Assembly (NCBI GenBank): GCA_016208165.1
Contig: JACQYL010000028.1
Span: forward strand, 1 to 64,000
Direction of reading: 5' to 3'
Source of the DNA: Deltaproteobacteria bacterium
GTDB lineage: Bacteria; Desulfobacterota; Desulfarculia; JACQYL01
DNA: 64,000 nucleotides
The notes under the pieces are model-generated. The model was given only the letters and a program-made list of their open reading frames with translations, searched no databases and was not told the DNA's origin. Made by a program: the position numbers and the translations under genes. Positions 1-64,000 of this stretch are shown here, piece by piece. Within the stretch, counting starts at the first letter, position 1, and every line of letters starts with the position of its first letter.

Positions 1-1
1 C

Positions 2-589
2 GAATTTCCCGATTTCCTGGAACCCGGGGTCTATCGGGTTCGGCCGTCGGTCGAGTCGCCATCCTCCGCAATGATCGTCGCCAATCCGAGCAATTTAGCT
101 CGACTGATTGATTTATACGGCGGGCACATTTACGACGTACGCGATCCGGCCACGGGCAAAGTGACGCAGGAGGGGCGGATCGACCACATGCCGGACCTGG
201 AAATGCTCCGCGGAGACATCGTATCCATCAGCGTCAACAACCCGACTCATTATGAAACGATGAAGGCCGTCCACGAAGCCTACGGGGTGCTTCTGGATCC
301 TCACGGCGCCGTGGGCTGGAGATCCCTTGAAACTTTTCTGCAGGGCAAACATGACGCCTTGTCCGTGGTCTACGAGACGGCCGATCCGGGAAAGTTTCCG
401 GAAGATGTGGAAAAGGCTCTTGGAATCACGCCTCCGGTCCCTCCCAATATCGCCCTGCAGGCCGATCTCGAAGAGCGAATCTTCCATGTGGGTGAGCCCC
501 CGGATCGGAAGAACGGCGCCATGGTATTGAGCGACGCCCAATACCATGAGACTTGCACCTTGATACGGTCCGTCTACGGTGGAAACTAG
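2..589 (+). CDS. thrC: Threonine synthase, C-terminal part (5' end outside window)
   Basis: PLP enzyme that converts O-phospho-L-homoserine to L-threonine in the cytoplasm. The reading frame is open from base 2 and gives 195 residues. The segment PSVESPSSAMIVANPSN followed by LARLIDLYGG matches the conserved PSV..(A/S)M.(V/I)(G/A)NPSN block of threonine synthases, and GVLLDPHGAVGW is the usual 'DPHgAvG' motif near the C-terminus. The apparent ATG at 71 lies inside this motif and is not the start. About the first half or more of the gene, including the PLP lysine, is upstream of the window. It ends with TAG. Confidence 0.9.
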   Translation, partial: EFPDFLEPGVYRVRPSVESPSSAMIVANPSNLARLIDLYGGHIYDVRDPATGKVTQEGRIDHMPDLEMLRGDIVSISVNNPTHYETMKAVHEAYGVLLDPHGAVGWRSLETFLQGKHDALSVVYETADPGKFPEDVEKALGITPPVPPNIALQADLEERIFHVGEPPDRKNGAMVLSDAQYHETCTLIRSVYGGN

Positions 590-630
590 GCCATTTGAAA
601 AGGACGTTTTTCTTTCCGCGAGGTGAGTCG

Positions 631-1209
631 ATGAGTACAAAGAGGGACGCGCATTCCGACGCTTCCATAGACATCAAACAGGAGTTGGCGGACCTGTTCG
701 AAAAAGAGGATGTGGTCGCCTATTTTGACGTGACTTCTTCCCCCGGCATCACGCCTCCGCTGACCGGCATCTGCAAGGTCGCAAAACCGCTGGCCGGAAG
801 TCCGGGCCAGCAGTACGTTTCGTTGCTTTTCATACTGGATACACCGGACGCCGACACCCTCCGCATCGCCAGGGAGTGTGTGAAACAGATAGACGAAAGA
901 AGATTGATCCAATACGTTCCCGAAATAACGTCGGCCGTTCCGATGCCGGAGTCCATGATCGGTGACGCTTATGTGAGGCACATCGACGTGCTTCTGGCAG
1001 GTTCGCCCGGCGACCAGATCCAGCGGATTGTCGGCGAGATCTATGAAGCCCTTCGCGACATCCCTTCCCTCGAACTCGGCGAGCTGGTCTGGTGGGAAGG
1101 CGAGCCTTCCGATTCCATGAATGAAGGCCGTGACGCCCCTCGAAACACGGCGGAAAACGTCTCCCTCATGGACAGGATAAAGAAACGACTGGGTATAACC
1201 CTCAAGTAG
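631..1209 (+). CDS. Conserved hypothetical protein, 192 aa
   Basis: Not recognised. ATG 631 is preferred over upstream in-frame codons because GAGGTGAG lies just before it and upstream codons overlap thrC. No signal peptide or membrane segment. The N-terminal 25 residues are polar, followed by a compact alpha/beta-looking region (residues ~20-165) with VSLLFILDTPDAD and RIVGEIYEALRDI, then an acidic linker and a basic tail DRIKKRLGITLK. It follows thrC by 41 bases in the same direction, so the two may be co-transcribed, but nothing links the functions. Confidence 0.6.
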   Translation: MSTKRDAHSDASIDIKQELADLFEKEDVVAYFDVTSSPGITPPLTGICKVAKPLAGSPGQQYVSLLFILDTPDADTLRIARECVKQIDERRLIQYVPEITSAVPMPESMIGDAYVRHIDVLLAGSPGDQIQRIVGEIYEALRDIPSLELGELVWWEGEPSDSMNEGRDAPRNTAENVSLMDRIKKRLGITLK

Positions 1210-1558
1210 AAGGCCCATCCGTTCAAACCCGCCGCCGCACCTGCCGGCGGCCATGGCCTTCGGCATTCATTTCACGATGGAAAAAAACGAACTTTCGACC
1301 GCTTCACCTGCTTGCGCGCCTTTGACGAATAACTCCCTCGACATGGAAACCCGTGAATTCGGCTTCAGGCCCAATTCATTGGATGCGGATCCCCATTAGA
1401 GGCATGCGCCCGCGCACCGGTTGCCGCCGTGAGCGGCTCTCACGACCGCCGTGCGTATTCGGGAAAAATGACTAAAGTTATCACGGCGTTCGGACGATGG
1501 GAAGGTGGCCCCATTCGGACTAGGCCATGATCCGGATTCTTAATTTTGGAGGATATCA
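1210..1558 (+). other. Intergenic region upstream of the partner-switching operon
   Basis: No ORF with gene-like character. It contains a GC hairpin (GCCGCC...GGCGGC, about 1230-1250) after the hypothetical gene; without a U-run it is only a weak terminator candidate. The strong Shine-Dalgarno GGAGG at 1548-1552 belongs to the next gene. No convincing promoter was recognised. Confidence 0.4.
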
Positions 1559-1888
1559 ATGGAGATCATCTCAACGGGCAAATCAGGCGGCGCCACGGTC
1601 GTCTCGGTGAAAGGCAGAATGGATGCTGCAAGTGCGCCGGATTTCGAGAAAAATATGCAAGAAATGATCGACGGCGGTCAACGCGCTTTTGCGGTGGATC
1701 TTTCGGAACTGGACTATATCAGCAGTGCGGGGCTGCGCGCGATCCTGAGCATCGCGAAAAGGCTGAAAACCCTGAACGGAAATTTCCTCATCGCTTCTTT
1801 GAGAGGCCCTGTGAAAGAGGTATTCGAAATATCCGGTTTCAGCTCCATCATTCCGATTTACGACAGTGTCGATGCCGCATTGAGTTGA
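1559..1888 (+). CDS. Anti-sigma factor antagonist, STAS domain (RsbV/SpoIIAA type)
   Basis: Single STAS domain of 109 aa, normal length. The N-terminus MEIISTGKSGGATVVSVKGR and the core LSELDYISSAGLRAILSIAK carry the family signature; the serine in YISSAGL is where RsbV/SpoIIAA proteins are phosphorylated by the partner kinase. When dephosphorylated, such proteins bind the RsbW-like kinase and release its target. The start is set by GGAGG at 1548-1552, six bases before ATG. A cognate kinase lies 260 bases downstream and a PP2C phosphatase further along, so this is a classical partner-switching set. Confidence 0.92.
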   Translation: MEIISTGKSGGATVVSVKGRMDAASAPDFEKNMQEMIDGGQRAFAVDLSELDYISSAGLRAILSIAKRLKTLNGNFLIASLRGPVKEVFEISGFSSIIPIYDSVDAALS

Positions 1889-2148
1889 AGCAGCCTGTGA
1901 GAATCGACGAGGCGGTGAAGGGATCGGACGCCGCCAAACAGATCCCTATACTTGGAGCCGGTCCGGACCTCGCTGTACATGATCAGCTTCGACCCGCTTC
2001 AGCAAGGCGCTGAAGTAAGGTCGGGTTAGGAGGCGCGGCCGCCGCAACCCGGCAAGCAAGGCAGTGGTTATTTTGAGTAAAGGCGCATAGCAACTTCGCG
2101 CCTCCGGAACAATGGGTATTCTCATATAAACCGACCAGCGGTATTGTC

Positions 2149-2556
2149 ATGCCCCGAAAAGAGGCTCCCGCCAACCTCGATCAATTGAGTGAACTGATTC
2201 GGTTCATATCCGAATTTGCAGAAAGCAATGGATTCTCCGGTGACAGACTCTCGAAGATTCACCTCGTTGCCGAAGAAGCCCTGGTGAACATTTTCAAATA
2301 CGCTTACCCGGAAGCGGAAGGGAACGTCCAGGTTTCGGTGGACACGGACGATCGCGGCCGATGCGTTATCGAGTTTTCGGACACGGGCGTCCCTTTCGAT
2401 CCCTCGTCCGCGAACGAGCCCGATTTGACCTCGGAAGTGGCGGAGCGCGATATCGGAAAACTGGGCATCTTCTTTATACGCAGGATGTCGGATGAGGTGC
2501 ACTATTGGCGGGACGGCAATCGAAACATCCTGACGTTGATCCTGGAAAAACCATAA
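2149..2556 (+). CDS. RsbW-like serine kinase / anti-sigma regulatory factor (HATPase_c_2)
   Basis: GHKL-type ATPase of 135 aa in the anti-sigma family. The N-box-like stretch HLVAEEALVNIFKYAYPE, the G1-like FSDTGVPFDPS and a C-terminal DIGKLGIFFIRRMSDEV segment are visible. Such proteins phosphorylate the STAS antagonist (gene at 1559) and sequester a sigma factor or another regulator. No sigma factor gene is nearby, so the output target is unknown. The next gene follows after only 9 bases, indicating an operon. Confidence 0.88.
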   Translation: MPRKEAPANLDQLSELIRFISEFAESNGFSGDRLSKIHLVAEEALVNIFKYAYPEAEGNVQVSVDTDDRGRCVIEFSDTGVPFDPSSANEPDLTSEVAERDIGKLGIFFIRRMSDEVHYWRDGNRNILTLILEKP

Positions 2557-2565
2557 AGAGACTTC

Positions 2566-3549
2566 ATGAGCCGAATCCCCCGCATACTGGTTTTCCTGGC
2601 CGCAGCCTTACTAGCCGCCGCCGTCCACGCGGATGAGAAACAACTCGTAAAGGCTTCGTTCATTCCTCAGTGGATTCCTCAAGCACAGTTTGCCGGCTAC
2701 TATACCGCTTATGAAAAAGGCTTCTACGCCAAGCGGGGAATCGATTTGACCATCCTTCCCGGCGGCCCGGAGTGTCCCCCGGATCGCCTTCTCCTGAGCG
2801 GCGAAGCCGATTTCTGTACCTTGTGGCTTTCCAGAGCCGTTCAATTGAGGGCCCAGGGGCGCAAGATCGTCAATATCGCCCAAATGTTGCAGCGTTCCGC
2901 CTTGATGCTCGTAGCGAAGAAATCGAGCGGCATCGAGACCCCCCATGACATGAACGGCAAAAAGGTGGGCCTGTGGGGTCCGATTTTCCAGATTCAGGCC
3001 CGTGCGTTTTTCGAGCAATACGGCGTTACGGTTCAGGTCATTCCCCAATCCTTTTCAGTCAATCTCTTTCTGCGCGGAGGCGTAGATCTGGCCTCGGCCA
3101 TGTGGTACAACGAGTACCACACCATTCTGAATTCCGGCATCAATCCGGAAGAGCTTTCCACCTTTTTCTTCCAGGACTACGGGCTGAATTTCCCTGAAGA
3201 CGGCATTTACGCGCTGGAGGAAACCTACAACCAACATCCGGAATTCAGTTGCGCTTTCGTCGAAGCGTCTATCGAGGGATGGCGCTACGCCTTCGCTCAT
3301 CCCGAGGAGACGCTGGACATGGTGATCCGAAACTTGAAGCAGGCGCACTTTCCGGCCAGCCGGGTTCACCAGCGTTGGATGCTTTCGCGTATGAAAGAGC
3401 TCATTTTGTGGAACGAGTCATCCAATGCGGTGGGCGCTCTTGCCCGAAAGGACTTCGATCGGGTGGCTTCCACCATGAAAGACGAAGGGATGATCGACCA
3501 AATACCCGAATTTCAGGACTTTTACCGGAAATGTCATGCGGATCGTTAA
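2566..3549 (+). CDS. NMT1/THI5-like periplasmic substrate-binding protein
   Basis: Probable secreted ligand-binding protein of 327 aa. A hydrophobic N-terminus (ILVFLAAALLAAAVHA) forms a signal peptide with cleavage near residue 22. WIPQAQFAGYYTAYEKGFY, then a GIDLTILPGG segment, is the typical start of an NMT1/SsuA-like binding domain for thiamine precursors, sulfonates or nitriles. No ABC permease or ATPase genes accompany it. Instead it overlaps the sensor phosphatase gene by 14 bases, so it may deliver a ligand signal to that sensor rather than feed a transporter; this is inferred from position only. Confidence 0.85.
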   Translation: MSRIPRILVFLAAALLAAAVHADEKQLVKASFIPQWIPQAQFAGYYTAYEKGFYAKRGIDLTILPGGPECPPDRLLLSGEADFCTLWLSRAVQLRAQGRKIVNIAQMLQRSALMLVAKKSSGIETPHDMNGKKVGLWGPIFQIQARAFFEQYGVTVQVIPQSFSVNLFLRGGVDLASAMWYNEYHTILNSGINPEELSTFFFQDYGLNFPEDGIYALEETYNQHPEFSCAFVEASIEGWRYAFAHPEETLDMVIRNLKQAHFPASRVHQRWMLSRMKELILWNESSNAVGALARKDFDRVASTMKDEGMIDQIPEFQDFYRKCHADR

Positions 3550-5330
3550 GAACAGAGGCATCGCGTTCAAACTGATCGCCCTGATCTTTGCGGGCAGTAT
3601 GCTTGTGTTCGGCCTCATCCTTGGCATGGACTACATGGTCTCCCGGCAAATCGTTCTTGAAAAAGTGAAAAGCAACGCCCGTTATCTGACCGAAGCCACG
3701 CTGAACCGTATTCAGATCGTCCTGGCCTCCATTGAAAGCGTCACTCGAAATCAAACTCCGTACTTGGAGCAGGGACCGGTAACACAGGAAGAACTGGCTA
3801 TTATGGTCCGTTCCCTGGTGGAGAAGAATCCGGAAGTGTATGGGTGCGCCATCTCTTTCGAGCCCAATACGTTCGAAGGCAAATCGTCGTATTTCGCCAT
3901 ATACGGCTACAGGTCCGAAGGAGACATCCGGACCGGTACCCTGGACGCAATCAGCTACCAGTACGAGAACAAGGACTGGTATCAGATTCCCAAAGAACTG
4001 AATCGGCCCGAGTGGAGCGAGCCCTATTTCGACGAGGGCGGCGGCGACATACTCATGGCCACCTACTCGGCGCCTTTCTACAGAACCGTAGGGAACGAAC
4101 AACGGTTCATGGGCGTCGTTTCGGCCGACTTATCCCTTTCGTGGCTTCAGCAGCTCGTTTCTTCCATCCGCATTCAGCGGACGGGATATGGCTTTCTGAT
4201 CTCCAAGAACGGCACGCTCATCACCCATCCCAACTCCGATCTGGTTATGAACGACACCATATTTGCCGTTGCCGAAGCCAGGAATGCCCCGCATATCCGG
4301 GAAATCGGCAGAGCCATGATCCGGGGTGAGACGGGATTCGCCCCCTGGACCAGTATCGTTACTGAGAAACAAGGCTGGCTTGGTTTTGCACCCCTCGAGT
4401 CGGGCGGATGGTCGTTGGGTGTGTTTTTCCCGGAAGACGAACTCATGGAGGACGTCTCCCGATTGACCAGGAATGCTATATTTATGGGTCTGGCCGGATT
4501 CCTGGTCCTGCTCGGAGTGATTTTTCTCGTAGCCAATTCCATAACCAAACCCCTTCGTGAATTAGGCCACAGCCGCCCGGGAGCGTATCGAAAGCGAGTT
4601 GCAGATCGCCAGAGATATCCAGATGAGCATCTTGCCCAAACTGTTCCCGCCCTTCCCGGATGAGCCGGAATTCGACATCTATTCCACCATCGAGCCGGCC
4701 AAGGAAGTGGGCGGGGATTTGTACGATTTCTATCACCTGGATGAACATCATCTCTGCTTCGTCATCGGAGATGTATCGGGAAAAGGCATACCCGCTTCTC
4801 TGTTTATGGCCGTGGCAAAAACCTTGATCAAGGCGACGGCCTCGAACGGTCTCGATCCGGCGGAAATACTGTCCAAAGTAAACGACGAATTGGCAAGGGA
4901 CAATGACGTTTGTATGTTCGTAACCGTGTTCTTGGGGATTCTGGATCTTCGAACCGGAGACCTGGAATACGCCAATGGAGGGCACAATCCGCCCCTGATC
5001 GTTCCCGGCCGCGGAGACATCGAGTTTGTGAAACGTTGCGGGGGCGCTCTGGTGGGCGCCATGGAAGGCATCGTTTTCGAGTCCTCCCGAATAGTCATGG
5101 CTCCGGGCGACATGCTGTTCCTGTATACGGACGGCGTCACGGAGGCCATGAACGAACACATGGAACTCTTTTCGGAAGAGCGGCTGAAACGCAACCTGAC
5201 CTCCCTGAGGGACCGGCCCATCAAGGAAATTGTTGCCGGCGTCCTGCACGAGGTCCATCACTTCTCCCAGTGGGTGGAGCAGTCCGACGACATCACCATG
5301 ATGGCGGTGAAATATTGGGGACGTCCGTGA
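3536..5330 (+). pseudogene. Cache-HAMP-PP2C (RsbU/SpoIIE) sensor phosphatase, broken in HAMP
   Basis: Membrane sensor phosphatase that should dephosphorylate the STAS antagonist upstream. The N-terminal frame (3536-4663) has a TM helix (residues ~10-28), a Cache-like sensor region (~40-290) with YENKDWYQIPKEL, and a second TM (~318-337) ending in NSITKPLREL, the first HAMP residues. The PP2C part continues in another frame (from about 4566; RERIESELQIARDIQMS), with the metal-binding motifs GGDLYDF, VIGDVSGKG, FLYTDGVTEA and QSDDITMM intact to 5330. About 45-50 residues of HAMP are missing at the junction near 4565-4575. The catalytic domain might still be made as a separate 243-aa protein from an in-frame TTG at 4599; otherwise the gene is inactive. 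Confidence 0.85.
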
Positions 5331-5382
5331 AATATGGGCATTCGCCCGGCGAAACTCCCCCGAGCCCAGCGAAGGAAACATT

Positions 5383-7695
5383 TTGAGCGTAATGTGCAAA
5401 AGGCCTCAGATCGGGGTCTCTTTTCCCCGCTTTGACGGGAAAAACAAGGTCACCGGGCTGGAGAAGTATGCGGCTGATTATTACGACGGAGACTTCGTGT
5501 GGGCCGGAGTCAAGCGCTCCGAACCGGCCCACGCGCGACTGCTGGAACTAGATGCCGAAGATGCTCGAAGATTGCCCGGCGTGTTGGCCGTGCTGACCTA
5601 TCGGGACATAACGGGAACCAACAGACAAGGCATTGTCCGGAAAGACCAGCCGGTGCTGGTCAACGACAAGGTGCGTCGTTACGGAGATGCATTGGCGCTG
5701 ATCCTCGCGGAGGACAGGTCCGTTCTGAAGCAGGCGCAATCTCTGATCGAGGTGCGCCAGGAGCCGTTGTCCCCCGTGTTCTCCGTGGAAGAAGCACTGG
5801 CGGATGGAGCGCCTGTGATTCACGAGGACAACCCCCACGGCAACATACTATCGGACCTATCGGTTCAAAGGGGTATGGGCGCCGCCGCAATGGAGTCCTG
5901 TTCGGTGCGGGTCGAGCACAGCTTCGAACTTCCCCGCCAGGAGCACGCCTATCTCGAAACGGAGTGCGGCTGGGCCCATGTATCGGAAAGCGGCCAACTC
6001 GTTATCGTGGCATCGACCCAGTCGCCTTTCCGAGATCGAACCGAGGTAGCGTCCGCCCTCGGATTGGACCCTAGCCGCATACGGGTCATCGCTCCATATC
6101 TCGGAGGCGCTTTCGGAGGAAAAGACGGGGCTACGGTCCAGATCCTGCTGGCTCTGGCGGCTCTGAACTCGGGGGGCCGGCCGGTCAAAATGTGGTGGGA
6201 CCGGGAAGAGAGCTTCCTGGCCAGTGTCAAGCGACTGTCCGGGCGTGCATCCTACCGTCTCGGGGCGGATGCGGAAGGCGCGTTTCACGCCCTCGAATGC
6301 ACCATCGACCTCGACAACGGTCCTTACGAGCATCTAGGAGGCGAAGTTCTGGCCCTCGCCGTGGAGCACGCGAGCGGACCGTATCGCATTCCCCACACGC
6401 ATGTTCGGGGAAGATGCATATATACCAACAATCCCGCCGGTGGGCCTTTCAGGGGGTTCGGTGCGCCCCAGGTAAGCGCGGCCATGGAGCAGATGGTGGA
6501 TCTGCTGGCCGCTAAATTACACATGAACCCCCTCGAACTTCGATCCCGAAACGCCGTGCGCCAGGGAGACAGAAACTGTGTGGGCGTGACCTTGACCCAA
6601 TCCACCGGCGCGATGGATTGCCTGGAACGACTTTCCCGACATCCCCTCTGGATGGAAAGAGCAGAGTGGAAAAAAGGAGCCGGGTCCTGGAAGCGTCGTG
6701 GAGTAGGGATCGCCTGTCTGGCGCACGGCTCCGGATATGGTCCCATCGTCCCGGATTATGCCAATGCGAGCATCGAGTTGACCTCGAAGGGCGCCTTCCG
6801 CATTACGTGCGGCGTGTCGGACATGGGCCAGGGGAATGCCTCCACCTATCTGCAGATCGGCGGTTACATCCTGAACCAGGACTGCGACGGCCTCGAGCTG
6901 ATCCTGCCTGACACGGAGCGAACCCTGCCGTCCTGTTCCTCCGCAGCCAGCCGCACGACCTATACGTATGCCAATGCTCTGATCGGTGCGGCAACCGCCC
7001 TTAAACAAAGAATCTACGAGAAGGCGTCGGATCTGCTCATGGCCGGTTCCACGGCTGATTTCGAACTTCTGCCGGGCTTTGTCCGGCACCTTCCAACGGG
7101 CAGGGACGTGCCCCTTTCGGCCCTGGCAAAGAACATGGCCCCTGCGGAACGCGTGTCCGTGCACCACTGGCGCGCCCCCGTTTGCAAAGAGCCTGTCAAT
7201 GCCAAATCCAACACCACTCTGCTCGGGTTGCCTCACATCCTGTTTTCCTACGCAGCGCACCTGGCCTATGTGGAAGTGGACGAGCTTACGGGCCGGATGG
7301 AAGTCGTCCGTTATCTGGCGGTAACGGACAGCGGGCGCGTGATCAATCCTCAAGTCTACGAACAGCAGATACAGGGCGGAATCGTGCAGGGGATCGGGTA
7401 CGGTTTGTACGAAGACTACAAAGTGGAAAACGGCCGCTCCGGCACTCCCGATCTGTCCACGTACCTGGCGCCCACGGCTCTCGATGCCCCGGACATGGAA
7501 TCGATCCCCGTGGAACTGCACGAACCCACCGGACCTTTCGGGCTCAAAGGAGTGGGCGAGATTGCGATCAGCGGCCCTCTGCCGGCCGCGGCCAACGCGC
7601 TGGCGGACGCCTGCGGCGTTCGAATCAGCCGCGCGCCGTTCACCCCGGAACGCGTCTTGGCGGCCTTGAACCAAAAAGAGGATGACCCATTCTAA
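5383..7695 (+). CDS. Xanthine dehydrogenase/aldehyde oxidase family, molybdopterin-binding subunit
   Basis: Large catalytic subunit (770 aa) of a molybdenum hydroxylase, which hydroxylates a heterocycle or aldehyde using water. DGKNKVTGLEKYAADY is the usual N-terminus; GGAFGGKDG, PFRGFGAPQ and a C-terminal GLKGVGEIA containing the probable catalytic Glu726 (GxGE motif) are present. The substrate cannot be read from sequence. Start is TTG 5383 after GAAGGA; ATG 5392 is an alternative. It overlaps the 2Fe-2S subunit by one base (TAATG) and heads a five-gene operon. Confidence 0.93.
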   Translation: MSVMCKRPQIGVSFPRFDGKNKVTGLEKYAADYYDGDFVWAGVKRSEPAHARLLELDAEDARRLPGVLAVLTYRDITGTNRQGIVRKDQPVLVNDKVRRYGDALALILAEDRSVLKQAQSLIEVRQEPLSPVFSVEEALADGAPVIHEDNPHGNILSDLSVQRGMGAAAMESCSVRVEHSFELPRQEHAYLETECGWAHVSESGQLVIVASTQSPFRDRTEVASALGLDPSRIRVIAPYLGGAFGGKDGATVQILLALAALNSGGRPVKMWWDREESFLASVKRLSGRASYRLGADAEGAFHALECTIDLDNGPYEHLGGEVLALAVEHASGPYRIPHTHVRGRCIYTNNPAGGPFRGFGAPQVSAAMEQMVDLLAAKLHMNPLELRSRNAVRQGDRNCVGVTLTQSTGAMDCLERLSRHPLWMERAEWKKGAGSWKRRGVGIACLAHGSGYGPIVPDYANASIELTSKGAFRITCGVSDMGQGNASTYLQIGGYILNQDCDGLELILPDTERTLPSCSSAASRTTYTYANALIGAATALKQRIYEKASDLLMAGSTADFELLPGFVRHLPTGRDVPLSALAKNMAPAERVSVHHWRAPVCKEPVNAKSNTTLLGLPHILFSYAAHLAYVEVDELTGRMEVVRYLAVTDSGRVINPQVYEQQIQGGIVQGIGYGLYEDYKVENGRSGTPDLSTYLAPTALDAPDMESIPVELHEPTGPFGLKGVGEIAISGPLPAAANALADACGVRISRAPFTPERVLAALNQKEDDPF

Positions 7696-8168
7696 TGGAG
7701 ATTTTGTTCACTCTGAACGGAAAACGCATAACCGTGGAAACGCCGCCGGATCGGCGAGTGGTCGATTTGCTGCGTGAGGACCTGGGCCTGACCGGCGCCA
7801 AGGAATGCTGCGGCTCCGGGGAATGCGGCGCCTGCGCCATTCTGGTGGACGGTTCGAGCCGGCTGTCCTGTTTGATGGCGGCCGTCCAGTTGGAAGACCG
7901 GCGCGTGGTCACCATAGAAGGGCTGTCGGGAGAAGGAGCGCTTCATCCGATACAGGAAGCGTTTATACAAGCCGGAGCCATTCAGTGCGGCTATTGCACG
8001 CCCGGTATGGTCATGGCCACCGCCGATCTGTTGAGACGCAATCCCAAGCCGAGTCGAACGGAAATTCGGGAAGCATTGAGCGGGAATCTCTGCCGATGCA
8101 CGGGATATCAGAAAATCGTGGACGCCGTGGAACTCGCCGCCGCGCGTTTGCAGGAACACGGGAAATGA
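7695..8168 (+). CDS. Molybdenum hydroxylase, 2Fe-2S subunit
   Basis: Electron-transfer subunit of 157 aa with two [2Fe-2S] clusters. Cys39, Cys44, Cys47 and Cys59 form the plant-ferredoxin-type cluster (CCGSGECGACAI); Cys98, Cys101, Cys133 and Cys135 (CGYCTPG and NLCRCTGY) form the second. All ligands are present and the length is normal. The extra Cys38 next to Cys39 is unusual; most relatives have Gly there. Starts with ATG overlapping the TAA of the large subunit and ends in a 4-base overlap with the FAD subunit. Confidence 0.95.
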   Translation: MEILFTLNGKRITVETPPDRRVVDLLREDLGLTGAKECCGSGECGACAILVDGSSRLSCLMAAVQLEDRRVVTIEGLSGEGALHPIQEAFIQAGAIQCGYCTPGMVMATADLLRRNPKPSRTEIREALSGNLCRCTGYQKIVDAVELAAARLQEHGK

Positions 8169-9040
8169 GCACGGAACTGCTATCTCCAAGAAATCCGGAC
8201 GAACTGTGGCGAGCGATGGAGAGCCATCCGGACGCCGTTCCTTTCGCCGGAGGCACGGACGTCTTCGTCCGGCTGAGGAAGGGATTGATGGCTCCCCGGG
8301 CCCTCCTATGCCTGGATCGCATCGAAGAACTCAAAGGGATTGAAGATCACGGTTCGCACCTCTTTATCGGCGCGGGAACGACCCATTCTACGGCATTGGC
8401 CCATCCATTGGTCATTCAATTCCTGCCTGTGCTGGCCCACGCGCTTCGCGTGCTCGGATCGCCTCCCATACGAAACATGGGAACCATCGGTGGAAACATC
8501 GTCACGGCTTCCCCTGCCGGTGACACCCTTCCCCCCTTGTATGCCCTTGGAGCCGAGGTGGAACTGAGGTCCAGGGAAGGATCGAGGCGCTGTCCGATAC
8601 ACGAATTCATTATTGGACCCGGGAAAACCATTCTTGCGAAGAACGAGATCCTCTCGGGCGTGCGGGTAAGAAAAGCCGATCGCTACAACGTGCATCATTT
8701 CGAAAAAGTCGGGCTGCGAAATGCGCTGGCCATAGCTCTGGTCAGCATGGCCGCTCTTTTGCGTATTTCGGATTCGGGCGAGATTCAGGAGGTCTCCCTG
8801 GCGTGGGGCAGCGTGGGCCCCACGGTTGTCAGGTCCCCGGAAGCCGAGCAAATCCTGTTGGGCAAGACATTGGACCTGCGGACATTGGAAAACGCCGGAG
8901 CCATAGTCCGGAAAGCCGTGGCTCCCATCGACGACGTCCGGGCAGGCTCGGACTACAGGCGTCAGGTGGCCGGCAATCTCCTTCTTCGTCTTACCGAATA
9001 CTCCGGGGAGCAACCCTGTCGTCCCGAGTCTCCTGAATGA
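8165..9040 (+). CDS. Molybdenum hydroxylase, FAD-binding subunit
   Basis: FAD subunit of 291 aa that passes electrons from the iron-sulfur clusters to an acceptor. PFAGGTDVFVRLRKG is the FAD pyrophosphate-binding motif (A-G-G-T-D), and IRNMGTIGGNIVTASPAGD is the second FAD motif. The start at ATG 8165 is set by the ATGA overlap with the 2Fe-2S gene and by homology; longer upstream extension of this frame runs through that gene and is not coding. It ends in an ATGA overlap with the MFS transporter gene. Confidence 0.93.
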   Translation: MSTELLSPRNPDELWRAMESHPDAVPFAGGTDVFVRLRKGLMAPRALLCLDRIEELKGIEDHGSHLFIGAGTTHSTALAHPLVIQFLPVLAHALRVLGSPPIRNMGTIGGNIVTASPAGDTLPPLYALGAEVELRSREGSRRCPIHEFIIGPGKTILAKNEILSGVRVRKADRYNVHHFEKVGLRNALAIALVSMAALLRISDSGEIQEVSLAWGSVGPTVVRSPEAEQILLGKTLDLRTLENAGAIVRKAVAPIDDVRAGSDYRRQVAGNLLLRLTEYSGEQPCRPESPE

Positions 9041-10254
9041 AAGACACCACGAACACGCGCGTCGTTGAAAACATAGCCACGCCTCCCTCCGGGGTTCTTT
9101 GGAACAGGCGTTTCATTTCACTGGCGGCAGCCATCTTTCTGGCCTTCGTAAACGTGGCCGTTTTTTTCCAGTTCTATCAATACCTAAGCTCACTGGCCAT
9201 AGACCCCAAATGGTTCGGCATGATCATCGGGCTGTTCTCAGCCATGTCGCTGATCCTTCGGCCCGTGATCAGTCCTTTGCTTCACGCCCGAAACGCTCTT
9301 CGCTGGATCCTGATCTGCAACGCGGGAGTCATGGTCTGCCTGGCAGCATACGGCCAAGCGGGAAGCCTCTGGAGCATGTTTCTGGTCCGAGCACTGCACG
9401 GCATAACTCACGTCGGCCTGGCAACCGCCCTGATGACCGTCATCATATCCCTTATTCCCCTGGAAAGGAGCGGCCAGTCGTTCGGATTACTTTCCATCGT
9501 CACTTTGCTACCGTACGCGGCGATTCCTCCCCTGCTTCCGGTTTTGACGAGTTGGCTCGGAGGATACCGAAATGTGCTCGTGTTTTTTGCCGTGGTCATG
9601 ATTCTGGTTTTTCCCCTGGTTCTCATGGGCGTGCCCGATCAACGGCAATCCGCCGATCCGGCGGAAATGCAAAGGCTCTCCTTCCGCGAAGTCCTGGAAA
9701 GCCTGAAGGACGCAAAGATACTCGTCTTGTTCTCGGTCATGCTGTTTTTTTTCAGCAGCTATGCTCTGGTATTTTACTTCCTGGCGGAATTCGGTCGGAC
9801 CATCCAAACGGCGGTGGCGGGACTCTTTTTCACCCTGTCGTCGATGAGCGAAATCGGAGTTCGCCTGGTGGCGGGGTCTCTGTTCGACAAAGGAGACAAG
9901 ATCCGCCTGGCCGTTTGGTCCCTTATCGGGATTGCCGTGGGCTACGGGTTGCTTGGGTACGTTCACGGGTCTCTTTCCTTGCTCGCTCTGGGTGTTTTCC
10001 TGGGATTGGGCTGGGGAGTGGCCATGCCCATCCTCAACGCACTGGTATTCGACATCTCCGAGCCCCGGTTGAGGACTTTTAACGTGAATCTCGGAATGCA
10101 GATGTACCAAGGAGGGTTCTTTCTCGGCCCCTTCGTGGGCGGTCTGATCGTGCTTCACTGGGGTTTTCGGGCCCTGTTTAGCGTATGCGCGGGGTTCACC
10201 CTGATTTCAGTGGTTTTGTTGGCGTATCTCAAGTCGTGTCGGGAAAACGAATAG
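9037..10254 (+). CDS. MFS transporter
   Basis: Inner-membrane major facilitator protein of 405 aa with about twelve hydrophobic segments. The N-half shows FISLAAAIFLAFVNVAVFFQF, the central loop is short and charged (residues ~195-215), and a second six-helix half follows. Translational coupling (4-base overlap) to the hydroxylase FAD subunit suggests uptake of the substrate or efflux of the product of that enzyme; this is inference from position. Specificity is unknown. Confidence 0.88.
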   Translation: MKDTTNTRVVENIATPPSGVLWNRRFISLAAAIFLAFVNVAVFFQFYQYLSSLAIDPKWFGMIIGLFSAMSLILRPVISPLLHARNALRWILICNAGVMVCLAAYGQAGSLWSMFLVRALHGITHVGLATALMTVIISLIPLERSGQSFGLLSIVTLLPYAAIPPLLPVLTSWLGGYRNVLVFFAVVMILVFPLVLMGVPDQRQSADPAEMQRLSFREVLESLKDAKILVLFSVMLFFFSSYALVFYFLAEFGRTIQTAVAGLFFTLSSMSEIGVRLVAGSLFDKGDKIRLAVWSLIGIAVGYGLLGYVHGSLSLLALGVFLGLGWGVAMPILNALVFDISEPRLRTFNVNLGMQMYQGGFFLGPFVGGLIVLHWGFRALFSVCAGFTLISVVLLAYLKSCRENE

Positions 10255-10264
10255 GAGAAGACAC

Positions 10265-11311
10265 ATGACGGAATCGGAAAAACAGGCAAACGACATCGAA
10301 CCCGGACAGTCCTGGAAAGTCGACCTGTTCCAGCCGGAAGACGCCCCCGGAGTCACCCGGCTGTTCCGGCTGGTTTACGGTGAAGGCTATCCCATCCGCA
10401 CCTTCATCGATCCTGAAAGGCTGATCGAGGAGAACGCGGCCGGCCGCACCGTTTCCAGCGTCGCCAGAACGCCTAAAGGAGACATCGTGGGGCACAACGC
10501 CATCTTCAACAGCGCTCCCTTCGAAAAAACGTATGAAGGCGGAGCCGGACTGGTGCATCCCGCCTACCGTGGGGGCGCGGGCATCTTCACTCAAATGGGG
10601 TTCCACGGACAGAACGTGGCGGCCGTGAAATTCGGTGTGGAAACGATTTTCGGAGAGCCCGTGTGTAATCACGTCTTCTCCCAGAAGATGTGCGCCGGCC
10701 TCGGCTGGGTGACACGAGCCATGGAAGTCGACCTGATGCCCGCGGCCGCATACGCCAAAGAGGCAAGCGCCTCCGGAAGGGTTACCACCCTATTGGATTT
10801 CAGGACCCTCGTACCCAAGCCTCATACCGTGCATGTGCCCACGTCCTACGAGGAGGAACTGAGGTTCGCTTACGAGGGTTTCGACGACCATCGGAATTTT
10901 GTCTTATCGGGAGAGGCCTTACCCGAGGACCTTGCGACCCGGATCCATGCGCAGATCTTCGACTTCGCCCAGGTCGCCCGCCTGGCCGTGACTCAGGCGG
11001 GGCCGGACTTCGAAGAGGCTCTCGATCGTCAGGAAACGGCTGCAAAAGAAAAGAACGTCATAGTCATTCAGGTGTGGCTGAATTTGGGTTGGCCTTGGGT
11101 GGGTGAAGCGGTGGATCGGCTTCGGGCGCGCGGGTATTTTCTTGGGGGAGTTCTGCCCCGCTGGTTCGACGACGATGGGTTTCTCATGCAAAAGATCTTC
11201 ACCCCGCCCTCCTGGGACGGCATCCGGCTGCACTTCGATCGCGCCAAGAAGCTGCTCGAGCTGGTGCATGGGGACTGGCTGCGAACGCAGGGTGGCGGGG
11301 GACGTCCGTGA
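10265..11311 (+). CDS. GNAT-like acyltransferase family protein
   Basis: 348 aa, last gene of the hydroxylase operon (10-base gap, GGAG about 9 bases before ATG). Residues ~15-150 look like a GNAT N-acetyltransferase fold: LFQPEDAPGVTRLFRLVYG at the start, GLVHPAYRGGAGIFTQM resembling the acetyl-CoA-binding V.P.yRG.Gi motif. The C-terminal half has no family I recognise (IQVWLNLGWPWVGEAVDRL followed by RGYFLGGVLPRWFDDDGF). The substrate is unknown; it may modify the hydroxylase product. Confidence 0.7.
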   Translation: MTESEKQANDIEPGQSWKVDLFQPEDAPGVTRLFRLVYGEGYPIRTFIDPERLIEENAAGRTVSSVARTPKGDIVGHNAIFNSAPFEKTYEGGAGLVHPAYRGGAGIFTQMGFHGQNVAAVKFGVETIFGEPVCNHVFSQKMCAGLGWVTRAMEVDLMPAAAYAKEASASGRVTTLLDFRTLVPKPHTVHVPTSYEEELRFAYEGFDDHRNFVLSGEALPEDLATRIHAQIFDFAQVARLAVTQAGPDFEEALDRQETAAKEKNVIVIQVWLNLGWPWVGEAVDRLRARGYFLGGVLPRWFDDDGFLMQKIFTPPSWDGIRLHFDRAKKLLELVHGDWLRTQGGGGRP

Positions 11312-11380
11312 AGCGTGAACGTGTGTATTGTCTATCCCTCGGACTCAATATTTCACGGGTGTCCGAAAATAGATTCGTAG

Positions 11381-11407
11381 GTTGGGTTGAGCAACGCGAA
11401 ACCCAAC
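11381..11407. repeat. Palindromic repeat, copy 1 (GTTGGGTT...AACCCAAC)
   Basis: Inverted arms GTTGGGTT and AACCCAAC separated by about 11 bases. It is the first of four related elements between 11381 and 11680 that share the core (A)TGTTGGGTTACGC...AACCCAA(C), an intergenic repeat type common in bacterial genomes. Confidence 0.7.
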
Positions 11408-11506
11408 AATTTCGGTCACATAGACCACAACATCACGCTCGGCGCTAGTCGCCTTGCCCTGTCATCGGATGTGCCCGGGCTATATACATATCGCGCTATT
11501 GGAAAT

Positions 11507-11545
11507 GTTGGGTAACGCTCGCTTCGCTCGCTAACCCAATTCAAC
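11507..11545. repeat. Palindromic repeat, copy 2
   Basis: GTTGGGTAACGCTCGC, loop TTC, then GCTCGCTAACCCAA, forming an imperfect long hairpin. The block CGCTCGCTTCGCTCGCTAAC recurs in copy 3. Confidence 0.7.
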
Positions 11546-11582
11546 AACTGGGCCGAGCTGGGGCTCGGCGCTCCCAGGGATG

Positions 11583-11612
11583 TGGTTACGCTCGCTTCGC
11601 TCGCTAACAAAA
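11583..11612. repeat. Palindromic repeat, copy 3 (degenerate)
   Basis: GGTTACGCTCGCTTCGCTCG followed by CTAACAAAACC; the central block is identical to copy 2 but the outer arms have diverged. Confidence 0.6.
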
Positions 11613-11640
11613 CCTACAACCCCTGCGGTTCTTGATTCAT

Positions 11641-11675
11641 GTTGGGTTACGCTCCCGTTGCGCCCTAACCCAATC
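11641..11675. repeat. Palindromic repeat, copy 4
   Basis: TGTTGGGTTACGCTCCCG, then TTGCGCCCTAACCCAATCC. Same family as copies 1-3, with a different central loop. Confidence 0.65.
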
Positions 11676-11720
11676 CACGTTCCCGACGCGTCAACGCACC
11701 CTGTTGCTCGCGATTCATGG

Positions 11721-11915
11721 TTGACCCGGACAACTGGTTGTGCGGGTCCGAAGGAGAGGAGGCGGCTGTAGTCTTTAAGTCCATAGGGCTGTGTGAGATA
11801 CTACACGCTGGGTGGAGCCTCCTGTTGTTTCGCAACACCGGGGTCTCGAACAAATTGAAACAGGTGCGTAGGGAACAAGGCAGGGCAATATCAAGGCTTT
11901 GAGGGTCTTTTTTTA
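11721..11915 (+). ncRNA. Candidate structured RNA of unknown family
   Basis: No protein is recognisable here, but nested complementary segments are: AGGAGGC (11757-11763) with GCCTCCT (11817-11823); inside it TGTAGT (11767-11772) with ACTACA (11800-11805); inside that AGTCC (11778-11782) with GGGCT (11786-11790); then a small GTTG-tttcg-CAAC hairpin (11824-11836). GACCC near 11723 can pair with GGGTC at 11903-11907, directly before seven T residues (11908-11914). This looks like a ~190-nt transcript with its own U-tract end. I could not match it to 6S, SRP, tmRNA or RNase P RNA. Confidence 0.4.
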
Positions 11916-12013
11916 CTGTTCCATATTCAACACAGGTCCTTAGCTCGCGTTTCGTTTACCCAGCGCCACGGCAGAATAGATTTTCAACGAGACGGGACAT
12001 CCCCCGAAACCCC

Positions 12014-13117
12014 TCACTCGAGGATCTTTTCCAGCGCGCGCACAAACGCCTCCATGGCCGGCCGTTCCGAGATCGTCACCCGGATGAAATTGGGAAAGCG
12101 GAACCCGGTCATGGAGCGGACCATGACCCCGAACTTCATCAGGCGCCGGTACGCGAGGGTATCGCTCATGGGAAGCCGGATCATAATATAGTTGCCTTCC
12201 CCGAGGACAAATGGAAGTTGAAGGCGCGTAAGCTCGTCCGTGAGAAGTGCTTTTCCCCGTTTCACCATGTCCCTGGTCCGGAGGATATGTCGCTCGTCGT
12301 CCAGAGCGGCCAGGGCCGCTTCCTGGGCCAGGCTGTTTACGGAATAGACCACGCAGGTTTTTCGAATGACGTCCACCACATCCAGGTTCCCGGCCAGATA
12401 CCCGATGCGCAGTCCGGCCAAAGCGTACATTTTCGAGAAGGTTCTGAATACCACCAGGTTCGGGTATTCCCGGAGAAGCTCGATGCCGTTGGGATAATTC
12501 TCCTGCTCGACGAATTCGAAATACGCCTCGTCCACCACAACGATCCGGTGGCCGGCAATGCGGTCCAGAAAGCGTCTGAGTTTGCCTTCGCTCCAGTAGG
12601 TTCCCGTGGGGTTGTTCGGGTTGCACAGGAACAGAATCTTGGTCCGGTCATCGATGCGGGCCAGCATGCCCTCATCGTCGAAGCCGTGATCCTTCATGGC
12701 TACCAGCTTGGCTTGAAATCCAGAGAATTCGGCCACCCATTCGTAGACGGCAAAGGTTTTCTCCGCCGTAATGATGTTGTCGCCCTCTTTACAGAAGGCT
12801 TTGATCACAAAGGCAATGACCTCGTTGGCGCCGTTTCCCACGAGAATTTGATCGGGATCCAGACCGTGTAGGCCGGCAAGCTTGCGCCTCAGATGAAAAG
12901 AGTCGCCGCTGGGGTACACGGAGGCTCGGGGTGGAGGAAAACGTCGGAGCACCTCCTGGGCGCCCGGAGGCGGACCCAACGGGTTTTCGTTGTTATTCAG
13001 GCGTATGATGGGACCGCAGCCGTAGAGCTTCTGAAGCTCATCGTCCGGCTTGCTGGGGATATATGATTCAAACTTCCGGATGTGCGCCGGAACGAGACTG
13101 TCCAGGTCAACGTTCAT
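12014..13117 (-). CDS. HisC-like class I/II aminotransferase (histidinol-phosphate aminotransferase family)
   Basis: PLP-dependent aminotransferase of 367 aa. Visible motifs are IRLNNNENPLGPPP, FLCNPNNPTGTYW, VVDEAYFEF and the PLP lysine in TFSKMYALAGLRIGYLAG. The fold-type I HisC family acts on histidinol phosphate or aromatic amino acids. There is no his operon around it; instead its start (ATG 13117, or ATG 13120) overlaps the stop of an ATPase-acetyltransferase fusion gene (TGATG), so it may serve a dedicated pathway with that protein. A longer reading frame to 13240 lies inside the upstream gene and is not used. Confidence 0.85.
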   Translation of the reverse strand: MNVDLDSLVPAHIRKFESYIPSKPDDELQKLYGCGPIIRLNNNENPLGPPPGAQEVLRRFPPPRASVYPSGDSFHLRRKLAGLHGLDPDQILVGNGANEVIAFVIKAFCKEGDNIITAEKTFAVYEWVAEFSGFQAKLVAMKDHGFDDEGMLARIDDRTKILFLCNPNNPTGTYWSEGKLRRFLDRIAGHRIVVVDEAYFEFVEQENYPNGIELLREYPNLVVFRTFSKMYALAGLRIGYLAGNLDVVDVIRKTCVVYSVNSLAQEAALAALDDERHILRTRDMVKRGKALLTDELTRLQLPFVLGEGNYIMIRLPMSDTLAYRRLMKFGVMVRSMTGFRFPNFIRVTISERPAMEAFVRALEKILE

Positions 13118-14439
13118 CATGGCAGCCGCTCTACCATCGAGCGCTGAAACACCACCACATCCGCCACACCCGCGTGGGGAAGCACTAGCCGGGGGACAAA
13201 GCCGTTGTCCAGGAGCGAAGGAGTAAATTCCGCTTGCCACGCCTTACCCAGATCCAGCTCGAAAGACAGCGTGCACAGCGACTCCCTTTTCAGAAGCTGC
13301 ACGTGCCGGGATACATTTTCAGCCGCATCCGTTCCGGCCCAAATCGGGCGCAGAGTGACCGTATGTTGAGGGCGATCGAATTCCGCCGCCAACACGGAAT
13401 GCGCCGGATGCCGTTCTCCCTGGTTTTGCACCAACAGGATGTCCCGAGCCAGAAAAAGACGCCGGTATTGCTCCTCCAAAAAACGCTTCAGTCCGGGGTG
13501 CGCCCACACACGGCGCCCCGGATCTTCCTTGAGCTGCCGGTACAGGATTTCCCGCGACAGGGACGTCTTATTCGGAAGGCAGTACGTCATCGAGCCCAGC
13601 GTTTCAAAGTAGCCGGCCGGCAGTTGAGCTGTGAAGTAGCGGGACAAGAGCCCGACTGCCTCGGATCGGGCGATGCTACCGATGCATCCGTCCAGGAGAT
13701 GTTCCGCCATCGGAGCTCCCGGTTCCTGATGGAACACATAGGGACCGAAGCTTTCCACCATATCGGATCCCATATATCGCCAGAAGATGCCGCCCCCAAT
13801 GACGGCGTTCGGCGAGACGGCGATCAGAACGCGGTACTCGCCTCCGGCGACCATATCCGCCATCTTCCCGGGAAACCGAACGTAGGAAGGCGCTTGGGCC
13901 GAATCATAGGTTCGCCGAATCAGGGCGGCGAAGATTTTGATTTCCTCCGGCTCCGGCGCGCGAATGAAGAAAGACCCGAAGGGACTCGGTTCCGACGCCA
14001 GGATTTCTTCACCTTCCGGATACGATTTCTCCTTGATCAGGATCAATCGCACTCCCGCCGGGTACTCATCCTCCATCTGGAGCCGGTCCACGGATCTCCC
14101 CGCGATCAGCAGTCCCAAGTCTTTGAGATCGGAGTCGCTGTCCGGAGAGAATCGCGCCGCCAGGTTAAATGCCTCCATGTTCAGCGGCTGGACCGGGAGC
14201 ACCATATCCACGCGCACGTAGTACCCATAGTCCGAACACTCGATGTGCATCGTGTCTTCCGGCCGGCCGTTGTGACAGAGGTAAGCGAATATCTCTTCCG
14301 CGGCCAGTACCAACTTGAGGGATCCTTCCGAATCCAGCCCGTAGGTCTGCGCAGCGTTTTCGACCATCGACGTGACTGTGGACAAAAAATCAAGTTCGGC
14401 GGGTGCTGTGAGCCGCAATTGCCGCAGTGGTTTTGTCAT
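13117..14439 (-). CDS. RsbW-like ATPase domain fused to a GNAT-like domain
   Basis: 440 aa, two parts. Residues ~10-140 look like an anti-sigma GHKL ATPase: LKLVLAAEEIFAYLCHNGRP matches the N-box region of HATPase_c_2 proteins and KDLGLLIAGRSVDRL resembles the C-terminal G2 region. Residues ~165-440 resemble a GNAT-like protein (GSFFIRAPEPEEIKIFAALI, and VIGGGIFWRYMGSD). GAGGTG lies five bases before ATG 14439. It is translationally coupled to the HisC-like gene. A regulatory-enzyme fusion or an ATP-binding acyltransferase are both possible; the function is unknown. Confidence 0.65.
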   Translation of the reverse strand: MTKPLRQLRLTAPAELDFLSTVTSMVENAAQTYGLDSEGSLKLVLAAEEIFAYLCHNGRPEDTMHIECSDYGYYVRVDMVLPVQPLNMEAFNLAARFSPDSDSDLKDLGLLIAGRSVDRLQMEDEYPAGVRLILIKEKSYPEGEEILASEPSPFGSFFIRAPEPEEIKIFAALIRRTYDSAQAPSYVRFPGKMADMVAGGEYRVLIAVSPNAVIGGGIFWRYMGSDMVESFGPYVFHQEPGAPMAEHLLDGCIGSIARSEAVGLLSRYFTAQLPAGYFETLGSMTYCLPNKTSLSREILYRQLKEDPGRRVWAHPGLKRFLEEQYRRLFLARDILLVQNQGERHPAHSVLAAEFDRPQHTVTLRPIWAGTDAAENVSRHVQLLKRESLCTLSFELDLGKAWQAEFTPSLLDNGFVPRLVLPHAGVADVVVFQRSMVERLP

Positions 14440-14699
14440 GAAAGCACCTCTATGATTGATGATCGCCCCGGCAGTGGGATGTTCTTGGACGATTCAACCG
14501 GGGGCATGAAACGGCTCGGACTCCCGGCCTTTATAGACGGTTGCGCGGCAACCCGTCGTGAGGGTTCCACCCGAGCGCCTGCACTCGTGCTGGGAGGGTC
14601 CCGGGCTCCGACCTTTCTGTAGGTTTATAGCATCCGGATCCAACCTGCGTAAAGTACGCTTTCCGGTCACAAATACAGGAGACTCGGAATCGGACTTTA
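14440..14699. other. Divergent intergenic region with strong hairpins
   Basis: Between the minus-strand ATPase fusion gene and the plus-strand carboxyltransferase promoter. It holds a hairpin GACGGTTGC-gcg-GCAACCCGTC (14536-14557) followed by several GC-rich complementary stretches to ~14612. The structure hints at a leader or regulatory RNA, but I could not assign a riboswitch class. Confidence 0.3.
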
Positions 14700-14728
14700 T
14701 TGACAATAGCCGCCTAACCAAGTAACTA
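14700..14728 (+). promoter_or_regulatory. Sigma70-type promoter for the carboxyltransferase gene
   Basis: TTGACA (14700-14705), 17-base spacer, TAACTA (14723-14728). The -35 is perfect and the spacing ideal. Transcription would start near 14735, leaving a leader of about 290 bases before ATG 15023. Confidence 0.6.
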
Positions 14729-15022
14729 GGGTGGCCTGGACTGAGGAATACAAAGCCGATTCCGTCCGGTTTTGGTTTCCTTTTTCCCTTGATGCCGATT
14801 TGGTAGCCCGAATCTTTCGAACCCTTCGGGAAATGCGATATCGTTCCATCCGTAAACCGTCGCGGGAATCAGGCGGTGCTCCCTACCAAACCGGAGATTA
14901 CAATACGAATCCCGGCCTCAGGCAGGCGGAGCCTTCATGTTCCTTGCCCCGCAGGAACGGCCGAACCGGTTTTCCTCAAGACTGCCTTAGAGCCGGACAG
15001 GAGAATCAAAGAAAGGTCTACT

Positions 15023-16525
15023 ATGAGCGAATTTATGGATAGCGGGAATAAAAACCCACTGAAGATTCAAGACAACACATTCCGTGACGGACACCAGTCG
15101 TTGCTGGCCACCCGGATGAGGACGGAGGACATGCTCCCCATCGCCGAAAAAATGGACGGCATGGGATTCTGGGCCATGGAAGTATGGGGGGGCGCCACGT
15201 TCGATACCATGCACCGTTTTCTGGCCGAAGACCCCTTCGAGCGGGTAAGAACCCTCAAAAAGTACATCAAGAAAACTCCGTTTTCCATGCTGCTTCGAGG
15301 CCAGAACCTCGTGGGGTATCGCAATTACGCCGACGACGTGGCCAGGCTTTTTGTGGACAAGGCCGCCGAAGTGGGAATCGATATATTTCGCGTGTTCGAT
15401 GCACTGAACGATTTTCGCAACTTTGAAACCTGCGTCGAGCGGATCAAGGCGAATAACAAGCACTTCGAAGCCACCATCTGTTACTCGCTGACGGAACGCG
15501 GCATGGGCGGAGAGGTGTACAATCTGGGATACTACCTGTCCAAAGCCAGGGAACTCGAGGACATGGGAGCGGACACGCTGTGTATCAAGGACATGGCCGG
15601 GATCATGGCGCCCCTGGACATCCGTAGGTTGGTCACGGCCCTCAAGAAAGAGATCAAGGTCCCGATTCACCTCCACACCCATTACACCAGCGGCATGGCT
15701 TCCATGGCCTATCTCGAGGCCATCCAGGCAGGGGTGGATATTGTGGACACTTGTCTGGCGCCTTTCGCCCTGCGGACCTCCCAGCCGGCGGTGGAACCCA
15801 TTGTGGCCACGCTGTATGGGACGGACCGGGACACGGGTATCGACCTCAACACGCTGCTCGAGATGGATGAATATATGGAGTCCGTGGCGCCCAAGTATCG
15901 CGATTATCTGGCCAAACACAGAATGTCCGTTATCGACACGGGGGTTTTGGTGCACCAGGTGCCCGGCGGCATGATCTCGAACCTGGTCAACCAGCTCAAG
16001 GAGGCCAAGGCGTTGCACCGGCTCCAGGAGGTGTATGAAGAAGTTCCCAAAACTCGTAGAGAGCTTGGCACACCGCCTCTCGTCACCCCCACATCCCAGA
16101 TCGTCGGTGTGCAGGCGGTTCTCAACGTGCTGTTCGGCAAGTACAAGATGGTCACGAACCAGGTCAAGGACCTGGTGTACGGTCTATACGGGAAGACGCC
16201 CACGCCCATCGATCCCGAGATCCAGAAGATCGTTCTGAAAGGATACAAGCGCGGGACGACCCCGGTTACGGGCCGAGCCGCCGACTATCTCGAGCCGGAA
16301 CTGGATGGCGTACGGGAGCAGGTCAGGGACCTGGCGAAAGACGACTACGACGTGCTGATCGCCGCACTGTATCCGGCAACGGGGAAGCAATATCTCAAAT
16401 GGAAATACGGGGTGGAAGAAAAGCCGCCCGAGGTGCTCCCCAAAACCCTGGAAGACATCCGGAAAGAGGACGAAGCCATGGCCAACGCGATAGCTCAAGT
16501 CTGCGCGGCTTCAGGACTGAAGTAG
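15023..16525 (+). CDS. Pyruvate carboxylase subunit B / oxaloacetate decarboxylase alpha-type carboxyltransferase
   Basis: 500 aa carboxyltransferase that moves CO2 between carboxybiotin and pyruvate/oxaloacetate or a related acid. DNTFRDGHQSLLATRMRTED is the DRE-TIM start; EVWGGATFD, CIKDMAGIMAP and HLHTHYTSGMA provide metal and substrate ligands. There is no C-terminal biotinyl domain, so biotin must sit on a separate carrier not found in this window. ATG 15023 is chosen because AAAGAAAGG precedes it and the conserved domain starts shortly after. Own promoter (14700) and terminator (16571) make it a single-gene unit. Confidence 0.88.
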   Translation: MSEFMDSGNKNPLKIQDNTFRDGHQSLLATRMRTEDMLPIAEKMDGMGFWAMEVWGGATFDTMHRFLAEDPFERVRTLKKYIKKTPFSMLLRGQNLVGYRNYADDVARLFVDKAAEVGIDIFRVFDALNDFRNFETCVERIKANNKHFEATICYSLTERGMGGEVYNLGYYLSKARELEDMGADTLCIKDMAGIMAPLDIRRLVTALKKEIKVPIHLHTHYTSGMASMAYLEAIQAGVDIVDTCLAPFALRTSQPAVEPIVATLYGTDRDTGIDLNTLLEMDEYMESVAPKYRDYLAKHRMSVIDTGVLVHQVPGGMISNLVNQLKEAKALHRLQEVYEEVPKTRRELGTPPLVTPTSQIVGVQAVLNVLFGKYKMVTNQVKDLVYGLYGKTPTPIDPEIQKIVLKGYKRGTTPVTGRAADYLEPELDGVREQVRDLAKDDYDVLIAALYPATGKQYLKWKYGVEEKPPEVLPKTLEDIRKEDEAMANAIAQVCAASGLK

Positions 16526-16570
16526 CCCAGAATCTTCCTAAGACCTTCCATCGCCTCGAATCATCCCAAA

Positions 16571-16606
16571 AGGGAGACCTTGCAGCCACACGGTCTCCCT
16601 TTTTTG
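16571..16606 (+). terminator. Rho-independent terminator after the carboxyltransferase
   Basis: Perfect nine-base stem AGGGAGACC / GGTCTCCCT with a 12-base loop, followed by six T residues. It lies 46 bases after the stop codon. Confidence 0.9.
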
Positions 16607-16815
16607 TGTAATCCCCTCTATTCCGTTCCGGCTCCTGATCATCTCCTCCGGTAATTCCTTGGTGCAAAAGCCTACATTTTGGTTGGAAAGCAGTAGGGCG
16701 CCTACGGTTTAGTAGGGCGTTTTGATGCGACGTCGTTCCCCTGTCCGTGACTTCCAATCCTGTGTTTCATTTCGATATCAATATGTTAGCCGGACCAGCG
16801 ACCCGACTGCATTTT

Positions 16816-16831
16816 TGGCATATCTCTTGAT
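16816..16831 (+). promoter_or_regulatory. Sigma54-like -24/-12 promoter upstream of the amtB leader
   Basis: TGGCATATCTCTTGAT compared with the consensus TGGCAC-R-N4-TTGCW: correct spacing, two mismatches (C to T and C to A). Sigma54 control is expected for ammonium transporters, and a NifA-like activator is encoded at 20871-22481. Confidence 0.4.
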
Positions 16832-16865
16832 TTAGAAGGCATCCAAACAGGAAAGGAGAAAAGCC

Positions 16866-16985
16866 ATGTTCAAGGTCGAAGCGGCGACGGTAAAATATTT
16901 GTCTTCAAAGTGGAGTCGGCGCTTAGGGTGCGCACAGGGGAACAAGGCAAAGATGCCTTATAACGCGACGTCGCCGGACGCGTAA
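16866..16985 (+). CDS. Small ORF, 39 aa, possible amtB leader peptide
   Basis: ATG 16866 is preceded by AAAGGAG with a seven-base spacer and encodes a basic 39-residue peptide (MFKVEAATVKYLSSKWSRRL, then 19 more). The stop TAA lies inside the left side of a terminator-like hairpin (16973-17022). The arrangement small ORF, hairpin with U-run, then amtB is typical of attenuation leaders, but no known leader family was recognised, and the ORF could be fortuitous. Confidence 0.4.
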   Translation: MFKVEAATVKYLSSKWSRRLGCAQGNKAKMPYNATSPDA

Positions 16986-17022
16986 CTTTCCCCGAGGCGT
17001 TACTACGGCGCCGGCTTTTTTT
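16973..17022 (+). terminator. Terminator-like hairpin between the small ORF and amtB
   Basis: Stem segments GCCGG (16973-16977) with CCGGC (17011-17015) and GTAAC (16982-16986) with GTTAC (16999-17003), followed by seven T residues. Because it precedes amtB and overlaps the end of the small ORF it may act as an attenuator. Confidence 0.55.
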
Positions 17023-17074
17023 ACCTCCAACGGAGCATCAAGAAATTTTTGGAAGAACCAACAGGAGAAAAAAG

Positions 17075-18427
17075 ATGGATACACAGTTACTTTTGAGAAC
17101 AATGAAACGCTTCATCATGGTGGGGGCTGTATTGGCGTTACCCGTATTAGCGTTTGCCGAAGAGGCGGCTCCTACCGTATTGAGTAACAAGGAAGCCATC
17201 GACGCTGTACAGACCCACGCGGATTACGTCTGGACTCTGGTTGCGGCGGCGCTCGTTTTCTTCATGCAAGCCGGTTTCGCAATGGTGGAAACAGGGTACA
17301 CTCGCGCCAAGAACGCCGTGAACATCATGATGAAGAATCTCATGGACTTTGCCATCGGATCACTGGCCTACTGGGCTATTGGATTCGGCATCATGTTCGG
17401 GGTAAGCAGCACCGGCTGGTTCGGGACTTCCGGTTTCTTTCTGAGTGACTATGCGCCCGGCGGGGACCCCTGGATACTGGCATTCTGGATGTTTCAAGTC
17501 GTCTTTGCCGCCACCGCAGCGACCATCGTTTCCGGCGCCATGGCCGAGCGAACCAAATTCATCGCTTATCTGGTTTACAGCGCGATCGTGAGCATCATCA
17601 TCTATCCCGTCTTCGGAAGCTGGGCCTGGGGCAGCCTGTTCAAGGGCAACGGATGGCTGGAGCAACTGGGATTCATCGACTTCGCCGGATCCACCGTGGT
17701 CCATTCCGTCGGTGGGTGGGTCGCACTGGCGGGGGCCATTACCCTTGGACCCCGGATTGGAAAATTCACTCAGGATGGACGTGTCAAACCCATACCCGGT
17801 CACAATCTTCCTCTGGCCGCATTGGGGACATTCATCCTGTGGATGGGCTGGTTCGGATTCAACCCCGGTTCTACGACCGCGGCCATAAAAGACATTTCGT
17901 GGATTTTTGTGAATACCAACCTGGCAGGAGCCGCAGGATGCCTAACCGCCATGATCACCGCCTGGTGCCGGTTCGGAAAACCGGATGTGGGCATGAGCCT
18001 GAACGGGGCCCTGGCCGGACTCGTGGCCATAACGGCTCCGTGCAACAACGTGACGCCTTTGAGTTCCGTGATCATAGGCGCGATAGCAGGTGTAATCGTG
18101 GTGCTTTCGGTGCTCTTCTTCGACAAAATCAAGGTTGACGATCCCGTTGGAGCCGTTTCCGTGCACGGTGTATGCGGCGCATGGGGAACGTTGGCTGCGG
18201 GTCTATTCAACATCGACGGCTTTTCCTTGAAAATCATTGGAGTGCAGTTGATCGGAATCGGCGGCGCGTTCGTTTGGGCCTTTGGTATGGGGCTGATTGT
18301 GTTCAAATTGATCGACCTGATCGTCGGCCTTCGCGTATCGCCCGAGGAAGAAACCGACGGTCTGGACTTCCACGAACACGGCGCGAGCGCGTATCCCGAT
18401 TTTCAGACCTCCGTGAGCCGACTCTAA
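17075..18427 (+). CDS. amtB: Ammonium transporter (Amt/MEP/Rh family)
   Basis: Inner-membrane ammonium channel of 450 aa. A signal peptide (residues ~1-28, ending ALPVLAFAEEA) precedes eleven membrane helices. ADYVWTLVAAALVFFMQAGF, DFAGSTVVHSVGGWVALAGA and WMGWFGFNPGS are conserved Amt segments; the pore histidines lie in TVVHSVGG and VSVHGVCGAWG. ATG 17075 follows AGGAG. Unlike many bacteria, no glnK/PII gene is adjacent; the trans-acting PII must be elsewhere. Confidence 0.95.
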   Translation: MDTQLLLRTMKRFIMVGAVLALPVLAFAEEAAPTVLSNKEAIDAVQTHADYVWTLVAAALVFFMQAGFAMVETGYTRAKNAVNIMMKNLMDFAIGSLAYWAIGFGIMFGVSSTGWFGTSGFFLSDYAPGGDPWILAFWMFQVVFAATAATIVSGAMAERTKFIAYLVYSAIVSIIIYPVFGSWAWGSLFKGNGWLEQLGFIDFAGSTVVHSVGGWVALAGAITLGPRIGKFTQDGRVKPIPGHNLPLAALGTFILWMGWFGFNPGSTTAAIKDISWIFVNTNLAGAAGCLTAMITAWCRFGKPDVGMSLNGALAGLVAITAPCNNVTPLSSVIIGAIAGVIVVLSVLFFDKIKVDDPVGAVSVHGVCGAWGTLAAGLFNIDGFSLKIIGVQLIGIGGAFVWAFGMGLIVFKLIDLIVGLRVSPEEETDGLDFHEHGASAYPDFQTSVSRL

Positions 18428-18487
18428 CACCGGACCCGACATCCGGTTTCCGGGTCGTAAAGCGTTATAATCCTCTCAACCCCGTAC

Positions 18488-18533
18488 CTCCGCGCTTCGT
18501 CCGAAATCTCCGACGGAGCGCGGAGATCTTTTT
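18488..18533 (+). terminator. Rho-independent terminator after amtB
   Basis: Fourteen-base stem CTCCGCGCTTCGTC / GACGGAGCGCGGAG (13 of 14 pair, 10-base loop), followed by ATCTTTTT. It lies about 60 bases after the amtB stop. Confidence 0.85.
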
Positions 18534-18779
18534 GAAATCGGTTCCCGGGGGCTCTTATCGACAGCCCCCGTAGTCATGGTCAAATTTGTTCGGCCCGGCG
18601 CGGCGGCGCGAAGGAGGCCCGGCAAGCCGGATCATATCCCGAAACCATACTCCCGATCCCGGGTCATCCTGCAGGCCGCCGGCGATCTTTCAATATCCAA
18701 ATCTCATCAGCATTGACTGACGGTGAAAGAAGATGTCGTGAATCGTCCAGGCGGGAAAACCGGATGGTACGTTGAGCGA
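18534..18779. other. Intergenic, convergent
   Basis: Between amtB (plus) and the amidotransferase gene (minus). It contains a hairpin GGGGGCT...AGCCCCC near 18549-18571 without a U-run on either strand. Nothing else recognised. Confidence 0.4.
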
Positions 18780-19475
18780 CTATACGGTCGTCGCCGTCTT
18801 CCAAGTTCTGATAATGGACAGGAAGTTCTCATAGATTCGTTGATTCTGACGAAAGAAAGCCTCTTTGACGCGCTCGTATTCACTCAGGACCTGTTCACGC
18901 TCCGGCCGCTCCGAGAACCACTCCGCCAGAATTTCGCGGTTGATTTCAGGATGAAATTGAACGCCGTAAGTATTGCCCAATCGAAAAGCCTGGTTTCGGC
19001 AGTCCATGGAAGTCCCAAGGAGTTCGCCCCGAGCAGGCAGTTCGAAGGTGTCATAGTGATATTGGAGGACCAGCAGCTTATCGGCAATCCCCGAGAACAG
19101 AGGGTCTTTGGACCCCATCTCCGTTAGGGTCACGGCTCGCCATCCGATCTCCTCTTTGGCGGCAGGATGCACTCGGCAGCCACAGGCCCTGGCAATCAGT
19201 TGAGCGCCCAGGCATATGCCCAGCACGGGAATTCCCCGATCGATCATGCCGGCCAGGAAGCTCGTCTCCCGAGGCAGAAAAGGGAACTCGGCATCCTCCC
19301 AGGCGTGCATCGAACCTCCCAGGGAGACCACCGCGTGCCAGGGCGAGCTCTCACTCGGTAAAGCCTCACCCTCATAGAGTTTGATTATGGACACGTCAAC
19401 TCCTGCGGATTGAAGGTACGCGCCGAGGGCGCCGGGTCCATCTAAATCCGTGTGCTGCAGTATGCCCACTCTCAC
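18780..19475 (-). CDS. Class I glutamine amidotransferase (GMP synthase amidotransferase-like)
   Basis: 231 aa protein with the class I glutamine amidotransferase triad: nucleophile Cys in VLGICLGAQLIARA, and His/Glu in YGVQFHPEI. It is the stand-alone type that hydrolyses glutamine to supply ammonia, or, in related families, hydrolyses gamma-glutamyl compounds. GTG start with GAGG six bases upstream. It is flanked by amtB and a porin-like gene, so a role in nitrogen metabolism is plausible but unproven. Confidence 0.85.
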   Translation of the reverse strand: MRVGILQHTDLDGPGALGAYLQSAGVDVSIIKLYEGEALPSESSPWHAVVSLGGSMHAWEDAEFPFLPRETSFLAGMIDRGIPVLGICLGAQLIARACGCRVHPAAKEEIGWRAVTLTEMGSKDPLFSGIADKLLVLQYHYDTFELPARGELLGTSMDCRNQAFRLGNTYGVQFHPEINREILAEWFSERPEREQVLSEYERVKEAFFRQNQRIYENFLSIIRTWKTATTV

Positions 19476-19596
19476 GACAACCTCACACCATCCGTTATCT
19501 GTTTATCACCCGCAGAAAAAGTCAGGACCCCTTGATCACCCGGGGTCCGAGCGTGTGCACGAATCGTTTGCCGGTACGCGCCCAGCCGACAAAGAA

Positions 19597-19625
19597 CGCG
19601 GACTCGTCGAAAGGACGAGCCCGCG
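19597..19625. other. Strong hairpin in the amidotransferase upstream region
   Basis: CGCGGACTCGTC-gaaa-GGACGAGCCCGCG, a near-perfect stem with a GAAA tetraloop. It has no U-tract, so it may be a transcript-stabilising or mRNA 3'-end structure rather than an intrinsic terminator. Confidence 0.4.
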
Positions 19626-19680
19626 GTTGGATAATCGGACGAAGGCTTGGGCAATCGTTTGTCGTTTGTTCTAAGAAAGC

Positions 19681-19697
19681 AAGATCAAAGCGATCTT
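19681..19697 (-). terminator. Weak terminator candidate after the porin-like gene
   Basis: AAGATC-5 bases-GATCTT hairpin, followed on the minus strand by TGCTTTCTT. Short AT-rich stem, so only a weak candidate. Confidence 0.3.
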
Positions 19698-19750
19698 AAG
19701 CTTTCGGAATAGCGCCGTCGCTCAGGGGCAAGAGTCGCTTCTCGCCGGGG

Positions 19751-20554
19751 TTAAAATGCGAATCCGACGGATATGCCGCCGTACACGAATTGATCGCTTT
19801 CACCGTTTTTGCTGAAGAATTGCATCTGATTCTTGGCATCGTCCGTGATTGGGAACACGTAGGAAATCGTCGGCGCAACCGTAAAATATTTTGCAAACGA
19901 AATCGGCAGGCTGGCCGAAAGAACCCCATCGTGGAAATTGCTGAACTCATCTCCGGTCGGTTCCCCGTTGTCGTTGACTTCCGGATAATCATCCGCGTCG
20001 TCGCTCAACAAATAACTTGCGGACGCCGAAAGGTCCAGAGACATGAAATCGGTAAATGCGAAGGAATGGGATATCCCAAACAGGAAATACCAACTCGGAT
20101 ACCGCGCGAATTCCTTATATACCGTGAGCGTGGGGGAAAGGATGGTGTCCACACCTAAACTGGCGAAAACCTCCTGCGAATCGTCCACGCTGTCCAGAGC
20201 ATAGTAGATATAACCGCCCTCGACATTCAGGATACCAAAGCTGGTTCCATACGCGATCGTAAAATCGCTCTCGTTCCACTTAGCATTGGCGCCTTCATCG
20301 TCGGCGGTATACGGATTGGTGTCTATGTTCGCCCAGAAGTTGGCGTAAAATCCATAATATCCGACGCTCATGGTGGGTTGCACCACAATGCTGTCTCTGC
20401 TCAGCTCGATCCCTCGCCAGATATAGGCGGTCAAAACCGAAACCGAGGCATCAGCCCACGGGGTTTGCTCTTCCGCATAGCTCGGCATCACCAGTGCAAA
20501 GCACAGCAAGAAGCACGCAATTATATAAAGTACACCCAGCTTTCCTTTTCTCAT
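19751..20554 (-). CDS. Outer-membrane beta-barrel protein (TorF-like putative porin)
   Basis: 267 aa with a clear signal peptide (LYIIACFLLCFALVMPSYA, cleavage before EEQTP). The mature part alternates polar and aromatic residues (SVLTAYIWRGIELSRDS, then YYGFYANFWANI) and ends in Phe, as outer-membrane barrels do. The motif SxxTxYxWRGIxxS is typical of the proteins annotated TorF/conserved putative porin. AAGGAG precedes ATG. Substrate unknown; it lies between the nitrogen activator and the amidotransferase. Confidence 0.75.
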   Translation of the reverse strand: MRKGKLGVLYIIACFLLCFALVMPSYAEEQTPWADASVSVLTAYIWRGIELSRDSIVVQPTMSVGYYGFYANFWANIDTNPYTADDEGANAKWNESDFTIAYGTSFGILNVEGGYIYYALDSVDDSQEVFASLGVDTILSPTLTVYKEFARYPSWYFLFGISHSFAFTDFMSLDLSASASYLLSDDADDYPEVNDNGEPTGDEFSNFHDGVLSASLPISFAKYFTVAPTISYVFPITDDAKNQMQFFSKNGESDQFVYGGISVGFAF

Positions 20555-20870
20555 CTCTCTTCTCCTTCAGTCTCTATTTCTGATTTACGGTCAAAACATA
20601 CGACACTTGCCCGCAAACGGCGCTCTCCAAAGTCGTTCCGCACCTCCTCCCCTTCGTCTCCACATTGAGAAACTTGAATGGTTGGAAAAGCATACGATTA
20701 CCCATTTACGCACGAAAACAAACCATAGGCAAACCTCATACCAAAACGATCTCAAGAACTCAACGAGCCTGAATCACCGAGAATCCGCGCATGAGCGCCC
20801 GACCGTTACAGGGTATTGTCGCAAGGTTTCCGGGTGACCCTACCGTACGGTAGATTTCGGACTGTAAAAG
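20555..20870. other. Intergenic region upstream of the porin-like gene
   Basis: 316 bases between two minus-strand genes. It contains the strong ribosome site of the porin gene (AAGGAGAAGAG) and AT-rich stretches near 20680-20740. No promoter or terminator could be named with confidence. Confidence 0.3.
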
Positions 20871-22481
20871 CTACTTCGATGTACGAAACCGCTGGATGTC
20901 AATCCCGTACTTGCTGACCCTCAACCCCATCAATCTCTCGGATATCCCCAATTCCCTGGCGGCCCTGGCCTTGTTCCCCCCCGAAGACTTGAGGGAGTCG
21001 ATAATCAGCTCGCGCTCGACGGTCTGCACGGCCGCATCGAGAGTACCCCGGTGAGGCGTGCCGCTGGCTTCCGCCGTCTGCAGTGTCGGGGGAAGCTGAT
21101 GCCCCCGAATGACATCGTCGGTGCTCAGCAATACGGCGCGCTCGATGCAATTCTCCAACTCCCGGACATTTCCCGGCCAGTGGTAGCTCATGAGCATGTC
21201 AATGGCCGGGGTGGAGATCCTTCGGATATTCTTCTTATTGGCCTTGGCGTATCTTTCCACAAAATGGTCGGCGAGTAACAGGATATCCGATTTTCGCTCC
21301 CTTAGAGGCGGCATACGGATGGGAAACACATTGAGCCTGTAATATAAATCTTCTCGAAACTTCCCCTGTCGAATCAACTCTTCGAGGTCCCGGTGGGTGG
21401 CTGCGATGACTCGGACATCCGCTTTGACGGTCTTGGTCCCACCCAGCCGCTCGAATTCCTTTTCCTGGAGCGCCCGTAGAAGGCGGACCTGGGTCGCCAT
21501 TGAAAAATCACCAATCTCGTCCAGGAAAATACTCCCCTCATTGGCCATTTCGAAACGTCCGATACGGCGAGCCAATGCGCCGGTAAACGCTCCTCTTTCA
21601 TGTCCGAAAAGTTCGCTCTCGAGCAGCGTCTCAGGGAGAGCCGCGCAGTTCACTTTTACAAAAGGTTTGCCTCCGCGAGGGCTGTTATAATGAATGGCAT
21701 TGGCCACCAGTTCCTTTCCGGTTCCGCTCTCACCCAGAATCAGTACGGTCGTGTCGCTTCCGGAAACTTGGGCCATCAATTCGAAGACTTCGTGCATCGC
21801 TTTCGAGTTGCCTATAATATTGTCCGGCCGGTAGCGCCCCTTCAGCTCCTTTCTCAGCCGGATATTTTCTTGTTGCAGCCGCCGTTTCTCGATCTGCATT
21901 TCCTGCCGCAAACGAACCGCTCGGGCAATCATGGAGGCGATGATCGATAGCAGCCGGACATCCTCCTCCAGTGAAACCTGCTCACGAAACAGCCGGTCCA
22001 CGCTCAACGCGCCAATGACTTCGTTGCCCAGTTTGATGGGAACGCAGAGAAAAGCGATGTCTTTCTTGGGTAAGTGTTTGCGCACCCCCGTACGGTCGAG
22101 AAACAACGGTTCATCGGAAATACACGGCACAATCATGGGCTTGCCGGTCTGAACTACCTTTCCCGTTACACCTTCACCGCGTTGATATCTGCCCCGGTCC
22201 TGCTGTTCCGGCGAAAGCCCGTGGGCCGCTTCGATATAAATCTCTCCGGTCTCCCAATCCAAGAGCGTCAGGGTGCCTCTTTCCATACCCATGTGAATGG
22301 ATATGGACTTCAACACCGAGTCCACCACCTCACGAAGGTCGGTGTTCGAGTCCAACATCTGACTTATTTCAAAAAGAAGCGAAAGCTCTTGTACTTCACG
22401 CCTGACTTCAGGCCGGTCCTGTCCGTTCACGAACGATTCCCTCGGAATTCGACTGTCCAGCGCTTGCACTACAACATCCAC
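20871..22481 (-). CDS. NifA-like sigma54-dependent transcriptional activator (GAF-AAA+-Fis)
   Basis: 536 aa enhancer-binding protein that remodels sigma54-RNA polymerase. N-terminal GAF domain (residues ~45-190, [19 protein letters not shown]), AAA+ domain (~220-450) with Walker A GESGTGKE (250-257), the sigma54-contact loop GAFTGA (297-302) and arginine-finger region, and a C-terminal Fis-type HTH (~495-536, [20 protein letters not shown]). Overall closest to NifA/AnfA regulators. GTG start, no clear ribosome site, so the true start may differ. A sigma54-like site precedes amtB 4 kb away. No nif structural genes are in this window. Confidence 0.88.
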
Positions 22482-23048
22482 CGTAGCGTTATAGGAAAAA
22501 AAGATGCATGGCAGTTAAAACATTAGGGCACATTTTAAGCCAGGTCAAGCGTGATTTCCAAAAAGGTGATCCGAACGAGACCTATCGCAACCGGCGCATC
22601 ACCAAGGAGAACGGCGCGTCGCCGCTTTCTGCGCACCTGTGGCCATTGGTCCGGGTCCTAGGCGATACCGGCTGTCCGCTTCTAAAGCCACAATGAACGG
22701 CGAGAACCTAGGAAACGATTTGGTGTTTATAAACGGAACTCAAACGGCTATCATACATTTCGAGGCTTCAGACATCCAAGAGCAAGTGAGCGTTTGACGG
22801 CATGGTCTCTAGCCTGGGCAGAACGCGGGCCATTGGGGCAAAGGGCTAAACCGTCGGATAGGTTTCCTTCTCCAAATTTCCGCGTTTTATCTATAGGACG
22901 GCAAACGGAATAGCCTTTAAGTACAGCTTGAATCAATTTCATGATTATTCCAGTCTGAGTTACGACTGGAGTCCTCAAGAAACACGAACGCTGAAAACCT
23001 TTCGCGTCGTTTGGGCGTTTCTAACAGGAGTTTCCACAGAGAAGCACC
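22482..23048. other. Intergenic region, nothing recognised
   Basis: 567 bases between the divergent NifA-like and class V aminotransferase genes. Short open frames here lack ribosome sites and codon bias. A large regulatory region is possible but I see no repeat, hairpin with U-run or clear promoter. Confidence 0.4.
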
Positions 23049-24191
23049 ATGGACCGACCGGTTTATTTGAATAATGCAGGGGCGGCGTGGCCCTTGGCTC
23101 CAGGCGTATCGCAGGTCGTCAAGGGATTCCTCGACGCCATGCCTACTCCGGCGGACTCGAGCGGGGATCGGCATCCCGATGTCGCATCCGAATGCCGTCA
23201 AAGACTGGCCGCAATGCTGAAGGTTGCCGACCCGTCGCGTGTCGTCCTGACCCAGGACGCCACTTTTGCTTTGAACGTGGCTATCTTCGGTCTCGGATTG
23301 AACAATGATTCCCGCGTGGTTTGCACCGTCACGGAGCACAGTTCCGCGCTTCGTCCCCTGTATCGCCTGAAGAGGCGATATCCGGGGATCCGGATCGTCC
23401 CTGTCGGGCTCGGGCCGGAAGGAGCTCTTGACATGGCCCGAGCCGAAGCCGCCTTACGGGAAGGCCCGACCCTGCTAATTCTGAACCATGCCTCCAACGT
23501 AACCGGGCGCATCAACGAAGCGGAGAGGCTGTTTCGACTTGCAAGAGCATCGGGCGCCTTCACTCTGTTGGATGCGGCTCAGACCCTGGGACAGATCACT
23601 TGCCATGCCGAACACCTTCACGCCGACCTGGTGGCGTTCACCGCCCATAAATGCCTGCACGGTCCTCCCGGCGTAGGGGGACTCTATGTACGCCCCGGAC
23701 TGGACCTCGAGCCGTTTTGTGTCGGTGGAACCGACATCCAATGCCACACCTTGACCCAACCTGAGATCATGCCGGCCCGGCTCGAAGCCGGCAGCCCCAG
23801 TGCGGCAGCATTCGCAGGGCTGGCGCAGGCGCTCCAATGGCAGGAACGTCATGGGGCGGAATTCGCCCGACGCGCCCGAACACTGGCGGATCTTCTAAGG
23901 AATGCGCTGGCGTCCGTTCCGGGCGTCGATGTCGTCGATGCGGACGGACATGGTCTCCGGACTCCGATTGTTTCAATTCGTCTCGATGGTTGGAAACCGG
24001 ATCTGCTCTCTCAGAAGCTGTACAAAGACTTCGGGGTGATCTCGAAGGCGGGTTTGCATTGCGCTCCACTGATGCACGAGGCGCTGGGCACGGCGCCGGA
24101 GGGCACGGTCAGATTCAGTGTTTCCGGCTTCAACACCGAAAGCGAGATCGAAGCGGCCGTAAGGGCGGTAAAGAACATACCGCCCGCGTGA
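23049..24191 (+). CDS. Class V aminotransferase, cysteine desulfurase-like
   Basis: 380 aa PLP enzyme. YLNNAGAAWPLAPGV is the usual N-terminus, NHASNVTGRINE and LLDAAQTLGQI are PLP contacts, and the Schiff-base lysine is in FTAHKCLHGPPGVGGLYV. GLHCAPLMHEALGT near the C-terminus contains a Cys in the place where cysteine desulfurases of the NifS/SufS/Csd group carry the persulfide-forming residue. No IscU or Suf scaffold gene is adjacent, so cysteine desulfurase or selenocysteine lyase activity is inferred. Single gene unit. Confidence 0.8.
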   Translation: MDRPVYLNNAGAAWPLAPGVSQVVKGFLDAMPTPADSSGDRHPDVASECRQRLAAMLKVADPSRVVLTQDATFALNVAIFGLGLNNDSRVVCTVTEHSSALRPLYRLKRRYPGIRIVPVGLGPEGALDMARAEAALREGPTLLILNHASNVTGRINEAERLFRLARASGAFTLLDAAQTLGQITCHAEHLHADLVAFTAHKCLHGPPGVGGLYVRPGLDLEPFCVGGTDIQCHTLTQPEIMPARLEAGSPSAAAFAGLAQALQWQERHGAEFARRARTLADLLRNALASVPGVDVVDADGHGLRTPIVSIRLDGWKPDLLSQKLYKDFGVISKAGLHCAPLMHEALGTAPEGTVRFSVSGFNTESEIEAAVRAVKNIPPA

Positions 24192-24230
24192 CGCCACCTC
24201 CGAACGCCTTATAAAGCCGGCCGAATGAGC

Positions 24231-25349
24231 CTAGTCGGTGGGAATGAACAACTCTGTTTCGAATCCACCCTCGGGACGGTTCCTCACCCTGATCCAGCCG
24301 TCGTGCGCCTCGATGACTTTCTTGGCCAGAGACAACCCTGTTCCTGAATTCACCTTGTCCTGCAAGGCCCGATCCTTCGAGTGAAAAAAATCGTCGAATA
24401 CAAACGGCAGGTCTTTTGGCGCCACTCCGGGACCCTGATCTTTAACTATAATACGTATGCCGTTGGGTGCTCCTTGAAGAGCAACCGCGACCGACCCACT
24501 ATCAGGGCTGAACTGGATCGCATTATGGATCACGCGCCGGAACGCGCTCGTAAGCAATTCCTTGTCCGCCTGAACCGTGATGTCCGGCTCAAACGCTTGC
24601 AGGACCACCTGCACGCCTCTCATCTCCACCTTGGATCGGGCTGTTTTCACGGCTTCTTCGAGGACGGCCTTGACCCTCACCGGGCCTAAACGTTCCTTGG
24701 CTATTCCTAAAGCCGCGTTCTCGCCCATGAGCCAGTCGCCGAGCAAGTCGAGATGAGCACGCACTCGAGTTAAAGCCCTTTGGACAAGTTCCTTCTGTTT
24801 TTCATTCAATTCGCCTACGATGCCCTCGGCCAACACGGCGAGAAGCTGCTGAACCGCGGCTAACGGAGATTTCAGCTGGTGCGCCATGAACAGCATTCGA
24901 TTCCTGATCGCCTGTGCCGAACCCTTCTCGGACGGAGGGAAACCCAACTTCCGCGGATCCCCGGAGTTTCGTAGAAAACCGCCCCACTGCGTCAGGAAGA
25001 GCGAAATAAGGTCAAGCTCCCTGCCGGAAGCCCCGGCAGGGCCGTCAACCAGAATCAAGCCCCCAATGGGGCGATTCAGATTGAGAATGGGAATATAGTC
25101 CAGCCGGGAATGTTCACCTAGCGCCCGCGCAAGAGACCCTGCCGAAGTCTCCAATGTTTCCGTCCCGACTCTCCGGGATGTGTGGCGAACAAAATGCAAC
25201 AGCCGCTCGTCCCGGCCGTCGAAATCCGGAATCTCAGCCGGGACGGAATTCACACAGAGCAGTTCCCTACCTTCGTCATCAAGAAGGAAAACGTATGCCC
25301 TTTCAGTGGATAGAATCCGTGAAAGCCCATCGAGCAGACGATCAAGCAT
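24231..25349 (-). CDS. Soluble sensor histidine kinase with GAF-like sensor
   Basis: 372 aa cytoplasmic kinase. Residues ~1-125 look GAF-like (STERAYVFLLDDEGRELLCV). The H-box is FMAHQLKSPLAAVQQLL with phospho-acceptor His157; the ATPase part shows FRRVIHNAIQFSPDSG (N-box), VKDQGPGVAPKDL (G1) and SGTGLSLAKKVIEAHDG (G2). It follows the single-domain receiver gene by 24 bases on the same strand, suggesting that pair works together. Confidence 0.88.
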   Translation of the reverse strand: MLDRLLDGLSRILSTERAYVFLLDDEGRELLCVNSVPAEIPDFDGRDERLLHFVRHTSRRVGTETLETSAGSLARALGEHSRLDYIPILNLNRPIGGLILVDGPAGASGRELDLISLFLTQWGGFLRNSGDPRKLGFPPSEKGSAQAIRNRMLFMAHQLKSPLAAVQQLLAVLAEGIVGELNEKQKELVQRALTRVRAHLDLLGDWLMGENAALGIAKERLGPVRVKAVLEEAVKTARSKVEMRGVQVVLQAFEPDITVQADKELLTSAFRRVIHNAIQFSPDSGSVAVALQGAPNGIRIIVKDQGPGVAPKDLPFVFDDFFHSKDRALQDKVNSGTGLSLAKKVIEAHDGWIRVRNRPEGGFETELFIPTD

Positions 25350-25373
25350 CAGAATCCTGTAGCAGGACGGCGA

Positions 25374-25763
25374 CTATCTAGTATCGAGGAGTTTTTCGAT
25401 CAAAGATTTCAATTCCTTGAAGTTCACCGGTTTTTCCACATAGGCGTCCGCCGAATTTTCCCCGTCCCCTAAGTACGCTTCGACAGCCTTCCGTCCCCCC
25501 ATGGCCGTAAGCAGTACAACACGGGTCCGTGCGCATCCGGTCACGCCGCGGATCGCCTTTGTGAGTTCGCGGCCGTCCATGTCCGGCAAAACCAGGTCGA
25601 GCAGACAGAGGTCGGGGGCCGCCCTTGCGGCGGACGCAACGCCGGTTTCGCCATCGTAGGCCGTTGTCACCTCGAAGCCTTGGGCGTCGAGAAACAACTT
25701 GACGGTTTCTACCATGTCGTAGTCATCGTCGACGACCAAAATGCGCACAGCCATTCTCTTCAC
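25374..25763 (-). CDS. Single-domain response regulator (CheY-like receiver)
   Basis: 129 aa receiver without output domain. Acidic pocket VVDDD, phospho-acceptor Asp56 in LCLLDLVLPDMDG, and the conserved Lys in AYVEKPVNF. GTG 25763 or ATG 25754 can serve as start. It probably relays phosphate between the neighbouring histidine kinases or acts by protein contact. Confidence 0.9.
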   Translation of the reverse strand: MKRMAVRILVVDDDYDMVETVKLFLDAQGFEVTTAYDGETGVASAARAAPDLCLLDLVLPDMDGRELTKAIRGVTGCARTRVVLLTAMGGRKAVEAYLGDGENSADAYVEKPVNFKELKSLIEKLLDTR

Positions 25764-25783
25764 TTAGCGAAAAAGAGGACAGA

Positions 25784-26245
25784 CTACTCTTTACTCCGAT
25801 GACGAACACACATGACGGTACACGGTGCTTTTCTCACCACTTTTTCCGCCGTGCTTCCGAAAAACACGTGCGCCAATCCGGTTAACCCTTGGGAGCCCAC
25901 GACGATCAAATCGACATCGTTCTGTTCAGCGAAGTCCACAATTCGATTCGACGGGTATCCGTTCTCGACGCGCACTTCGTAGTTGGTATATCCGTCCAAG
26001 CGCGCTCCGTAGGTTTCCGCCATCTTTTCCTGTGAAGAGTTCATCACCTGTTCGGTAAACTCGATGGACGAGTAGTTAGGGACGAACTCCTCGAACGCAG
26101 GCGATGGCGAAACGATCGGTGGGATCACATGCATCAGAAAAAGCCGCGCGCCGTTGGTTTTCGCCAGTTCTAGAGCGACATCGAAAGCCCGGTCCGCGCC
26201 CTCGGAAAAGTCCGTACAAAACATGATAGACTTGAAGAGCTTCAT
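25784..26245 (-). CDS. Universal stress protein, UspA family
   Basis: 153 aa UspA domain. MKLFKSIMFCTDFSEGADRA starts the domain, and the ATP-binding motif GSQGLTGLAHVFFGSTAEKV (G-2x-G-9x-G-S/T) is complete. ATG 26245 is chosen because AAGGATTG precedes it; an in-frame start six codons upstream has no ribosome site. It sits within the signalling cluster, 20 bases upstream of the receiver gene. Confidence 0.92.
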   Translation of the reverse strand: MKLFKSIMFCTDFSEGADRAFDVALELAKTNGARLFLMHVIPPIVSPSPAFEEFVPNYSSIEFTEQVMNSSQEKMAETYGARLDGYTNYEVRVENGYPSNRIVDFAEQNDVDLIVVGSQGLTGLAHVFFGSTAEKVVRKAPCTVMCVRHRSKE

Positions 26246-26364
26246 ATCAATCCTTTTCCCCAACCTAGTTTATTTGCACTTTCAATCAGTTATACGATTC
26301 TACAGTACGGGCGTCGGATAGTCAACGAATTCCGGAAGGCCATGGAATGGTTTGTATCCCTAGA

Positions 26365-27843
26365 TTATATTATGCTCGGAATGATAACCCTGAACCTGGT
26401 GCCCCGGTCCGGCTCGCTTTCCACTTTTATGGTACCCAAATGCGCGTCTACAATGCCCTTTACGATGTGAAGCCCCAAGCCGGAACCGTCGATCTTTCGG
26501 GTCTTGTCACTTCGGACCCGGTAAAACCGATCGAAGATCTTAGGTAAATCCTCTTGCGAGATCCCGATGCCGGTGTCGGAAACCTGTATCACAAGACTAT
26601 CGTCCCCCCTGCCCGCACATACGCGGACGCTGCCGCCCTCCTTGTTGTAGCGGATGGCGTTCGAGATCAGATTCGTCACCACCCCTTCCATATGGAGAGG
26701 ATCCGCCAATATGAGCGGCAGGTGTTCGGGCATTTCAACGATGATCCTGCACCCTTTTTCCACCGCGCGAACACGCATCAGATCCACCACCCGCTCGATA
26801 ATGGGCCGCATGTCCAACTGCTCTTTGTTCAAAACCAGCGTGCCGGCCTCCATTTTTGACAGATCCAACAGGTTGTTCACCAACTTTAAGAGGCTTGTGC
26901 TTCGTACATTGACTCTTTCCAGAGCGTGTTGCTGGGCTGCGTTGACGGGTCCGAGGGTTTGCGACAATAAAAGGTCCATATTCTGAAGCACGGCCGCCAG
27001 TGGAGCCCGCAACTCGTGGGCCACCATGGCGACAAAATTGGACTTCATTCTTTCAACCTGCTTGATATATCCGATATCTTGAAGCACCGTGACGGTGCCC
27101 ATGGGCGTTCCCTCTTCGTCTTTTACCAGACCCGTACTCGCCCGCACATAGATATCCTCTCTCAGCTCCATCTCTTTGGTAATGGAAGTAACGGCTGAAT
27201 CCGACAACTCGAGTACTTGCTGGACCATGTCGGCAAGCATGGCATTATCCGTGGCGTCCAGTAGTTTCTCGCCCAACAGCACTTTTGATCGAAGCCCCAG
27301 TAATCGAGCGGCGGGGGCGTTGTTCAGTATGATTTCGCAATTGTTATCGGCGATAATGACGCCGTCGGTCATAGCTTGAATAATGGTCGAAATTCGGCTC
27401 TTTTCCGTGGCAATGTCCCGGAGACTTCGAACCCGCTCCTCCCGGAGGTATGCCGCTTCCCTCTCGAGGCGGATTTTTTCCCAGGCGCGACTTACCGTAA
27501 ACCGCAATTGATCGGGCATGAAAGGCTTTGTAATAAAATCGTACGCCCCGCTTTTCATGGACTGGACCGCCGTCTCGATGGTTCCATGGCCGGTAATGAT
27601 GATAATCAGAACCTGCAGGTCCCGTCTGGCAACCTCCTTGAGTACGGCCATACCGTCCATCACCGGCATCTTCAAATCCAACAGCATGATGTCGGCGTTC
27701 TCGCCGATGAGCAGGTCGAGGCCCTCGCGGCCGTTCGCTGCCTTGAACACCTGATAGCCGTCTTTCGAAAGCGCCCGGTCGCACCCTTCCCGAATAATCA
27801 TCTCATCGTCCACCACCAGCACTTTCGGCTTTTCGTCCGTCAT
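26365..27843 (-). CDS. Receiver-PAS-histidine kinase hybrid
   Basis: 492 aa cytoplasmic protein with reversed hybrid order. N-terminal receiver (residues ~5-120, phospho-acceptor Asp56, Lys106), a PAS domain (~150-265, IIQAMTDGVIIADNNCEIIL), HisKA with His276 (FVAMVAHELRAPLAAVLQN) and a HATPase with NLISNAIRYNKEGG, VSDTGIGISQEDL and GSGLGLHIVKGIVDAH. The N-terminal receiver suggests it takes phosphate from another kinase, probably the PAS kinase encoded 47 bases upstream. Confidence 0.92.
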   Translation of the reverse strand: MTDEKPKVLVVDDEMIIREGCDRALSKDGYQVFKAANGREGLDLLIGENADIMLLDLKMPVMDGMAVLKEVARRDLQVLIIIITGHGTIETAVQSMKSGAYDFITKPFMPDQLRFTVSRAWEKIRLEREAAYLREERVRSLRDIATEKSRISTIIQAMTDGVIIADNNCEIILNNAPAARLLGLRSKVLLGEKLLDATDNAMLADMVQQVLELSDSAVTSITKEMELREDIYVRASTGLVKDEEGTPMGTVTVLQDIGYIKQVERMKSNFVAMVAHELRAPLAAVLQNMDLLLSQTLGPVNAAQQHALERVNVRSTSLLKLVNNLLDLSKMEAGTLVLNKEQLDMRPIIERVVDLMRVRAVEKGCRIIVEMPEHLPLILADPLHMEGVVTNLISNAIRYNKEGGSVRVCAGRGDDSLVIQVSDTGIGISQEDLPKIFDRFYRVRSDKTRKIDGSGLGLHIVKGIVDAHLGTIKVESEPDRGTRFRVIIPSII

Positions 27844-27890
27844 CGCGCTTTGCCCGCCTTGGCTCTAGGACCGTTCTTGCTGCCGGTCAT

Positions 27891-29453
27891 CTATTGTCTT
27901 TCCGAGTTTGAAACAGGTAGTTCCACCCGAAAGGTCGCACCTTCTCCCAATCGGCTTTTCGCCGAAAGGTTCCCTCCATGTCGACGCACAATTCCATAAG
28001 CGGTACTTAGGCCCAAGCCGGTGCCCTTTCCGACTCGTTTTGTCGTAAAGAACGGGTCAAAAATCCTGGGAAGATGCTCTTCGGATATGCCGCTTCCGGT
28101 GTCCTCGATTTCAGCAACGATCATGCTTCGCTCTTTGTCATAATAGGATCTGAGCGAAAGCGTTCCTTCTCCTTCCATGGCATCGACGGCGTTCACCACC
28201 AGGTTGGTGATGACCTGATTCATGAGTCCCGGATCTCCCTCGGTGGGCGGCAACCGGGGGTCGAGATCCATGGAAACACGGATGTTGTGGAACAGAGATT
28301 GATTCTTGAACAGAGAAACCACCTTGTGAATGCTCTCGTTCAGGCTGAATCGAGTGCGTTCCTTACCGGACTGACGGCTGAAGTCCAACAGATTCTGGAC
28401 GATCTCCTTGCATCGAAGCGTCTGATCGACAATATGCTGCAGGTCTCCTTTGCGCATGTCATCGTCCATCCCTTCGAGAAGGAGGCTCGCGTACATCAGG
28501 ATTCCCCCCAGAGGATTGTTGATTTCATGCGCAACACCCGCTGCCAGCTTTCCCAGAGAGGCCATTTTTTCGGATTGAACGAGCTGCAAGTGCGTTTCCT
28601 CAAGTTCCCGCTCCATCCTCAACCGTTCCCTCAAGTCCGTGAAGATTCCGACCGTGGCCACCTCTTCTCCGTCTTCATAGATCATGGCCGCCGACAGATT
28701 GCAGGGGATCTCCTCGCCCGATCGGTCCCTAAGGCGCACCTGTATGGTCGTCAGCTTGCCTTTACCTCCATACTCGTCGCTTCGGATCTTGGACATGACT
28801 TCCCGGGCCATTTCAGGAGTAGCATAAATCTTTTCTATATGCATTTTGCCCACAACTTCGTCTGCCCTGTAGCCCAGCAACTGCTCGGCGCCCTCGTTGA
28901 AAATCAACACGCTGCCTTTGGTATCCGCGCCGAGAATACCATCGACCGAGCTCCTGATGATATTGGACAAAAACGTGTTGGACTTTCGCACCTCGTTCAA
29001 GATTCTGAGGTGTTCCGTTTGATCGCTCAATTGTACGAACAGCTTCGGGCCTTGCGGGGTCCGGTGAGACCCGATGCACACTTCCGCCTCCCGGATGGTC
29101 CCGGCCGGCGACTCCAGCATAAGCAAGGCGCATCTCCTTGGGTAGTCATCGGAGGCCTTGCACAAACGCTCGTGCAGGCGAAACCACGATTGCCGGTCGG
29201 CCTCGTTCAGCAGCGATGGGAATTGGGCTCCAATCAGCCGCCATCTCTCCATTCCGGTCATTTCACTTGCCAGCTGATTGGCGTACTCGACCCGGAAGTC
29301 CTCGTCCAACACCAAAATTCCGTTGTTTCCCATCTCGAAGAGAAACAGCACCAATGACTCGAGCCACCCCTGCTTTGAACCGCCTTCTTCCGCGGAACTA
29401 CGCTCCAACTGATCCAGCCACATCAAACCCAGATCCTCATGAGACACGAACAA
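27891..29453 (-). CDS. PAS-PAS sensor histidine kinase
   Basis: 520 aa soluble kinase of the NtrB-like group. Two PAS domains (residues ~35-145 and ~160-275; the second with [19 protein letters not shown]), a HisKA domain with His309 ([20 protein letters not shown]), then HATPase motifs [25 protein letters not shown] and [20 protein letters not shown]. No membrane segment. It heads a row of five signalling genes transcribed leftward. Confidence 0.92.
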
Positions 29454-29496
29454 ACTCCTCTATCGGGCTGTTATTTTGACGGGACCGGCCTACCGC

Positions 29497-31008
29497 TCAG
29501 GGAATCGGGACCCTGGCGCCGGTGAGCAGGTACTTCAGGTCGTCGTCTTCGAACCGAAGTCCGACTCCAACAAAGAACGACTCCTCGCTCTGGTCGCTGA
29601 ATGCGTCATCATAGCCCGCTGTCAGATACATATGATCGAACAAGTTAGCGTCTACGTAGAACTTGACGTGAGGATTCCGATCCTTGTTAAAATCGAAGGC
29701 CTCAGCGGTCAGTTTCACATTGTCGTCAAACAGATAATGGTCCAATCCGAACCCGCCGGTGGATTCGAGCACGCCTCCACGAATCACCGTATCATAGTAC
29801 CGCTTGGCAATCTGCGCGGAAAACTTCAGCTCATCTTCGTCCACCTGATTTTCGGTCATACGTTCGAAGGTCGAGCTGCCGTCCGGAAGGTACGTTACCG
29901 TTTCCGTAGTCTTGGTTCGAAGCCTTCCACCGGGATCGTCCACAATGCTCAGCAGGTAGTATTTGTCGAACGTAGGCTGGATGCGAACATCCAGATACGA
30001 CTTTACGTCATCGCCGCTGAACAGGTATTCGCCGCGGTATCCTACGAACAGCCTGAACCGTTCGGCTCGCGCCACCATTGCGTTCAGACGGGTCAGTGTT
30101 TCGTCCAATGTTTCGGCCGTGCTCGGATCGTTCACCAACTTCCCGATGGTGCCCTCTCCCCGGCTGATTTTCCCGGATATCTCTCGCAGTGACACCAGGG
30201 TCTCGTTCAGTTCATCCACCGTGCTTTCATCGTATAGAAGTCTGCCTAAGGAGCCTTCCCCTCTGCCCACCTTATCCACTATGGCTCTCAGAGACGCCAG
30301 CGTTTCTTCGATGGTTTCGGAAGCCGCCTTCACATTCGTAATCAACGCCGTAATATTTTCTTTGTTGACTCCACTCAGGTCTTTCATATCGCTGGAGAAG
30401 TCCCTGAAATTCACCATGATCTGTTCCAGGTTCTCTGTATTCCGTTCCACCAGCGCGTTCAGAGATTTGGTCACCTTCTTGGTGTTTTCCAGTATTTCGC
30501 GAAGAGCCAGTTCACCCGCGTCCCCTCCCAGCGCGTCCCGGAGCGACGCCGTCACAGCCTTCACGTCCTGCGCAATGGATGATAGCTGGATCAGCAACGC
30601 ATCCACATCCACCTGGGACGTCGTCTTATTTATCGCATCTCCCGGTCCGAGGGGAGGCTCGTTTCCCTCACCCGGGATCAGCTCGACAAAGCGGTCCCCC
30701 AGCACTCCGCGGGTTCGAATCATGGCTTGGGTATCCCGACCCAGTTGAACGCCCGAACGAATCTTAAGGATAACTCTGGCTTTGCCTTGGTAAAGCTCGA
30801 TCCCCTCCACATACCCCACCCGGATGCCGGCGATTTCAGCCGGCGTATCCGGCTTCAGGCCCGAGGCGGTGTCAAACACGGCTGCAAGGTCATAACCCCG
30901 CTCTTCGGCCCTTTTCGGTCCCCCCACTTTCAGCGACATATACACAACCAACAGCAGACCAACCGAAACGAACAAACCGACCTTGACTTCCGGGGTAAAC
31001 TTGGCCAT
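29497..31008 (-). CDS. mlaD: MlaD-family phospholipid-binding protein (MCE domain) with barrel-like C-terminus
   Basis: 503 aa. One N-terminal membrane helix (residues ~9-25), an MCE domain (~38-115, GLKPDTPAEIAGIRVGYVEGI), a long helical region rich in I/L/E repeats (~140-330), and a C-terminal ~170 residues with alternating aromatic pattern (GLDHYLFDDNVKLTAEAFDF) resembling outer-membrane barrel strands. Much longer than E. coli MlaD (183 aa); such long forms may span the periplasm. Start ATG 31008 follows AAGGA. Works with MlaE and MlaF encoded just upstream. Confidence 0.88.
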   Translation of the reverse strand: MAKFTPEVKVGLFVSVGLLLVVYMSLKVGGPKRAEERGYDLAAVFDTASGLKPDTPAEIAGIRVGYVEGIELYQGKARVILKIRSGVQLGRDTQAMIRTRGVLGDRFVELIPGEGNEPPLGPGDAINKTTSQVDVDALLIQLSSIAQDVKAVTASLRDALGGDAGELALREILENTKKVTKSLNALVERNTENLEQIMVNFRDFSSDMKDLSGVNKENITALITNVKAASETIEETLASLRAIVDKVGRGEGSLGRLLYDESTVDELNETLVSLREISGKISRGEGTIGKLVNDPSTAETLDETLTRLNAMVARAERFRLFVGYRGEYLFSGDDVKSYLDVRIQPTFDKYYLLSIVDDPGGRLRTKTTETVTYLPDGSSTFERMTENQVDEDELKFSAQIAKRYYDTVIRGGVLESTGGFGLDHYLFDDNVKLTAEAFDFNKDRNPHVKFYVDANLFDHMYLTAGYDDAFSDQSEESFFVGVGLRFEDDDLKYLLTGARVPIP

Positions 31009-31016
31009 GCCGTTCC

Positions 31017-31763
31017 TTAAAGCCGGGCGGTTGGATCCCCCGAGCGGCAGCGGAGAAAATCCCGGACCAGGGGATCCGCGCATGCGTCGATCTCTTCCGG
31101 CGTGCCCTCGGCCACAATTGTACCTTCATTTAACAGGGCTATACAATGCGCAATCCGCATCGTGCCGGCGATGTCGTGACTGATGACCACCGCGGTGACG
31201 CCCAAGGCGCTTTGGGTCTCCCGGATGAGATTGTCGATAGCCTCCGCCATAATGGGATCCAGACCGGTTGTGGGCTCATCGAACAACAGAACCTCGGGGT
31301 CGAGCGCAATAGCCCGGGCCAGTCCCACCCGCTTCCTCATGCCTCCGCTCAGTTCGGAAGGCATCTTTTTTCCCGTGCCCGGCAAGCCCACCATCTCAAG
31401 CTTTTGAGCAACCATCTCGCCCACGATCCTGGTGCTCAGGTTGGTGTGTTCTTTTATGGGAAACGCCACGTTCTCGCCAACCGTCATCGAATCGAACAAT
31501 GCTGCGTCCTGGAACAACATACCCATACGTCGCCTGATGGGGTCCATCTCCCGCTCGTTCATTGCAGCCAGATCGCTTCCAAAGACCCAAACGCTCCCCT
31601 TGTCCGGACGCACCAGGCCGATCATGTGCTTCAGCAAGACGCTTTTCCCCCCGCCACTGCGCCCGATGATGACCGTAATTTTTCCGGGCTGCACCTTCAA
31701 GTCCACGCCTCGAAGCACCTGTTGGGAGCCAAATGACTTGTGCACACCGGTCAACTCGATCAT
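31017..31763 (-). CDS. mlaF: MlaF-type ABC transporter ATPase
   Basis: 248 aa ATPase for inter-membrane phospholipid transport. Walker A GRSGGGKS (34-41), signature LSGGMRKRVGLARAIALDP, Walker B LLFDEPTTGLDP and H-loop VISHD are all present. ATG 31763 (MIELTGVHKSFG) is chosen from homology; the frame runs open further upstream through mlaE sequence. Eight bases separate it from mlaD. Confidence 0.95.
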   Translation of the reverse strand: MIELTGVHKSFGSQQVLRGVDLKVQPGKITVIIGRSGGGKSVLLKHMIGLVRPDKGSVWVFGSDLAAMNEREMDPIRRRMGMLFQDAALFDSMTVGENVAFPIKEHTNLSTRIVGEMVAQKLEMVGLPGTGKKMPSELSGGMRKRVGLARAIALDPEVLLFDEPTTGLDPIMAEAIDNLIRETQSALGVTAVVISHDIAGTMRIAHCIALLNEGTIVAEGTPEEIDACADPLVRDFLRCRSGDPTARL

Positions 31764-31792
31764 GGGTATCTCGTATCGTGACTTGCCGTGCT

Positions 31793-32563
31793 TTAAAAGG
31801 TGAGGGCTGTAAAAACATAGTCCGACACCAGAATCAGCACGGACGATATCACCACGGATTGCGTCGTGGCTCGTCCCACGCCCTGGGCGCCGCCACGGGC
31901 GCCAAGACCCTTGTAGCAACCGATCATACTTAGAATCAGTCCAAAAAACATGGACTTATATAGTCCATGCAGGATATCCCCGATCACCACGTAATCCTGG
32001 ATCTTTCCTATGAACGTACCCGAGTCCAGCCCCATGAGGTCCACTGCCACAAAGTATCCCCCCGCAATGCCGATGAAATCCGTGAGCCCCGTGAGCACCG
32101 GTGTCATGAGTATGCCCGCCAGCACGCGGGGCGCCACCAAATGCTTCACCGGATTGACGGCCATGGCCCGCAAGGCGTCGATCTGTTCGGTGACCTTCAT
32201 GGAGCCCAGTTCCGCCGCCATAGCTGAACCGGCCCGGCCCGTAACCATTAATGAGGCCAGCACGGGGCTCAGCTCCCTGGTGATGGATAACGTCACTACG
32301 GGGCCCACCAGGCTCTCCGCGCCAAAGAGATGAAATCCCTTGTAGCTCTGCAGGGCAAATACCATTCCCGTAAAAACCCCCGTGAGGGTCACCACGAAAA
32401 TGGATTTGACCCCTACGAACTCCATCTGTGTAAACAGGTTGCGGAACCGAAAAGGAGGACGAAACATCCAATAGGCGCACTGACCCGACAGGATGAAAAT
32501 CCTGCCCATTTCCTCAACGAACTGGATGGCGGCCCCACCCAGTCGGGCGATAAGCGCGAGCAT
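31793..32563 (-). CDS. mlaE: MlaE-type ABC transporter permease
   Basis: 256 aa inner-membrane permease. FVGVKSIFVVTLTGVFTGMV, GAESLVGPVVTLSITRELSP and SMKVTEQIDALRAMAVNP are the conserved MlaE blocks, with five to six hydrophobic segments. ATG 32563 follows AAGGAAACC and is preferred to an upstream ATG at 32617 that has no ribosome site. First gene of the mlaEFD operon; MlaB/MlaC are not present here. Confidence 0.94.
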   Translation of the reverse strand: MLALIARLGGAAIQFVEEMGRIFILSGQCAYWMFRPPFRFRNLFTQMEFVGVKSIFVVTLTGVFTGMVFALQSYKGFHLFGAESLVGPVVTLSITRELSPVLASLMVTGRAGSAMAAELGSMKVTEQIDALRAMAVNPVKHLVAPRVLAGILMTPVLTGLTDFIGIAGGYFVAVDLMGLDSGTFIGKIQDYVVIGDILHGLYKSMFFGLILSMIGCYKGLGARGGAQGVGRATTQSVVISSVLILVSDYVFTALTF

Positions 32564-32712
32564 CGGTTTCCTTCGGACTTCTGACGATTTTCCCTTGTAT
32601 ATTAAACGACTTCTCATTCGTCAAGCCTGCAGGACGATGGACCGGCAATCCACCGCCTACGGGCGCTTTTGTCGGGACGACTCGAATGGAGATTGGCCAG
32701 GTTGAACGCACG

Positions 32713-32732
32713 GTGCGCCCTGCCGGGCGCAC
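32713..32732. terminator. Perfect hairpin downstream of the cold-shock gene
   Basis: GTGCGCCC-tgcc-GGGCGCAC, symmetrical on both strands, no U-run. It sits just beyond the terminator hairpin at 32740-32767 and upstream of mlaE. Confidence 0.5.
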
Positions 32733-32739
32733 AAACGAA

Positions 32740-32767
32740 AACGCCCCGACGTACTGTCAGGGCGTTT
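32740..32767 (-). terminator. Rho-independent terminator of the cold-shock gene
   Basis: On the minus strand AAACGCCC, 12 bases, GGGGCGTT followed by TTCGTTT. It lies 23 bases after the stop of the cold-shock gene. Confidence 0.75.
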
Positions 32768-32789
32768 CAAATCCTTGTTCCAATTCACA

Positions 32790-32990
32790 TCAACATCTTG
32801 TGACCTTCTTGGCAACAGGTCCCCGCTCGCTTTCCTCTACCTCGAAATCCACTTTCTCACCTTCTGCAAGTGTCTTGAATCCCGGCATGTCGATGGAAGA
32901 AAAATGTACGAATACGTCCCTTCCCCCTTCTTGCTCTATGAAACCATAACCCTTCTTGTCACTAAACCACTTCACAATCCCTTTCGCCAA
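32790..32990 (-). CDS. Cold-shock protein, CspA family
   Basis: 66 aa single cold-shock domain that binds single-stranded nucleic acid. [20 protein letters not shown] contains RNP1, and DVFVHFSSI is RNP2. The start is a TTG preceded by AAGGAGGT, the full anti-Shine-Dalgarno complement. Own terminator at 32740-32767. Confidence 0.96.
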
Positions 32991-33185
32991 AACGGTGACC
33001 TCCTTCCAAACGGTTCAGATTCCAGTTCCTATCCTCAGGTCGTAGCTCCAGCAAAAGGAACTCCTTTTCAGAGCGGCGCCGACCTCCTGAACGAATCATG
33101 AATATACCCGAAAGTGACTACGCATCGCAGCCGCTAGAGAAGGGCCATTAAAGCATCTATACAATACATCATTCTACTATAATGA

Positions 33186-34178
33186 TCACGACTTTTCGTC
33201 AAGGAATCTCTCGATCTTCGCCTTTTCCTCCAATCGATCCACATAAAGCTCTAATTCCTGCTCGGTCTTCTGCCGCTTAAGAAAGGCCTCGATCTGGCCT
33301 TTAATCGTATCATAGGGCACCTTGCCCGGGGGTTCTATTTCCAGCACCTCGATCAAATGAAGTCCGAACTCGGTTTCGACTACCCCGCTTCGTTCTCCGG
33401 GCTTCATTGAAAACACCGCGTCTTCGAACGGCTTGACCATCTGGCCCCGACTCACGCTGCCGAGATCCCCGCCCTTGTCCTTGCTCGGACAATCGGAGTA
33501 TTCCTTGGCCAGAGCGGCAAAGTCCTCGCCTTTGTCCAACCGCGTCTTGATGTCTTCGATCTTCTTTCGTGCTTCGGCTTTTTTTGCGTCGTCCCAATCT
33601 TTTTGCATAGTCACCAGAATGTGCCGGGTATGATACCGCTCCGGCTGGGTGAAAAAGTCCGGATTCTCGTCAAAATACTTATGCATTTCCTGATCCGACA
33701 CGGTTATGTTCCGGATGACATCGCGATCCAGCAGTTGCTTTGTGGCCAGCCCTTTCGTGACCTGAAGCCTCAAGTCTTTCTCGGACAACCCTTTCTCCGC
33801 CAGAGCAGCCTGGAACTCCGCATCTCCCGGGAACCGTTTCTTCACAGAGTCGATCTTCTCGTTGACGGTTGCTTCGTCAATGACAATTCCCGCTTCTTTG
33901 CTTTTCTGGTACAGCAACTCCCTCTTGATGAGGTTGTCCAGAACTTCCCCTTTCATAGCCTCGACGCTTAAGCCCTGCTTGGCAGCCCCGAGTTGCTCCA
34001 TTCGCGCTTTGGCGTTGTCCAGCTCCCGGTTCAAATCCTCCTGCGTGATGACAGCCTCATTTACTTTGGCCAATACGACCTCTGACGGCGGCTTTTCAGC
34101 AAGAACCCCAGAGGAAAAACCCGAAAAAAGAAGCGCGGTTGCCATGATAAAAACGATTGGCATGGACCAGTTTCCCAT
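33186..34178 (-). CDS. Periplasmic peptidyl-prolyl isomerase, SurA/PrsA-like
   Basis: 330 aa folding chaperone for exported proteins. Signal peptide (residues ~5-27, PIVFIMATALLFSGFSSGVLA), SurA-N-like helical domain (~35-165) and one parvulin domain (~175-270, HTRHILVTMQ, AKEYSDCPSKDKGGDLG, FGLHLIEVLEI). One rotamase domain only, unlike E. coli SurA with two. AAAAGGAG precedes ATG 34178. Stand-alone gene. Confidence 0.93.
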   Translation of the reverse strand: MGNWSMPIVFIMATALLFSGFSSGVLAEKPPSEVVLAKVNEAVITQEDLNRELDNAKARMEQLGAAKQGLSVEAMKGEVLDNLIKRELLYQKSKEAGIVIDEATVNEKIDSVKKRFPGDAEFQAALAEKGLSEKDLRLQVTKGLATKQLLDRDVIRNITVSDQEMHKYFDENPDFFTQPERYHTRHILVTMQKDWDDAKKAEARKKIEDIKTRLDKGEDFAALAKEYSDCPSKDKGGDLGSVSRGQMVKPFEDAVFSMKPGERSGVVETEFGLHLIEVLEIEPPGKVPYDTIKGQIEAFLKRQKTEQELELYVDRLEEKAKIERFLDEKS

Positions 34179-34528
34179 TTATTGTTCTCCTTTTCGATTT
34201 CAAAAAAATACATCGGAATACCTCGAATCCATCGGAATGCGTTCTAAGGCCATGCCTTACCCGCTTTCCGGCGGTATACACACATTGACTCGCCGCATAT
34301 GCGCTGTGGGATCGTCTAAAAACAAAGGGAGAGGACATCCTTTGACGAGGTGATGAGAAAGGCGGCCGTCCGGTTTTTCTCAGGGATAACAGGCCGTCCG
34401 GCTTTAAACCCATAGTGAGCAGGATCACAAGCAACACTACCGACGAATAGATGAGGGCATAGCACCAAGTCACGAGAAGGGCAAGCACTATTTGGTTTAG
34501 CCCTTTCAACCGCCGGGCCTTTTTTCTC
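34179..34528. other. Intergenic between the SurA-like gene and tRNA-Gln
   Basis: Holds the ribosome site and presumably the promoter of the SurA-like gene (minus strand). The sequence GGCCGTCCGG appears twice (about 34362 and 34391). A minus-strand reading frame from 34509 begins with a hydrophobic stretch but then becomes random-looking and runs into the SurA-like gene, so I do not call it. Confidence 0.4.
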
Positions 34529-34556
34529 TTGATTTGTGGAAAACAGATGGTTAAGA
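34529..34556 (+). promoter_or_regulatory. Possible promoter of tRNA-Gln
   Basis: TTGATT (34529-34534), 16-base spacer, TTAAGA (34551-34556), about 16 bases before the mature tRNA. Plausible but not strong. Confidence 0.3.
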
Positions 34557-34572
34557 AGGGTAGATCAAATCT

Positions 34573-34646
34573 TGGGGGATCGTCTAGCGGCAGGACGGCA
34601 GACTCTGGATCTGTCTACCGAGGTTCGAATCCTCGTCCCCCAGCCA
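34573..34646 (+). tRNA. tRNA-Gln (anticodon CTG)
   Basis: Complete cloverleaf with encoded CCA. Acceptor TGGGGGA / TCCCCCA, discriminator G; D-stem GTCT/GGAC; anticodon stem GCAGA/TCTGT with loop CTCTGGA giving anticodon CTG; four-base variable loop; T-arm CGAGG-TTCGAAT-CCTCG. Acceptor and discriminator features also match tRNA-Gln. It marks the left edge of the accessory segment that runs to about 39.7 kb. Confidence 0.95.
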
Positions 34647-35250
34647 GCAATTTCAGGGGGTTAGCTCAAAAGCTGGTCCCTTTATTTTTTCCAGCAATCG
34701 AGTAGCAATCACGAGACACGTAAACACCCAGCTTCTGAGTCCAGTTCGGCACCTAATTGACGGTTTCTCGTCATCCGGTTTTGGCCATGTTCCGCCTCTT
34801 GAATTCTAGCCCAAATGGCGCTAAACTCCCTTCCATTCCCCACAACCCGTTTCCTTCCCCAGCGCAGGCTACACGCCATTCAGAAGCTTATCCATGTCGT
34901 ATTCTGTGTTGGGTAATGGTTAGGTGGCCGGGAAAATAAGAAACGGGCTTAGAAATCGAAAAAAGCGCCGTTTAGCCGTTCCACCGTCTATGGAGCCGCT
35001 GTCCGCAAATCAGCTACGGCCCATCCATAGGAAACATCGAAAAAGTGGAAGTTCGATCCCAGTCACCCAGTCGGCGGCGGGTACTGACAGAGCCACAGAT
35101 AACAGCAGGTCCAGGCCTCAAGTATATCGAATGAAGTTTTCACTATCTTGCATCACAGGATAGCTGGCAAACTTGGCAAGTATGGTGCATGTCTGGCGAT
35201 TTGGGGCTATACCACATGTTGTGTCCATCCCGATTCCTACCGACTTATAC
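34647..35250. other. Gene-free stretch after tRNA-Gln
   Basis: No credible ORF, and no integrase. No second copy of the tRNA 3' end was seen in the following 5 kb, so an att duplication cannot be shown. The sequence looks like decayed insertion DNA. Confidence 0.4.
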
Positions 35251-35372
35251 ACCCTCTCCCTTTGTGAAAGATCCCGAGCTTGTCGAGGGGGAGAGGCCGG
35301 GGGCTTGCCACGGCGTTTTATCCCGGCGTAGCCTGGCGAAGCGGGAAGCTCGGCAAAGCCGGGTGAGGGCGC
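35251..35372. repeat. Composite repeat with CCCTCTCCC/GGGTGAGGG ends
   Basis: Begins ACCCTCTCCCTTTGTGAAAG and ends GCCGGGTGAGGGCGC, an interrupted inverted pair. The same CCCTCTCCCTT(T/C)G start occurs at 62138 followed by a matching right arm, so both belong to one repeat family. The interior includes further GC-rich palindromic pieces. Confidence 0.5.
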
Positions 35373-35394
35373 ATTGCTCAATTATTGAGCAATG
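35372..35394. repeat. Perfect palindrome CATTGCTCAAT-t-ATTGAGCAATG
   Basis: Eleven-base arms with a one-base centre. It is directly followed by a second, related hairpin at 35406-35426. Confidence 0.8.
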
Positions 35395-35405
35395 GGTGGC
35401 CGCAT

Positions 35406-35426
35406 ATTGCGCAATTTCTGCGCAAT
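35406..35426. repeat. Hairpin ATTGCGCA-5-TGCGCAAT
   Basis: Eight-base perfect arms, five-base loop, eleven bases after the preceding palindrome; both contain the motif ATTG(A/C)GCA. Confidence 0.75.
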
Positions 35427-35597
35427 CTTCAGATACCGACTCCACCGCGAAATCGCAGAATCCTATTAAATTGTATCAGTTATTGTATTTGGCACGTAAC
35501 CTGCTCGTAATACAGACAGAGATCAAGGCCCCTGCAAGAGTGCCAGATTTGGCCCCTTCGATCAGGGACCAACAGCATGAGTTACGGCCGGAGGTCT

Positions 35598-35625
35598 GTA
35601 GGGGCGGTTCGCGAACCGCCCTTAC
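35598..35625. repeat. REP-type palindrome, copy 1, upstream of the RAYT gene
   Basis: Perfect 20-base palindrome GGGCGGTTCGCGAACCGCCC (35602-35621) inside GTAGG...CTTAC. This is the GTAGGGGCGGTTC(G)GAACCGCCCCTAC repeat type associated with REP-associated transposases. It ends 11 bases before the RAYT start. Confidence 0.85.
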
Positions 35626-35636
35626 AACGGAAATCG

Positions 35637-36179
35637 ATGCGACATAACCGCCGATCCATCCGATTGCACGGGTACGATTATTCTCGGGCGGGGGTGTATT
35701 TTGTGACCATTTGCGCCTGGAATCGGGAATGTCTGTTCGGGGACGCCGTGGACGGGAAACCGATTTTGAACGATTTCGGCCTAAAGGTTGCAGAATCGTG
35801 GGAATGGCTGGCGACACGACACGGTTATGTGGACTTGGATGAACGGGTCATCATGCCCAATCATTTGCATGGGGTTATCGTAATTACCGACGTCCTTGAG
35901 GGCGGTTCACGAACCGCCCCTACGAAAAACCGCAAACCCATCGGTCGTTTGGTCGGCGCATTCAAAACGGTATCCACCAAACGCATCAACGATCTGCGCG
36001 GCACCCCAAGCGCCAAAATAGGACAGAGCAATTATTACGAACACATCATCCGCAATGATGACGAACTGAACCGCATCCGGGAATATATCGCCAATAACCC
36101 TGCGCAATGGGATGTAGATCGGGAAAATCCGACCGTTGTCGCAGGGGCTGGTTCTAAACCTGCCCAGGAATGGAGCTGA
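35637..36179 (+). CDS. REP-associated tyrosine transposase (RAYT, IS200-like Y1 family)
   Basis: 180 aa HUH-type single-strand nuclease. NRRSIRLHGYDYSRAGVYFV is the RAYT N-terminus; the HUH motif is PNHLHGVIVI; the catalytic Tyr region is SNYYEHIIRNDDELNRIREY, followed by IANNPAQW. ATG 35637 fits homology; an upstream start at 35577 would read through the REP palindrome. A second REP palindrome (35900-35923) lies inside the coding sequence and is translated as EGGSRTAPT. All catalytic residues appear intact, so the enzyme may be active. Confidence 0.88.
   Translation: MRHNRRSIRLHGYDYSRAGVYFVTICAWNRECLFGDAVDGKPILNDFGLKVAESWEWLATRHGYVDLDERVIMPNHLHGVIVITDVLEGGSRTAPTKNRKPIGRLVGAFKTVSTKRINDLRGTPSAKIGQSNYYEHIIRNDDELNRIREYIANNPAQWDVDRENPTVVAGAGSKPAQEWS
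35900..35923. repeat. REP-type palindrome, copy 2, inside the RAYT coding sequence
   Basis: GGGCGGTTCACGAACCGCCC plus CTAC; one base differs from copy 1. It keeps the reading frame open and adds a short insert between the HUH motif and the Tyr helix. Confidence 0.85.
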
Positions 36180-36230
36180 CGATGGAACATTATTCCAACA
36201 TGCATTCGCTCGCGACACCGCGTTGACAGG

Positions 36231-36346
36231 AGGCGCAAGAGTATTCAGCCGGCGGCAAGTCGCTTGTCGAGACGGGGTGAACAAACTGAAAATGAATATC
36301 GACTTAATTTGATTGGAGAATAAAGGTATAAAAACATGGATGGCCC
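36231..36346 (+). pseudogene. Relic of a Y1 transposase, 3' end only (copy A)
   Basis: In frame 36231-36323 the sequence encodes RRKSIQPAASRLSRRGEQTE and continues to LIGE-stop, the C-terminal HTH tail of a Y1/IS200-type transposase. The same tail is found at 37960-38048. Beyond the stop the flanking bases AAAGGTATAAAAACATGGA are also shared, so the repeated unit is about 115 bases. No N-terminal part is present. Confidence 0.75.
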
Positions 36347-36670
36347 TATTACGTCCACAACCTGATGCCGAGTCTGAAGCACAGGAACATCTTGCGTGCC
36401 TTTCTATTTGTGAGATAATGGAAGATATGGGTGTCAATCTGCATCTAATGACCATCTGATTTCGAAAAAGACATGGCCAGAGTGGAAAAGGAGCGAAGAA
36501 GGACTTGATCGACCGTCCTCATATGGGTCTCAAGCATATTCTGCATCGAAGCAAACATGGCCCTGAACCAAGAAACAGAACAAGACGAGACAGGTATGGC
36601 GTCCACGGGACATCCTCGGAACATGTCCCCGGAACACGAAGGTGACTGACACGAAAGCGGAAGTGACAGC
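36347..36670. other. Gene-free stretch with transposon-flank-like sequence
   Basis: No ORF with coding character. Text such as GGACATCC..GGAACATGTCC (about 36610-36630) resembles remnants flanking Y1-type transposases. The GGAAG at 36657 is the ribosome site of the next gene. Confidence 0.35.
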
Positions 36671-37501
36671 ATGACGAAGATTAGAAAAATCAAGAATCAT
36701 CCCGCTGTTGACCCTAAAAAACCAAGCCTTCTTCGGCGAGAAGCGCTTCTCGAAGAGCTGCGAAGAGCTGAAGAGGCCATGAAGCCTTTTCAGGAGATCC
36801 AGGACGCGATGAAAGAGTGGGAGCAATCTCAGAAGGCATTGCGTGAGGCGATGAAGCCTGCTGAGGATATCCGCGACGTGATCAAACAGATGCAAGAATC
36901 TCAGAAGGCGTTGCGGGAAGCAGTTACTCCTTCCCGCAAGTACACCGTGCTAGATGCAGGATTCATTCCGCGATGCGCCTTTGAAGTGGATGATGCCACA
37001 CAGTTTCGCCTGAGCTTCATTCTCTCGCTCATTGATATTTGTCCGTACGGAGTTCATGATCTTTCTCGCGTACAGCTTGATTCTACGTCCAAACTTCCTA
37101 GATTCAACATGCCATTTGAATTGGGCCTGTTCCATAGTGCTAAGCATTTTGGCTCGTCGAACCACAAACGCAAACAATGCCTTATCCTTGAGACCGAAAA
37201 ATATAGGTATCAGAAGTATATGTCCGACATTGCAGGGATGGACATTACGCCGCACGACAATTCTCCAGATAAACTGATACTTGCATTGCGTAACTGGCTC
37301 GTTACGGCCTCGCGCCGAAGAACGATTCCTCCTGGCGAAATGATCAAGACACGGTTCCGTGCTTTTCAATCGATCATCCGAAAAGCATGCCGAAAAAAGG
37401 GCATTGATTACGGCGCAATGCCCTTTATAGAGCTCGTTCAGAACATGACTGACTGGCTGAATATAAACCAGATTATCCATGCCCCACTATTCAACCAATA
37501 G
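36671..37501 (+). CDS. Protein with tandem coiled-coil repeats and a TIR/deoxyribosyltransferase-like domain
   Basis: 276 aa, no signal peptide or TM. Residues 37-60 and 61-84 are two 24-residue tandem repeats (both MKP..., both ending SQKALREA), charged and helical. Residues ~90-215 form an alpha/beta domain with DAGFIPRCAFE, CPYGVHDLSRV, RFNMPFELGLFHSAKHFG and KQCLILETEKYRYQK. The FELG motif with preceding HDLSRV resembles the nucleotide-hydrolysing site of TIR-like and nucleoside deoxyribosyltransferase-like folds, though I am not certain. The C-terminal ~60 residues are helical and basic. Lies among transposase relics next to an FRG-domain gene; a defence role is speculation. Confidence 0.65.
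   Translation: MTKIRKIKNHPAVDPKKPSLLRREALLEELRRAEEAMKPFQEIQDAMKEWEQSQKALREAMKPAEDIRDVIKQMQESQKALREAVTPSRKYTVLDAGFIPRCAFEVDDATQFRLSFILSLIDICPYGVHDLSRVQLDSTSKLPRFNMPFELGLFHSAKHFGSSNHKRKQCLILETEKYRYQKYMSDIAGMDITPHDNSPDKLILALRNWLVTASRRRTIPPGEMIKTRFRAFQSIIRKACRKKGIDYGAMPFIELVQNMTDWLNINQIIHAPLFNQ
36779..36922 (+). repeat. 72-bp tandem duplication inside the TIR-like gene
   Basis: Two adjacent in-frame 72-base units (36779-36850, 36851-36922). Both begin ATGAAGCCT and end in TCTCAGAAGGC(A/G)TTGCG followed by a Glu-Ala codon pair. They encode the 24-residue helical repeats. Confidence 0.85.
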
Positions 37502-37585
37502 AGATGAATGAGAAAGGGATCGCGAATAATAAAGTAAGGAAACTATTCGCTGACCCGGCATCCGCTTTTCACTCACGGGGAATGA

Positions 37586-38070
37586 GGACGCCCATGTTGT
37601 TAACCTTTGTAGGAATTCATTCCACTTGATGTGAGAGGACCATTGCACGGAAAGCTAGAATAGACGGGCCAGGGGATCTGCATCATGTGATCGTCAATGG
37701 GATCGAAAGACGGAAGATATTCCGGTCCGATGGAGATCGGTTGAATTTCGTTAACCCCGAAACGAACACCGATTGTTTCGCCTGGGCTATTCTGGAAAAC
37801 CACATTGATTTCTTGTTCAGAACCAATCGACGGGTATCACCCACGCCAACGAAGTGACGGCATTCGGTAAATCGCCGCAAACCCCCAAGGCCAGGACGCT
37901 CTTATGTTATTGGGCGTATGGAGAGCTTTAGATAACCGCCACCGAGATTGCCGGGAGGCCCAAGATCACTCAACCGGTGGCAAGTCGCTTGTCGAAACGG
38001 GGTGAACAGATTGAAAAAGACTACCGATATCATTTGATTGGAGAATAAAGGTATAAAAGCATGGACGTCC
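37586..38070 (+). mobile_element. Degenerate Y1-type insertion element (copy B)
   Basis: Bounded by imperfect inverted ends: GGACGCCCATGTTGTTAACC (37586 on) and the complement of GGTATAAAAGCATGGACGTC (ending 38070); about 20 of 24 bases agree. Inside is the broken transposase gene 37642-38048. The right end matches that of copy A at 36323-36346. Confidence 0.6.
37642..38048 (+). pseudogene. Y1/IS200-like transposase pseudogene
   Basis: Starts ARKARIDGPGDLHHVIVNGI, the hallmark N-terminus of Y1_Tnp transposases (ATT now stands where the start codon should be). The HUH site reads NHIDFLF instead of NHFHLLL, so the second His is lost. A stop follows at RRVSPTPTK; the middle of the protein, roughly 150 residues, is missing. 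The C-terminus returns in another frame as CYWAYGEL-stop-ITATEIAGRPKITQPV and ends LIGE at 38046. Clearly dead. Confidence 0.85.
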
Positions 38071-38162
38071 CCACGTCCCTTCTAACTTTTTGACACACCG
38101 GACGCTCGTAATCTCGCTCGGGTGAGGAACCCGTTCGAAGTGCAACGGAGAGTGACTCAACG

Positions 38163-38915
38163 ATGGAAATTAATAATCTGCATGACCTCTTAAATGCTGT
38201 TGAGAAAACTGAAAAATCATTTCGGACTGAGGTTTGGTGGCGAGGACAGACTCAAAGCTGGCCGCTCATGGCAGGAATACATCGTCCCGATTTGGGCGCT
38301 GATGAGAATAGATCGCAATGTGAAAGGGATTTAACAATAAGGTTCCTACATGGGGCAATGACGAGACATACTCACTGGCCTGAAGGTGATTATCCAGTCC
38401 AACTTGCAATGATGCAGCATTATCGGCTTCCAACAAGACTTCTCGACTGGACAGAGTCTCCATTAATAGCATTGTTTTTTGCCGTACAAAACCATGATGA
38501 TGAGCCGGGAGTATTATGGGCATTAAATCCATCGGCGCTTAATTTTCAAGAGTTTCGGACAAGAGATTTATTGCCTCCCTATAGGGAAGATGTCATAGGC
38601 TTATTTCAAGCCCCTTTTGGGGTCGCCAAGAAAGACATCCATCGTATAGCCTCTGTTGTTATACGGCACGTAGATGTTAGGATGACCGTGCAATTATCAG
38701 CTTTTACAGTTCATGGAGCAAACACTCCCCTAAATAAACACTGTGGAAAAGAGTCATTCCTGTTTAAGTATGAGATTCCTTCGAAATCGAAGCAATTATT
38801 ACGTTTGGAGTTGATTGGGATGGGCATAAGGGAATCTAATATTTTCCCTGATTTGGATCACTTGGCAGATGAGTTAAGAAAAATGGCCAAACTTAATCTC
38901 ATTACTGGTCTTTGA
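38163..38915 (+). CDS. FRG-domain protein
   Basis: 250 aa. The FRG domain is visible from WWRGQ (residues 25-29) through MMQHYRLPTRLLDWTESPLI (83-102) and ALFFAVQN. FRG proteins are widespread in bacteria and phages and often lie in accessory or defence regions, but their biochemical role is not known to me. The coding sequence is visibly AT-richer than the rest of the window, indicating acquisition. It follows the dead Y1 element and sits 660 bases after the TIR-like gene. Start ATG 38163; no strong ribosome site. Confidence 0.82.
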   Translation: MEINNLHDLLNAVEKTEKSFRTEVWWRGQTQSWPLMAGIHRPDLGADENRSQCERDLTIRFLHGAMTRHTHWPEGDYPVQLAMMQHYRLPTRLLDWTESPLIALFFAVQNHDDEPGVLWALNPSALNFQEFRTRDLLPPYREDVIGLFQAPFGVAKKDIHRIASVVIRHVDVRMTVQLSAFTVHGANTPLNKHCGKESFLFKYEIPSKSKQLLRLELIGMGIRESNIFPDLDHLADELRKMAKLNLITGL

Positions 38916-39356
38916 TTGGCATATAACCCGGGGACATCACACCTATTTTTGACATCGGCACGTTTGTTTGACAGAAACTGTCTATGCCCGGACTCACACG
39001 TGTTGTGGTGCCGGGAAGGTGTACGGTGTTGATTTTGCGCGTTTCTATTCTTCAGACTTGGGACGCCTTACTAATCTTTAACCAACGAAAGACCATCATA
39101 GCACGCAAGGGGCTGAGAGGAGATGATTGACTCACTCCCAAACAGATTGCCATACGCCAAGGTTACTCCCGGGCGTCTCTACAACATATTGTACCCCCCA
39201 GCCTGCCCCAAAAATCAACAATCCCGCTGAGATAGACGCGCCGAAAGGCCTTCCCAATGGGTGAAAATTCGCATACCTATGTAGAACATCTTATAGCATT
39301 TGTCAGAAATATATTCCGTTTGGTTAGAGATTGGGCACAAGTGAAACTAGACATTT
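38916..39356. other. Gene-free stretch
   Basis: Contains CACACCTATTTTTGACATCG and GTTTGACAGAAACTGTC near 38938-38985, again like flanks of decayed transposons. No gene recognised. Confidence 0.35.
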
Positions 39357-39587
39357 GTGAGCATGTGTGGCACAACGTTGTGCATGGCGCAACGACTGAT
39401 AGAAGCCAATCCGGAGAACGGGACCATCCTTGAACTCAAGGAGATGGATCGTGTTGGTTCTAGCGAGACAGCCTTGAGGTGTACGGCCATTCAAATGCTC
39501 CTGACTGGCATATCGCGAGCTCAGGCAAGTAGGCTTATAATAAATGGAAGTCGAGTGCGTCGAGGAAAGGGGCGAAAAAAACCGTGA
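39357..39587 (+). pseudogene. Possible HTH fragment of a transposase (IS630-like)
   Basis: 76 codons. MAQRLIEANPENGTILELKE, then SSETALRCTAIQMLLTGISRAQASRLI resembles the N-terminal homeodomain-like segment of IS630-family transposases (raillLaeGls..eaArll). The rest of such a protein is absent. Could also be chance; low confidence. Confidence 0.3.
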
Positions 39588-39788
39588 CGCGGAAGCTATG
39601 GGTGGATCCTCCGGTTCTTGATTTCGGATTGCGCACAAGTTAAACCGGAAAACCGCATATCGTTCGTTGGCGGGAGCTGATCCGCAGGGCAAGAGCCACG
39701 AAGCCGTGTCCTTGACTTTTGGGCTGGTTGCCAATTAGCCTATTCGTGTAACAAGCCTAAGATGTTCGGCCAAGGAGGGCCGGTCCGA

Positions 39789-40882
39789 ATGCGGCGAGTG
39801 CTCATCGTGCATTATCACTTCCTGCCCGTCCACAACGTGGCCGTCAAACAGCTTGTGGGCTACATGCGGCGCCTGCCCGCTTTCGGATGGGAGCCGGTTG
39901 TGCTCACTCGCGATTGGCGCAGTATGGAATTCGAGGACCCGTCCTGGGGGCTGAGCTGGGAGCCGGAGATCGAGCGTGGACTCGACGTGTCCATTCACCG
40001 AGTTGCAGATCCGCCCCACCCGCGCTTTCGGCGGGCGAAGCTCGACGATCCGTGGCCGGTCCGGAAAGCGCGCACCTTCGCTCGAACGCTCTTAACGCCG
40101 CCATTCTCAAAGCGAGCCACCATTGGTGGATGGCGCCGGCCGCGGCGTGCATCGCGGTGTCGCCCTACATGGCGAAAACCCTTTCGCAGACCTACGGCAA
40201 GCACGTGGAAGTGGTCCTTGCCGGATACGATCCCGACGAGTTTCCCTCCGAGCCGGTGTCTTCATCCGCACAGCGCACAAATTTCGTCGTGTCCCACGTT
40301 GGTTCTTTATATCCCGGAGACCAACGGCCCGAGATCTTCTTCGACGGTCTGGACCGATTTCTGGAGGCGCATCCCGATGCGGCGGCGTTGCTGGAAGTCC
40401 GTTTCGTTGGTTCGAAATGCGAAGCTCAGTTGGCGCGGATGCTTCAGGACAGACCCTGCGCGCGTGTATGCACCATCCTGCCCAAGGTCGAATCGCCGCG
40501 CGCCGTCGAGATGGTGCGCGAAAGCGATATTTTGCTGGCATTCAACTGCACCAAATTCCGCGACGGACACGGCGCCATGAGCCATCCGACGAAGATTTTC
40601 GAAGCCTTTGGGGCGAGACGACCGATATTGGCCATGCCGCCCGATGGCGATTGGGTGGATGCGCTGCTTGCTCGAACCGGCGGAGGGGTCACGGCGGGCG
40701 ACGCACGCTCGGTCGCATTGGTGCTCGAGGAGTGGTTTTCGGCCTGGCGATCTTCCGGCAAAGCGCCTTATGGCGGAAAACCCGAGGTGCTCGCCGACTT
40801 CACTGTCTATCGGCAGACGGAACGACTGGCGAGGGCTCTGGATTTCGCCTGCAATTCCAGCGACGCGAACAGGGCTGCGTGA
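39789..40882 (+). pseudogene. Glycosyltransferase (GT4-like), frameshifted and internally deleted
   Basis: N-terminal frame from ATG 39789 (AGGAGGG nine bases upstream): RRVLIVHYHFLPVHNVAVKQ, then GWEPVVLTRDW, typical of GT4 acceptor domains, up to about 40085. The donor-binding half continues in a different frame from about 40095: APAAACIAVSPYMAKTLSQT, VEVVLAGYDPDEFPSE, HVGSLYPGDQRPEIF, and HPTKIFEAFGARRPILA, ending 40882. Joined, the product would be roughly 80-90 residues shorter than usual, so a deletion accompanies the shift. Probably non-functional. Confidence 0.75.
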
Positions 40883-40984
40883 AATAGGGTTCCGCTTCAG
40901 GCAAAGTCCGTGAAAACAGGACAAGACATTCCGCCGATGGCGAAGGCTCGGTGTGGATACGATCCAACCTGCAGGAATAGACGT

Positions 40985-41923
40985 ATGAATGGGATACTGT
41001 CCCGGATCAAATACAATCGGGTTACAGCCTCATGCTACGATATCCTTCTCAGGACCAGATACACACAGCCTGATATGTATATTTTCGTGGCGTCTACGGG
41101 ACGATGCGGAACCCTGACCCTGGCTTCAATCTGTTCAGCCTTAAGAAATTCCGTTGCATTACACGAACCTCTGCCCGTCATGTTCGACGACTATGCGCCG
41201 GGCCGGGACAGAAAACAATACTTCGAATCCCTCTTCTACATTAGAAAACGCATCAACATCCGCCGTTCCTCCGCAAACAAAAACTACTACATTGAGACGA
41301 ATCATCAGTTCGCCAAGAATTTTCTTCCACTCGCCGTGGATTATTTCAGGGACAGATTGAGAATCGTGCACCTGACTCGGGACCCTTTAAGCGTAGGGGT
41401 TTCTCTTTATCGGATACACTCGATCCCGGGAAGATCGGCCTTGGCCTCCTCCTACCTTATCAGCCCGTCCGACACATCCAACTTGATTGCCATGGAAGAT
41501 CTATTCTCAGGGAATGGAAAACTCAACCATGATATTTGTAGATGTCTGTGGTATTGGTATGAAGTGGAAACACGCATAACAATGCATAAGAAAACGTACC
41601 CGGACGTATACTGGCGCACGGTAACTACTGAAGATCTGAACAATTATGATTCCATGATTCAGATGTTCGCATCCTTCCGGATCCCCGAGACCGATATCGA
41701 CGTACGGAAGTTGAAATCGGCCGTTGGCAGAAAGAATAATCAGAAGCTGGAGTACAAAACGAACCGGATCGACGTCGATCTCGCGAGCGACCTGCACGAA
41801 CAACTTCTTCTCGAAATGGAAAGAAGATATGGAAAAGGGTTTTGGATGTCGCGGGAACCCGTTGCGGAGTCCGGCCTCAAACATTGTCCCATCCATAAAG
41901 GCTTAGGTATAACAGGCTGTTGA
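40985..41923 (+). CDS. Sulfotransferase-like P-loop protein
   Basis: 312 aa. MYIFVASTGRCGTLTLASIC contains the 5'-PAPS phosphosulfate-binding loop (S/T-G-R-C/S-G-T), and IVHLTRDPLSVGVSLYR is the 3'-phosphate-binding segment of sulfotransferases. ATG 40985 has AGGA eight bases upstream; two upstream in-frame starts (40910 GTG, 40937 ATG) lack sites. Acceptor unknown: a surface sugar or a peptide is plausible from the neighbours. Confidence 0.72.
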   Translation: MNGILSRIKYNRVTASCYDILLRTRYTQPDMYIFVASTGRCGTLTLASICSALRNSVALHEPLPVMFDDYAPGRDRKQYFESLFYIRKRINIRRSSANKNYYIETNHQFAKNFLPLAVDYFRDRLRIVHLTRDPLSVGVSLYRIHSIPGRSALASSYLISPSDTSNLIAMEDLFSGNGKLNHDICRCLWYWYEVETRITMHKKTYPDVYWRTVTTEDLNNYDSMIQMFASFRIPETDIDVRKLKSAVGRKNNQKLEYKTNRIDVDLASDLHEQLLLEMERRYGKGFWMSREPVAESGLKHCPIHKGLGITGC

Positions 41924-42048
41924 AAAACGCGGTCCGCGGTCACGCCAACGGCGTGACGCTTCATCCCTCGTCACTGCGACGTACTCTATGTACGCCTCAT
42001 TCCTAGGGATTTGCGCGCCTTGCATCTCATCGTTCTTCAACGGCCTGT
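41912..42048. repeat. MITE-like element with terminal inverted repeats
   Basis: ACAGGCTGTTGAAAAACG at the left end and the complement ACAGGCCGTTGAAGAACG at the right end (16 of 18 bases match), 137 bases in total, no coding capacity. It includes an internal palindrome GTACTCTATGTAC. Typical of non-autonomous intergenic repeats. It separates the sulfotransferase and PqqD-like genes. Confidence 0.8.
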
Positions 42049-42105
42049 AACAACCCGGCCTTTTCAACGGGCTGGTAAAGCAGACTACGACGGTGTAATG
42101 AAGAT

Positions 42106-42121
42106 GGAAGGAGACAAAGTG
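42106..42121 (+). promoter_or_regulatory. Strong ribosome site deciding the GTG start of the PqqD-like gene
   Basis: GGAAGGAG (42106-42113), five bases, GTG 42119. Upstream ATGs at 42098 and 42104 have no such site. Confidence 0.7.
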
Positions 42122-42580
42122 ACCTCGTCCGATCGTTTCAGCATCAATACGCATAAAATCGTCCATGAAGTGATCGATGATGAAGTAGTTATAGTCAATT
42201 TTGACAATGGGAATTACTACAGTCTGAATGGAGTAGGCGCTGACATCTGGCGGCTTATAGAGAAGAACGCTGCCTTGATGGAGATTGTCGAGGAACTCAA
42301 AGGCAGGTATGAAGGAGACCCGGTCAAAATAGCCGAAGAAGTAACCCAACTGATGGCCGAGCTAAAAAGGGAAGAACTGATCGTACTCAACACGGACGAG
42401 AATCGCGAACGTGATAAAGACAAGAACAGGGGTCCGGCGGTTGGCCGGAAGAATAACAAGCTCCCCTTCAAACGGCCGGTCCTCGAAAAGTACACGGATA
42501 TGAGCGACATGCTGTTACTCGATCCGATCCATGAAGTGGATGAAACGGGTTGGCCCGCCTTAAAAAAGGAGGGCAAGTAG
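42119..42580 (+). CDS. PqqD-like peptide-binding protein (RRE) with leader-like C-terminal tail
   Basis: 153 aa in two parts. Residues ~10-92 are a PqqD/RRE fold (HEVIDDEVVIVNFDNGNYYS, LNGVGADIWRLIEKNAALME, ELKREELIVLN), the domain that binds leader peptides in RiPP pathways. After a charged linker (93-113) comes a tail with FKRPVL (117-122), fitting the (Y/F)xxPxL motif of lasso-peptide leaders, then EKYTDMSDMLLLDPIHEVDE and TGWPALKK. The tail looks like a leader-core arrangement attached to its own recognition domain. Adjacent HprK-like kinase and nearby nucleotidyltransferase and sulfotransferase fit peptide tailoring. No cyclase or leader peptidase is in the window. Confidence 0.75.
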   Translation: MTSSDRFSINTHKIVHEVIDDEVVIVNFDNGNYYSLNGVGADIWRLIEKNAALMEIVEELKGRYEGDPVKIAEEVTQLMAELKREELIVLNTDENRERDKDKNRGPAVGRKNNKLPFKRPVLEKYTDMSDMLLLDPIHEVDETGWPALKKEGK

Positions 42581-42629
42581 TGCGAACGTGCGAACTTCAT
42601 TCGCGGAAAGTGCGTGTTGGATATAGGGT

Positions 42630-43676
42630 ATGACTCCGGATTCCAAAGCCATCACTTTCTTCCGCAGCGCCTTTGAAGCCTTTCAGAGAGCGGAACGCGA
42701 CATGAAGATCACCGTCGATCGTTTCTATTCGATTGGAGGATACTCGATCCGATTGCGCTTTGCAGGCTCGGCCTTAGTACCGCTCATGACACCCGCCTTG
42801 GAACATTTGGCTACGACACATCACGGGTCGCCATCACTCACCATTTGCTTATGGGACAGCGAATCCACTGGAACCGTTATGCCGGCGCCTCCGTGGTCCT
42901 TGGAAGATTATTCCGCCCGAGGAGAAGTTCAAGCCCACGATGATGACCGTTATTTCGCCGCGTGCCATAAGGGATCCGGCGCTCTGAGCATTCTGGATAG
43001 AAGCGCGGGATCAGCTCTCTGGTGGATTCGGCGCGCCTCCCTTGTCCCCTTCTACGAGACCGGGGCGCCCCTGTTGACCATTCTCCACTGGTGGATGCTA
43101 GGGCGGGGATTACAGGTTGTGCACGCCGGTGCGGTTGGAACACCGGAGGCCGGAGTGTTGCTGGTGGGCAGAGGAGGTTCCGGCAAATCCACTGCATCTC
43201 TTGCTTGTCTGGGCTCTGAACTGCTGTACGTGGGTGACGACTACTGCCTGGTGCGCACGGCCTCCGATCCGTTTGTGTTTAGTCTCTACAACTCGGGCAA
43301 GCTCGATCCCGATCAGATCAAGAAATTTCCGGACTTGACGTCGGCTGCCAACAATACGGATCGCATCGCAACTGAAAAGGTTCTATTCCTCCTGAGCCGG
43401 CATTATTCTTCCAAAATCATAAGAGGATTTCCAATTCGGGCGATCTTCGTGCTTCGTATAACGGGCCGCCCCGAGACCACATTATCGGCTATTTCGGCGG
43501 GAGCCGCGTTAAGAGCGGTCGCGCCGAACACCCTGTTTCAATTGCCGCATGCAGGACGTTCGACGTTCCACGAGATCGCCGCACTCAGTAAACAAGTTCC
43601 GTGCTATCAACTGAATGTTGGTAGTGAACTGCAGGGCATACCCGAAGTGATCCTTAATTTTCTATCCGACGGTTGA
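42630..43676 (+). CDS. HprK-like P-loop kinase
   Basis: 348 aa. The C-terminal half contains a Walker A GRGGSGKST (residues 180-188) within AGVLLVGRGGSGKSTASLAC and the Walker B-like VGDDYCLV, the pattern of the HPr-kinase-like family found beside PqqD/lasso genes. Relatives phosphorylate serine in lasso peptides, or are of unknown target. The N-terminal ~160 residues have no recognised motif. It starts 49 bases after the PqqD-like gene. Confidence 0.75.
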   Translation: MTPDSKAITFFRSAFEAFQRAERDMKITVDRFYSIGGYSIRLRFAGSALVPLMTPALEHLATTHHGSPSLTICLWDSESTGTVMPAPPWSLEDYSARGEVQAHDDDRYFAACHKGSGALSILDRSAGSALWWIRRASLVPFYETGAPLLTILHWWMLGRGLQVVHAGAVGTPEAGVLLVGRGGSGKSTASLACLGSELLYVGDDYCLVRTASDPFVFSLYNSGKLDPDQIKKFPDLTSAANNTDRIATEKVLFLLSRHYSSKIIRGFPIRAIFVLRITGRPETTLSAISAGAALRAVAPNTLFQLPHAGRSTFHEIAALSKQVPCYQLNVGSELQGIPEVILNFLSDG

Positions 43677-43679
43677 ATC

Positions 43680-44798
43680 ATGAGAGTTCTTTATTGGACC
43701 GGATCCTTTTGGCCGCGGATAGGAGGTGTGGAAGTATTAAGCGCGCGGTTCCTGTCCGCCATGCGAGAGCGCGGATATGAGTTCATTGTGGTGACGGCCG
43801 AAAACCATCCCGGTCCAAGCCATAGGGAATGCGATCACGGTATTCCGATATATAGACTGCCCTTCGGCGCCGGATTGAGCGATCACAATCTTAAGGAAGT
43901 GAAGGAAACAATACGACGAGTAATCGAGATAAAGAGGACCTTCAATCCGGATATCGTCCACTTGAATTCGATTGATGTCAGTGTTTTTTTTCATCTGCTA
44001 ACGGACACAGCCTACCCCGCCCCTTCGTTGTTTACGGTGCACTCCCTGCCGCCGAATCAGAGTGGGACTCATACGTTGATGAAGAAGATGCTATCCTCGG
44101 CCGCATGGGTAACGACAACGTCGGAAGCTATGCTGCGGGCCGTACGTAATCTTGCGAGCGAAGTTACAGCCCGATCGTCCCTGATCTATAACGGTCTCCC
44201 TCAACCGGATGTTCAGCCTTCTCCCTTGCCGTTCGCCGGCCCTCGCCTTTTGTGCATTGGACGAATCGTGAGGGATAAAGGGTTCGACTTGGCCATGGAT
44301 GCGTTTGGGGTTGTAATCGATCGATTTCCCGCGGCTCGACTGATTATCGCAGGAGACGGCCCGGCGATGGCGGACCTCGATCAGCGGGCCGCAAGATATC
44401 GACTATCAGGGGCTGTCGAATTCATCGGTTGGGCACCCCCGGAAGAAGTTCCGGAGTTAATCAACACCGCCACAGCGGTGATCATTCCGTCGAGATGGGA
44501 AGAACCGTTCGGGCTCGTCGCCCTCGAGGCGGCACAGATGGGTCGGCCGGTCGTGGCCGCTCGAGTTGGCGGCCTGGCTGAGATCGTCGAACACCAAAAG
44601 ACCGGATTACTCTTTGATAAGGAAGATAGCGCGGCCCTGGCCAAGCAAATCATCTTCCTGCTCGAACACAAAGAGGCGGCGACACAGATGGGACTGGCGG
44701 CCAGGAAAAGAGCCGAGGACACATTTAGTTTCGAACGCTTTCTGGATGCCTATGAGGATTTGTACCAAAAATTGGTAGGTTCCCCCGGAGCGCTCTGA
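43680..44798 (+). CDS. Glycosyltransferase, family 4 type
   Basis: 372 aa GT-B fold retaining glycosyltransferase. N-terminal SFWPRIGGVEVLSARFLSAM (acceptor side) and C-terminal donor site LLCIGRIVRDKGFDLAMDAF, LIIAGDGPAM, and EEPFGLVALEAAQMGRPVVA with the E(x7)E motif. Complete and of normal length. It starts three bases after the kinase stop, so translation is probably coupled. Confidence 0.9.
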   Translation: MRVLYWTGSFWPRIGGVEVLSARFLSAMRERGYEFIVVTAENHPGPSHRECDHGIPIYRLPFGAGLSDHNLKEVKETIRRVIEIKRTFNPDIVHLNSIDVSVFFHLLTDTAYPAPSLFTVHSLPPNQSGTHTLMKKMLSSAAWVTTTSEAMLRAVRNLASEVTARSSLIYNGLPQPDVQPSPLPFAGPRLLCIGRIVRDKGFDLAMDAFGVVIDRFPAARLIIAGDGPAMADLDQRAARYRLSGAVEFIGWAPPEEVPELINTATAVIIPSRWEEPFGLVALEAAQMGRPVVAARVGGLAEIVEHQKTGLLFDKEDSAALAKQIIFLLEHKEAATQMGLAARKRAEDTFSFERFLDAYEDLYQKLVGSPGAL

Positions 44799-44825
44799 AT
44801 TCGTTAGGCCATGGAGACGGAAGAT

Positions 44826-45548
44826 ATGAATAGGCCGCTCGTGAGTGTAATCATGCCCGTGAGAAACGGCGAACGGTTTCTGCGAGAAGCGATAGAGAGC
44901 ATACTTGGTCAAGATTATCCTTCCCTCGAACTTATCGTTGTTGATGGACAATCAACCGACGGCACGGGATCCGTTGTCCAATCGTTCGGGAAGATCAGGT
45001 ATATCCGTCAAGAAGGAAGGTTAGGTATCGGCCACGCCAAGAATCTTGGGATTGCAGCGGCCAAGGGGGAGTTTCTATCGTTTATTTCCCACGATGACCT
45101 GTGGCCCCCCCATAAACTCAGAACCCAGATCGATTATATGGTCCACCATCCGGACGTCCAATATTCGCTAACGAGAGTGAAGTTCTTTCTGGAACCCGGG
45201 TGCTCCGTACCCCGTGGTTTCAGACCGGAGCTGTTGAAAGACGACTATGTCGGAAAGATGCCCGAGACATTGGTTGCTCGGAAATCACTCTTTGATTCCA
45301 TTGGAGGGTTCAATACTGAATTGACCTATATCGAGGACGTTGAGTGGTTTGCTCGTGTCGCCCGGAGCCAAATACCCATGGGGATCGTACAGGAAGTACT
45401 GCTTCATAAACGCATTCATGACGGTAACGCTTCATACGACCCTTCGAAAATGCGGGACATTAAGCGGGAAATAGTGCAGATAGTGAAAAAATCGATCGAA
45501 CATGGTCGGACCAGGCATACAAGGGATGATGAGAAGCAGCGGAGGTAA
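44826..45548 (+). CDS. Glycosyltransferase, family 2 type
   Basis: 240 aa GT-A fold enzyme. PLVSVIMPVRNGERFLREAI and ELIVVDGQSTDGT bind the nucleotide; SFISHDDLWPPHKLRTQI holds the DxD-like HDD metal site; ETLVARKSLFDSIGGFNTEL, then IEDVEWFARVA is the acceptor/catalytic region. ATG 44826 follows GGAAGAT; ATG 44811 is an alternative. No TM segments. Confidence 0.9.
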   Translation: MNRPLVSVIMPVRNGERFLREAIESILGQDYPSLELIVVDGQSTDGTGSVVQSFGKIRYIRQEGRLGIGHAKNLGIAAAKGEFLSFISHDDLWPPHKLRTQIDYMVHHPDVQYSLTRVKFFLEPGCSVPRGFRPELLKDDYVGKMPETLVARKSLFDSIGGFNTELTYIEDVEWFARVARSQIPMGIVQEVLLHKRIHDGNASYDPSKMRDIKREIVQIVKKSIEHGRTRHTRDDEKQRR

Positions 45549-45556
45549 AGCAAAGC

Positions 45557-46246
45557 ATGGAGGCCGCACCCCTCGTAAGCGTAGTCATTCCCGTTTTCAA
45601 CGGTGAGCCGTATTTGGCTGAGACCATCGAAAGCGTGATCGCACAAACATATAGACCCATAGAGATCATCGTCGTGGATGACGGTTCCACGGATCTTAGC
45701 GCCGTTGCCGCTAAACGTTTTGGCCCGCCGGTACGATATCGATTCCAATCCAACGCAGGTACCGCCGCCGCTCGTAATTTCGGCGTTCGCTCCGCAAGAG
45801 GTTCATTTTTTGCCTTTCTCGATCAGGACGATCTCTGGGCCGAGAACAAATTGACGTTGCAGATTGAGGCGTTTGAAAGGGAACCTACGGCAGACGTCGT
45901 ATTCGGTCATGTTCGGCAATTTCACAGCCCGGGATTGGACCCATCCTTGAAGAAGAGGATACAGTGCCCATCCTCCCTCATGCCCGGATATTCACCTTCC
46001 GCGATGCTGGTTAAGCGGGAGGCTTTTTTTCATGTCGGTGAGTTCGAGACCGCCTGGCGGGTCGGGGAATGGGCAAATTGGTACGTACGCGCCGTCGAGC
46101 GAAAACTCCAAATGATCATGCTTCCGGAGTTGATCGCGTTGAGACGCCTCCACGATTCCAACAAGGGGATTCTCCAACATATGTCCATAAACGAGTACCC
46201 CCGCATTCTTAAGGCTTCGCTTGACCGTCGCCGCACACTAGAATGA
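45557..46246 (+). CDS. Glycosyltransferase, family 2 type
   Basis: 229 aa, paralogue of the preceding gene: PLVSVVIPVFNGEPYLAETI, EIIVVDDGSTDLSAV, FLDQDDLWAENKLTLQI with the DQDD metal site. Its catalytic C-terminal part is shorter (VGEFETAWRVGEWANWYVRA), so activity is likely but the acceptor differs. GGAGGT lies 11 bases before ATG. Confidence 0.9.
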   Translation: MEAAPLVSVVIPVFNGEPYLAETIESVIAQTYRPIEIIVVDDGSTDLSAVAAKRFGPPVRYRFQSNAGTAAARNFGVRSARGSFFAFLDQDDLWAENKLTLQIEAFEREPTADVVFGHVRQFHSPGLDPSLKKRIQCPSSLMPGYSPSAMLVKREAFFHVGEFETAWRVGEWANWYVRAVERKLQMIMLPELIALRRLHDSNKGILQHMSINEYPRILKASLDRRRTLE

Positions 46247-46418
46247 ATTAAGATATTGCCAACGGGGACATAAGCAGTCCTGTGACCATTCATGGGGCAG
46301 TCTTCCAAACCGTTTCCTTTTCTCCGACATTGCGGCGAAGGAGAGTGTGCCTGGAACGACAAAATACCATGATTTTAAAATGTTACCAAAGACGCGCACA
46401 TGGAATGCACAACGACGC

Positions 46419-47603
46419 ATGGATACCTCTAAAGTGGTTCTTTCTCGGGTCCGAATCGATCGCATACGGGCCGGATGTCGGCCCAGTGATCAACAGGAGC
46501 TGCTGTTGCGGGCCGCCCTGTTTTCCGGGGATGCGGCCCTCGATGCATGGCGGAAATGGCGTGGTCTGGTAGGCCGGGACCTTCGTCATCTGGACATGGG
46601 ATCCTTCGGACTTATCCCCATGCTGTATCGCAACCTCAGCCTTCTGGGCGTCCAGGACCCACTGATGGACCGCTTCAAAGGGATCTTCCGACGAACCTGG
46701 TATCAGAATCAGACATTGCTTCATGGCTGCGCCCGGGCACTCGAAGCACTACAAGCCGCCGGCCTGGGCGTGCTGATGATGGACGGCGTGCCGGTCGTGA
46801 TGAACGACTATCAAGACCTCGGCCTTCGGCCTATGGATGGGTTCGACATTCTGGTGCGCATCGGACAGGCTGAAAAAGCCATCCACGTCCTCAGTTCCCT
46901 GGATTGGAAACCTTCCGGCATCCGGATCGAGAAACTGAGCCCGGGTTTTCTTAACGCCGGGCATACTCTGCGTTTCAATAAAGGTTCTTCCCTGACTTGC
47001 GATCTGCACTGGAGATTCATGCCCGACCGTTTCGGTCCGATTGATGATGCCGCTTTGTGGGAGGCCGCAGTCCCCTTATACGTCCGGGGGGTCCGGATCC
47101 ATGCCTTGGGCAAGGCCGACCAACTGCTTCGCGCCTGCGCTCTCACCATAGGACGTATCGGTTCACCACACATACAATGGATTGCCGATGCGGTTGTGGT
47201 CCTGAGGCGAGCGATCGTGCGAATCGACTGGAACCGCCTGATATCCCTGGCGCAACGTTACCATGTGACCCTCAAGGCCTACTCGGCGCTTTTCTACCTG
47301 CGGCAGTATATGGACGTTGCCATTCCGGAAGACGTTTTACGGCAGTTTGAAAACATCCCGATATCCGATCCGGAACGCCGAATGTTTGACGCCACCCTCC
47401 ACAAAAACAAGCTTATCGGTTCTCTCGAGCATTCCTGGTTGAATTATCGGGCCTATGCTGCCGAGTATGAGAAATCGTTCTCTCCTTTCAGACTGCCGGG
47501 CTTCCTTGAATATCTCCGTTTGAGGCGCGGGCATGACAGCCGATGGGATACCCTGCGCTGGGCGGTATCCAGCTACTTGCTTCCGGGCTCAAAACCGGTA
47601 TAA
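46419..47603 (+). CDS. Nucleotidyltransferase-like protein (NTP_transf_5 / PF14907 type)
   Basis: 394 aa. LGVLMMDGVPVVMNDYQDLG, then LRPMDGFDILVRI corresponds to the family's G(v)LLKGaal...Rpm.DiDLLV active-site block. Here the order reads MDGFD rather than the expected M(x)D(x)D, and KG is replaced by DG, so catalysis may be altered or lost. CDLHWRFMP and the long helical C-terminus fit the family. Members occur in lasso-peptide and capsule loci. The start is uncertain (46347 GTG, 46380 ATG and 46419 ATG are possible; none has a clear ribosome site). Confidence 0.7.
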   Translation: MDTSKVVLSRVRIDRIRAGCRPSDQQELLLRAALFSGDAALDAWRKWRGLVGRDLRHLDMGSFGLIPMLYRNLSLLGVQDPLMDRFKGIFRRTWYQNQTLLHGCARALEALQAAGLGVLMMDGVPVVMNDYQDLGLRPMDGFDILVRIGQAEKAIHVLSSLDWKPSGIRIEKLSPGFLNAGHTLRFNKGSSLTCDLHWRFMPDRFGPIDDAALWEAAVPLYVRGVRIHALGKADQLLRACALTIGRIGSPHIQWIADAVVVLRRAIVRIDWNRLISLAQRYHVTLKAYSALFYLRQYMDVAIPEDVLRQFENIPISDPERRMFDATLHKNKLIGSLEHSWLNYRAYAAEYEKSFSPFRLPGFLEYLRLRRGHDSRWDTLRWAVSSYLLPGSKPV

Positions 47604-47748
47604 AGACCCCTCCATCGGACGCCTTCCCTCGCCTTATCCATTTTAATTATTGATTTCAAATGCTTACCAGACAACATCCGTCCGGAAAGCTAAAATGAAC
47701 CCGTGATCAAAAAAGGACTTTGGTTTTTCGGAAAAGAGCCGATCATAA

Positions 47749-48411
47749 AACAGCCGGATTGAGTCGCTCGGTGGGTTGGGATTGGAGAAGGAAGAAGGTC
47801 GGTATCGTTCCGAATCACAAGGGTTCTCTGGTTATGCTCCGCCCTTTTCCGAAAAGATTGACGACTCGGTTCGGAACACGGAAGAGGAAGCGCGTGACCT
47901 GGAACAAGAGATAAAAGACGAGTTTAAAAGCATCAGGGACAATCTGCACGTAAAGGCTAAAGACGGCGACATCCGCATAAGTCTCACGGGGGGGTCCACT
48001 TTCGACTCCGGCAGCGCGGAAATCAAGCCGGAAACGGCGCCCATACTGGAAAAAATCGCAGGATTCCTGAACCAACGCGAAGGCGAAGTGGTGATCGCGG
48101 GCCATACGGACAACGTTCCGATCTCGAATTCCATCTTCAAGTCCAATCTCGAGCTGTCTGTCGGCCGATCGGCCGCGGTGGCCCAGTTCTTTATAAGCCG
48201 AGGCAGTGTTGACGCCGGTAGAATCGCGACAATGGGATTCGGCGAACATAGACCTATAGCCGCCAACGATACACCGGATGGTCGAGAAAATAACCGTCGG
48301 GTGGAGATAGTACTCACCAAACTACCCGATCCGTCGAAGCTGACTCGAGAGAGTCAGAAAGACGAATCCAACTGGAATACCTCGTCTCCCCACGCCCCTC
48401 CTCTTCAATAG
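47749..48411 (+). pseudogene. MotB/OmpA-like protein lacking its membrane anchor
   Basis: The coding part GGSTFDSGSAEIKPETAPIL, VVIAGHTDNVPISNS, LSVGRSAAVAQFFISRG and GFGEHRPIAANDTPDGRENN is a complete OmpA_C/MotB peptidoglycan-binding domain. Upstream, GLGLEKEEG and PPFSEKIDD correspond to the segment that normally follows the MotB transmembrane helix, but the helix and start codon are missing (stop at 47746; first start-like codon TTG 47776). Either truncated or very unusual; no motA nearby. Confidence 0.65.
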
Positions 48412-48963
48412 ATGAACGTGCGCGCTCCCCGTATCCCGCCGTTGCCATCTCGGCCTGAATCACGCACCGGATTTGTACGGTAAGGCCTTCTTCCAAATTC
48501 TCCATTTGCATCTACGTCAACAAGACCTTGGTTGACCTTCTGAAGAAGAGACTCGTAGGCGCCATAGGTGTACGGCAAGAATTCATCGTTCCGTCATGAA
48601 AGTCGCGTCAGGATTCTGTAGCATCGGCTCGTAGGATGAACTCGGGTCCGCTTGAGCGTTGTTCCTTTACTGAGCATAGGTAGGCCATCCAAGTACTGAT
48701 ACGAAAAGTTTTCGGAGAACAGCGATCTCGATGCGGTCGATACTATAACCTAATACATTAATGACCTGATTGCGGATTCTGTATTGATGGTTACAATGGG
48801 CTAAATCCGGCAACGCGAAGTCAGAGGAGATATCAAGGGCAGGCCGGAACCACAAGGCGCCGGCCAAACGAAGGACGGGCTCTGCTTTTCGGTGAATATC
48901 TTGACAATGAATACAGTTTATTTTATGGAACCTTCAACAAAGTCGAACGAGTGGAGAATTGAA
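48412..48963. other. Intergenic, nothing recognised
   Basis: 552 bases with no coding bias on either strand, no repeat and no terminator with U-run. GGAGAATTG near 48952 is the ribosome site of the next gene. Confidence 0.4.
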
Positions 48964-49155
48964 ATGCCTTTTTATGAGTATCAATGCAATGGGTGCGAAC
49001 TTGTGGAGAGCCGTGTGGCGGGTGTGGATGATCAATGGGTGCATTGCACTTCGTGCGGCGGCCACATGATTCGCACGACGAGACAAGACGACCTTTTCAG
49101 AGCCTATTGGGAAACGTCCGAAAAAGGAGCAGAAAAAGTCACCGGTTCCGCATGA
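48964..49155 (+). CDS. Small zinc-ribbon protein, FmdB-like
   Basis: 63 aa beginning MPFYEYQCNGCELVESRV. Cys8-x2-Cys11 and Cys28-x2-Cys31 form a zinc ribbon, as in FmdB/CxxC-SSSS regulatory proteins. GGAG nine bases before ATG; upstream in-frame ATGs (48892, 48925) lack this. Function in this organism unknown. Confidence 0.75.
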   Translation: MPFYEYQCNGCELVESRVAGVDDQWVHCTSCGGHMIRTTRQDDLFRAYWETSEKGAEKVTGSA

Positions 49156-50101
49156 CCTGTCTTTTCTCAATGTGAAACCGCTTCACGATGCGTTTCCGTC
49201 GGCCGTCTCGTGTGGCATTCTATAACCTTGAGCGGGAGATAAAGGAGAATAGGCTCTCGCAATAGGCACTGAGGATGAACCGGATATGGAAAAACGAACC
49301 CATCCCTCCTATTCCATGGCGCCGGTTGGCGGGGCCGCTCGGCGGTGAGGCGGATCCGTCTGACTACCGCGCGAGTTACTCTAACGCAGATTTCCCCAAC
49401 CGCGCTCCCGCGTCTCGTCCGTGCGTATGAGCTTTCCCGAAACTCGGCCGGAAGACGGCGTACCTAACCGGGTCCTTCCCCCCACGACTCGATGCTCCAC
49501 CCGTTTCAAGTCATAAACGTGTCGTCGAGCTTTCACACAAACGCTGAGAACCTCCTGGACCCCAAGGGCAGAGACTCCTATCGAGTCGTGTTGAAACACG
49601 CTTCGGTCTATAGGACGGCGTTGAAAAACCGGGATGTGGATTATTTTGCATATGAAAGAGACGGGAGTCCATCAGAAGGCTGTTGGTTCCGTCCGATGGA
49701 GCGGAATTCCCCGACAGTTTCACCCTAAACCGTCATTGATTTGGATGGTAACGGTGGGTGGAAGTGGACCGTGATATCCGACCCTATCAGAAGTCTCCTC
49801 GGAACTTTCCCTGCACATCGACAGCTGCTCGCGCTTTCGCAAGCCGGCAATGTCATTTCACAGCTCCCTCCTATGAGTTTCAGTGTGTCCCTGGCATGCA
49901 TTTACAGTGAACCAATCGGAACATCCGTTTTGACGATCCGAATACCCGCTCCGGCGAAACGTTAAAAAACGGTTGTTAGTAAACATTGTATATCAAAGCA
50001 CTTGTATTCTTTGATGCTATCTACTAAGCTTCACCTGACGGATCGCCTCTTGGTCAAACCTGCAGAGCTTTGTTACGACAAACCGTTGAAGGAGGGTGCT
50101 C
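49156..50101. other. Long gene-free region
   Basis: 946 bases. Open frames of 70-80 codons on both strands overlap each other and lack ribosome sites. No repeat, tRNA or hairpin with U-run found. GGAGGG at 50091-50096 serves the next gene. Confidence 0.4.
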
Positions 50102-50908
50102 ATGCAAAACAAGGGAGACTTTTCAAACATTGCGGATCCTACGTCCCCCAATGCCGGCCGAATCTACGATTACCTGATCGGCGGACATCACAACTTTGAA
50201 ATCGACAGAATGGCGGCCAAACAGCTGCTCGCAGTGGCGCCTTTTATGCCGCAAACCCTTCGATTGATTCGATGGTTTCTGGGAGAGGCCACGAGGCGTT
50301 TGGTTGTCGAGGGCTTTGACAAGTTCCTTGACTTTGCTTCCGGTCTGCCGGTGGAAGATCATATCCATGAACTGGCGCCGGCGGGGACCAAAGTGATCTA
50401 TTCCGACATTGACCCGGTCACGGTGCAGTACGCACAAGATCTTCTGAAGGACGACCCTAACGTTCGGTACGTGCAATGCGACGCCGGCAATCCTGAAAAA
50501 CTTCTGACCTCGGGCGTTGTCGAGGAGCTTTTTGGGAAAAATCGGAAAATCGCCATCGGTTTCAATGGCATCGCATACTTTCTGCCGGATGACAGGATCC
50601 AGCACGCTCTCCGCACGCTGTATGGATGGGCCGGAGAAGGGTCCAGACTGTTTCTCTGTGACGCAGACGCGGACGTCTCGGAAACATCGGAGAAGCTTAA
50701 GCCCGTCTTCGAGTTGTATTCAAGAATCGGTCAGCCTATTCATATTCGGTCTCAGGAAAGGCTGAAGAAGATGGCGGAACCCTGGAAAGTCTCCGAGCCC
50801 GGATCGCTGACGCTGGATGAGTGGATTGGAATTGGGAAGAAAGTCACCCAGAGAGAAACAGACGAATGGGGAGGGCGGGGCTTCTACGGCGTGATTTTCT
50901 ATAAGTAG
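50102..50908 (+). CDS. SAM-dependent methyltransferase (PF04672 type)
   Basis: 268 aa. PTSPNAGRIYDYLIGGHHNF is the signature N-terminus of the S-adenosyl methyltransferase family PF04672; FDKFLDFASGLPVEDHIHEL and VIYSDIDPVTVQYAQDLL follow the Rossmann pattern with the acidic SAM-ribose residue in SDIDP. Common in actinobacteria, less so in deltaproteobacteria. GGAGGG five bases before ATG. Followed after 12 bases by a hybrid kinase, so probably one transcript. Substrate unknown. Confidence 0.85.
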   Translation: MQNKGDFSNIADPTSPNAGRIYDYLIGGHHNFEIDRMAAKQLLAVAPFMPQTLRLIRWFLGEATRRLVVEGFDKFLDFASGLPVEDHIHELAPAGTKVIYSDIDPVTVQYAQDLLKDDPNVRYVQCDAGNPEKLLTSGVVEELFGKNRKIAIGFNGIAYFLPDDRIQHALRTLYGWAGEGSRLFLCDADADVSETSEKLKPVFELYSRIGQPIHIRSQERLKKMAEPWKVSEPGSLTLDEWIGIGKKVTQRETDEWGGRGFYGVIFYK

Positions 50909-50920
50909 AGTCTCGAACCC

Positions 50921-52909
50921 GTGAGGTCGGATCCTGTGAACCCCGATGTGCGCCAAAGTCACCATTCGAGCGTGATCTATCAGAAACTGCTGGAAAAGCT
51001 GACCTATCTTGCCACTCAGCTTGGCGAGATGTTTCAGGATTTTGCTTTCGAGAATCGCTTCAACCTCCATCCCAGACGCATAAGCGAATTGGGCTGGGAA
51101 CAAGCGAACCACTTCCTTGAGTTTGTGGCCTCCGGCAACGATAAAGAAGTTGTAAGCGCTGGCAGTTATCGCATGGAAGAAGGCCTGGGGCAGTCAACCC
51201 TCGCAGCCCTGGGCGTGCGCCTGAGGCGCTTCTGCAGGGCAACGTTCCCCGTGGAAGGCTCTGAGCTCATGGATCAAGGCCTGGACCTGGTGGACAGGTA
51301 CATGAGTTCGTTGATGGAAGGCTACAACACCGCCCTCGAAGCCCGGATACTCGAAGACCAGGAACAAATGAGGCGGGCTCTGTCGGGCGCGCTGGAAAGT
51401 CAGCGTCGCGAACTTTATATCAAGAACCATGCAATCAATACCTCCATAAACGGAATCATGTTAACGGACATTGACGGACGCATTACTTACGTGAATCCGG
51501 CTTTTTCGGACATGTGGGGTCTTGAGGACCCCAGTGTGGTTCACGGAAAAAATTGCATCGACTTACTTGAAATTGACAAATCGCATGAGATCGTCAACGC
51601 GCTATCCGAAAAGGCCGGGGCGGGGTGGCGGGGCGAGCTGCGGGCGCGACGGGCCAACGGATCCTATTTTGAAGTCGAAGTCTCACTATCCATCATCAAG
51701 GACGTCGGCCGGTATCGAATCGGTGTGATGGTTTCCTTCGTTGATATAACGGAACGAAAACGACTCGAAGCCGATTTCCGAGAGGCTAAGAAGACCGAGG
51801 CCATAGGCACCCTGGCCAGCGGCATTGCGCACGACTTCAACAACCTCCTCACAACCATTCAGGGCCACACGTCCCTGATGCTGTTAAGCATGGACCGCGC
51901 GCATCCGTTTTATGAGCGGCTGAGAAGTATCGAGAAACAAGTCGAAAGTGGTAGCCGGCTGACGACTCAACTCCTTGGTTATGCCAGAAAGGGCAGGTAC
52001 GAGGTGAAGCCCGTCGATCTGAACAGACTTGTGGAAGATCTTGCCGAGACATTCAACAGAACTCGAAAGGAACTCTCGATCCATCTCGAACTGGATAAGC
52101 ATTTGCTCGCCATCGAAGCGGACGCAGGGCAAATCGAACAGGTCTTGCTGAATCTCTATATTAATGCGGCCGACGCCATGCCCGGCGGCGGAAACTTGTT
52201 TATCGGAACGAAGAATCTGTCTTACGATCAGGTGAAAGGAAAGCTGAGCAACCCGAAAAAGAGCAACTACGTCATGATCAACATCGCCGACACGGGCTCA
52301 GGCATGACCAAAGAAACCATGGAGCGCGTTTTCGATCCCTTTTTCACGACCAAAGAGATGGGCCGTGGCACCGGTTTGGGTCTGGCGGTCGTTTATGGCA
52401 TTGTAAAAGGACACGGTGGTTACATCAAAGTGGAATCCGAAGTAGGCAAGGGTACGACCTTCGAGATCTATCTTCCCGCGTCGGATCGGGTGTTCGCCCA
52501 GCCTCCAAGAGCCCCGGAACAAACGATCAAAGGAAACGAGACCATCCTCTGCGTGGACGACGAAAGGGCGGTGTTGAGCATAGCGAGCGAACTCCTTCAG
52601 GCTCTTGGGTACCAGGTTCTGTCGGCGAACAGCGGCAGAGAGGCCGTCGAAATCTATGGTGCAAATAGAGATCAAATCTCGCTGGTCATTCTGGATATGA
52701 TTATGCCGGAAATGGGCGGCGGTGAAACCTACGATGCTCTCAGGAACATCAGCTCAAAGGTAAAGGTGCTGCTTTCGACGGGCTACAGCATCGAGGGGAA
52801 AGCCACGGACATTATGAATCGGGGCTGTAACGGCTTTATTCAAAAGCCCTTCAAGCTGACTGCGCTCTCCAAGAAAGTAAGGGAGATCCTCGACGAGTCA
52901 ACCATGTGA
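50921..52909 (+). CDS. Hybrid sensor histidine kinase (helical sensor-PAS-HisKA-HATPase-receiver)
   Basis: 662 aa soluble kinase. Residues ~15-150 are helical and resemble RsbRD/GlobinSensor-type N-terminal domains; PAS ~165-280 (AINTSINGIMLTDIDGRITY); HisKA with His304 (GIAHDFNNLLTTIQGHTSLM); HATPase with YINAADAMPGGG, IADTGSGMTKETM, GRGTGLGLAVVYGIVKGHGG; C-terminal receiver ~540-660 with VILDMIMPEMGG phospho-acceptor Asp and FIQKPFKL. GTG 50921 or GTG 50936 may start it. No DNA-binding output gene adjacent. Confidence 0.9.
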   Translation: MRSDPVNPDVRQSHHSSVIYQKLLEKLTYLATQLGEMFQDFAFENRFNLHPRRISELGWEQANHFLEFVASGNDKEVVSAGSYRMEEGLGQSTLAALGVRLRRFCRATFPVEGSELMDQGLDLVDRYMSSLMEGYNTALEARILEDQEQMRRALSGALESQRRELYIKNHAINTSINGIMLTDIDGRITYVNPAFSDMWGLEDPSVVHGKNCIDLLEIDKSHEIVNALSEKAGAGWRGELRARRANGSYFEVEVSLSIIKDVGRYRIGVMVSFVDITERKRLEADFREAKKTEAIGTLASGIAHDFNNLLTTIQGHTSLMLLSMDRAHPFYERLRSIEKQVESGSRLTTQLLGYARKGRYEVKPVDLNRLVEDLAETFNRTRKELSIHLELDKHLLAIEADAGQIEQVLLNLYINAADAMPGGGNLFIGTKNLSYDQVKGKLSNPKKSNYVMINIADTGSGMTKETMERVFDPFFTTKEMGRGTGLGLAVVYGIVKGHGGYIKVESEVGKGTTFEIYLPASDRVFAQPPRAPEQTIKGNETILCVDDERAVLSIASELLQALGYQVLSANSGREAVEIYGANRDQISLVILDMIMPEMGGGETYDALRNISSKVKVLLSTGYSIEGKATDIMNRGCNGFIQKPFKLTALSKKVREILDESTM

Positions 52910-52950
52910 AGGGACGATCCTTGCCTTCTATTTGGAAATAGAACGATCGC

Positions 52951-53610
52951 TCATTCAAAGTGGTGGTGTTTGATGCTCTTGCCTTCCGCGTACATGATCG
53001 TTGCTTCGCAGATGTTGGTGGCCAGGTCCGCAACACGTTCCAGGGCGCGGTCAATGATAATCATGCTTACCGCCCTTCGGATGGCCGGCGTGTCCTTCAT
53101 CATCTGATCCAACAGCTTGTGTACGATCTCCGTAGCCAATGCGTCGGCCTCGTCGTCTCGCTTGCATACTTCCCTGGCGAGTCTGGTATCCTTGCTGATA
53201 AAGGAATTGATGGCGTCCTGGAGCATGGTCAGCGCCACATTTCCGAGAGCTTCGATTTCTACCTGGAACGGTAATGGCGGCCGCTCATTGAGTTCAACGG
53301 CCCGCTCAGCTATATTGACCGCAAGATCGCCCACCCGTTCGATATCCGCATTAATTCTGATGATGGAGGTGATGAATCTCAGATCCACGGCTAGGGGTTG
53401 CCTTAGGGCCAGCAGCCTCAAGCTCTCTTCGTCGATGCGGATTTCCAGTTCGTCGATTCGAGCATCGCCGTCGATAACCGCCAGGGCGGGTTCCGTGTTG
53501 CGTTCGACAAGAGCCTCCATGGCGCTTCGTAAAGCCTCCTCGACCAAGGTGGCCATCTCAAGGAGGGTCATTTGAAGTTCTTTCAATTCACGGTTCAATT
53601 CCGTGGACAT
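52951..53610 (-). CDS. phoU: Phosphate transport regulator PhoU
   Basis: 219 aa made of two three-helix repeats. Metal-binding E/DxxxD motifs occur in RINADIERVGDLAVNIAERA and IIIDRALERVADLATNICEA. PhoU binds PstB and PhoR and keeps PhoR in phosphatase mode when phosphate is plentiful. It follows pstB by nine bases and closes the Pho operon. CAGGAG before ATG. Confidence 0.96.
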   Translation of the reverse strand: MSTELNRELKELQMTLLEMATLVEEALRSAMEALVERNTEPALAVIDGDARIDELEIRIDEESLRLLALRQPLAVDLRFITSIIRINADIERVGDLAVNIAERAVELNERPPLPFQVEIEALGNVALTMLQDAINSFISKDTRLAREVCKRDDEADALATEIVHKLLDQMMKDTPAIRRAVSMIIIDRALERVADLATNICEATIMYAEGKSIKHHHFE

Positions 53611-53619
53611 CTGGACTCC

Positions 53620-54384
53620 TTATCCAAAACGACCGGTGATGTAGTTTTCCGTTTGCTCTTTCTTCGGTCGCGTAAAAAGAATGTCGGTTCTGTCCACTTC
53701 CACCAATTCACCGAGGAAAAAAAACGCCGTATAGTCGGACACTCTGGCGGCTTGCTGCATATTATGGGTCACGATCACTATACAATATTTTTCTTTCAAA
53801 CGCTCTATAAGTTCCTCGATCTTTTGCGTGGCAACCGGATCCAGGGCCGAAGCGGGTTCATCCATCAGGACCACCTCCGGTTCCACGGCCAGGGCGCGCG
53901 CAATGCAGAGCCTCTGTTGCTGTCCACCGGAAAGGCCCATGGCCGAAGAATGAAGGCGATCTTTCACTTCATCGAAAAGGGCCGCGTCCTGGAGGCTCGT
54001 CTCCACTTTTTCGATAATGGCGCGTTTGCTCTTTACGCCATTGACCCTGAGGCCATACGCCACATTTTCGAAAATGCTTTTGGGGAAGGGGTTCGGCTTC
54101 TGAAATACCATTCCCACCTTGCGACGCACCTCCACCACGTCCACGTCCGAGTCATAGATATTCCGCCCGTCCAGAATGACCTCTCCTTCCGCATGGGCGC
54201 CTACGATGGTTTCGTTCATTCTGTTCAGACATCGCAGAAAGGTGCTTTTGCCGCATCCTGAGGGTCCGATCAGGGCAGTCACTTTACGATCGTACATGAG
54301 CAAGGATATACTCTTAAGGGCCTGGAAATCCCCATAATAGAAGTCCAGGTTCCGGGCGGATATCTTAGACGACGTGATCCCCAT
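53620..54384 (-). CDS. pstB: Phosphate ABC transporter ATPase PstB
   Basis: 254 aa ATPase energising phosphate import. Walker [10 protein letters not shown] (40-48), signature [20 protein letters not shown], Walker [13 protein letters not shown] and H-loop [11 protein letters not shown] are all intact. Placed between phoR and phoU rather than behind pstA. Confidence 0.97.
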
Positions 54385-54402
54385 GCAACTATTCCGATTT
54401 CA

Positions 54403-56223
54403 TTAGACAGAGGTGGTCTCAGTTGTGGCAGCGATCGTATCTTCGGAGGGCGCCGCTTTTCTCGGTTTCGGGAGCGCGACATGGAAGGTCGATCCTTTGC
54501 CGACCCGGCTTTCGGCCCACACACGTCCCCCGTTGGCAATGACCAAGTTCTTGACGATGGCAAGGCCCAGGCCGGTTCCACCCAAGTCGCGCGAACGTTC
54601 CTTGTCCACCCGATAGAACCGCTCAAACACGCGGTCTAGATCTTTCTTGGGGATTCCGATACCCGTGTCTTCAATCGTTACGTCAACCCACTCCTGATCC
54701 GTGGAAGCACCGACTCTAATCTTTCCACCCAAGGGCGTATATTTAATCGCATTATCGACCAGATTCTCAAAAATTCGATTTAGCGACCCATAGTCTCCGA
54801 ACACGGACAATTCTCCGATCCCTTCATCAAACGTCATACTCAGCTCTTTGGAATCCAGCGCTTTCGCATAGGTCTGCTTAAGTCCTTTAAATAGCGACTC
54901 CATGTTCAGGGCCGTCATGTGCAATTCCACTTTGTGGGAATCAATGGCGGAGAGTTTCAGAAGGTCCGCGACCAGGCTGGACAGACGATCGGCGTGTTTG
55001 ACGATGACTTGAAGGAAACGCCGTTTTGCCTCCCAGTCTTCGGGCGGCAATTCCAGCAGCGTCTCGGAGTATCCTTTGATGGTCGTGAGAGGCGTGCGAA
55101 TCTCATGGGAGACATTGGCCAGGAAGTCTTTGCGCATCTGTTCCAGTTTCTTGATTCTGGTGATGTCGTGAAGCACCGCAATGCAGCCCTTTGCCTGGCC
55201 TTCTATGCGCAACGGCACCACATTGGCCTGGAAAAACCGGCTATTCTCCAACCCCACTGCGATCTCGAGGTCAAATGTCTCCTTTCCACCTAAAGCCGAA
55301 CGGATCGCTTCCGTGATAAGAGTGTTGCGAATCGCCGCCAAGGGGCCTTGGCCTTCAATGTCTTTCACCTGAGGAAAGAAGCGTTTGAATGCATCGTTGA
55401 CCAGAACAATTTCGCCGCGCTCGTTCACGACCATGACGCCCTCGATCATCCCTCTGAACACGGACGTTAACTGGCTCGTCTCACCGTTCAGCTTTTCGAT
55501 CGTCGTCTGCAATCGATGAGCCATCGTGTCCATGGCTTTTCCGAGTTCGCCGATCTCATCCTTCGGATATTCCAAAATCCGGAGTCTGAAATCTCCCTCG
55601 GCTATGCGCCGCACCATTTGCGTCATATTCTCGATGGGATTGGCTATGCGCCTGCCGAGCCAGAGCGTGCAAACTACGATCAATACAAAGGCGCCCGCGG
55701 CGGCGCTGTACAAACGCCACAGGATTTCCGCAATTTCTTGTCTTACCTCTATCAGGGACGCGGACAGTCTCAAAATGCCCCAATTATCCTTCGGCAAAAA
55801 TACTTTTTGGGCCATGTACAGCATTTCCTTGCCCGTGGTTGCGCTGACCCGGTGGCTCTTTCCAAAACCTGTCCTTATGGCGGAGCGAACTTCCTCGCGG
55901 CCGCCATGATTGTCCATTTCAGGAATCTGCGCGGAGGGTACTTCCGAGTCGCCTATCACTGCCCCTTTGGCGTTCACAAGGGTCAACCTGAGACCAAGAT
56001 CCTTACCCATTCGCTTGAGGATCGGATCTATTCCGGGCTCCGAAATCAGTTCGTAATGGAGCAAGTTACCCAGAAAATCGATCTCGTGCTGCATGCGGGT
56101 TTCCACTCGACCGATCAACTCGCGTTCCAGGAAACGCGTGGAGTATACGGTGGCGGCCCCCAAAAAACCGCCAAACAGAAAAAGATACGATAGAATGATC
56201 TTCATCCTCAAGCTAAGGGTCAT
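54403..56223 (-). CDS. phoR: Phosphate-regulon sensor kinase PhoR (HAMP-PAS type)
   Basis: 606 aa membrane kinase. TM1 (residues ~8-28), periplasmic part (~30-165), TM2 (~170-190), HAMP (~191-245), PAS (~250-355), HisKA with His373 (NVSHEIRTPLTTIKGYSETL) and HATPase with NLVDNAIKYTPLGG, IEDTGIGIPKKDL, GGTGLGLAIVKNLV. It has a larger periplasmic domain than E. coli PhoR, as is usual outside gammaproteobacteria. Four bases separate it from phoB. Confidence 0.95.
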   Translation of the reverse strand: MTLSLRMKIILSYLFLFGGFLGAATVYSTRFLERELIGRVETRMQHEIDFLGNLLHYELISEPGIDPILKRMGKDLGLRLTLVNAKGAVIGDSEVPSAQIPEMDNHGGREEVRSAIRTGFGKSHRVSATTGKEMLYMAQKVFLPKDNWGILRLSASLIEVRQEIAEILWRLYSAAAGAFVLIVVCTLWLGRRIANPIENMTQMVRRIAEGDFRLRILEYPKDEIGELGKAMDTMAHRLQTTIEKLNGETSQLTSVFRGMIEGVMVVNERGEIVLVNDAFKRFFPQVKDIEGQGPLAAIRNTLITEAIRSALGGKETFDLEIAVGLENSRFFQANVVPLRIEGQAKGCIAVLHDITRIKKLEQMRKDFLANVSHEIRTPLTTIKGYSETLLELPPEDWEAKRRFLQVIVKHADRLSSLVADLLKLSAIDSHKVELHMTALNMESLFKGLKQTYAKALDSKELSMTFDEGIGELSVFGDYGSLNRIFENLVDNAIKYTPLGGKIRVGASTDQEWVDVTIEDTGIGIPKKDLDRVFERFYRVDKERSRDLGGTGLGLAIVKNLVIANGGRVWAESRVGKGSTFHVALPKPRKAAPSEDTIAATTETTSV

Positions 56224-56227
56224 TCTC

Positions 56228-56911
56228 CTATTCCTTATACCGGTAACCTACGCCCCAAACGGTTTCGATAGCCGAACCTTCGTCCTCCAATTTCTGTCTC
56301 AAGCGTCGGATATGGGTATCCACCGTTCGAGCGTATCCTTCGTACTGATAGCCCCAGACGATATCCAGCAATCGATCTCTCGTGAGGACCTTACCCTTGT
56401 GGCGCAGCAGTGCCAGCAAAAGATTGAATTCCGTAGACGTTAGAGGGACCTCCTCGGAGTTTATGGTTACCCGATGCGATCCTGGATCCACTCTCAAATT
56501 CCCGACCATGATCACATCCGACTCGTCGGTTTCCATGGATACCCGTTTGAGAATGGCGCGAACCCTCAAGATGAGTTCCCTCGGACTGAACGGCTTCACT
56601 ACATAGTCGTCGGCGCCTAATTCCAAACCGAGAATCCGGTCGATCTCGTCTCCTTTGGCCGTCAGGATGAGAATCGGCAGCTTTCGAGTTTCCTTGTCAC
56701 TCCTCAGAAGCTTGCAGATCTCCAAGCCGTCCATACCGGGCAGCATGAGGTCCAGGACTACCAGGTCCGGCGGGTGGTTTCGAATGATTCTGAAGGCCGT
56801 TTCTCCATTAGCGGCCCTGTCGGTACGAAAACCCGCCTTTTCGAAATGATATTCCAGAAGAGACGCTATGTCCTCTTCATCTTCCACGATGAGGATTCTG
56901 TTTGCCTGCAC
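56228..56911 (-). CDS. phoB: Phosphate-regulon response regulator PhoB
   Basis: 227 aa OmpR/PhoB-type regulator. Receiver with EDEED, phospho-acceptor Asp54 (VVLDLMLPGMDG) and Lys in VVKPFSPREL; winged-helix output (residues ~125-227) with VPLTSTEFNLLLALLRHKGK, YEGYARTVDTHIRRLRQKL and GVGYRY. GTG start with AAGGAAGG upstream. It binds Pho boxes such as that upstream of pstS. Confidence 0.96.
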   Translation of the reverse strand: MQANRILIVEDEEDIASLLEYHFEKAGFRTDRAANGETAFRIIRNHPPDLVVLDLMLPGMDGLEICKLLRSDKETRKLPILILTAKGDEIDRILGLELGADDYVVKPFSPRELILRVRAILKRVSMETDESDVIMVGNLRVDPGSHRVTINSEEVPLTSTEFNLLLALLRHKGKVLTRDRLLDIVWGYQYEGYARTVDTHIRRLRQKLEDEGSAIETVWGVGYRYKE

Positions 56912-57152
56912 TTCGCCTTCCTTGTACTAGAATTGATTGGTGCGTCCGGCGGTATTCCGAGTGTCTAGACATTCCGATCTCCCGATCACGAATCTCGAGA
57001 ATGCAGGTATGCCCTTCTCTTTCGGAGAAGGTAACGATTTCGAACACCTCTGCGACGCTCCTGCGCGACCCGCTTGTTCACCCGGAACCATCCTTCGAAA
57101 AACCCGTATCCTTGCCGGGGCCGGCCTCCGGGACGCGACGATCACCCGACGG

Positions 57153-58013
57153 TCAGTTCCTTGTTCTACGCAGCCTAGATCGAAGCAGTATGGCCGTAAG
57201 ACTGACGCCTAGGACCAGAAAGATCAGCACCAGCGCCGTACCGTACTGCAGAGGCCGGGTTTTCTCGATATGGGTGCCTGCCGTAGCCAGAACATATATG
57301 TGATACGGAAGCGCCATTACCTCATCAAAAAGGGACCCCGGAAGACGGGATGTATAGAACGTGGCCGCTGTGAACATGATCGGGGCGGTCTCTCCGGCGG
57401 CCCTGCCGATTCCCAATATGGACCCCGTCAGGATTCCCGGAAACGCCGCAGGCAAAACCACCTTGTAAATGGTTTGCCATTTGGTGGCTCCTAGCCCTAA
57501 CGAAGCTTCTCTGTACGTTTGAGGCACGCTTTTGAGAGCTTCCTCGGATGTTCCGATCATGACCGGCAGAATCAGAAACCCCAGCGTCAGGGAACCCGAC
57601 AAAAGGCTCGAGCCGAACTTCAAAAAGACTACGAAAAGCCCAAGACCGAACAGGCCGAACACCACTGAAGGCACTCCGGCCAGATTGTTGATACCCAGTC
57701 GGATGATGCGGACCGTTCTTCCCCCCCGAGCGTATTCGTTCAAATAGACGGCCGAAGCCACCCCGATGGGCAGAGCCACGGCGAGGGCGCCAAACGTCAG
57801 AAAAAACGTTCCCACGATCGCAGGGAAAATACCGCCTTTCGTCATGGAATCCAGGGGCGCCTCCGTCAGAAAGGTCCAACTGATGGCTCTCCACCCGTGG
57901 AAGACGACAAAGCCGATCATCAGCAGGAGGGTCAGGCACACCATGGTCGCTGACAAGCGAACGACGGCAAACGCGATCTTTTGTTTCAAATACCGAGAAC
58001 GAAGCGTATCCAT
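57153..58013 (-). CDS. pstA: Phosphate ABC transporter permease PstA
   Basis: 286 aa permease with six hydrophobic segments. NLAGVPSVVFGLFGLGLFVV and the EAA loop VPQTYREASLGLGATKWQTI are typical for PstA. It lies five bases after pstC; a 241-base gap then separates it from phoB. Confidence 0.96.
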   Translation of the reverse strand: MDTLRSRYLKQKIAFAVVRLSATMVCLTLLLMIGFVVFHGWRAISWTFLTEAPLDSMTKGGIFPAIVGTFFLTFGALAVALPIGVASAVYLNEYARGGRTVRIIRLGINNLAGVPSVVFGLFGLGLFVVFLKFGSSLLSGSLTLGFLILPVMIGTSEEALKSVPQTYREASLGLGATKWQTIYKVVLPAAFPGILTGSILGIGRAAGETAPIMFTAATFYTSRLPGSLFDEVMALPYHIYVLATAGTHIEKTRPLQYGTALVLIFLVLGVSLTAILLRSRLRRTRN

Positions 58014-58018
58014 ACTCT

Positions 58019-59017
58019 TTATAAAGTGGCTGATCCCACCTGCTTATATTTGTGCGATATCTGATCAGCAATCATGTTGAAGGCGAACGTGATCAAAAAC
58101 AGGACGATGGCTATCGCGAAAAGGGCATGGTAATGCTCACTCTGGAAAGGCGCCTCGCCCATTTCAGCGGCAATGCTCGCGGGCATGGGACGAACCGGGT
58201 CCATGAGACTCGTGGGCACGATCGCTGCGCCGCCCGCCACCATAAGGACCACCATGGTTTCACCAATGGCCCTCGAAATTCCGAGTATCACCGCGGTTGC
58301 GATCCCGGACAGGGAAGCCGGCAGCACCACGCGAAAAATGGTTTCCCACTGGGTGGCTCCCAATGCGAGCGACGCTTCCCTCAACTCGCGGGGAACCGCA
58401 TACATGGCGTCCTCCGAAATGCTGCAGATGGTCGGAATGGTCATGATGGCGAGCATAATAGATGCGTTGAGCAGATTCAGCCCGGTCGGAATATCGAACG
58501 TTCTCTGCAAAAAAGGCGCAACGACCACCATGCCTATGAACCCGATGACCACGGAAGGCAACGACGCCAGGAGCTCCACGACCGGTTTAAGAAATTCCTT
58601 CATTCGGGGGCCGGCGATTTCAGCGATAAAGATCGCCGTTAATACAGCCAAAGGTATGGCGCCGATGCATGAAACCGTGATCACGGCGATGGAGCCGACG
58701 ATCAAAGGAAAAATCCCGAATGCGGCGGGGTCATCCGTAGGATACCAATCCCGTCCCAAAAGAAAGTCTTTCAACGACACGACCTTGAAGATAGGAACAC
58801 CTTCTCTGAACAGGAAGAACAGGATCAATCCCAACGCGGTGATGGAAAACAGGGCCGTCAGCAAGAAAATCATGCGGATGGCGCTTTCTCTGCTCCTCCT
58901 CCGGTGACCGCCTCTGCCCGTCCAGGCATCCCCCAAGCCCGGCCCATTTGTATCCGCGGCGTGGTCGGCGAGATTCGCCGTTTCGACCAAAGGAACCTCA
59001 ATCGATGTTTCTTTCAT
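58019..59017 (-). CDS. pstC: Phosphate ABC transporter permease PstC
   Basis: 332 aa permease. An acidic N-terminal tail (~50 residues) precedes six TM helices; ELLASLPSVVIGFIGMVVVA and the EAA loop VPRELREASLALGATQWETI mark it as PstC. ATG 59017 (MKETSIEV) is preferred; the frame is open further to 59086 but without a start-site signal. Confidence 0.94.
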   Translation of the reverse strand: MKETSIEVPLVETANLADHAADTNGPGLGDAWTGRGGHRRRSRESAIRMIFLLTALFSITALGLILFFLFREGVPIFKVVSLKDFLLGRDWYPTDDPAAFGIFPLIVGSIAVITVSCIGAIPLAVLTAIFIAEIAGPRMKEFLKPVVELLASLPSVVIGFIGMVVVAPFLQRTFDIPTGLNLLNASIMLAIMTIPTICSISEDAMYAVPRELREASLALGATQWETIFRVVLPASLSGIATAVILGISRAIGETMVVLMVAGGAAIVPTSLMDPVRPMPASIAAEMGEAPFQSEHYHALFAIAIVLFLITFAFNMIADQISHKYKQVGSATL

Positions 59018-59132
59018 TGTATGTTCAGCCTGAATGGACTCTCGCGTCCGAAGCTTCCAGCGCGCGAACCGGGGCGACGAATCCAACGCTCACCCCGCGG
59101 CGCATGCGCAGCTACGGATTCGTTGTCGGTGC

Positions 59133-59951
59133 TTAATACAACGGCACGAAACCCTCGGTTTCCACCATTTTCTGACCGGCCGGACTCAGAAGATAGTTGA
59201 GATACGACATCGCCGGTCCCTCGGGCCAACCGTTTGTAAACATGAACAAGGCTCTCGAAATCGGAAACGTGCCATTCAAGGCCGTGGCTGGGGATGCCAC
59301 AACACCGTTCACCGTAAGCCCTTTGAGATGAGGGTTTAGATAGCCGATGCCCACGTAGCCGATGGCGTAGGGGTTCCCGGCCACGGCCTGCGCCACGGCT
59401 CCGTTGGACGCCTGAAGCAAAGCTCTGGGCATCACGCGCTCCTTAAGGAGAACCTTCTCTTGCCACACCTCGTACGTTCCGGAGCTGGTGTCCCGACTGA
59501 TCACCACGATGGGTTTATCGGAGCCTCCCAACGCTTTCCAATTGGTGACATTGCCCGTGTAGATCCCTTTCAATGTGTTGAGATCAATGTCATTCAGAGG
59601 GTTGCTCGGGTGCACCACGGGAACGATGCAGTCAATGGCCACCCGGTGAGGCACGAGGTAAACTCCCTTTTCACAGGCCAGCTTGATTTCCTTGTCTTTA
59701 ACGAAACGGGACGACATGGCAATATCACACGTGCCGTCAATGATAGCCTTGATTCCGTTTCCACTGCCGCCGCCGGACACGCTGATATTGACGTCTTGAT
59801 TGCCCTTCATAAACAGCTCTGCGGACTTTTGCCCGATGGGAAGCACGGTGGTGGATCCGTTAATGACCACATTCGAACCCGCCGCGCACAGACCGCTCAC
59901 GGCGAATACAGCCAGAATACTCATCAACACGATAACCGCTCTAATTCGCAT
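59133..59951 (-). CDS. pstS: Periplasmic phosphate-binding protein PstS
   Basis: 272 aa. Signal peptide (AVIVLMSILAVFAVSGLCAA). NVVINGSTTVLPIGQKSAEL, VSGGGSGNGIKAIIDGTCDI and SRDTSSGTYEVWQEKVL are the phosphate-ligating segments of PstS/PstS-2 proteins. AGGAGGAA before ATG. First gene of the pst-pho operon, preceded by a Pho box at 60058-60075. Confidence 0.96.
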   Translation of the reverse strand: MRIRAVIVLMSILAVFAVSGLCAAGSNVVINGSTTVLPIGQKSAELFMKGNQDVNISVSGGGSGNGIKAIIDGTCDIAMSSRFVKDKEIKLACEKGVYLVPHRVAIDCIVPVVHPSNPLNDIDLNTLKGIYTGNVTNWKALGGSDKPIVVISRDTSSGTYEVWQEKVLLKERVMPRALLQASNGAVAQAVAGNPYAIGYVGIGYLNPHLKGLTVNGVVASPATALNGTFPISRALFMFTNGWPEGPAMSYLNYLLSPAGQKMVETEGFVPLY

Positions 59952-60350
59952 TCTTTCCTCCTAACGATTCGTTGCTCCAAAGGCCGATGTTCTGCCTGGC
60001 CAAAGTATAATGTATTGGGACTCTAACTTTGAAAGATGACGCTCCCGTTGCTTATTTGTGACAATTCTGTTACGAGGCGGTGTTTCTCTGGGCGCGAGCG
60101 CAGACAGCTACCGGTCCTGTTGGTAATGGCTGCCCACCGGATTGTCAGAAGGAGGAGGAAGATCAGATAATGCTTTGTTCTGAGTGACTTAAGCTCAACC
60201 GTTTGAACGGGCGGCCATTGAAGATCGCCGCCTGCACTCGAAACAGCGCCGGCTTCCATTCCCCGAATACCTCATCTCAACCTATCTTAGACTCAGTTTC
60301 TCCGCAGTGTAAACCTTTATGTTGACATGGTTTTCGGATGTGGCGGCGTT
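59952..60350. other. pstS upstream region
   Basis: Contains the pstS ribosome site and a -10-like TATACT (minus strand, about 60004-60009), the Pho box at 60058-60075 and no ORF. Confidence 0.5.
60058..60075 (-). promoter_or_regulatory. Pho box upstream of pstS
   Basis: Minus-strand TCGTAAC-AGAA-TTGTCAC, a 7-4-7 direct repeat similar to CTGT(C/A)AT/AC-N4-CTGTCAC. It lies about 107 bases before the pstS start codon and points toward pstS. Confidence 0.6.
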
Positions 60351-60368
60351 TTGTCATAATTTTGTAAC
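60351..60368 (+). promoter_or_regulatory. Orphan Pho box pointing away from pstS
   Basis: Plus-strand TTGTCAT-AATT-TTGTAAC, a near-perfect 7-4-7 PhoB site. It is 529 bases before serC and no credible ORF lies between, so it may serve serC, an unannotated small RNA, or nothing. Confidence 0.55.
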
Positions 60369-60896
60369 TAAATGGGCTTTTCGGTGTAGCTCACCGCGTC
60401 GGAACGGGTTTGGCATGGATGCAACCTGGTGTCTCGCTTCCCCTCGTATAGGCTCGTGCGGTATCTATAACGGGGCGTTTCAGCAGCCGAGTTGCTTCAA
60501 GTGGGAAGAGTAAGGGATGGAAATCGGAAGTTGGTATCCGAGGGACGGACGTCAAATGGCAGAGAAAAACGATTCAACCCGGAAGGAACCGGTGAAATCC
60601 CCTCCAACCGTTTTCTGAACAGGAGCTGCAAGGGCCTTTTAAGGAGACATTTGACGGATTCGTGGATTACAGGATATTGAACTATTGACGATCAAGGATG
60701 AATAGAGTATAGACCACCTTTTTGTTTAAATGGAATCCAAGCACGCGCTGGGACCTAGCTGAGACGAAATTCGGAATTCTGCTCCGACATCGGACGGCAG
60801 CCACCCGCGAAACGTTCCAGCGGAAGAAACGAATTCAACCCAACGAGTGAATAGAGATCGACGCGGTTTGCGTTATATGCAAGAGGGAGGAAACCA
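60369..60896. other. Gene-free region upstream of serC
   Basis: 528 bases with no coding bias. GGGAGGAAACC at 60886-60896 is the serC ribosome site. A phrase GGAACCGGTGAAATCC near 60585 recalls cobalamin-riboswitch text, but the rest of that fold is absent. Confidence 0.35.
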
Positions 60897-61982
60897 ATGG
60901 TCCATCGCATCCACAACTTCAACGCCGGGCCGGCAGCGCTGCCTCTGGCGGTGCTGGAAGAAATCCAATCCGAATTCCTGGATTTCAAGAACACGGGCAT
61001 GTCCATCCTAGAAATGAGCCACCGGTCCAAAACCTACAACGACGTCATCGAGGAAGCTCAGACCCGCATCAAGCGCCTGCTCGGATTGTCGGACCAATAC
61101 CATGTCCTGTTCATTCAGGGTGGCGCCAGTATGCAATTCTGCATGGTCCCCATGAACCTGGCCGTTGACAACGATGCCGTCGATTATGTCGACACGGGTA
61201 CCTGGTCCTCCAAAGCCATCAAAGAGGCCAAAATCGTGGGAAAGAAGGTCAACGTGGCCGCGTCGAGCAGCGACAGAAACTACGCCTATATACCCAAGCA
61301 TTTAGGTCTGAATCCGGGGGCGGCTTACGTTCATATCACCAGCAACAACACCATCAAGGGCACCCAGTGGAAAACATTCCCGGATACGGGTGCGGTTCCT
61401 CTTGTGGCGGATATGTCTTCCGACATCCTTTCCCGGCCCATAGACATCGAGCCCTTTGGACTCATTTACGCGGGAGCCCAAAAGAACATGGGGCCCGCGG
61501 GTGCGGCCGTGGTGATCATACGCGAAGACATGGCGGCCCGCTCCCCCGAACAATTGCCGACCATGCTGAGATATACCACTTACGTAAAGGAGCAGTCCCT
61601 GTATAACACACCTCCCTGTTTCACCATTTATGTCATCCAACTGGTGGCTAAATGGCTGGAAGAAACCGTCGGCGGCCTCGAAAAGATGGAGGCCCTCAAC
61701 AAACAAAAGGCGGACCTGCTGTACGATACGATCGATGAGACGGACTTCTATCGAGGTACGGCCGACGTGGACAGCCGCTCCCTGATGAACGTGACCTTCC
61801 GACTTCCGTCCGAGGATCTCGAGAAGCAATTCGTGGCAGAGGCGACTGAAAACGGACTGGGCGGACTCAAGGGGCATCGCAGCGTCGGTGGATGCCGCGC
61901 GTCCTTATACAACGCCACCGGCCTGGACGACGTGAAGGCGCTGGTGGAATTCATGCGGGGCTTTGCGGCAAGAAAAGGATAA
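60897..61982 (+). CDS. serC: Phosphoserine aminotransferase
   Basis: 361 aa PLP enzyme of serine and pyridoxal phosphate biosynthesis. NFNAGPAALPLAVLEEIQSE, VLFIQGGASMQFCMVPMNL, YAGAQKNMGPAGAAVVIIRE with the PLP lysine, and GLKGHRSVGGCRASLYNA are classic SerC motifs. Normal length. GGAGG before ATG. No serA/serB adjacent. Confidence 0.97.
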   Translation: MVHRIHNFNAGPAALPLAVLEEIQSEFLDFKNTGMSILEMSHRSKTYNDVIEEAQTRIKRLLGLSDQYHVLFIQGGASMQFCMVPMNLAVDNDAVDYVDTGTWSSKAIKEAKIVGKKVNVAASSSDRNYAYIPKHLGLNPGAAYVHITSNNTIKGTQWKTFPDTGAVPLVADMSSDILSRPIDIEPFGLIYAGAQKNMGPAGAAVVIIREDMAARSPEQLPTMLRYTTYVKEQSLYNTPPCFTIYVIQLVAKWLEETVGGLEKMEALNKQKADLLYDTIDETDFYRGTADVDSRSLMNVTFRLPSEDLEKQFVAEATENGLGGLKGHRSVGGCRASLYNATGLDDVKALVEFMRGFAARKG

Positions 61983-62026
61983 GAAGCGCCACCTCGCCTT
62001 ATGATGCAAGACTCATGGCGCCCTCC

Positions 62027-62058
62027 CGCCCCGCGGACCCCTCTCGAGGGGCGGGGCG
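62027..62058. repeat. GC-rich palindromic element after serC
   Basis: CGCCCC...GGGGCG enclosing CCCCT-ctcg-AGGGG; no U-run, so more likely a repeat than a terminator. Confidence 0.6.
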
Positions 62059-62100
62059 ACATGATGGGTTGGCAGGGTCGGTTGAATTCACGCACGAAGC

Positions 62101-62119
62101 CGACAAATTGAAATTGTCG
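62101..62119. repeat. Small inverted repeat CGACAA-7-TTGTCG
   Basis: Six-base perfect arms with AT-rich loop between the two GC-rich palindromes. Confidence 0.45.
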
Positions 62120-62133
62120 GGTCAAGCAAGCCA

Positions 62134-62174
62134 CGCGCCCTCTCCCTTCGCCGAAAGGCCAGGGCGAGGGCGCG
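62134..62174. repeat. Long palindromic repeat CGCGCCCTCTCCCT / AGGGCGAGGGCGCG
   Basis: Fourteen-base arms with one mismatch and a 13-base loop. Shares CCCTCTCCCTT with the composite repeat at 35251. Confidence 0.75.
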
Positions 62175-62224
62175 TAGCATCCCCCGCAACCATTCAGAAT
62201 CATGAGCAGGTCCCAACACCTCTT

Positions 62225-62581
62225 TCAATCCTCATACACTTCGATCTGAATTCCTTCCCCCGCAGCCCACTTCACCAATTGGGCCCCGCTATTGCGCGAA
62301 GCCGCCACCCGGAGGCTTCTGTACTCTTCTGAATTCAGATCCGGATCTCCATCGGCAGAGAAAGCCTCGCATCGAAAATAGAACCAACGGGCGTACCCTC
62401 CAAAGGGAGTTCCGTCTCGAGGTCTGTTGCACGCTTTGACGCCGCGAGCGATTTGCGTGTCGACCGGGACTACGACGTGGTATTCATCGCCCTTGGGCGA
62501 CACGCCGATATAACCTTCGTTTCCCGTTCTCTCGTCCAACGTACAGCGAAAAAGGTCGGAAAAACGCACGCGTAACCCCAT
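62225..62581 (-). CDS. Conserved hypothetical protein, 118 aa
   Basis: Not recognised. ATG 62581 follows GAGGAAATACC; an upstream frame to 62629 has no ribosome site. Sequence features: GLRVRFSDLFRCTLDERTGN at the start, a central EYHVVVPVDTQIARGVKACN and a GGYARWFYFRCEAFSADGDP stretch rich in aromatics. No signal peptide or TM. Convergent to serC and divergent from the rubrerythrin-like gene. Confidence 0.6.
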   Translation of the reverse strand: MGLRVRFSDLFRCTLDERTGNEGYIGVSPKGDEYHVVVPVDTQIARGVKACNRPRDGTPFGGYARWFYFRCEAFSADGDPDLNSEEYRSLRVAASRNSGAQLVKWAAGEGIQIEVYED

Positions 62582-62794
62582 AGGTATTTCCTCAGGTCTC
62601 CAGCGCCTGGAGGTCCCGCCCTCCCCCACTCGGATGATTCACGAAATCCTTTACCGTTACTCATTCATACCATGATTCACAAAGGAAACGAAATGAATAT
62701 GGCCTCCCCCTTTTGACGTTCCACGATTCGTACTTATCTTAAAACGAGATTTTTTTACGTCATGCTTTTCGACATCCAATGCGAAGGAGAACGT

Positions 62795-63319
62795 ATGGAC
62801 ACACGCTCTTGCTTGAAGATGCTGGACGAAGCGATCCGTTTCGAAGGAGACGGACTTCGATATTTTCAGGACGCTGCGAAACGCACCCAAAACGAATACG
62901 GTAAACTGATGTTCGAGGCCATAGCCAAGGCGGAGCTTAAACATATGGAGGTCGTCAGAGGAATTTACGATAAGCTGACGGCCTCGGGTCAGTGGCCCGA
63001 TCAATGCCCTACTTTCCAATCTCCGGGACACCTGAAGAACATCTTCGAGAAAGCGAGGGCGGAACTGAACGATAAGGTTACGGTTAACGCGGATGACGTC
63101 GAGGCCGTGAGGATCGCTCGCGAATACGAAGAAAAAGGGATCCGGTTTTATACGGAGTTGAGTGGCAAGGCGGAGAACACCATCGAAAAGCAGTTTTATG
63201 AACGACTCACTCAAGAGGAACGGGGACATCTCTTGATTCTTCAAGATATGGATGATTTTTATGCCGATCCGGTCCACTGGTTCTCCAAGAAGGAACACCT
63301 GCACTGGGACGGTGCGTGA
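62795..63319 (+). CDS. Rubrerythrin/ferritin-like diiron protein
   Basis: 174 aa four-helix bundle. Iron-binding Glu and ExxH motifs occur in RFEGDGLRYFQDAA, FEAIAKAELKHMEVV, AREYEEKGIRFYTEL and LTQEERGHLLILQDM. There is no C-terminal rubredoxin domain, so it is the erythrin-only type, probably a peroxidase or iron-handling protein of anaerobes. GAAGGAG precedes ATG 62795. Followed by superoxide dismutase, indicating an oxygen-defence pair. Confidence 0.85.
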   Translation: MDTRSCLKMLDEAIRFEGDGLRYFQDAAKRTQNEYGKLMFEAIAKAELKHMEVVRGIYDKLTASGQWPDQCPTFQSPGHLKNIFEKARAELNDKVTVNADDVEAVRIAREYEEKGIRFYTELSGKAENTIEKQFYERLTQEERGHLLILQDMDDFYADPVHWFSKKEHLHWDGA

Positions 63320-63435
63320 TCCGGCGTTGACGTTCACGCCGCGCCATGGACCTGTGCCCGGTCGCGCAGGAGTTGGGGCTTATGAAGTCGGGCGTATCAG
63401 ACACAACTAAGTCTATCGAGAACGGAGGTGTGTAC

Positions 63436-64000
63436 ATGAACCATCCCATATCCAGAAGGGATCTCATGGTGGGGGCGGGAGCAGCCGCTGTAACTTTGGG
63501 TTTGGCCAGTGTAGCGGGAACGGCGTCCTCGGCTGAAATGAAAGCCGCCGGCGTGGCGGGGGAGTGCAAATTGCCGCCTCTCCCCTATGCGTATGACGCC
63601 CTGGAACCATTTATCGACAAAGAGACCCTGACGCTCCATCACGACAAACATCATGCCGGCTATGTAAAGGGATTCAACGAAGCCTTGGATGCGCTGGCGA
63701 AAGCCAGGGCCGAGGGCGATTACAGCCTGATCAAACACTGGTCCCGCGAACTGGCGTTTCACGGTTCGGGACATGTCCTTCACTCGTTGTATTGGACCAA
63801 CATGGCTCCCAAAGGAGGCTCCGGCCCGGACGAGAACCTTCTGAATGCCATCAACCAGAGCTTCGGGGATCTGGACAAATTCAAGGCCCAATTCGAAGCC
63901 GCTACCGTCGCGGTGGAGGGAAGCGGGTGGGGAGTGTTGGCGTTCGAGCCCTACAGGGGATATCTATTGGTGCTTCAAGCGGAAAAGCATCAGGATCTGA
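63436..64000 (+). CDS. Fe/Mn superoxide dismutase with Tat signal (3' end outside window)
   Basis: At least 188 aa, open to the end of the window. The N-terminus MNHPISRRDLMVGAGAAAVT carries a twin-arginine motif and hydrophobic stretch, so the enzyme is exported folded. The SOD part starts LPPLPYAYDALEPFIDKETL, with metal ligands in LTLHHDKHHAGYV and LHSLYWTNM. The remaining ligands (DxWEHAYY) lie beyond the window. GGAGGT seven bases before ATG. It detoxifies superoxide in the periplasm of a presumably anaerobic cell. Confidence 0.93.
   Translation, partial: MNHPISRRDLMVGAGAAAVTLGLASVAGTASSAEMKAAGVAGECKLPPLPYAYDALEPFIDKETLTLHHDKHHAGYVKGFNEALDALAKARAEGDYSLIKHWSRELAFHGSGHVLHSLYWTNMAPKGGSGPDENLLNAINQSFGDLDKFKAQFEAATVAVEGSGWGVLAFEPYRGYLLVLQAEKHQDL

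What the first reader, a model, noticed from the sequence alone, without database searches (positions are those of the whole stretch)
42119..42580. PqqD/RRE domain carrying its own FxxPxL leader-like tail
Seen: residues ~10-92 are PqqD-like; after a charged linker the tail has FKRPVL followed by an acidic stretch and a GWP end. Known: PqqD/RRE domains bind leader peptides, and lasso leaders carry a YxxPxL motif. Inferred: recognition domain and substrate peptide may be fused in one polypeptide, with the last ~30 residues as the modified part. The tail is distinctly different from the linker in composition and looks constrained.
Basis: partly seen in the sequence, partly recalled or inferred. 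Interest (0 to 1): 0.75.

Follow-up and report, generated by a model that had tools for sequence, protein, structure and literature searches.

The report
Peptide-binding domain carrying its own peptide
A small bacterial protein joins, in one chain, a domain that normally grips a separate precursor peptide and a nearly invariant 30-residue tail that looks like such a peptide; the pair recurs in at least 17 phylum-level groups beside kinase and sugar-transfer genes, so the tail may be a built-in acceptor or docking signal for an undescribed phospho-sugar pathway.

Summary
42119-42580 encodes a PqqD/RRE domain, a variable linker, and a tail that is better conserved than the domain itself (0.44 bits/residue in the linker, 1.85 in the domain, 3.25 in the tail; 80 homologues). 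Every tail found in 25 whole genomes is fused to an RRE; none is free-standing. The tail starts with a lasso-type leader motif (F117xxP120xL122) in the register of known RRE-leader complexes. AlphaFold2 orders residues 111-130 and makes 122-125 a beta strand; the best PDB matches are lasso B1-leader complexes. It continues into DM..LLLLDPIHEVDExGWP.

The neighbours are an HprK/PEPCK-fold kinase (44/50 fully flanked loci), NTP_transf_5 (43/50), GT2s (46/50) and often an MsbA-like exporter. This is the enzyme set of phospho(glyco)-lasso and LPP peptides, but no cyclase, B2 protease or separate precursor was found. In one phylum, kinase and tailed RRE occur in the same 8 of 395 genomes.

So the fusion is real, widespread and not covered by Pfam or NCBIfam. 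That the tail is the modified substrate is plausible but unproven: it has no invariant Ser/Thr/Tyr, and ten kinase loci lack any in the core. The rival is a docking tail. I rate it a new variant of RRE/HprK-kinase RiPP systems.

The parts
42119..42580 (+). RRE-tail fusion protein, 153 aa (GTG start)
42182..42382 (+). PqqD/RRE domain, residues 22-88 (B1-type fold)
   Evidence: PF05402 61.7 bits; model resembles TbiB1 5v1v_A, TM-score 0.88 by target, 1.1 A
42395..42463 (+). variable linker, residues 93-115
   Evidence: 0.44 bits/residue, 16-27 aa in homologues
42467..42484 (+). leader-like motif F117-K-R-P120-V-L122
   Evidence: F/Y 80/80, P 80/80; residues 122-125 form a strand in the AlphaFold2 model
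42497..42556 (+). conserved acceptor/docking segment D127-P146 (DMSDMLLLDPIHEVDETGWP)
   Evidence: invariant D127, M128, L134, D135, P136, H138, G144, W145, P146 in 80 sequences
42630..43676 (+). HprK/PEPCK-fold kinase, 348 aa, with P-loop (180-187) and DD (203-204)
   Evidence: weak HprK_rel_A/B and Hpr_kinase_C matches; AlphaFold2 pLDDT 94.5, Foldseek hits PEPCK; adjacent or near in 44/50 loci
43680..44798 (+). GT4 glycosyltransferase
   Evidence: PF00534
44811..45548 (+). GT2 glycosyltransferase of the type fused to the kinase in 12 relatives
   Evidence: PF00535; fusions
45557..46246 (+). GT2 glycosyltransferase, second copy
   Evidence: PF00535
46347..47603 (+). NTP_transf_5 nucleotidyltransferase-like enzyme
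   Evidence: PF14907 101.7 bits; in 43/50 loci
40910..41923 (+). sulfotransferase-like protein, possible member of the cluster
   Evidence: PF00685 18.9 bits, below the cut-off of 22

Best explanation
The protein is an RRE adaptor fused to its own client peptide. The leader-like part of the tail (K114..F117xxP120xL122-E-K-Y125) folds back into the cleft of its own RRE as an added beta strand. This holds the invariant DPIHEVDExGWP segment next to the domain and presents it to the HprK/PEPCK-fold kinase encoded next door, then to NTP_transf_5 and the GT2/GT4 enzymes, with export by an MsbA-like ABC transporter in many hosts. It would be a linear, cyclase-free and peptidase-free cousin of the phospho/phosphoglyco-peptide systems (paeninodin, pseudomycoidin, LPP). 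The invariant segment would act like the motif of a carrier protein, a constant acceptor on which a host-variable phosphoglycan is built. Shown: domain, tail, conservation, fusion, gene neighbourhood, absence of a separate tail. Predicted: cis docking. Inferred: that the segment is the acceptor, which residue is used (D135 or H138 are candidates; D135 is in the register of the phospho-Ser of LPP), and the product.
For: (1) Tail conserved above the domain, linker not. (2) Fused in 79 of 80 loci from 17 phylum-level groups. (3) Leader register: PbaA K-18/W-15/P-12/L-10/E-9..L-7 (PMC13381572) corresponds to K114/F117/P120/L122/E123..Y125; PbaB1 pocket residues Y39, L41, F83, L87, L92 map to conserved Y34, L36, F/L78, L82, L87. 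(4) AlphaFold2 pLDDT 88 and 85 for residues 111-120 and 121-130, strand 122-125; Foldseek hits with E <= 0.002 are all lasso B1-leader complexes. (5) Kinase and tailed RRE are in the same 8 of 395 genomes; RRE and kinase distances correlate, Mantel r 0.69, 0 of 2000 permutations as high. (6) Kinase, NTP_transf_5, GT2 and ABC in 44, 43, 46 and 28 of 50 fully flanked loci. In pseudomycoidin the kinase and NTP transferase act on the peptide (PMC8498205); in LPP the kinase does. (7) Fusions: kinase-GT2 in 12 loci; RRE-tail-RRE-kinase in L178. (8) No detached tail in 25 whole genomes and no conserved short ORF.
Against: No invariant Ser/Thr/Tyr in the tail; 10 kinase loci have none in the core and L112 none after FxxPxL, whereas the characterised kinases of this kind phosphorylate Ser. 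No leader peptidase gene was recognised. Core hyperconservation is unusual for a RiPP core. In L178 the tail is internal. FxxP is lost in two lineages that keep the core, and the core is replaced by DPPxPD in another that keeps FxxP and the kinase. Model coordinates and PAE were not available, so docking contacts were not measured. 6 of 50 loci lack the kinase.
Confidence: 0.48

Rival explanations
1. The tail is not modified. It is a docking or regulatory tail: the leader-like strand completes or plugs the RRE, and the DPIHEVDExGWP segment binds the kinase, NTP transferase or exporter and recruits them to a different substrate, such as a glycan or lipid-linked sugar.
For: Invariant Asp/His/Trp/Pro with no conserved hydroxyl acceptor. 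In L178 the tail is internal, between two RRE-like parts and the kinase. In small cyanobacterial-phylum genomes the kinase itself ends in an RRE plus a leader-like strand without the DPIHEV core, so the strand can have a purely structural role. Loci are rich in polysaccharide genes.
Against: In the characterised systems with this enzyme set the peptide is the substrate. The tail lies at the C-terminus with a short variable end in nearly all members, as in a precursor.
Confidence: 0.35
2. The RRE serves a separate precursor encoded elsewhere in the genome, and the self-tail is an autoinhibitory pseudo-leader displaced by the true client.
For: B1-type RREs normally act on separate precursors, and the pocket residues are retained.
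Against: No conserved short ORF near the genes. No detached tail in 25 genomes, although a precursor of unrelated sequence would escape this test. Autoinhibition would not require a near-invariant 12-residue segment beyond the cleft.
Confidence: 0.1
3. A lasso-peptide B1 protein with an incidental C-terminal extension, in a degraded or cyclase-separated lasso cluster.
For: Best curated family is lasso_PqqD_Bac: the window protein scores 55.8 bits against a cut-off of 80, and 79 of 80 members match it at E <= 0.001.
Against: The extension is the best conserved part. No Asn_synthase within 15 kb of the tailed loci and no Transglut_core3 beside them in 8 whole genomes.
Confidence: 0.04

Closest known systems
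Linear polyphosphorylated peptides (LPP), Popov et al. 2026, PMC13381572
   Same: Discrete B1-type RRE, HprK-like kinase, NTP transferase and MsbA-like transporter; polysaccharide-locus context; leader motif [Y/W]xxPx[V/L] bound in the RRE cleft; no cyclase.
   Different: LPP has a separate precursor with a variable C-terminus, a signal-peptidase-like leader peptidase and a Ser acceptor at motif +18, and is described as restricted to Bacillota. Here precursor-like tail and RRE are one chain, the segment is nearly invariant, position +18 is Asp, no peptidase was seen, and the family spans 17 phylum-level groups.
Paeninodin/pseudomycoidin phospho(glyco)-lasso peptides (reviewed in PMC8498205)
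   Same: HprK-like kinase, NTP transferase, sometimes sulfotransferase, discrete RRE, WxxPxL leader.
   Different: No Asn_synthase-type cyclase, no B2 protease, no C-terminal Ser acceptor, no separate precursor.
HPr-rel-A system (NCBIfam TIGR04352/TIGR04353)
   Same: HprK-related kinase paired with a PqqD-family protein.
   Different: Window proteins score 27 and 15.3 bits, below the cut-offs of 200 and 35.
SynChlorMet cassette (ScmC/ScmD, TIGR04249/TIGR04248)
   Same: HprK-like and PqqD-like proteins together.
   Different: 34.2 bits against a cut-off of 100 for ScmD and 12.5 against 125 for ScmC; radical-SAM genes are not a regular part here.
Borosins (fused substrate and enzyme; from general knowledge)
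   Same: Substrate peptide covalently attached to a pathway protein.
   Different: There the core is fused to the modifying methyltransferase; here to the recognition domain.

Membership tests
RRE / PqqD domain (PF05402) | Profile match above the gathering score | tested here: met
   61.7 bits against 23.4; 79 of 80 aligned members match
[quoted passage not shown]
   Model elements E E E H H H; 5v1v_A TM-score 0.88 by target
RRE / PqqD domain (PF05402) | Binds a leader peptide in the beta/alpha cleft | tested here: inconclusive
   Ordered tail with strand 122-125 in the AlphaFold2 model and conserved pocket columns; contacts not measured
LPP RiPPs | RRE + HprK-like kinase + NTP transferase + MsbA-like exporter | tested here: inconclusive
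   The first three are in the window; no exporter was recognised beside it. K+N+ABC all present in 22 of 50 fully flanked loci
LPP RiPPs | Separate precursor with YxxPxVLxHQxIxFETxxS and a Ser acceptor | tested here: not met
   No detached tail, no conserved short ORF; Asp at +18
LPP RiPPs | SpI-like leader peptidase | not tested
   None was among the families listed for 78 unlabelled neighbours, but no dedicated search was made
Lasso peptides (incl. paeninodin type) | Asn_synthase-type cyclase in the cluster | tested here: not met
   No PF00733 match within 15 kb of the tailed loci in 8 whole genomes
Lasso peptides (incl. paeninodin type) | B2 transglutaminase-like protease in the cluster | tested here: not met
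   PF13471 matches lie elsewhere in the genomes, or are absent
HprK/PEPCK-fold kinases | Fold and P-loop kinase residues | tested here: met
   Foldseek top hits PEPCK, E about 1e-11; invariant H165, G180, G183, D203 and nearly invariant K186, S187, D204
HPr-rel-A system | TIGR04352 and TIGR04353 above cut-off | tested here: not met
   27 against 200 and 15.3 against 35 bits
Phosphoglycosylated peptide pathway | Phosphate or sugar on the peptide | not testable with these tools
   Needs mass spectrometry

The most novel reading that the evidence does not exclude
DPIHEVDExGWP is the modification motif of an undescribed class of peptide carrier proteins: a self-presenting RRE on which an HprK/PEPCK-fold kinase and NTP_transf_5 prime a non-hydroxyl residue (Asp or His), and host-variable glycosyltransferases then build a phosphoglycan for export. 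This would be peptide-anchored glycan synthesis distinct from lipid-linked routes and from cleaved RiPPs.
Probability: 0.2. Interest if true: 0.92.

Novelty: new variant of a known kind. Interest (0 to 1): 0.72.

Why it matters
RRE proteins are used to find peptide pathways by looking for a nearby precursor gene. A widespread family in which the precursor-like peptide is part of the RRE itself would be missed by that logic. It offers one clean, self-contained substrate for testing what HprK-like kinases and NTP_transf_5 enzymes do, since the final product and role of the related LPP peptides are still unknown. The near-invariant core, shared by distant phyla in variable polysaccharide loci, suggests a constant acceptor or signal with a variable glycan.

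Tried and rejected
Tail-only search of PDB sequences found only a chance hit to tektin. A detached precursor was sought three ways: tail profile over 36,816 ORFs of the loci, clustering of 1,511 short intergenic ORFs, and tail profile over 25 genomes; none was found. YxxPxL-like motifs occur in 83 of 1,511 short ORFs, which I take as background. A lasso cluster was rejected. Ser/Thr phosphorylation of the core as a general mechanism was rejected. A first kinase profile was contaminated by GT2 domains through kinase-GT2 fusions and was rebuilt. Literature searches found no description of the fusion; subscription papers and preprints are mostly not held. The pseudomycoidin paper itself was not held; I rely on the review.

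Full report
WHAT IS THERE. The reading frame at 42119-42580 (+) encodes 153 residues from a GTG with a good ribosome-binding site. Residues 22-88 are a PqqD/RRE domain by Pfam (61.7 bits). A charged linker follows, then FKRPVLEKYTDMSDMLLLDPIHEVDETGWP and seven more residues.

CONSERVATION. A scan of 84,980 bacterial and archaeal genomes with a tail alignment gave 379 pattern stretches and 232 confirmed relatives; the best 80 were kept. 79 carry a recognisable PqqD domain upstream in the same ORF, and L079 is truncated. They come from 17 phylum-level groups by record title, with Chloroflexota, the former Deltaproteobacteria and Cyanobacteriota leading. Mean information is 1.85 bits per residue in the domain, 0.44 in the linker and 3.25 in the tail. 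Linker length varies from 16 to 27, while F-to-GWP is 30 or 31 in all. D127, M128, L134, D135, P136, H138, G144, W145, P146 and P120 are invariant. The scan patterns bias part of this, but two independent searches agree. With the full protein, the nine tailed hits in 395 genomes of the host's phylum lie in eight genomes. With the neighbouring kinase, the strong hits lie in exactly those eight.

NO SEPARATE PRECURSOR. A tail profile run over all six frames of the loci finds only the RRE proteins. Clustering of 1,511 short intergenic ORFs shows none shared between distant loci. In 25 whole genomes every tail match at E < 0.01 lies in an ORF of 144 aa or more, at the RRE loci.

LEADER REGISTER AND CIS DOCKING. 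In the PbaB1-PbaA crystal structure the leader's K-18 is held by acidic RRE positions through the backbone, W-15 and L-10 fill two pockets separated by F83, and E-9 to L-7 extend the beta sheet along Y38-N40 (PMC13381572). The window tail fits position by position: K114 (K or R in 47 of 80), F117, P120, L122 and E123-Y125. The profile alignment to PbaB1 places its second-pocket residues Y39, L41, F83, L87 and L92 on Y34, L36, F/L78, L82 and L87, all conserved. AlphaFold2 with 80 homologues orders residues 111-130 (pLDDT 88 and 85) and makes 122-125 a strand, while 131-153 are low. Foldseek hits with E <= 0.002 are all lasso B1-leader complexes. Coordinates and PAE were not available, so contacts were not measured; docking is a prediction.

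NEIGHBOURHOOD. Next door is a kinase whose sequence only weakly matches HprK families. Its model (pLDDT 94.5) is of the HprK/PEPCK fold, with invariant H165, G183 and D203 and nearly invariant K186, S187 and D204. Then come a GT4, two GT2s and NTP_transf_5. A sulfotransferase-like gene lies upstream, below its cut-off. Of 50 loci with full flanks, 44 have the kinase, 43 NTP_transf_5, 46 a GT2 and 28 an ABC exporter. Twelve kinases are fused to GT2 domains. In L178 one ORF reads RRE-tail-RRE-like-kinase. RRE and kinase distances correlate (Mantel r 0.69, 0 of 2000 permutations), although shared organismal descent contributes. There is no Asn_synthase within 15 kb of the tailed loci and no Transglut_core3 beside them in eight whole genomes, so these are not lasso clusters.

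VARIANTS. In 15 cyanobacterial-phylum genomes of 1.6-2.1 Mb the tail reads EYNDAQELLLADPIHEVKEETGWTPEKDSIGY, without FxxP. The kinase there often ends in its own RRE plus a leader-like strand without the core. In three Pseudomonadota genomes the tail is HDDLADLIxVDPIHEVEEPLGWPxVKQ, again without FxxP. In L174, L175, L195 and L042 the leader part stays but the end is LALDPPxP. Leader and core are therefore separable. D127 and the D135-P136 pair are shared by all of these.

HOW IT MAY WORK. In pseudomycoidin a kinase of this kind phosphorylates the peptide and the nucleotidyltransferase adds hexoses to the phosphate (PMC8498205). In LPP the kinase polyphosphorylates Ser at motif position +18 (PMC13381572; position counted by me). 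By analogy the tail would be the substrate, presented in cis. Against this, position +18 here is Asp, no hydroxyl is invariant, ten kinase-bearing loci have none in the core and L112 none after FxxPxL. Either a non-hydroxyl residue (D135, H138) is modified, or T/S126 in most members, or the tail is a docking element. I give the acceptor reading 0.48 and docking 0.35.

NOVELTY. No Pfam or NCBIfam model covers the tail, and the held literature does not describe the fusion. The enzymes and the RRE are of known kinds, and LPP is the nearest relative, so I call it a new variant of a known kind.

Noticed in passing
window 41912-42052: A ~141-bp repeat directly upstream of the gene, with at least 40 copies at 84-100% identity in the host genome. 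By eye its ends are imperfect inverted repeats (not found by the repeat tool), so it may be a MITE; it also makes the longer upstream ORF starting at 42011 unlikely.
   Followed up: partly
window 39762-40882: A GT4-like gene upstream appears split over two frames (ORFs 39762-40580 and 39887-40882), suggesting a frameshift or assembly error.
   Followed up: no
L124 10089-11862 (G000:C80): The same genome has a second, tail-less PqqD protein followed by a B2-like Transglut_core3 protein and a kinase-like protein: a lasso-like arrangement for comparison.
   Followed up: partly
L178 6170-8119: Single ORF of 649 aa: RRE, tail, second RRE-like part, HprK/PEPCK-type kinase.
   Followed up: partly
L181-L186: In small genomes of the cyanobacterial phylum the kinase carries its own C-terminal RRE and a leader-like strand; the loci are rich in GT2 and other sugar genes.
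   Followed up: partly
L083 8898-13552 and similar Chloroflexota loci (L046, L055, L062, L106): Tailed RRE and an ABC exporter are followed by ABC permease, binding protein and an AMP-binding/PP-binding/acyltransferase protein; no kinase nearby.
   Followed up: no
L174, L175, L042, L195: Variant tails ending LALDPPxP instead of DPIHEVDExGWP; one genome (G448) carries three tailed RREs with different ends.
   Followed up: partly
window 35577-36179: ORF resembling a REP-associated tyrosine transposase, with short repeated GGSRTAPT/AVREPPLQ-encoding stretches nearby (reading by eye).
   Followed up: no
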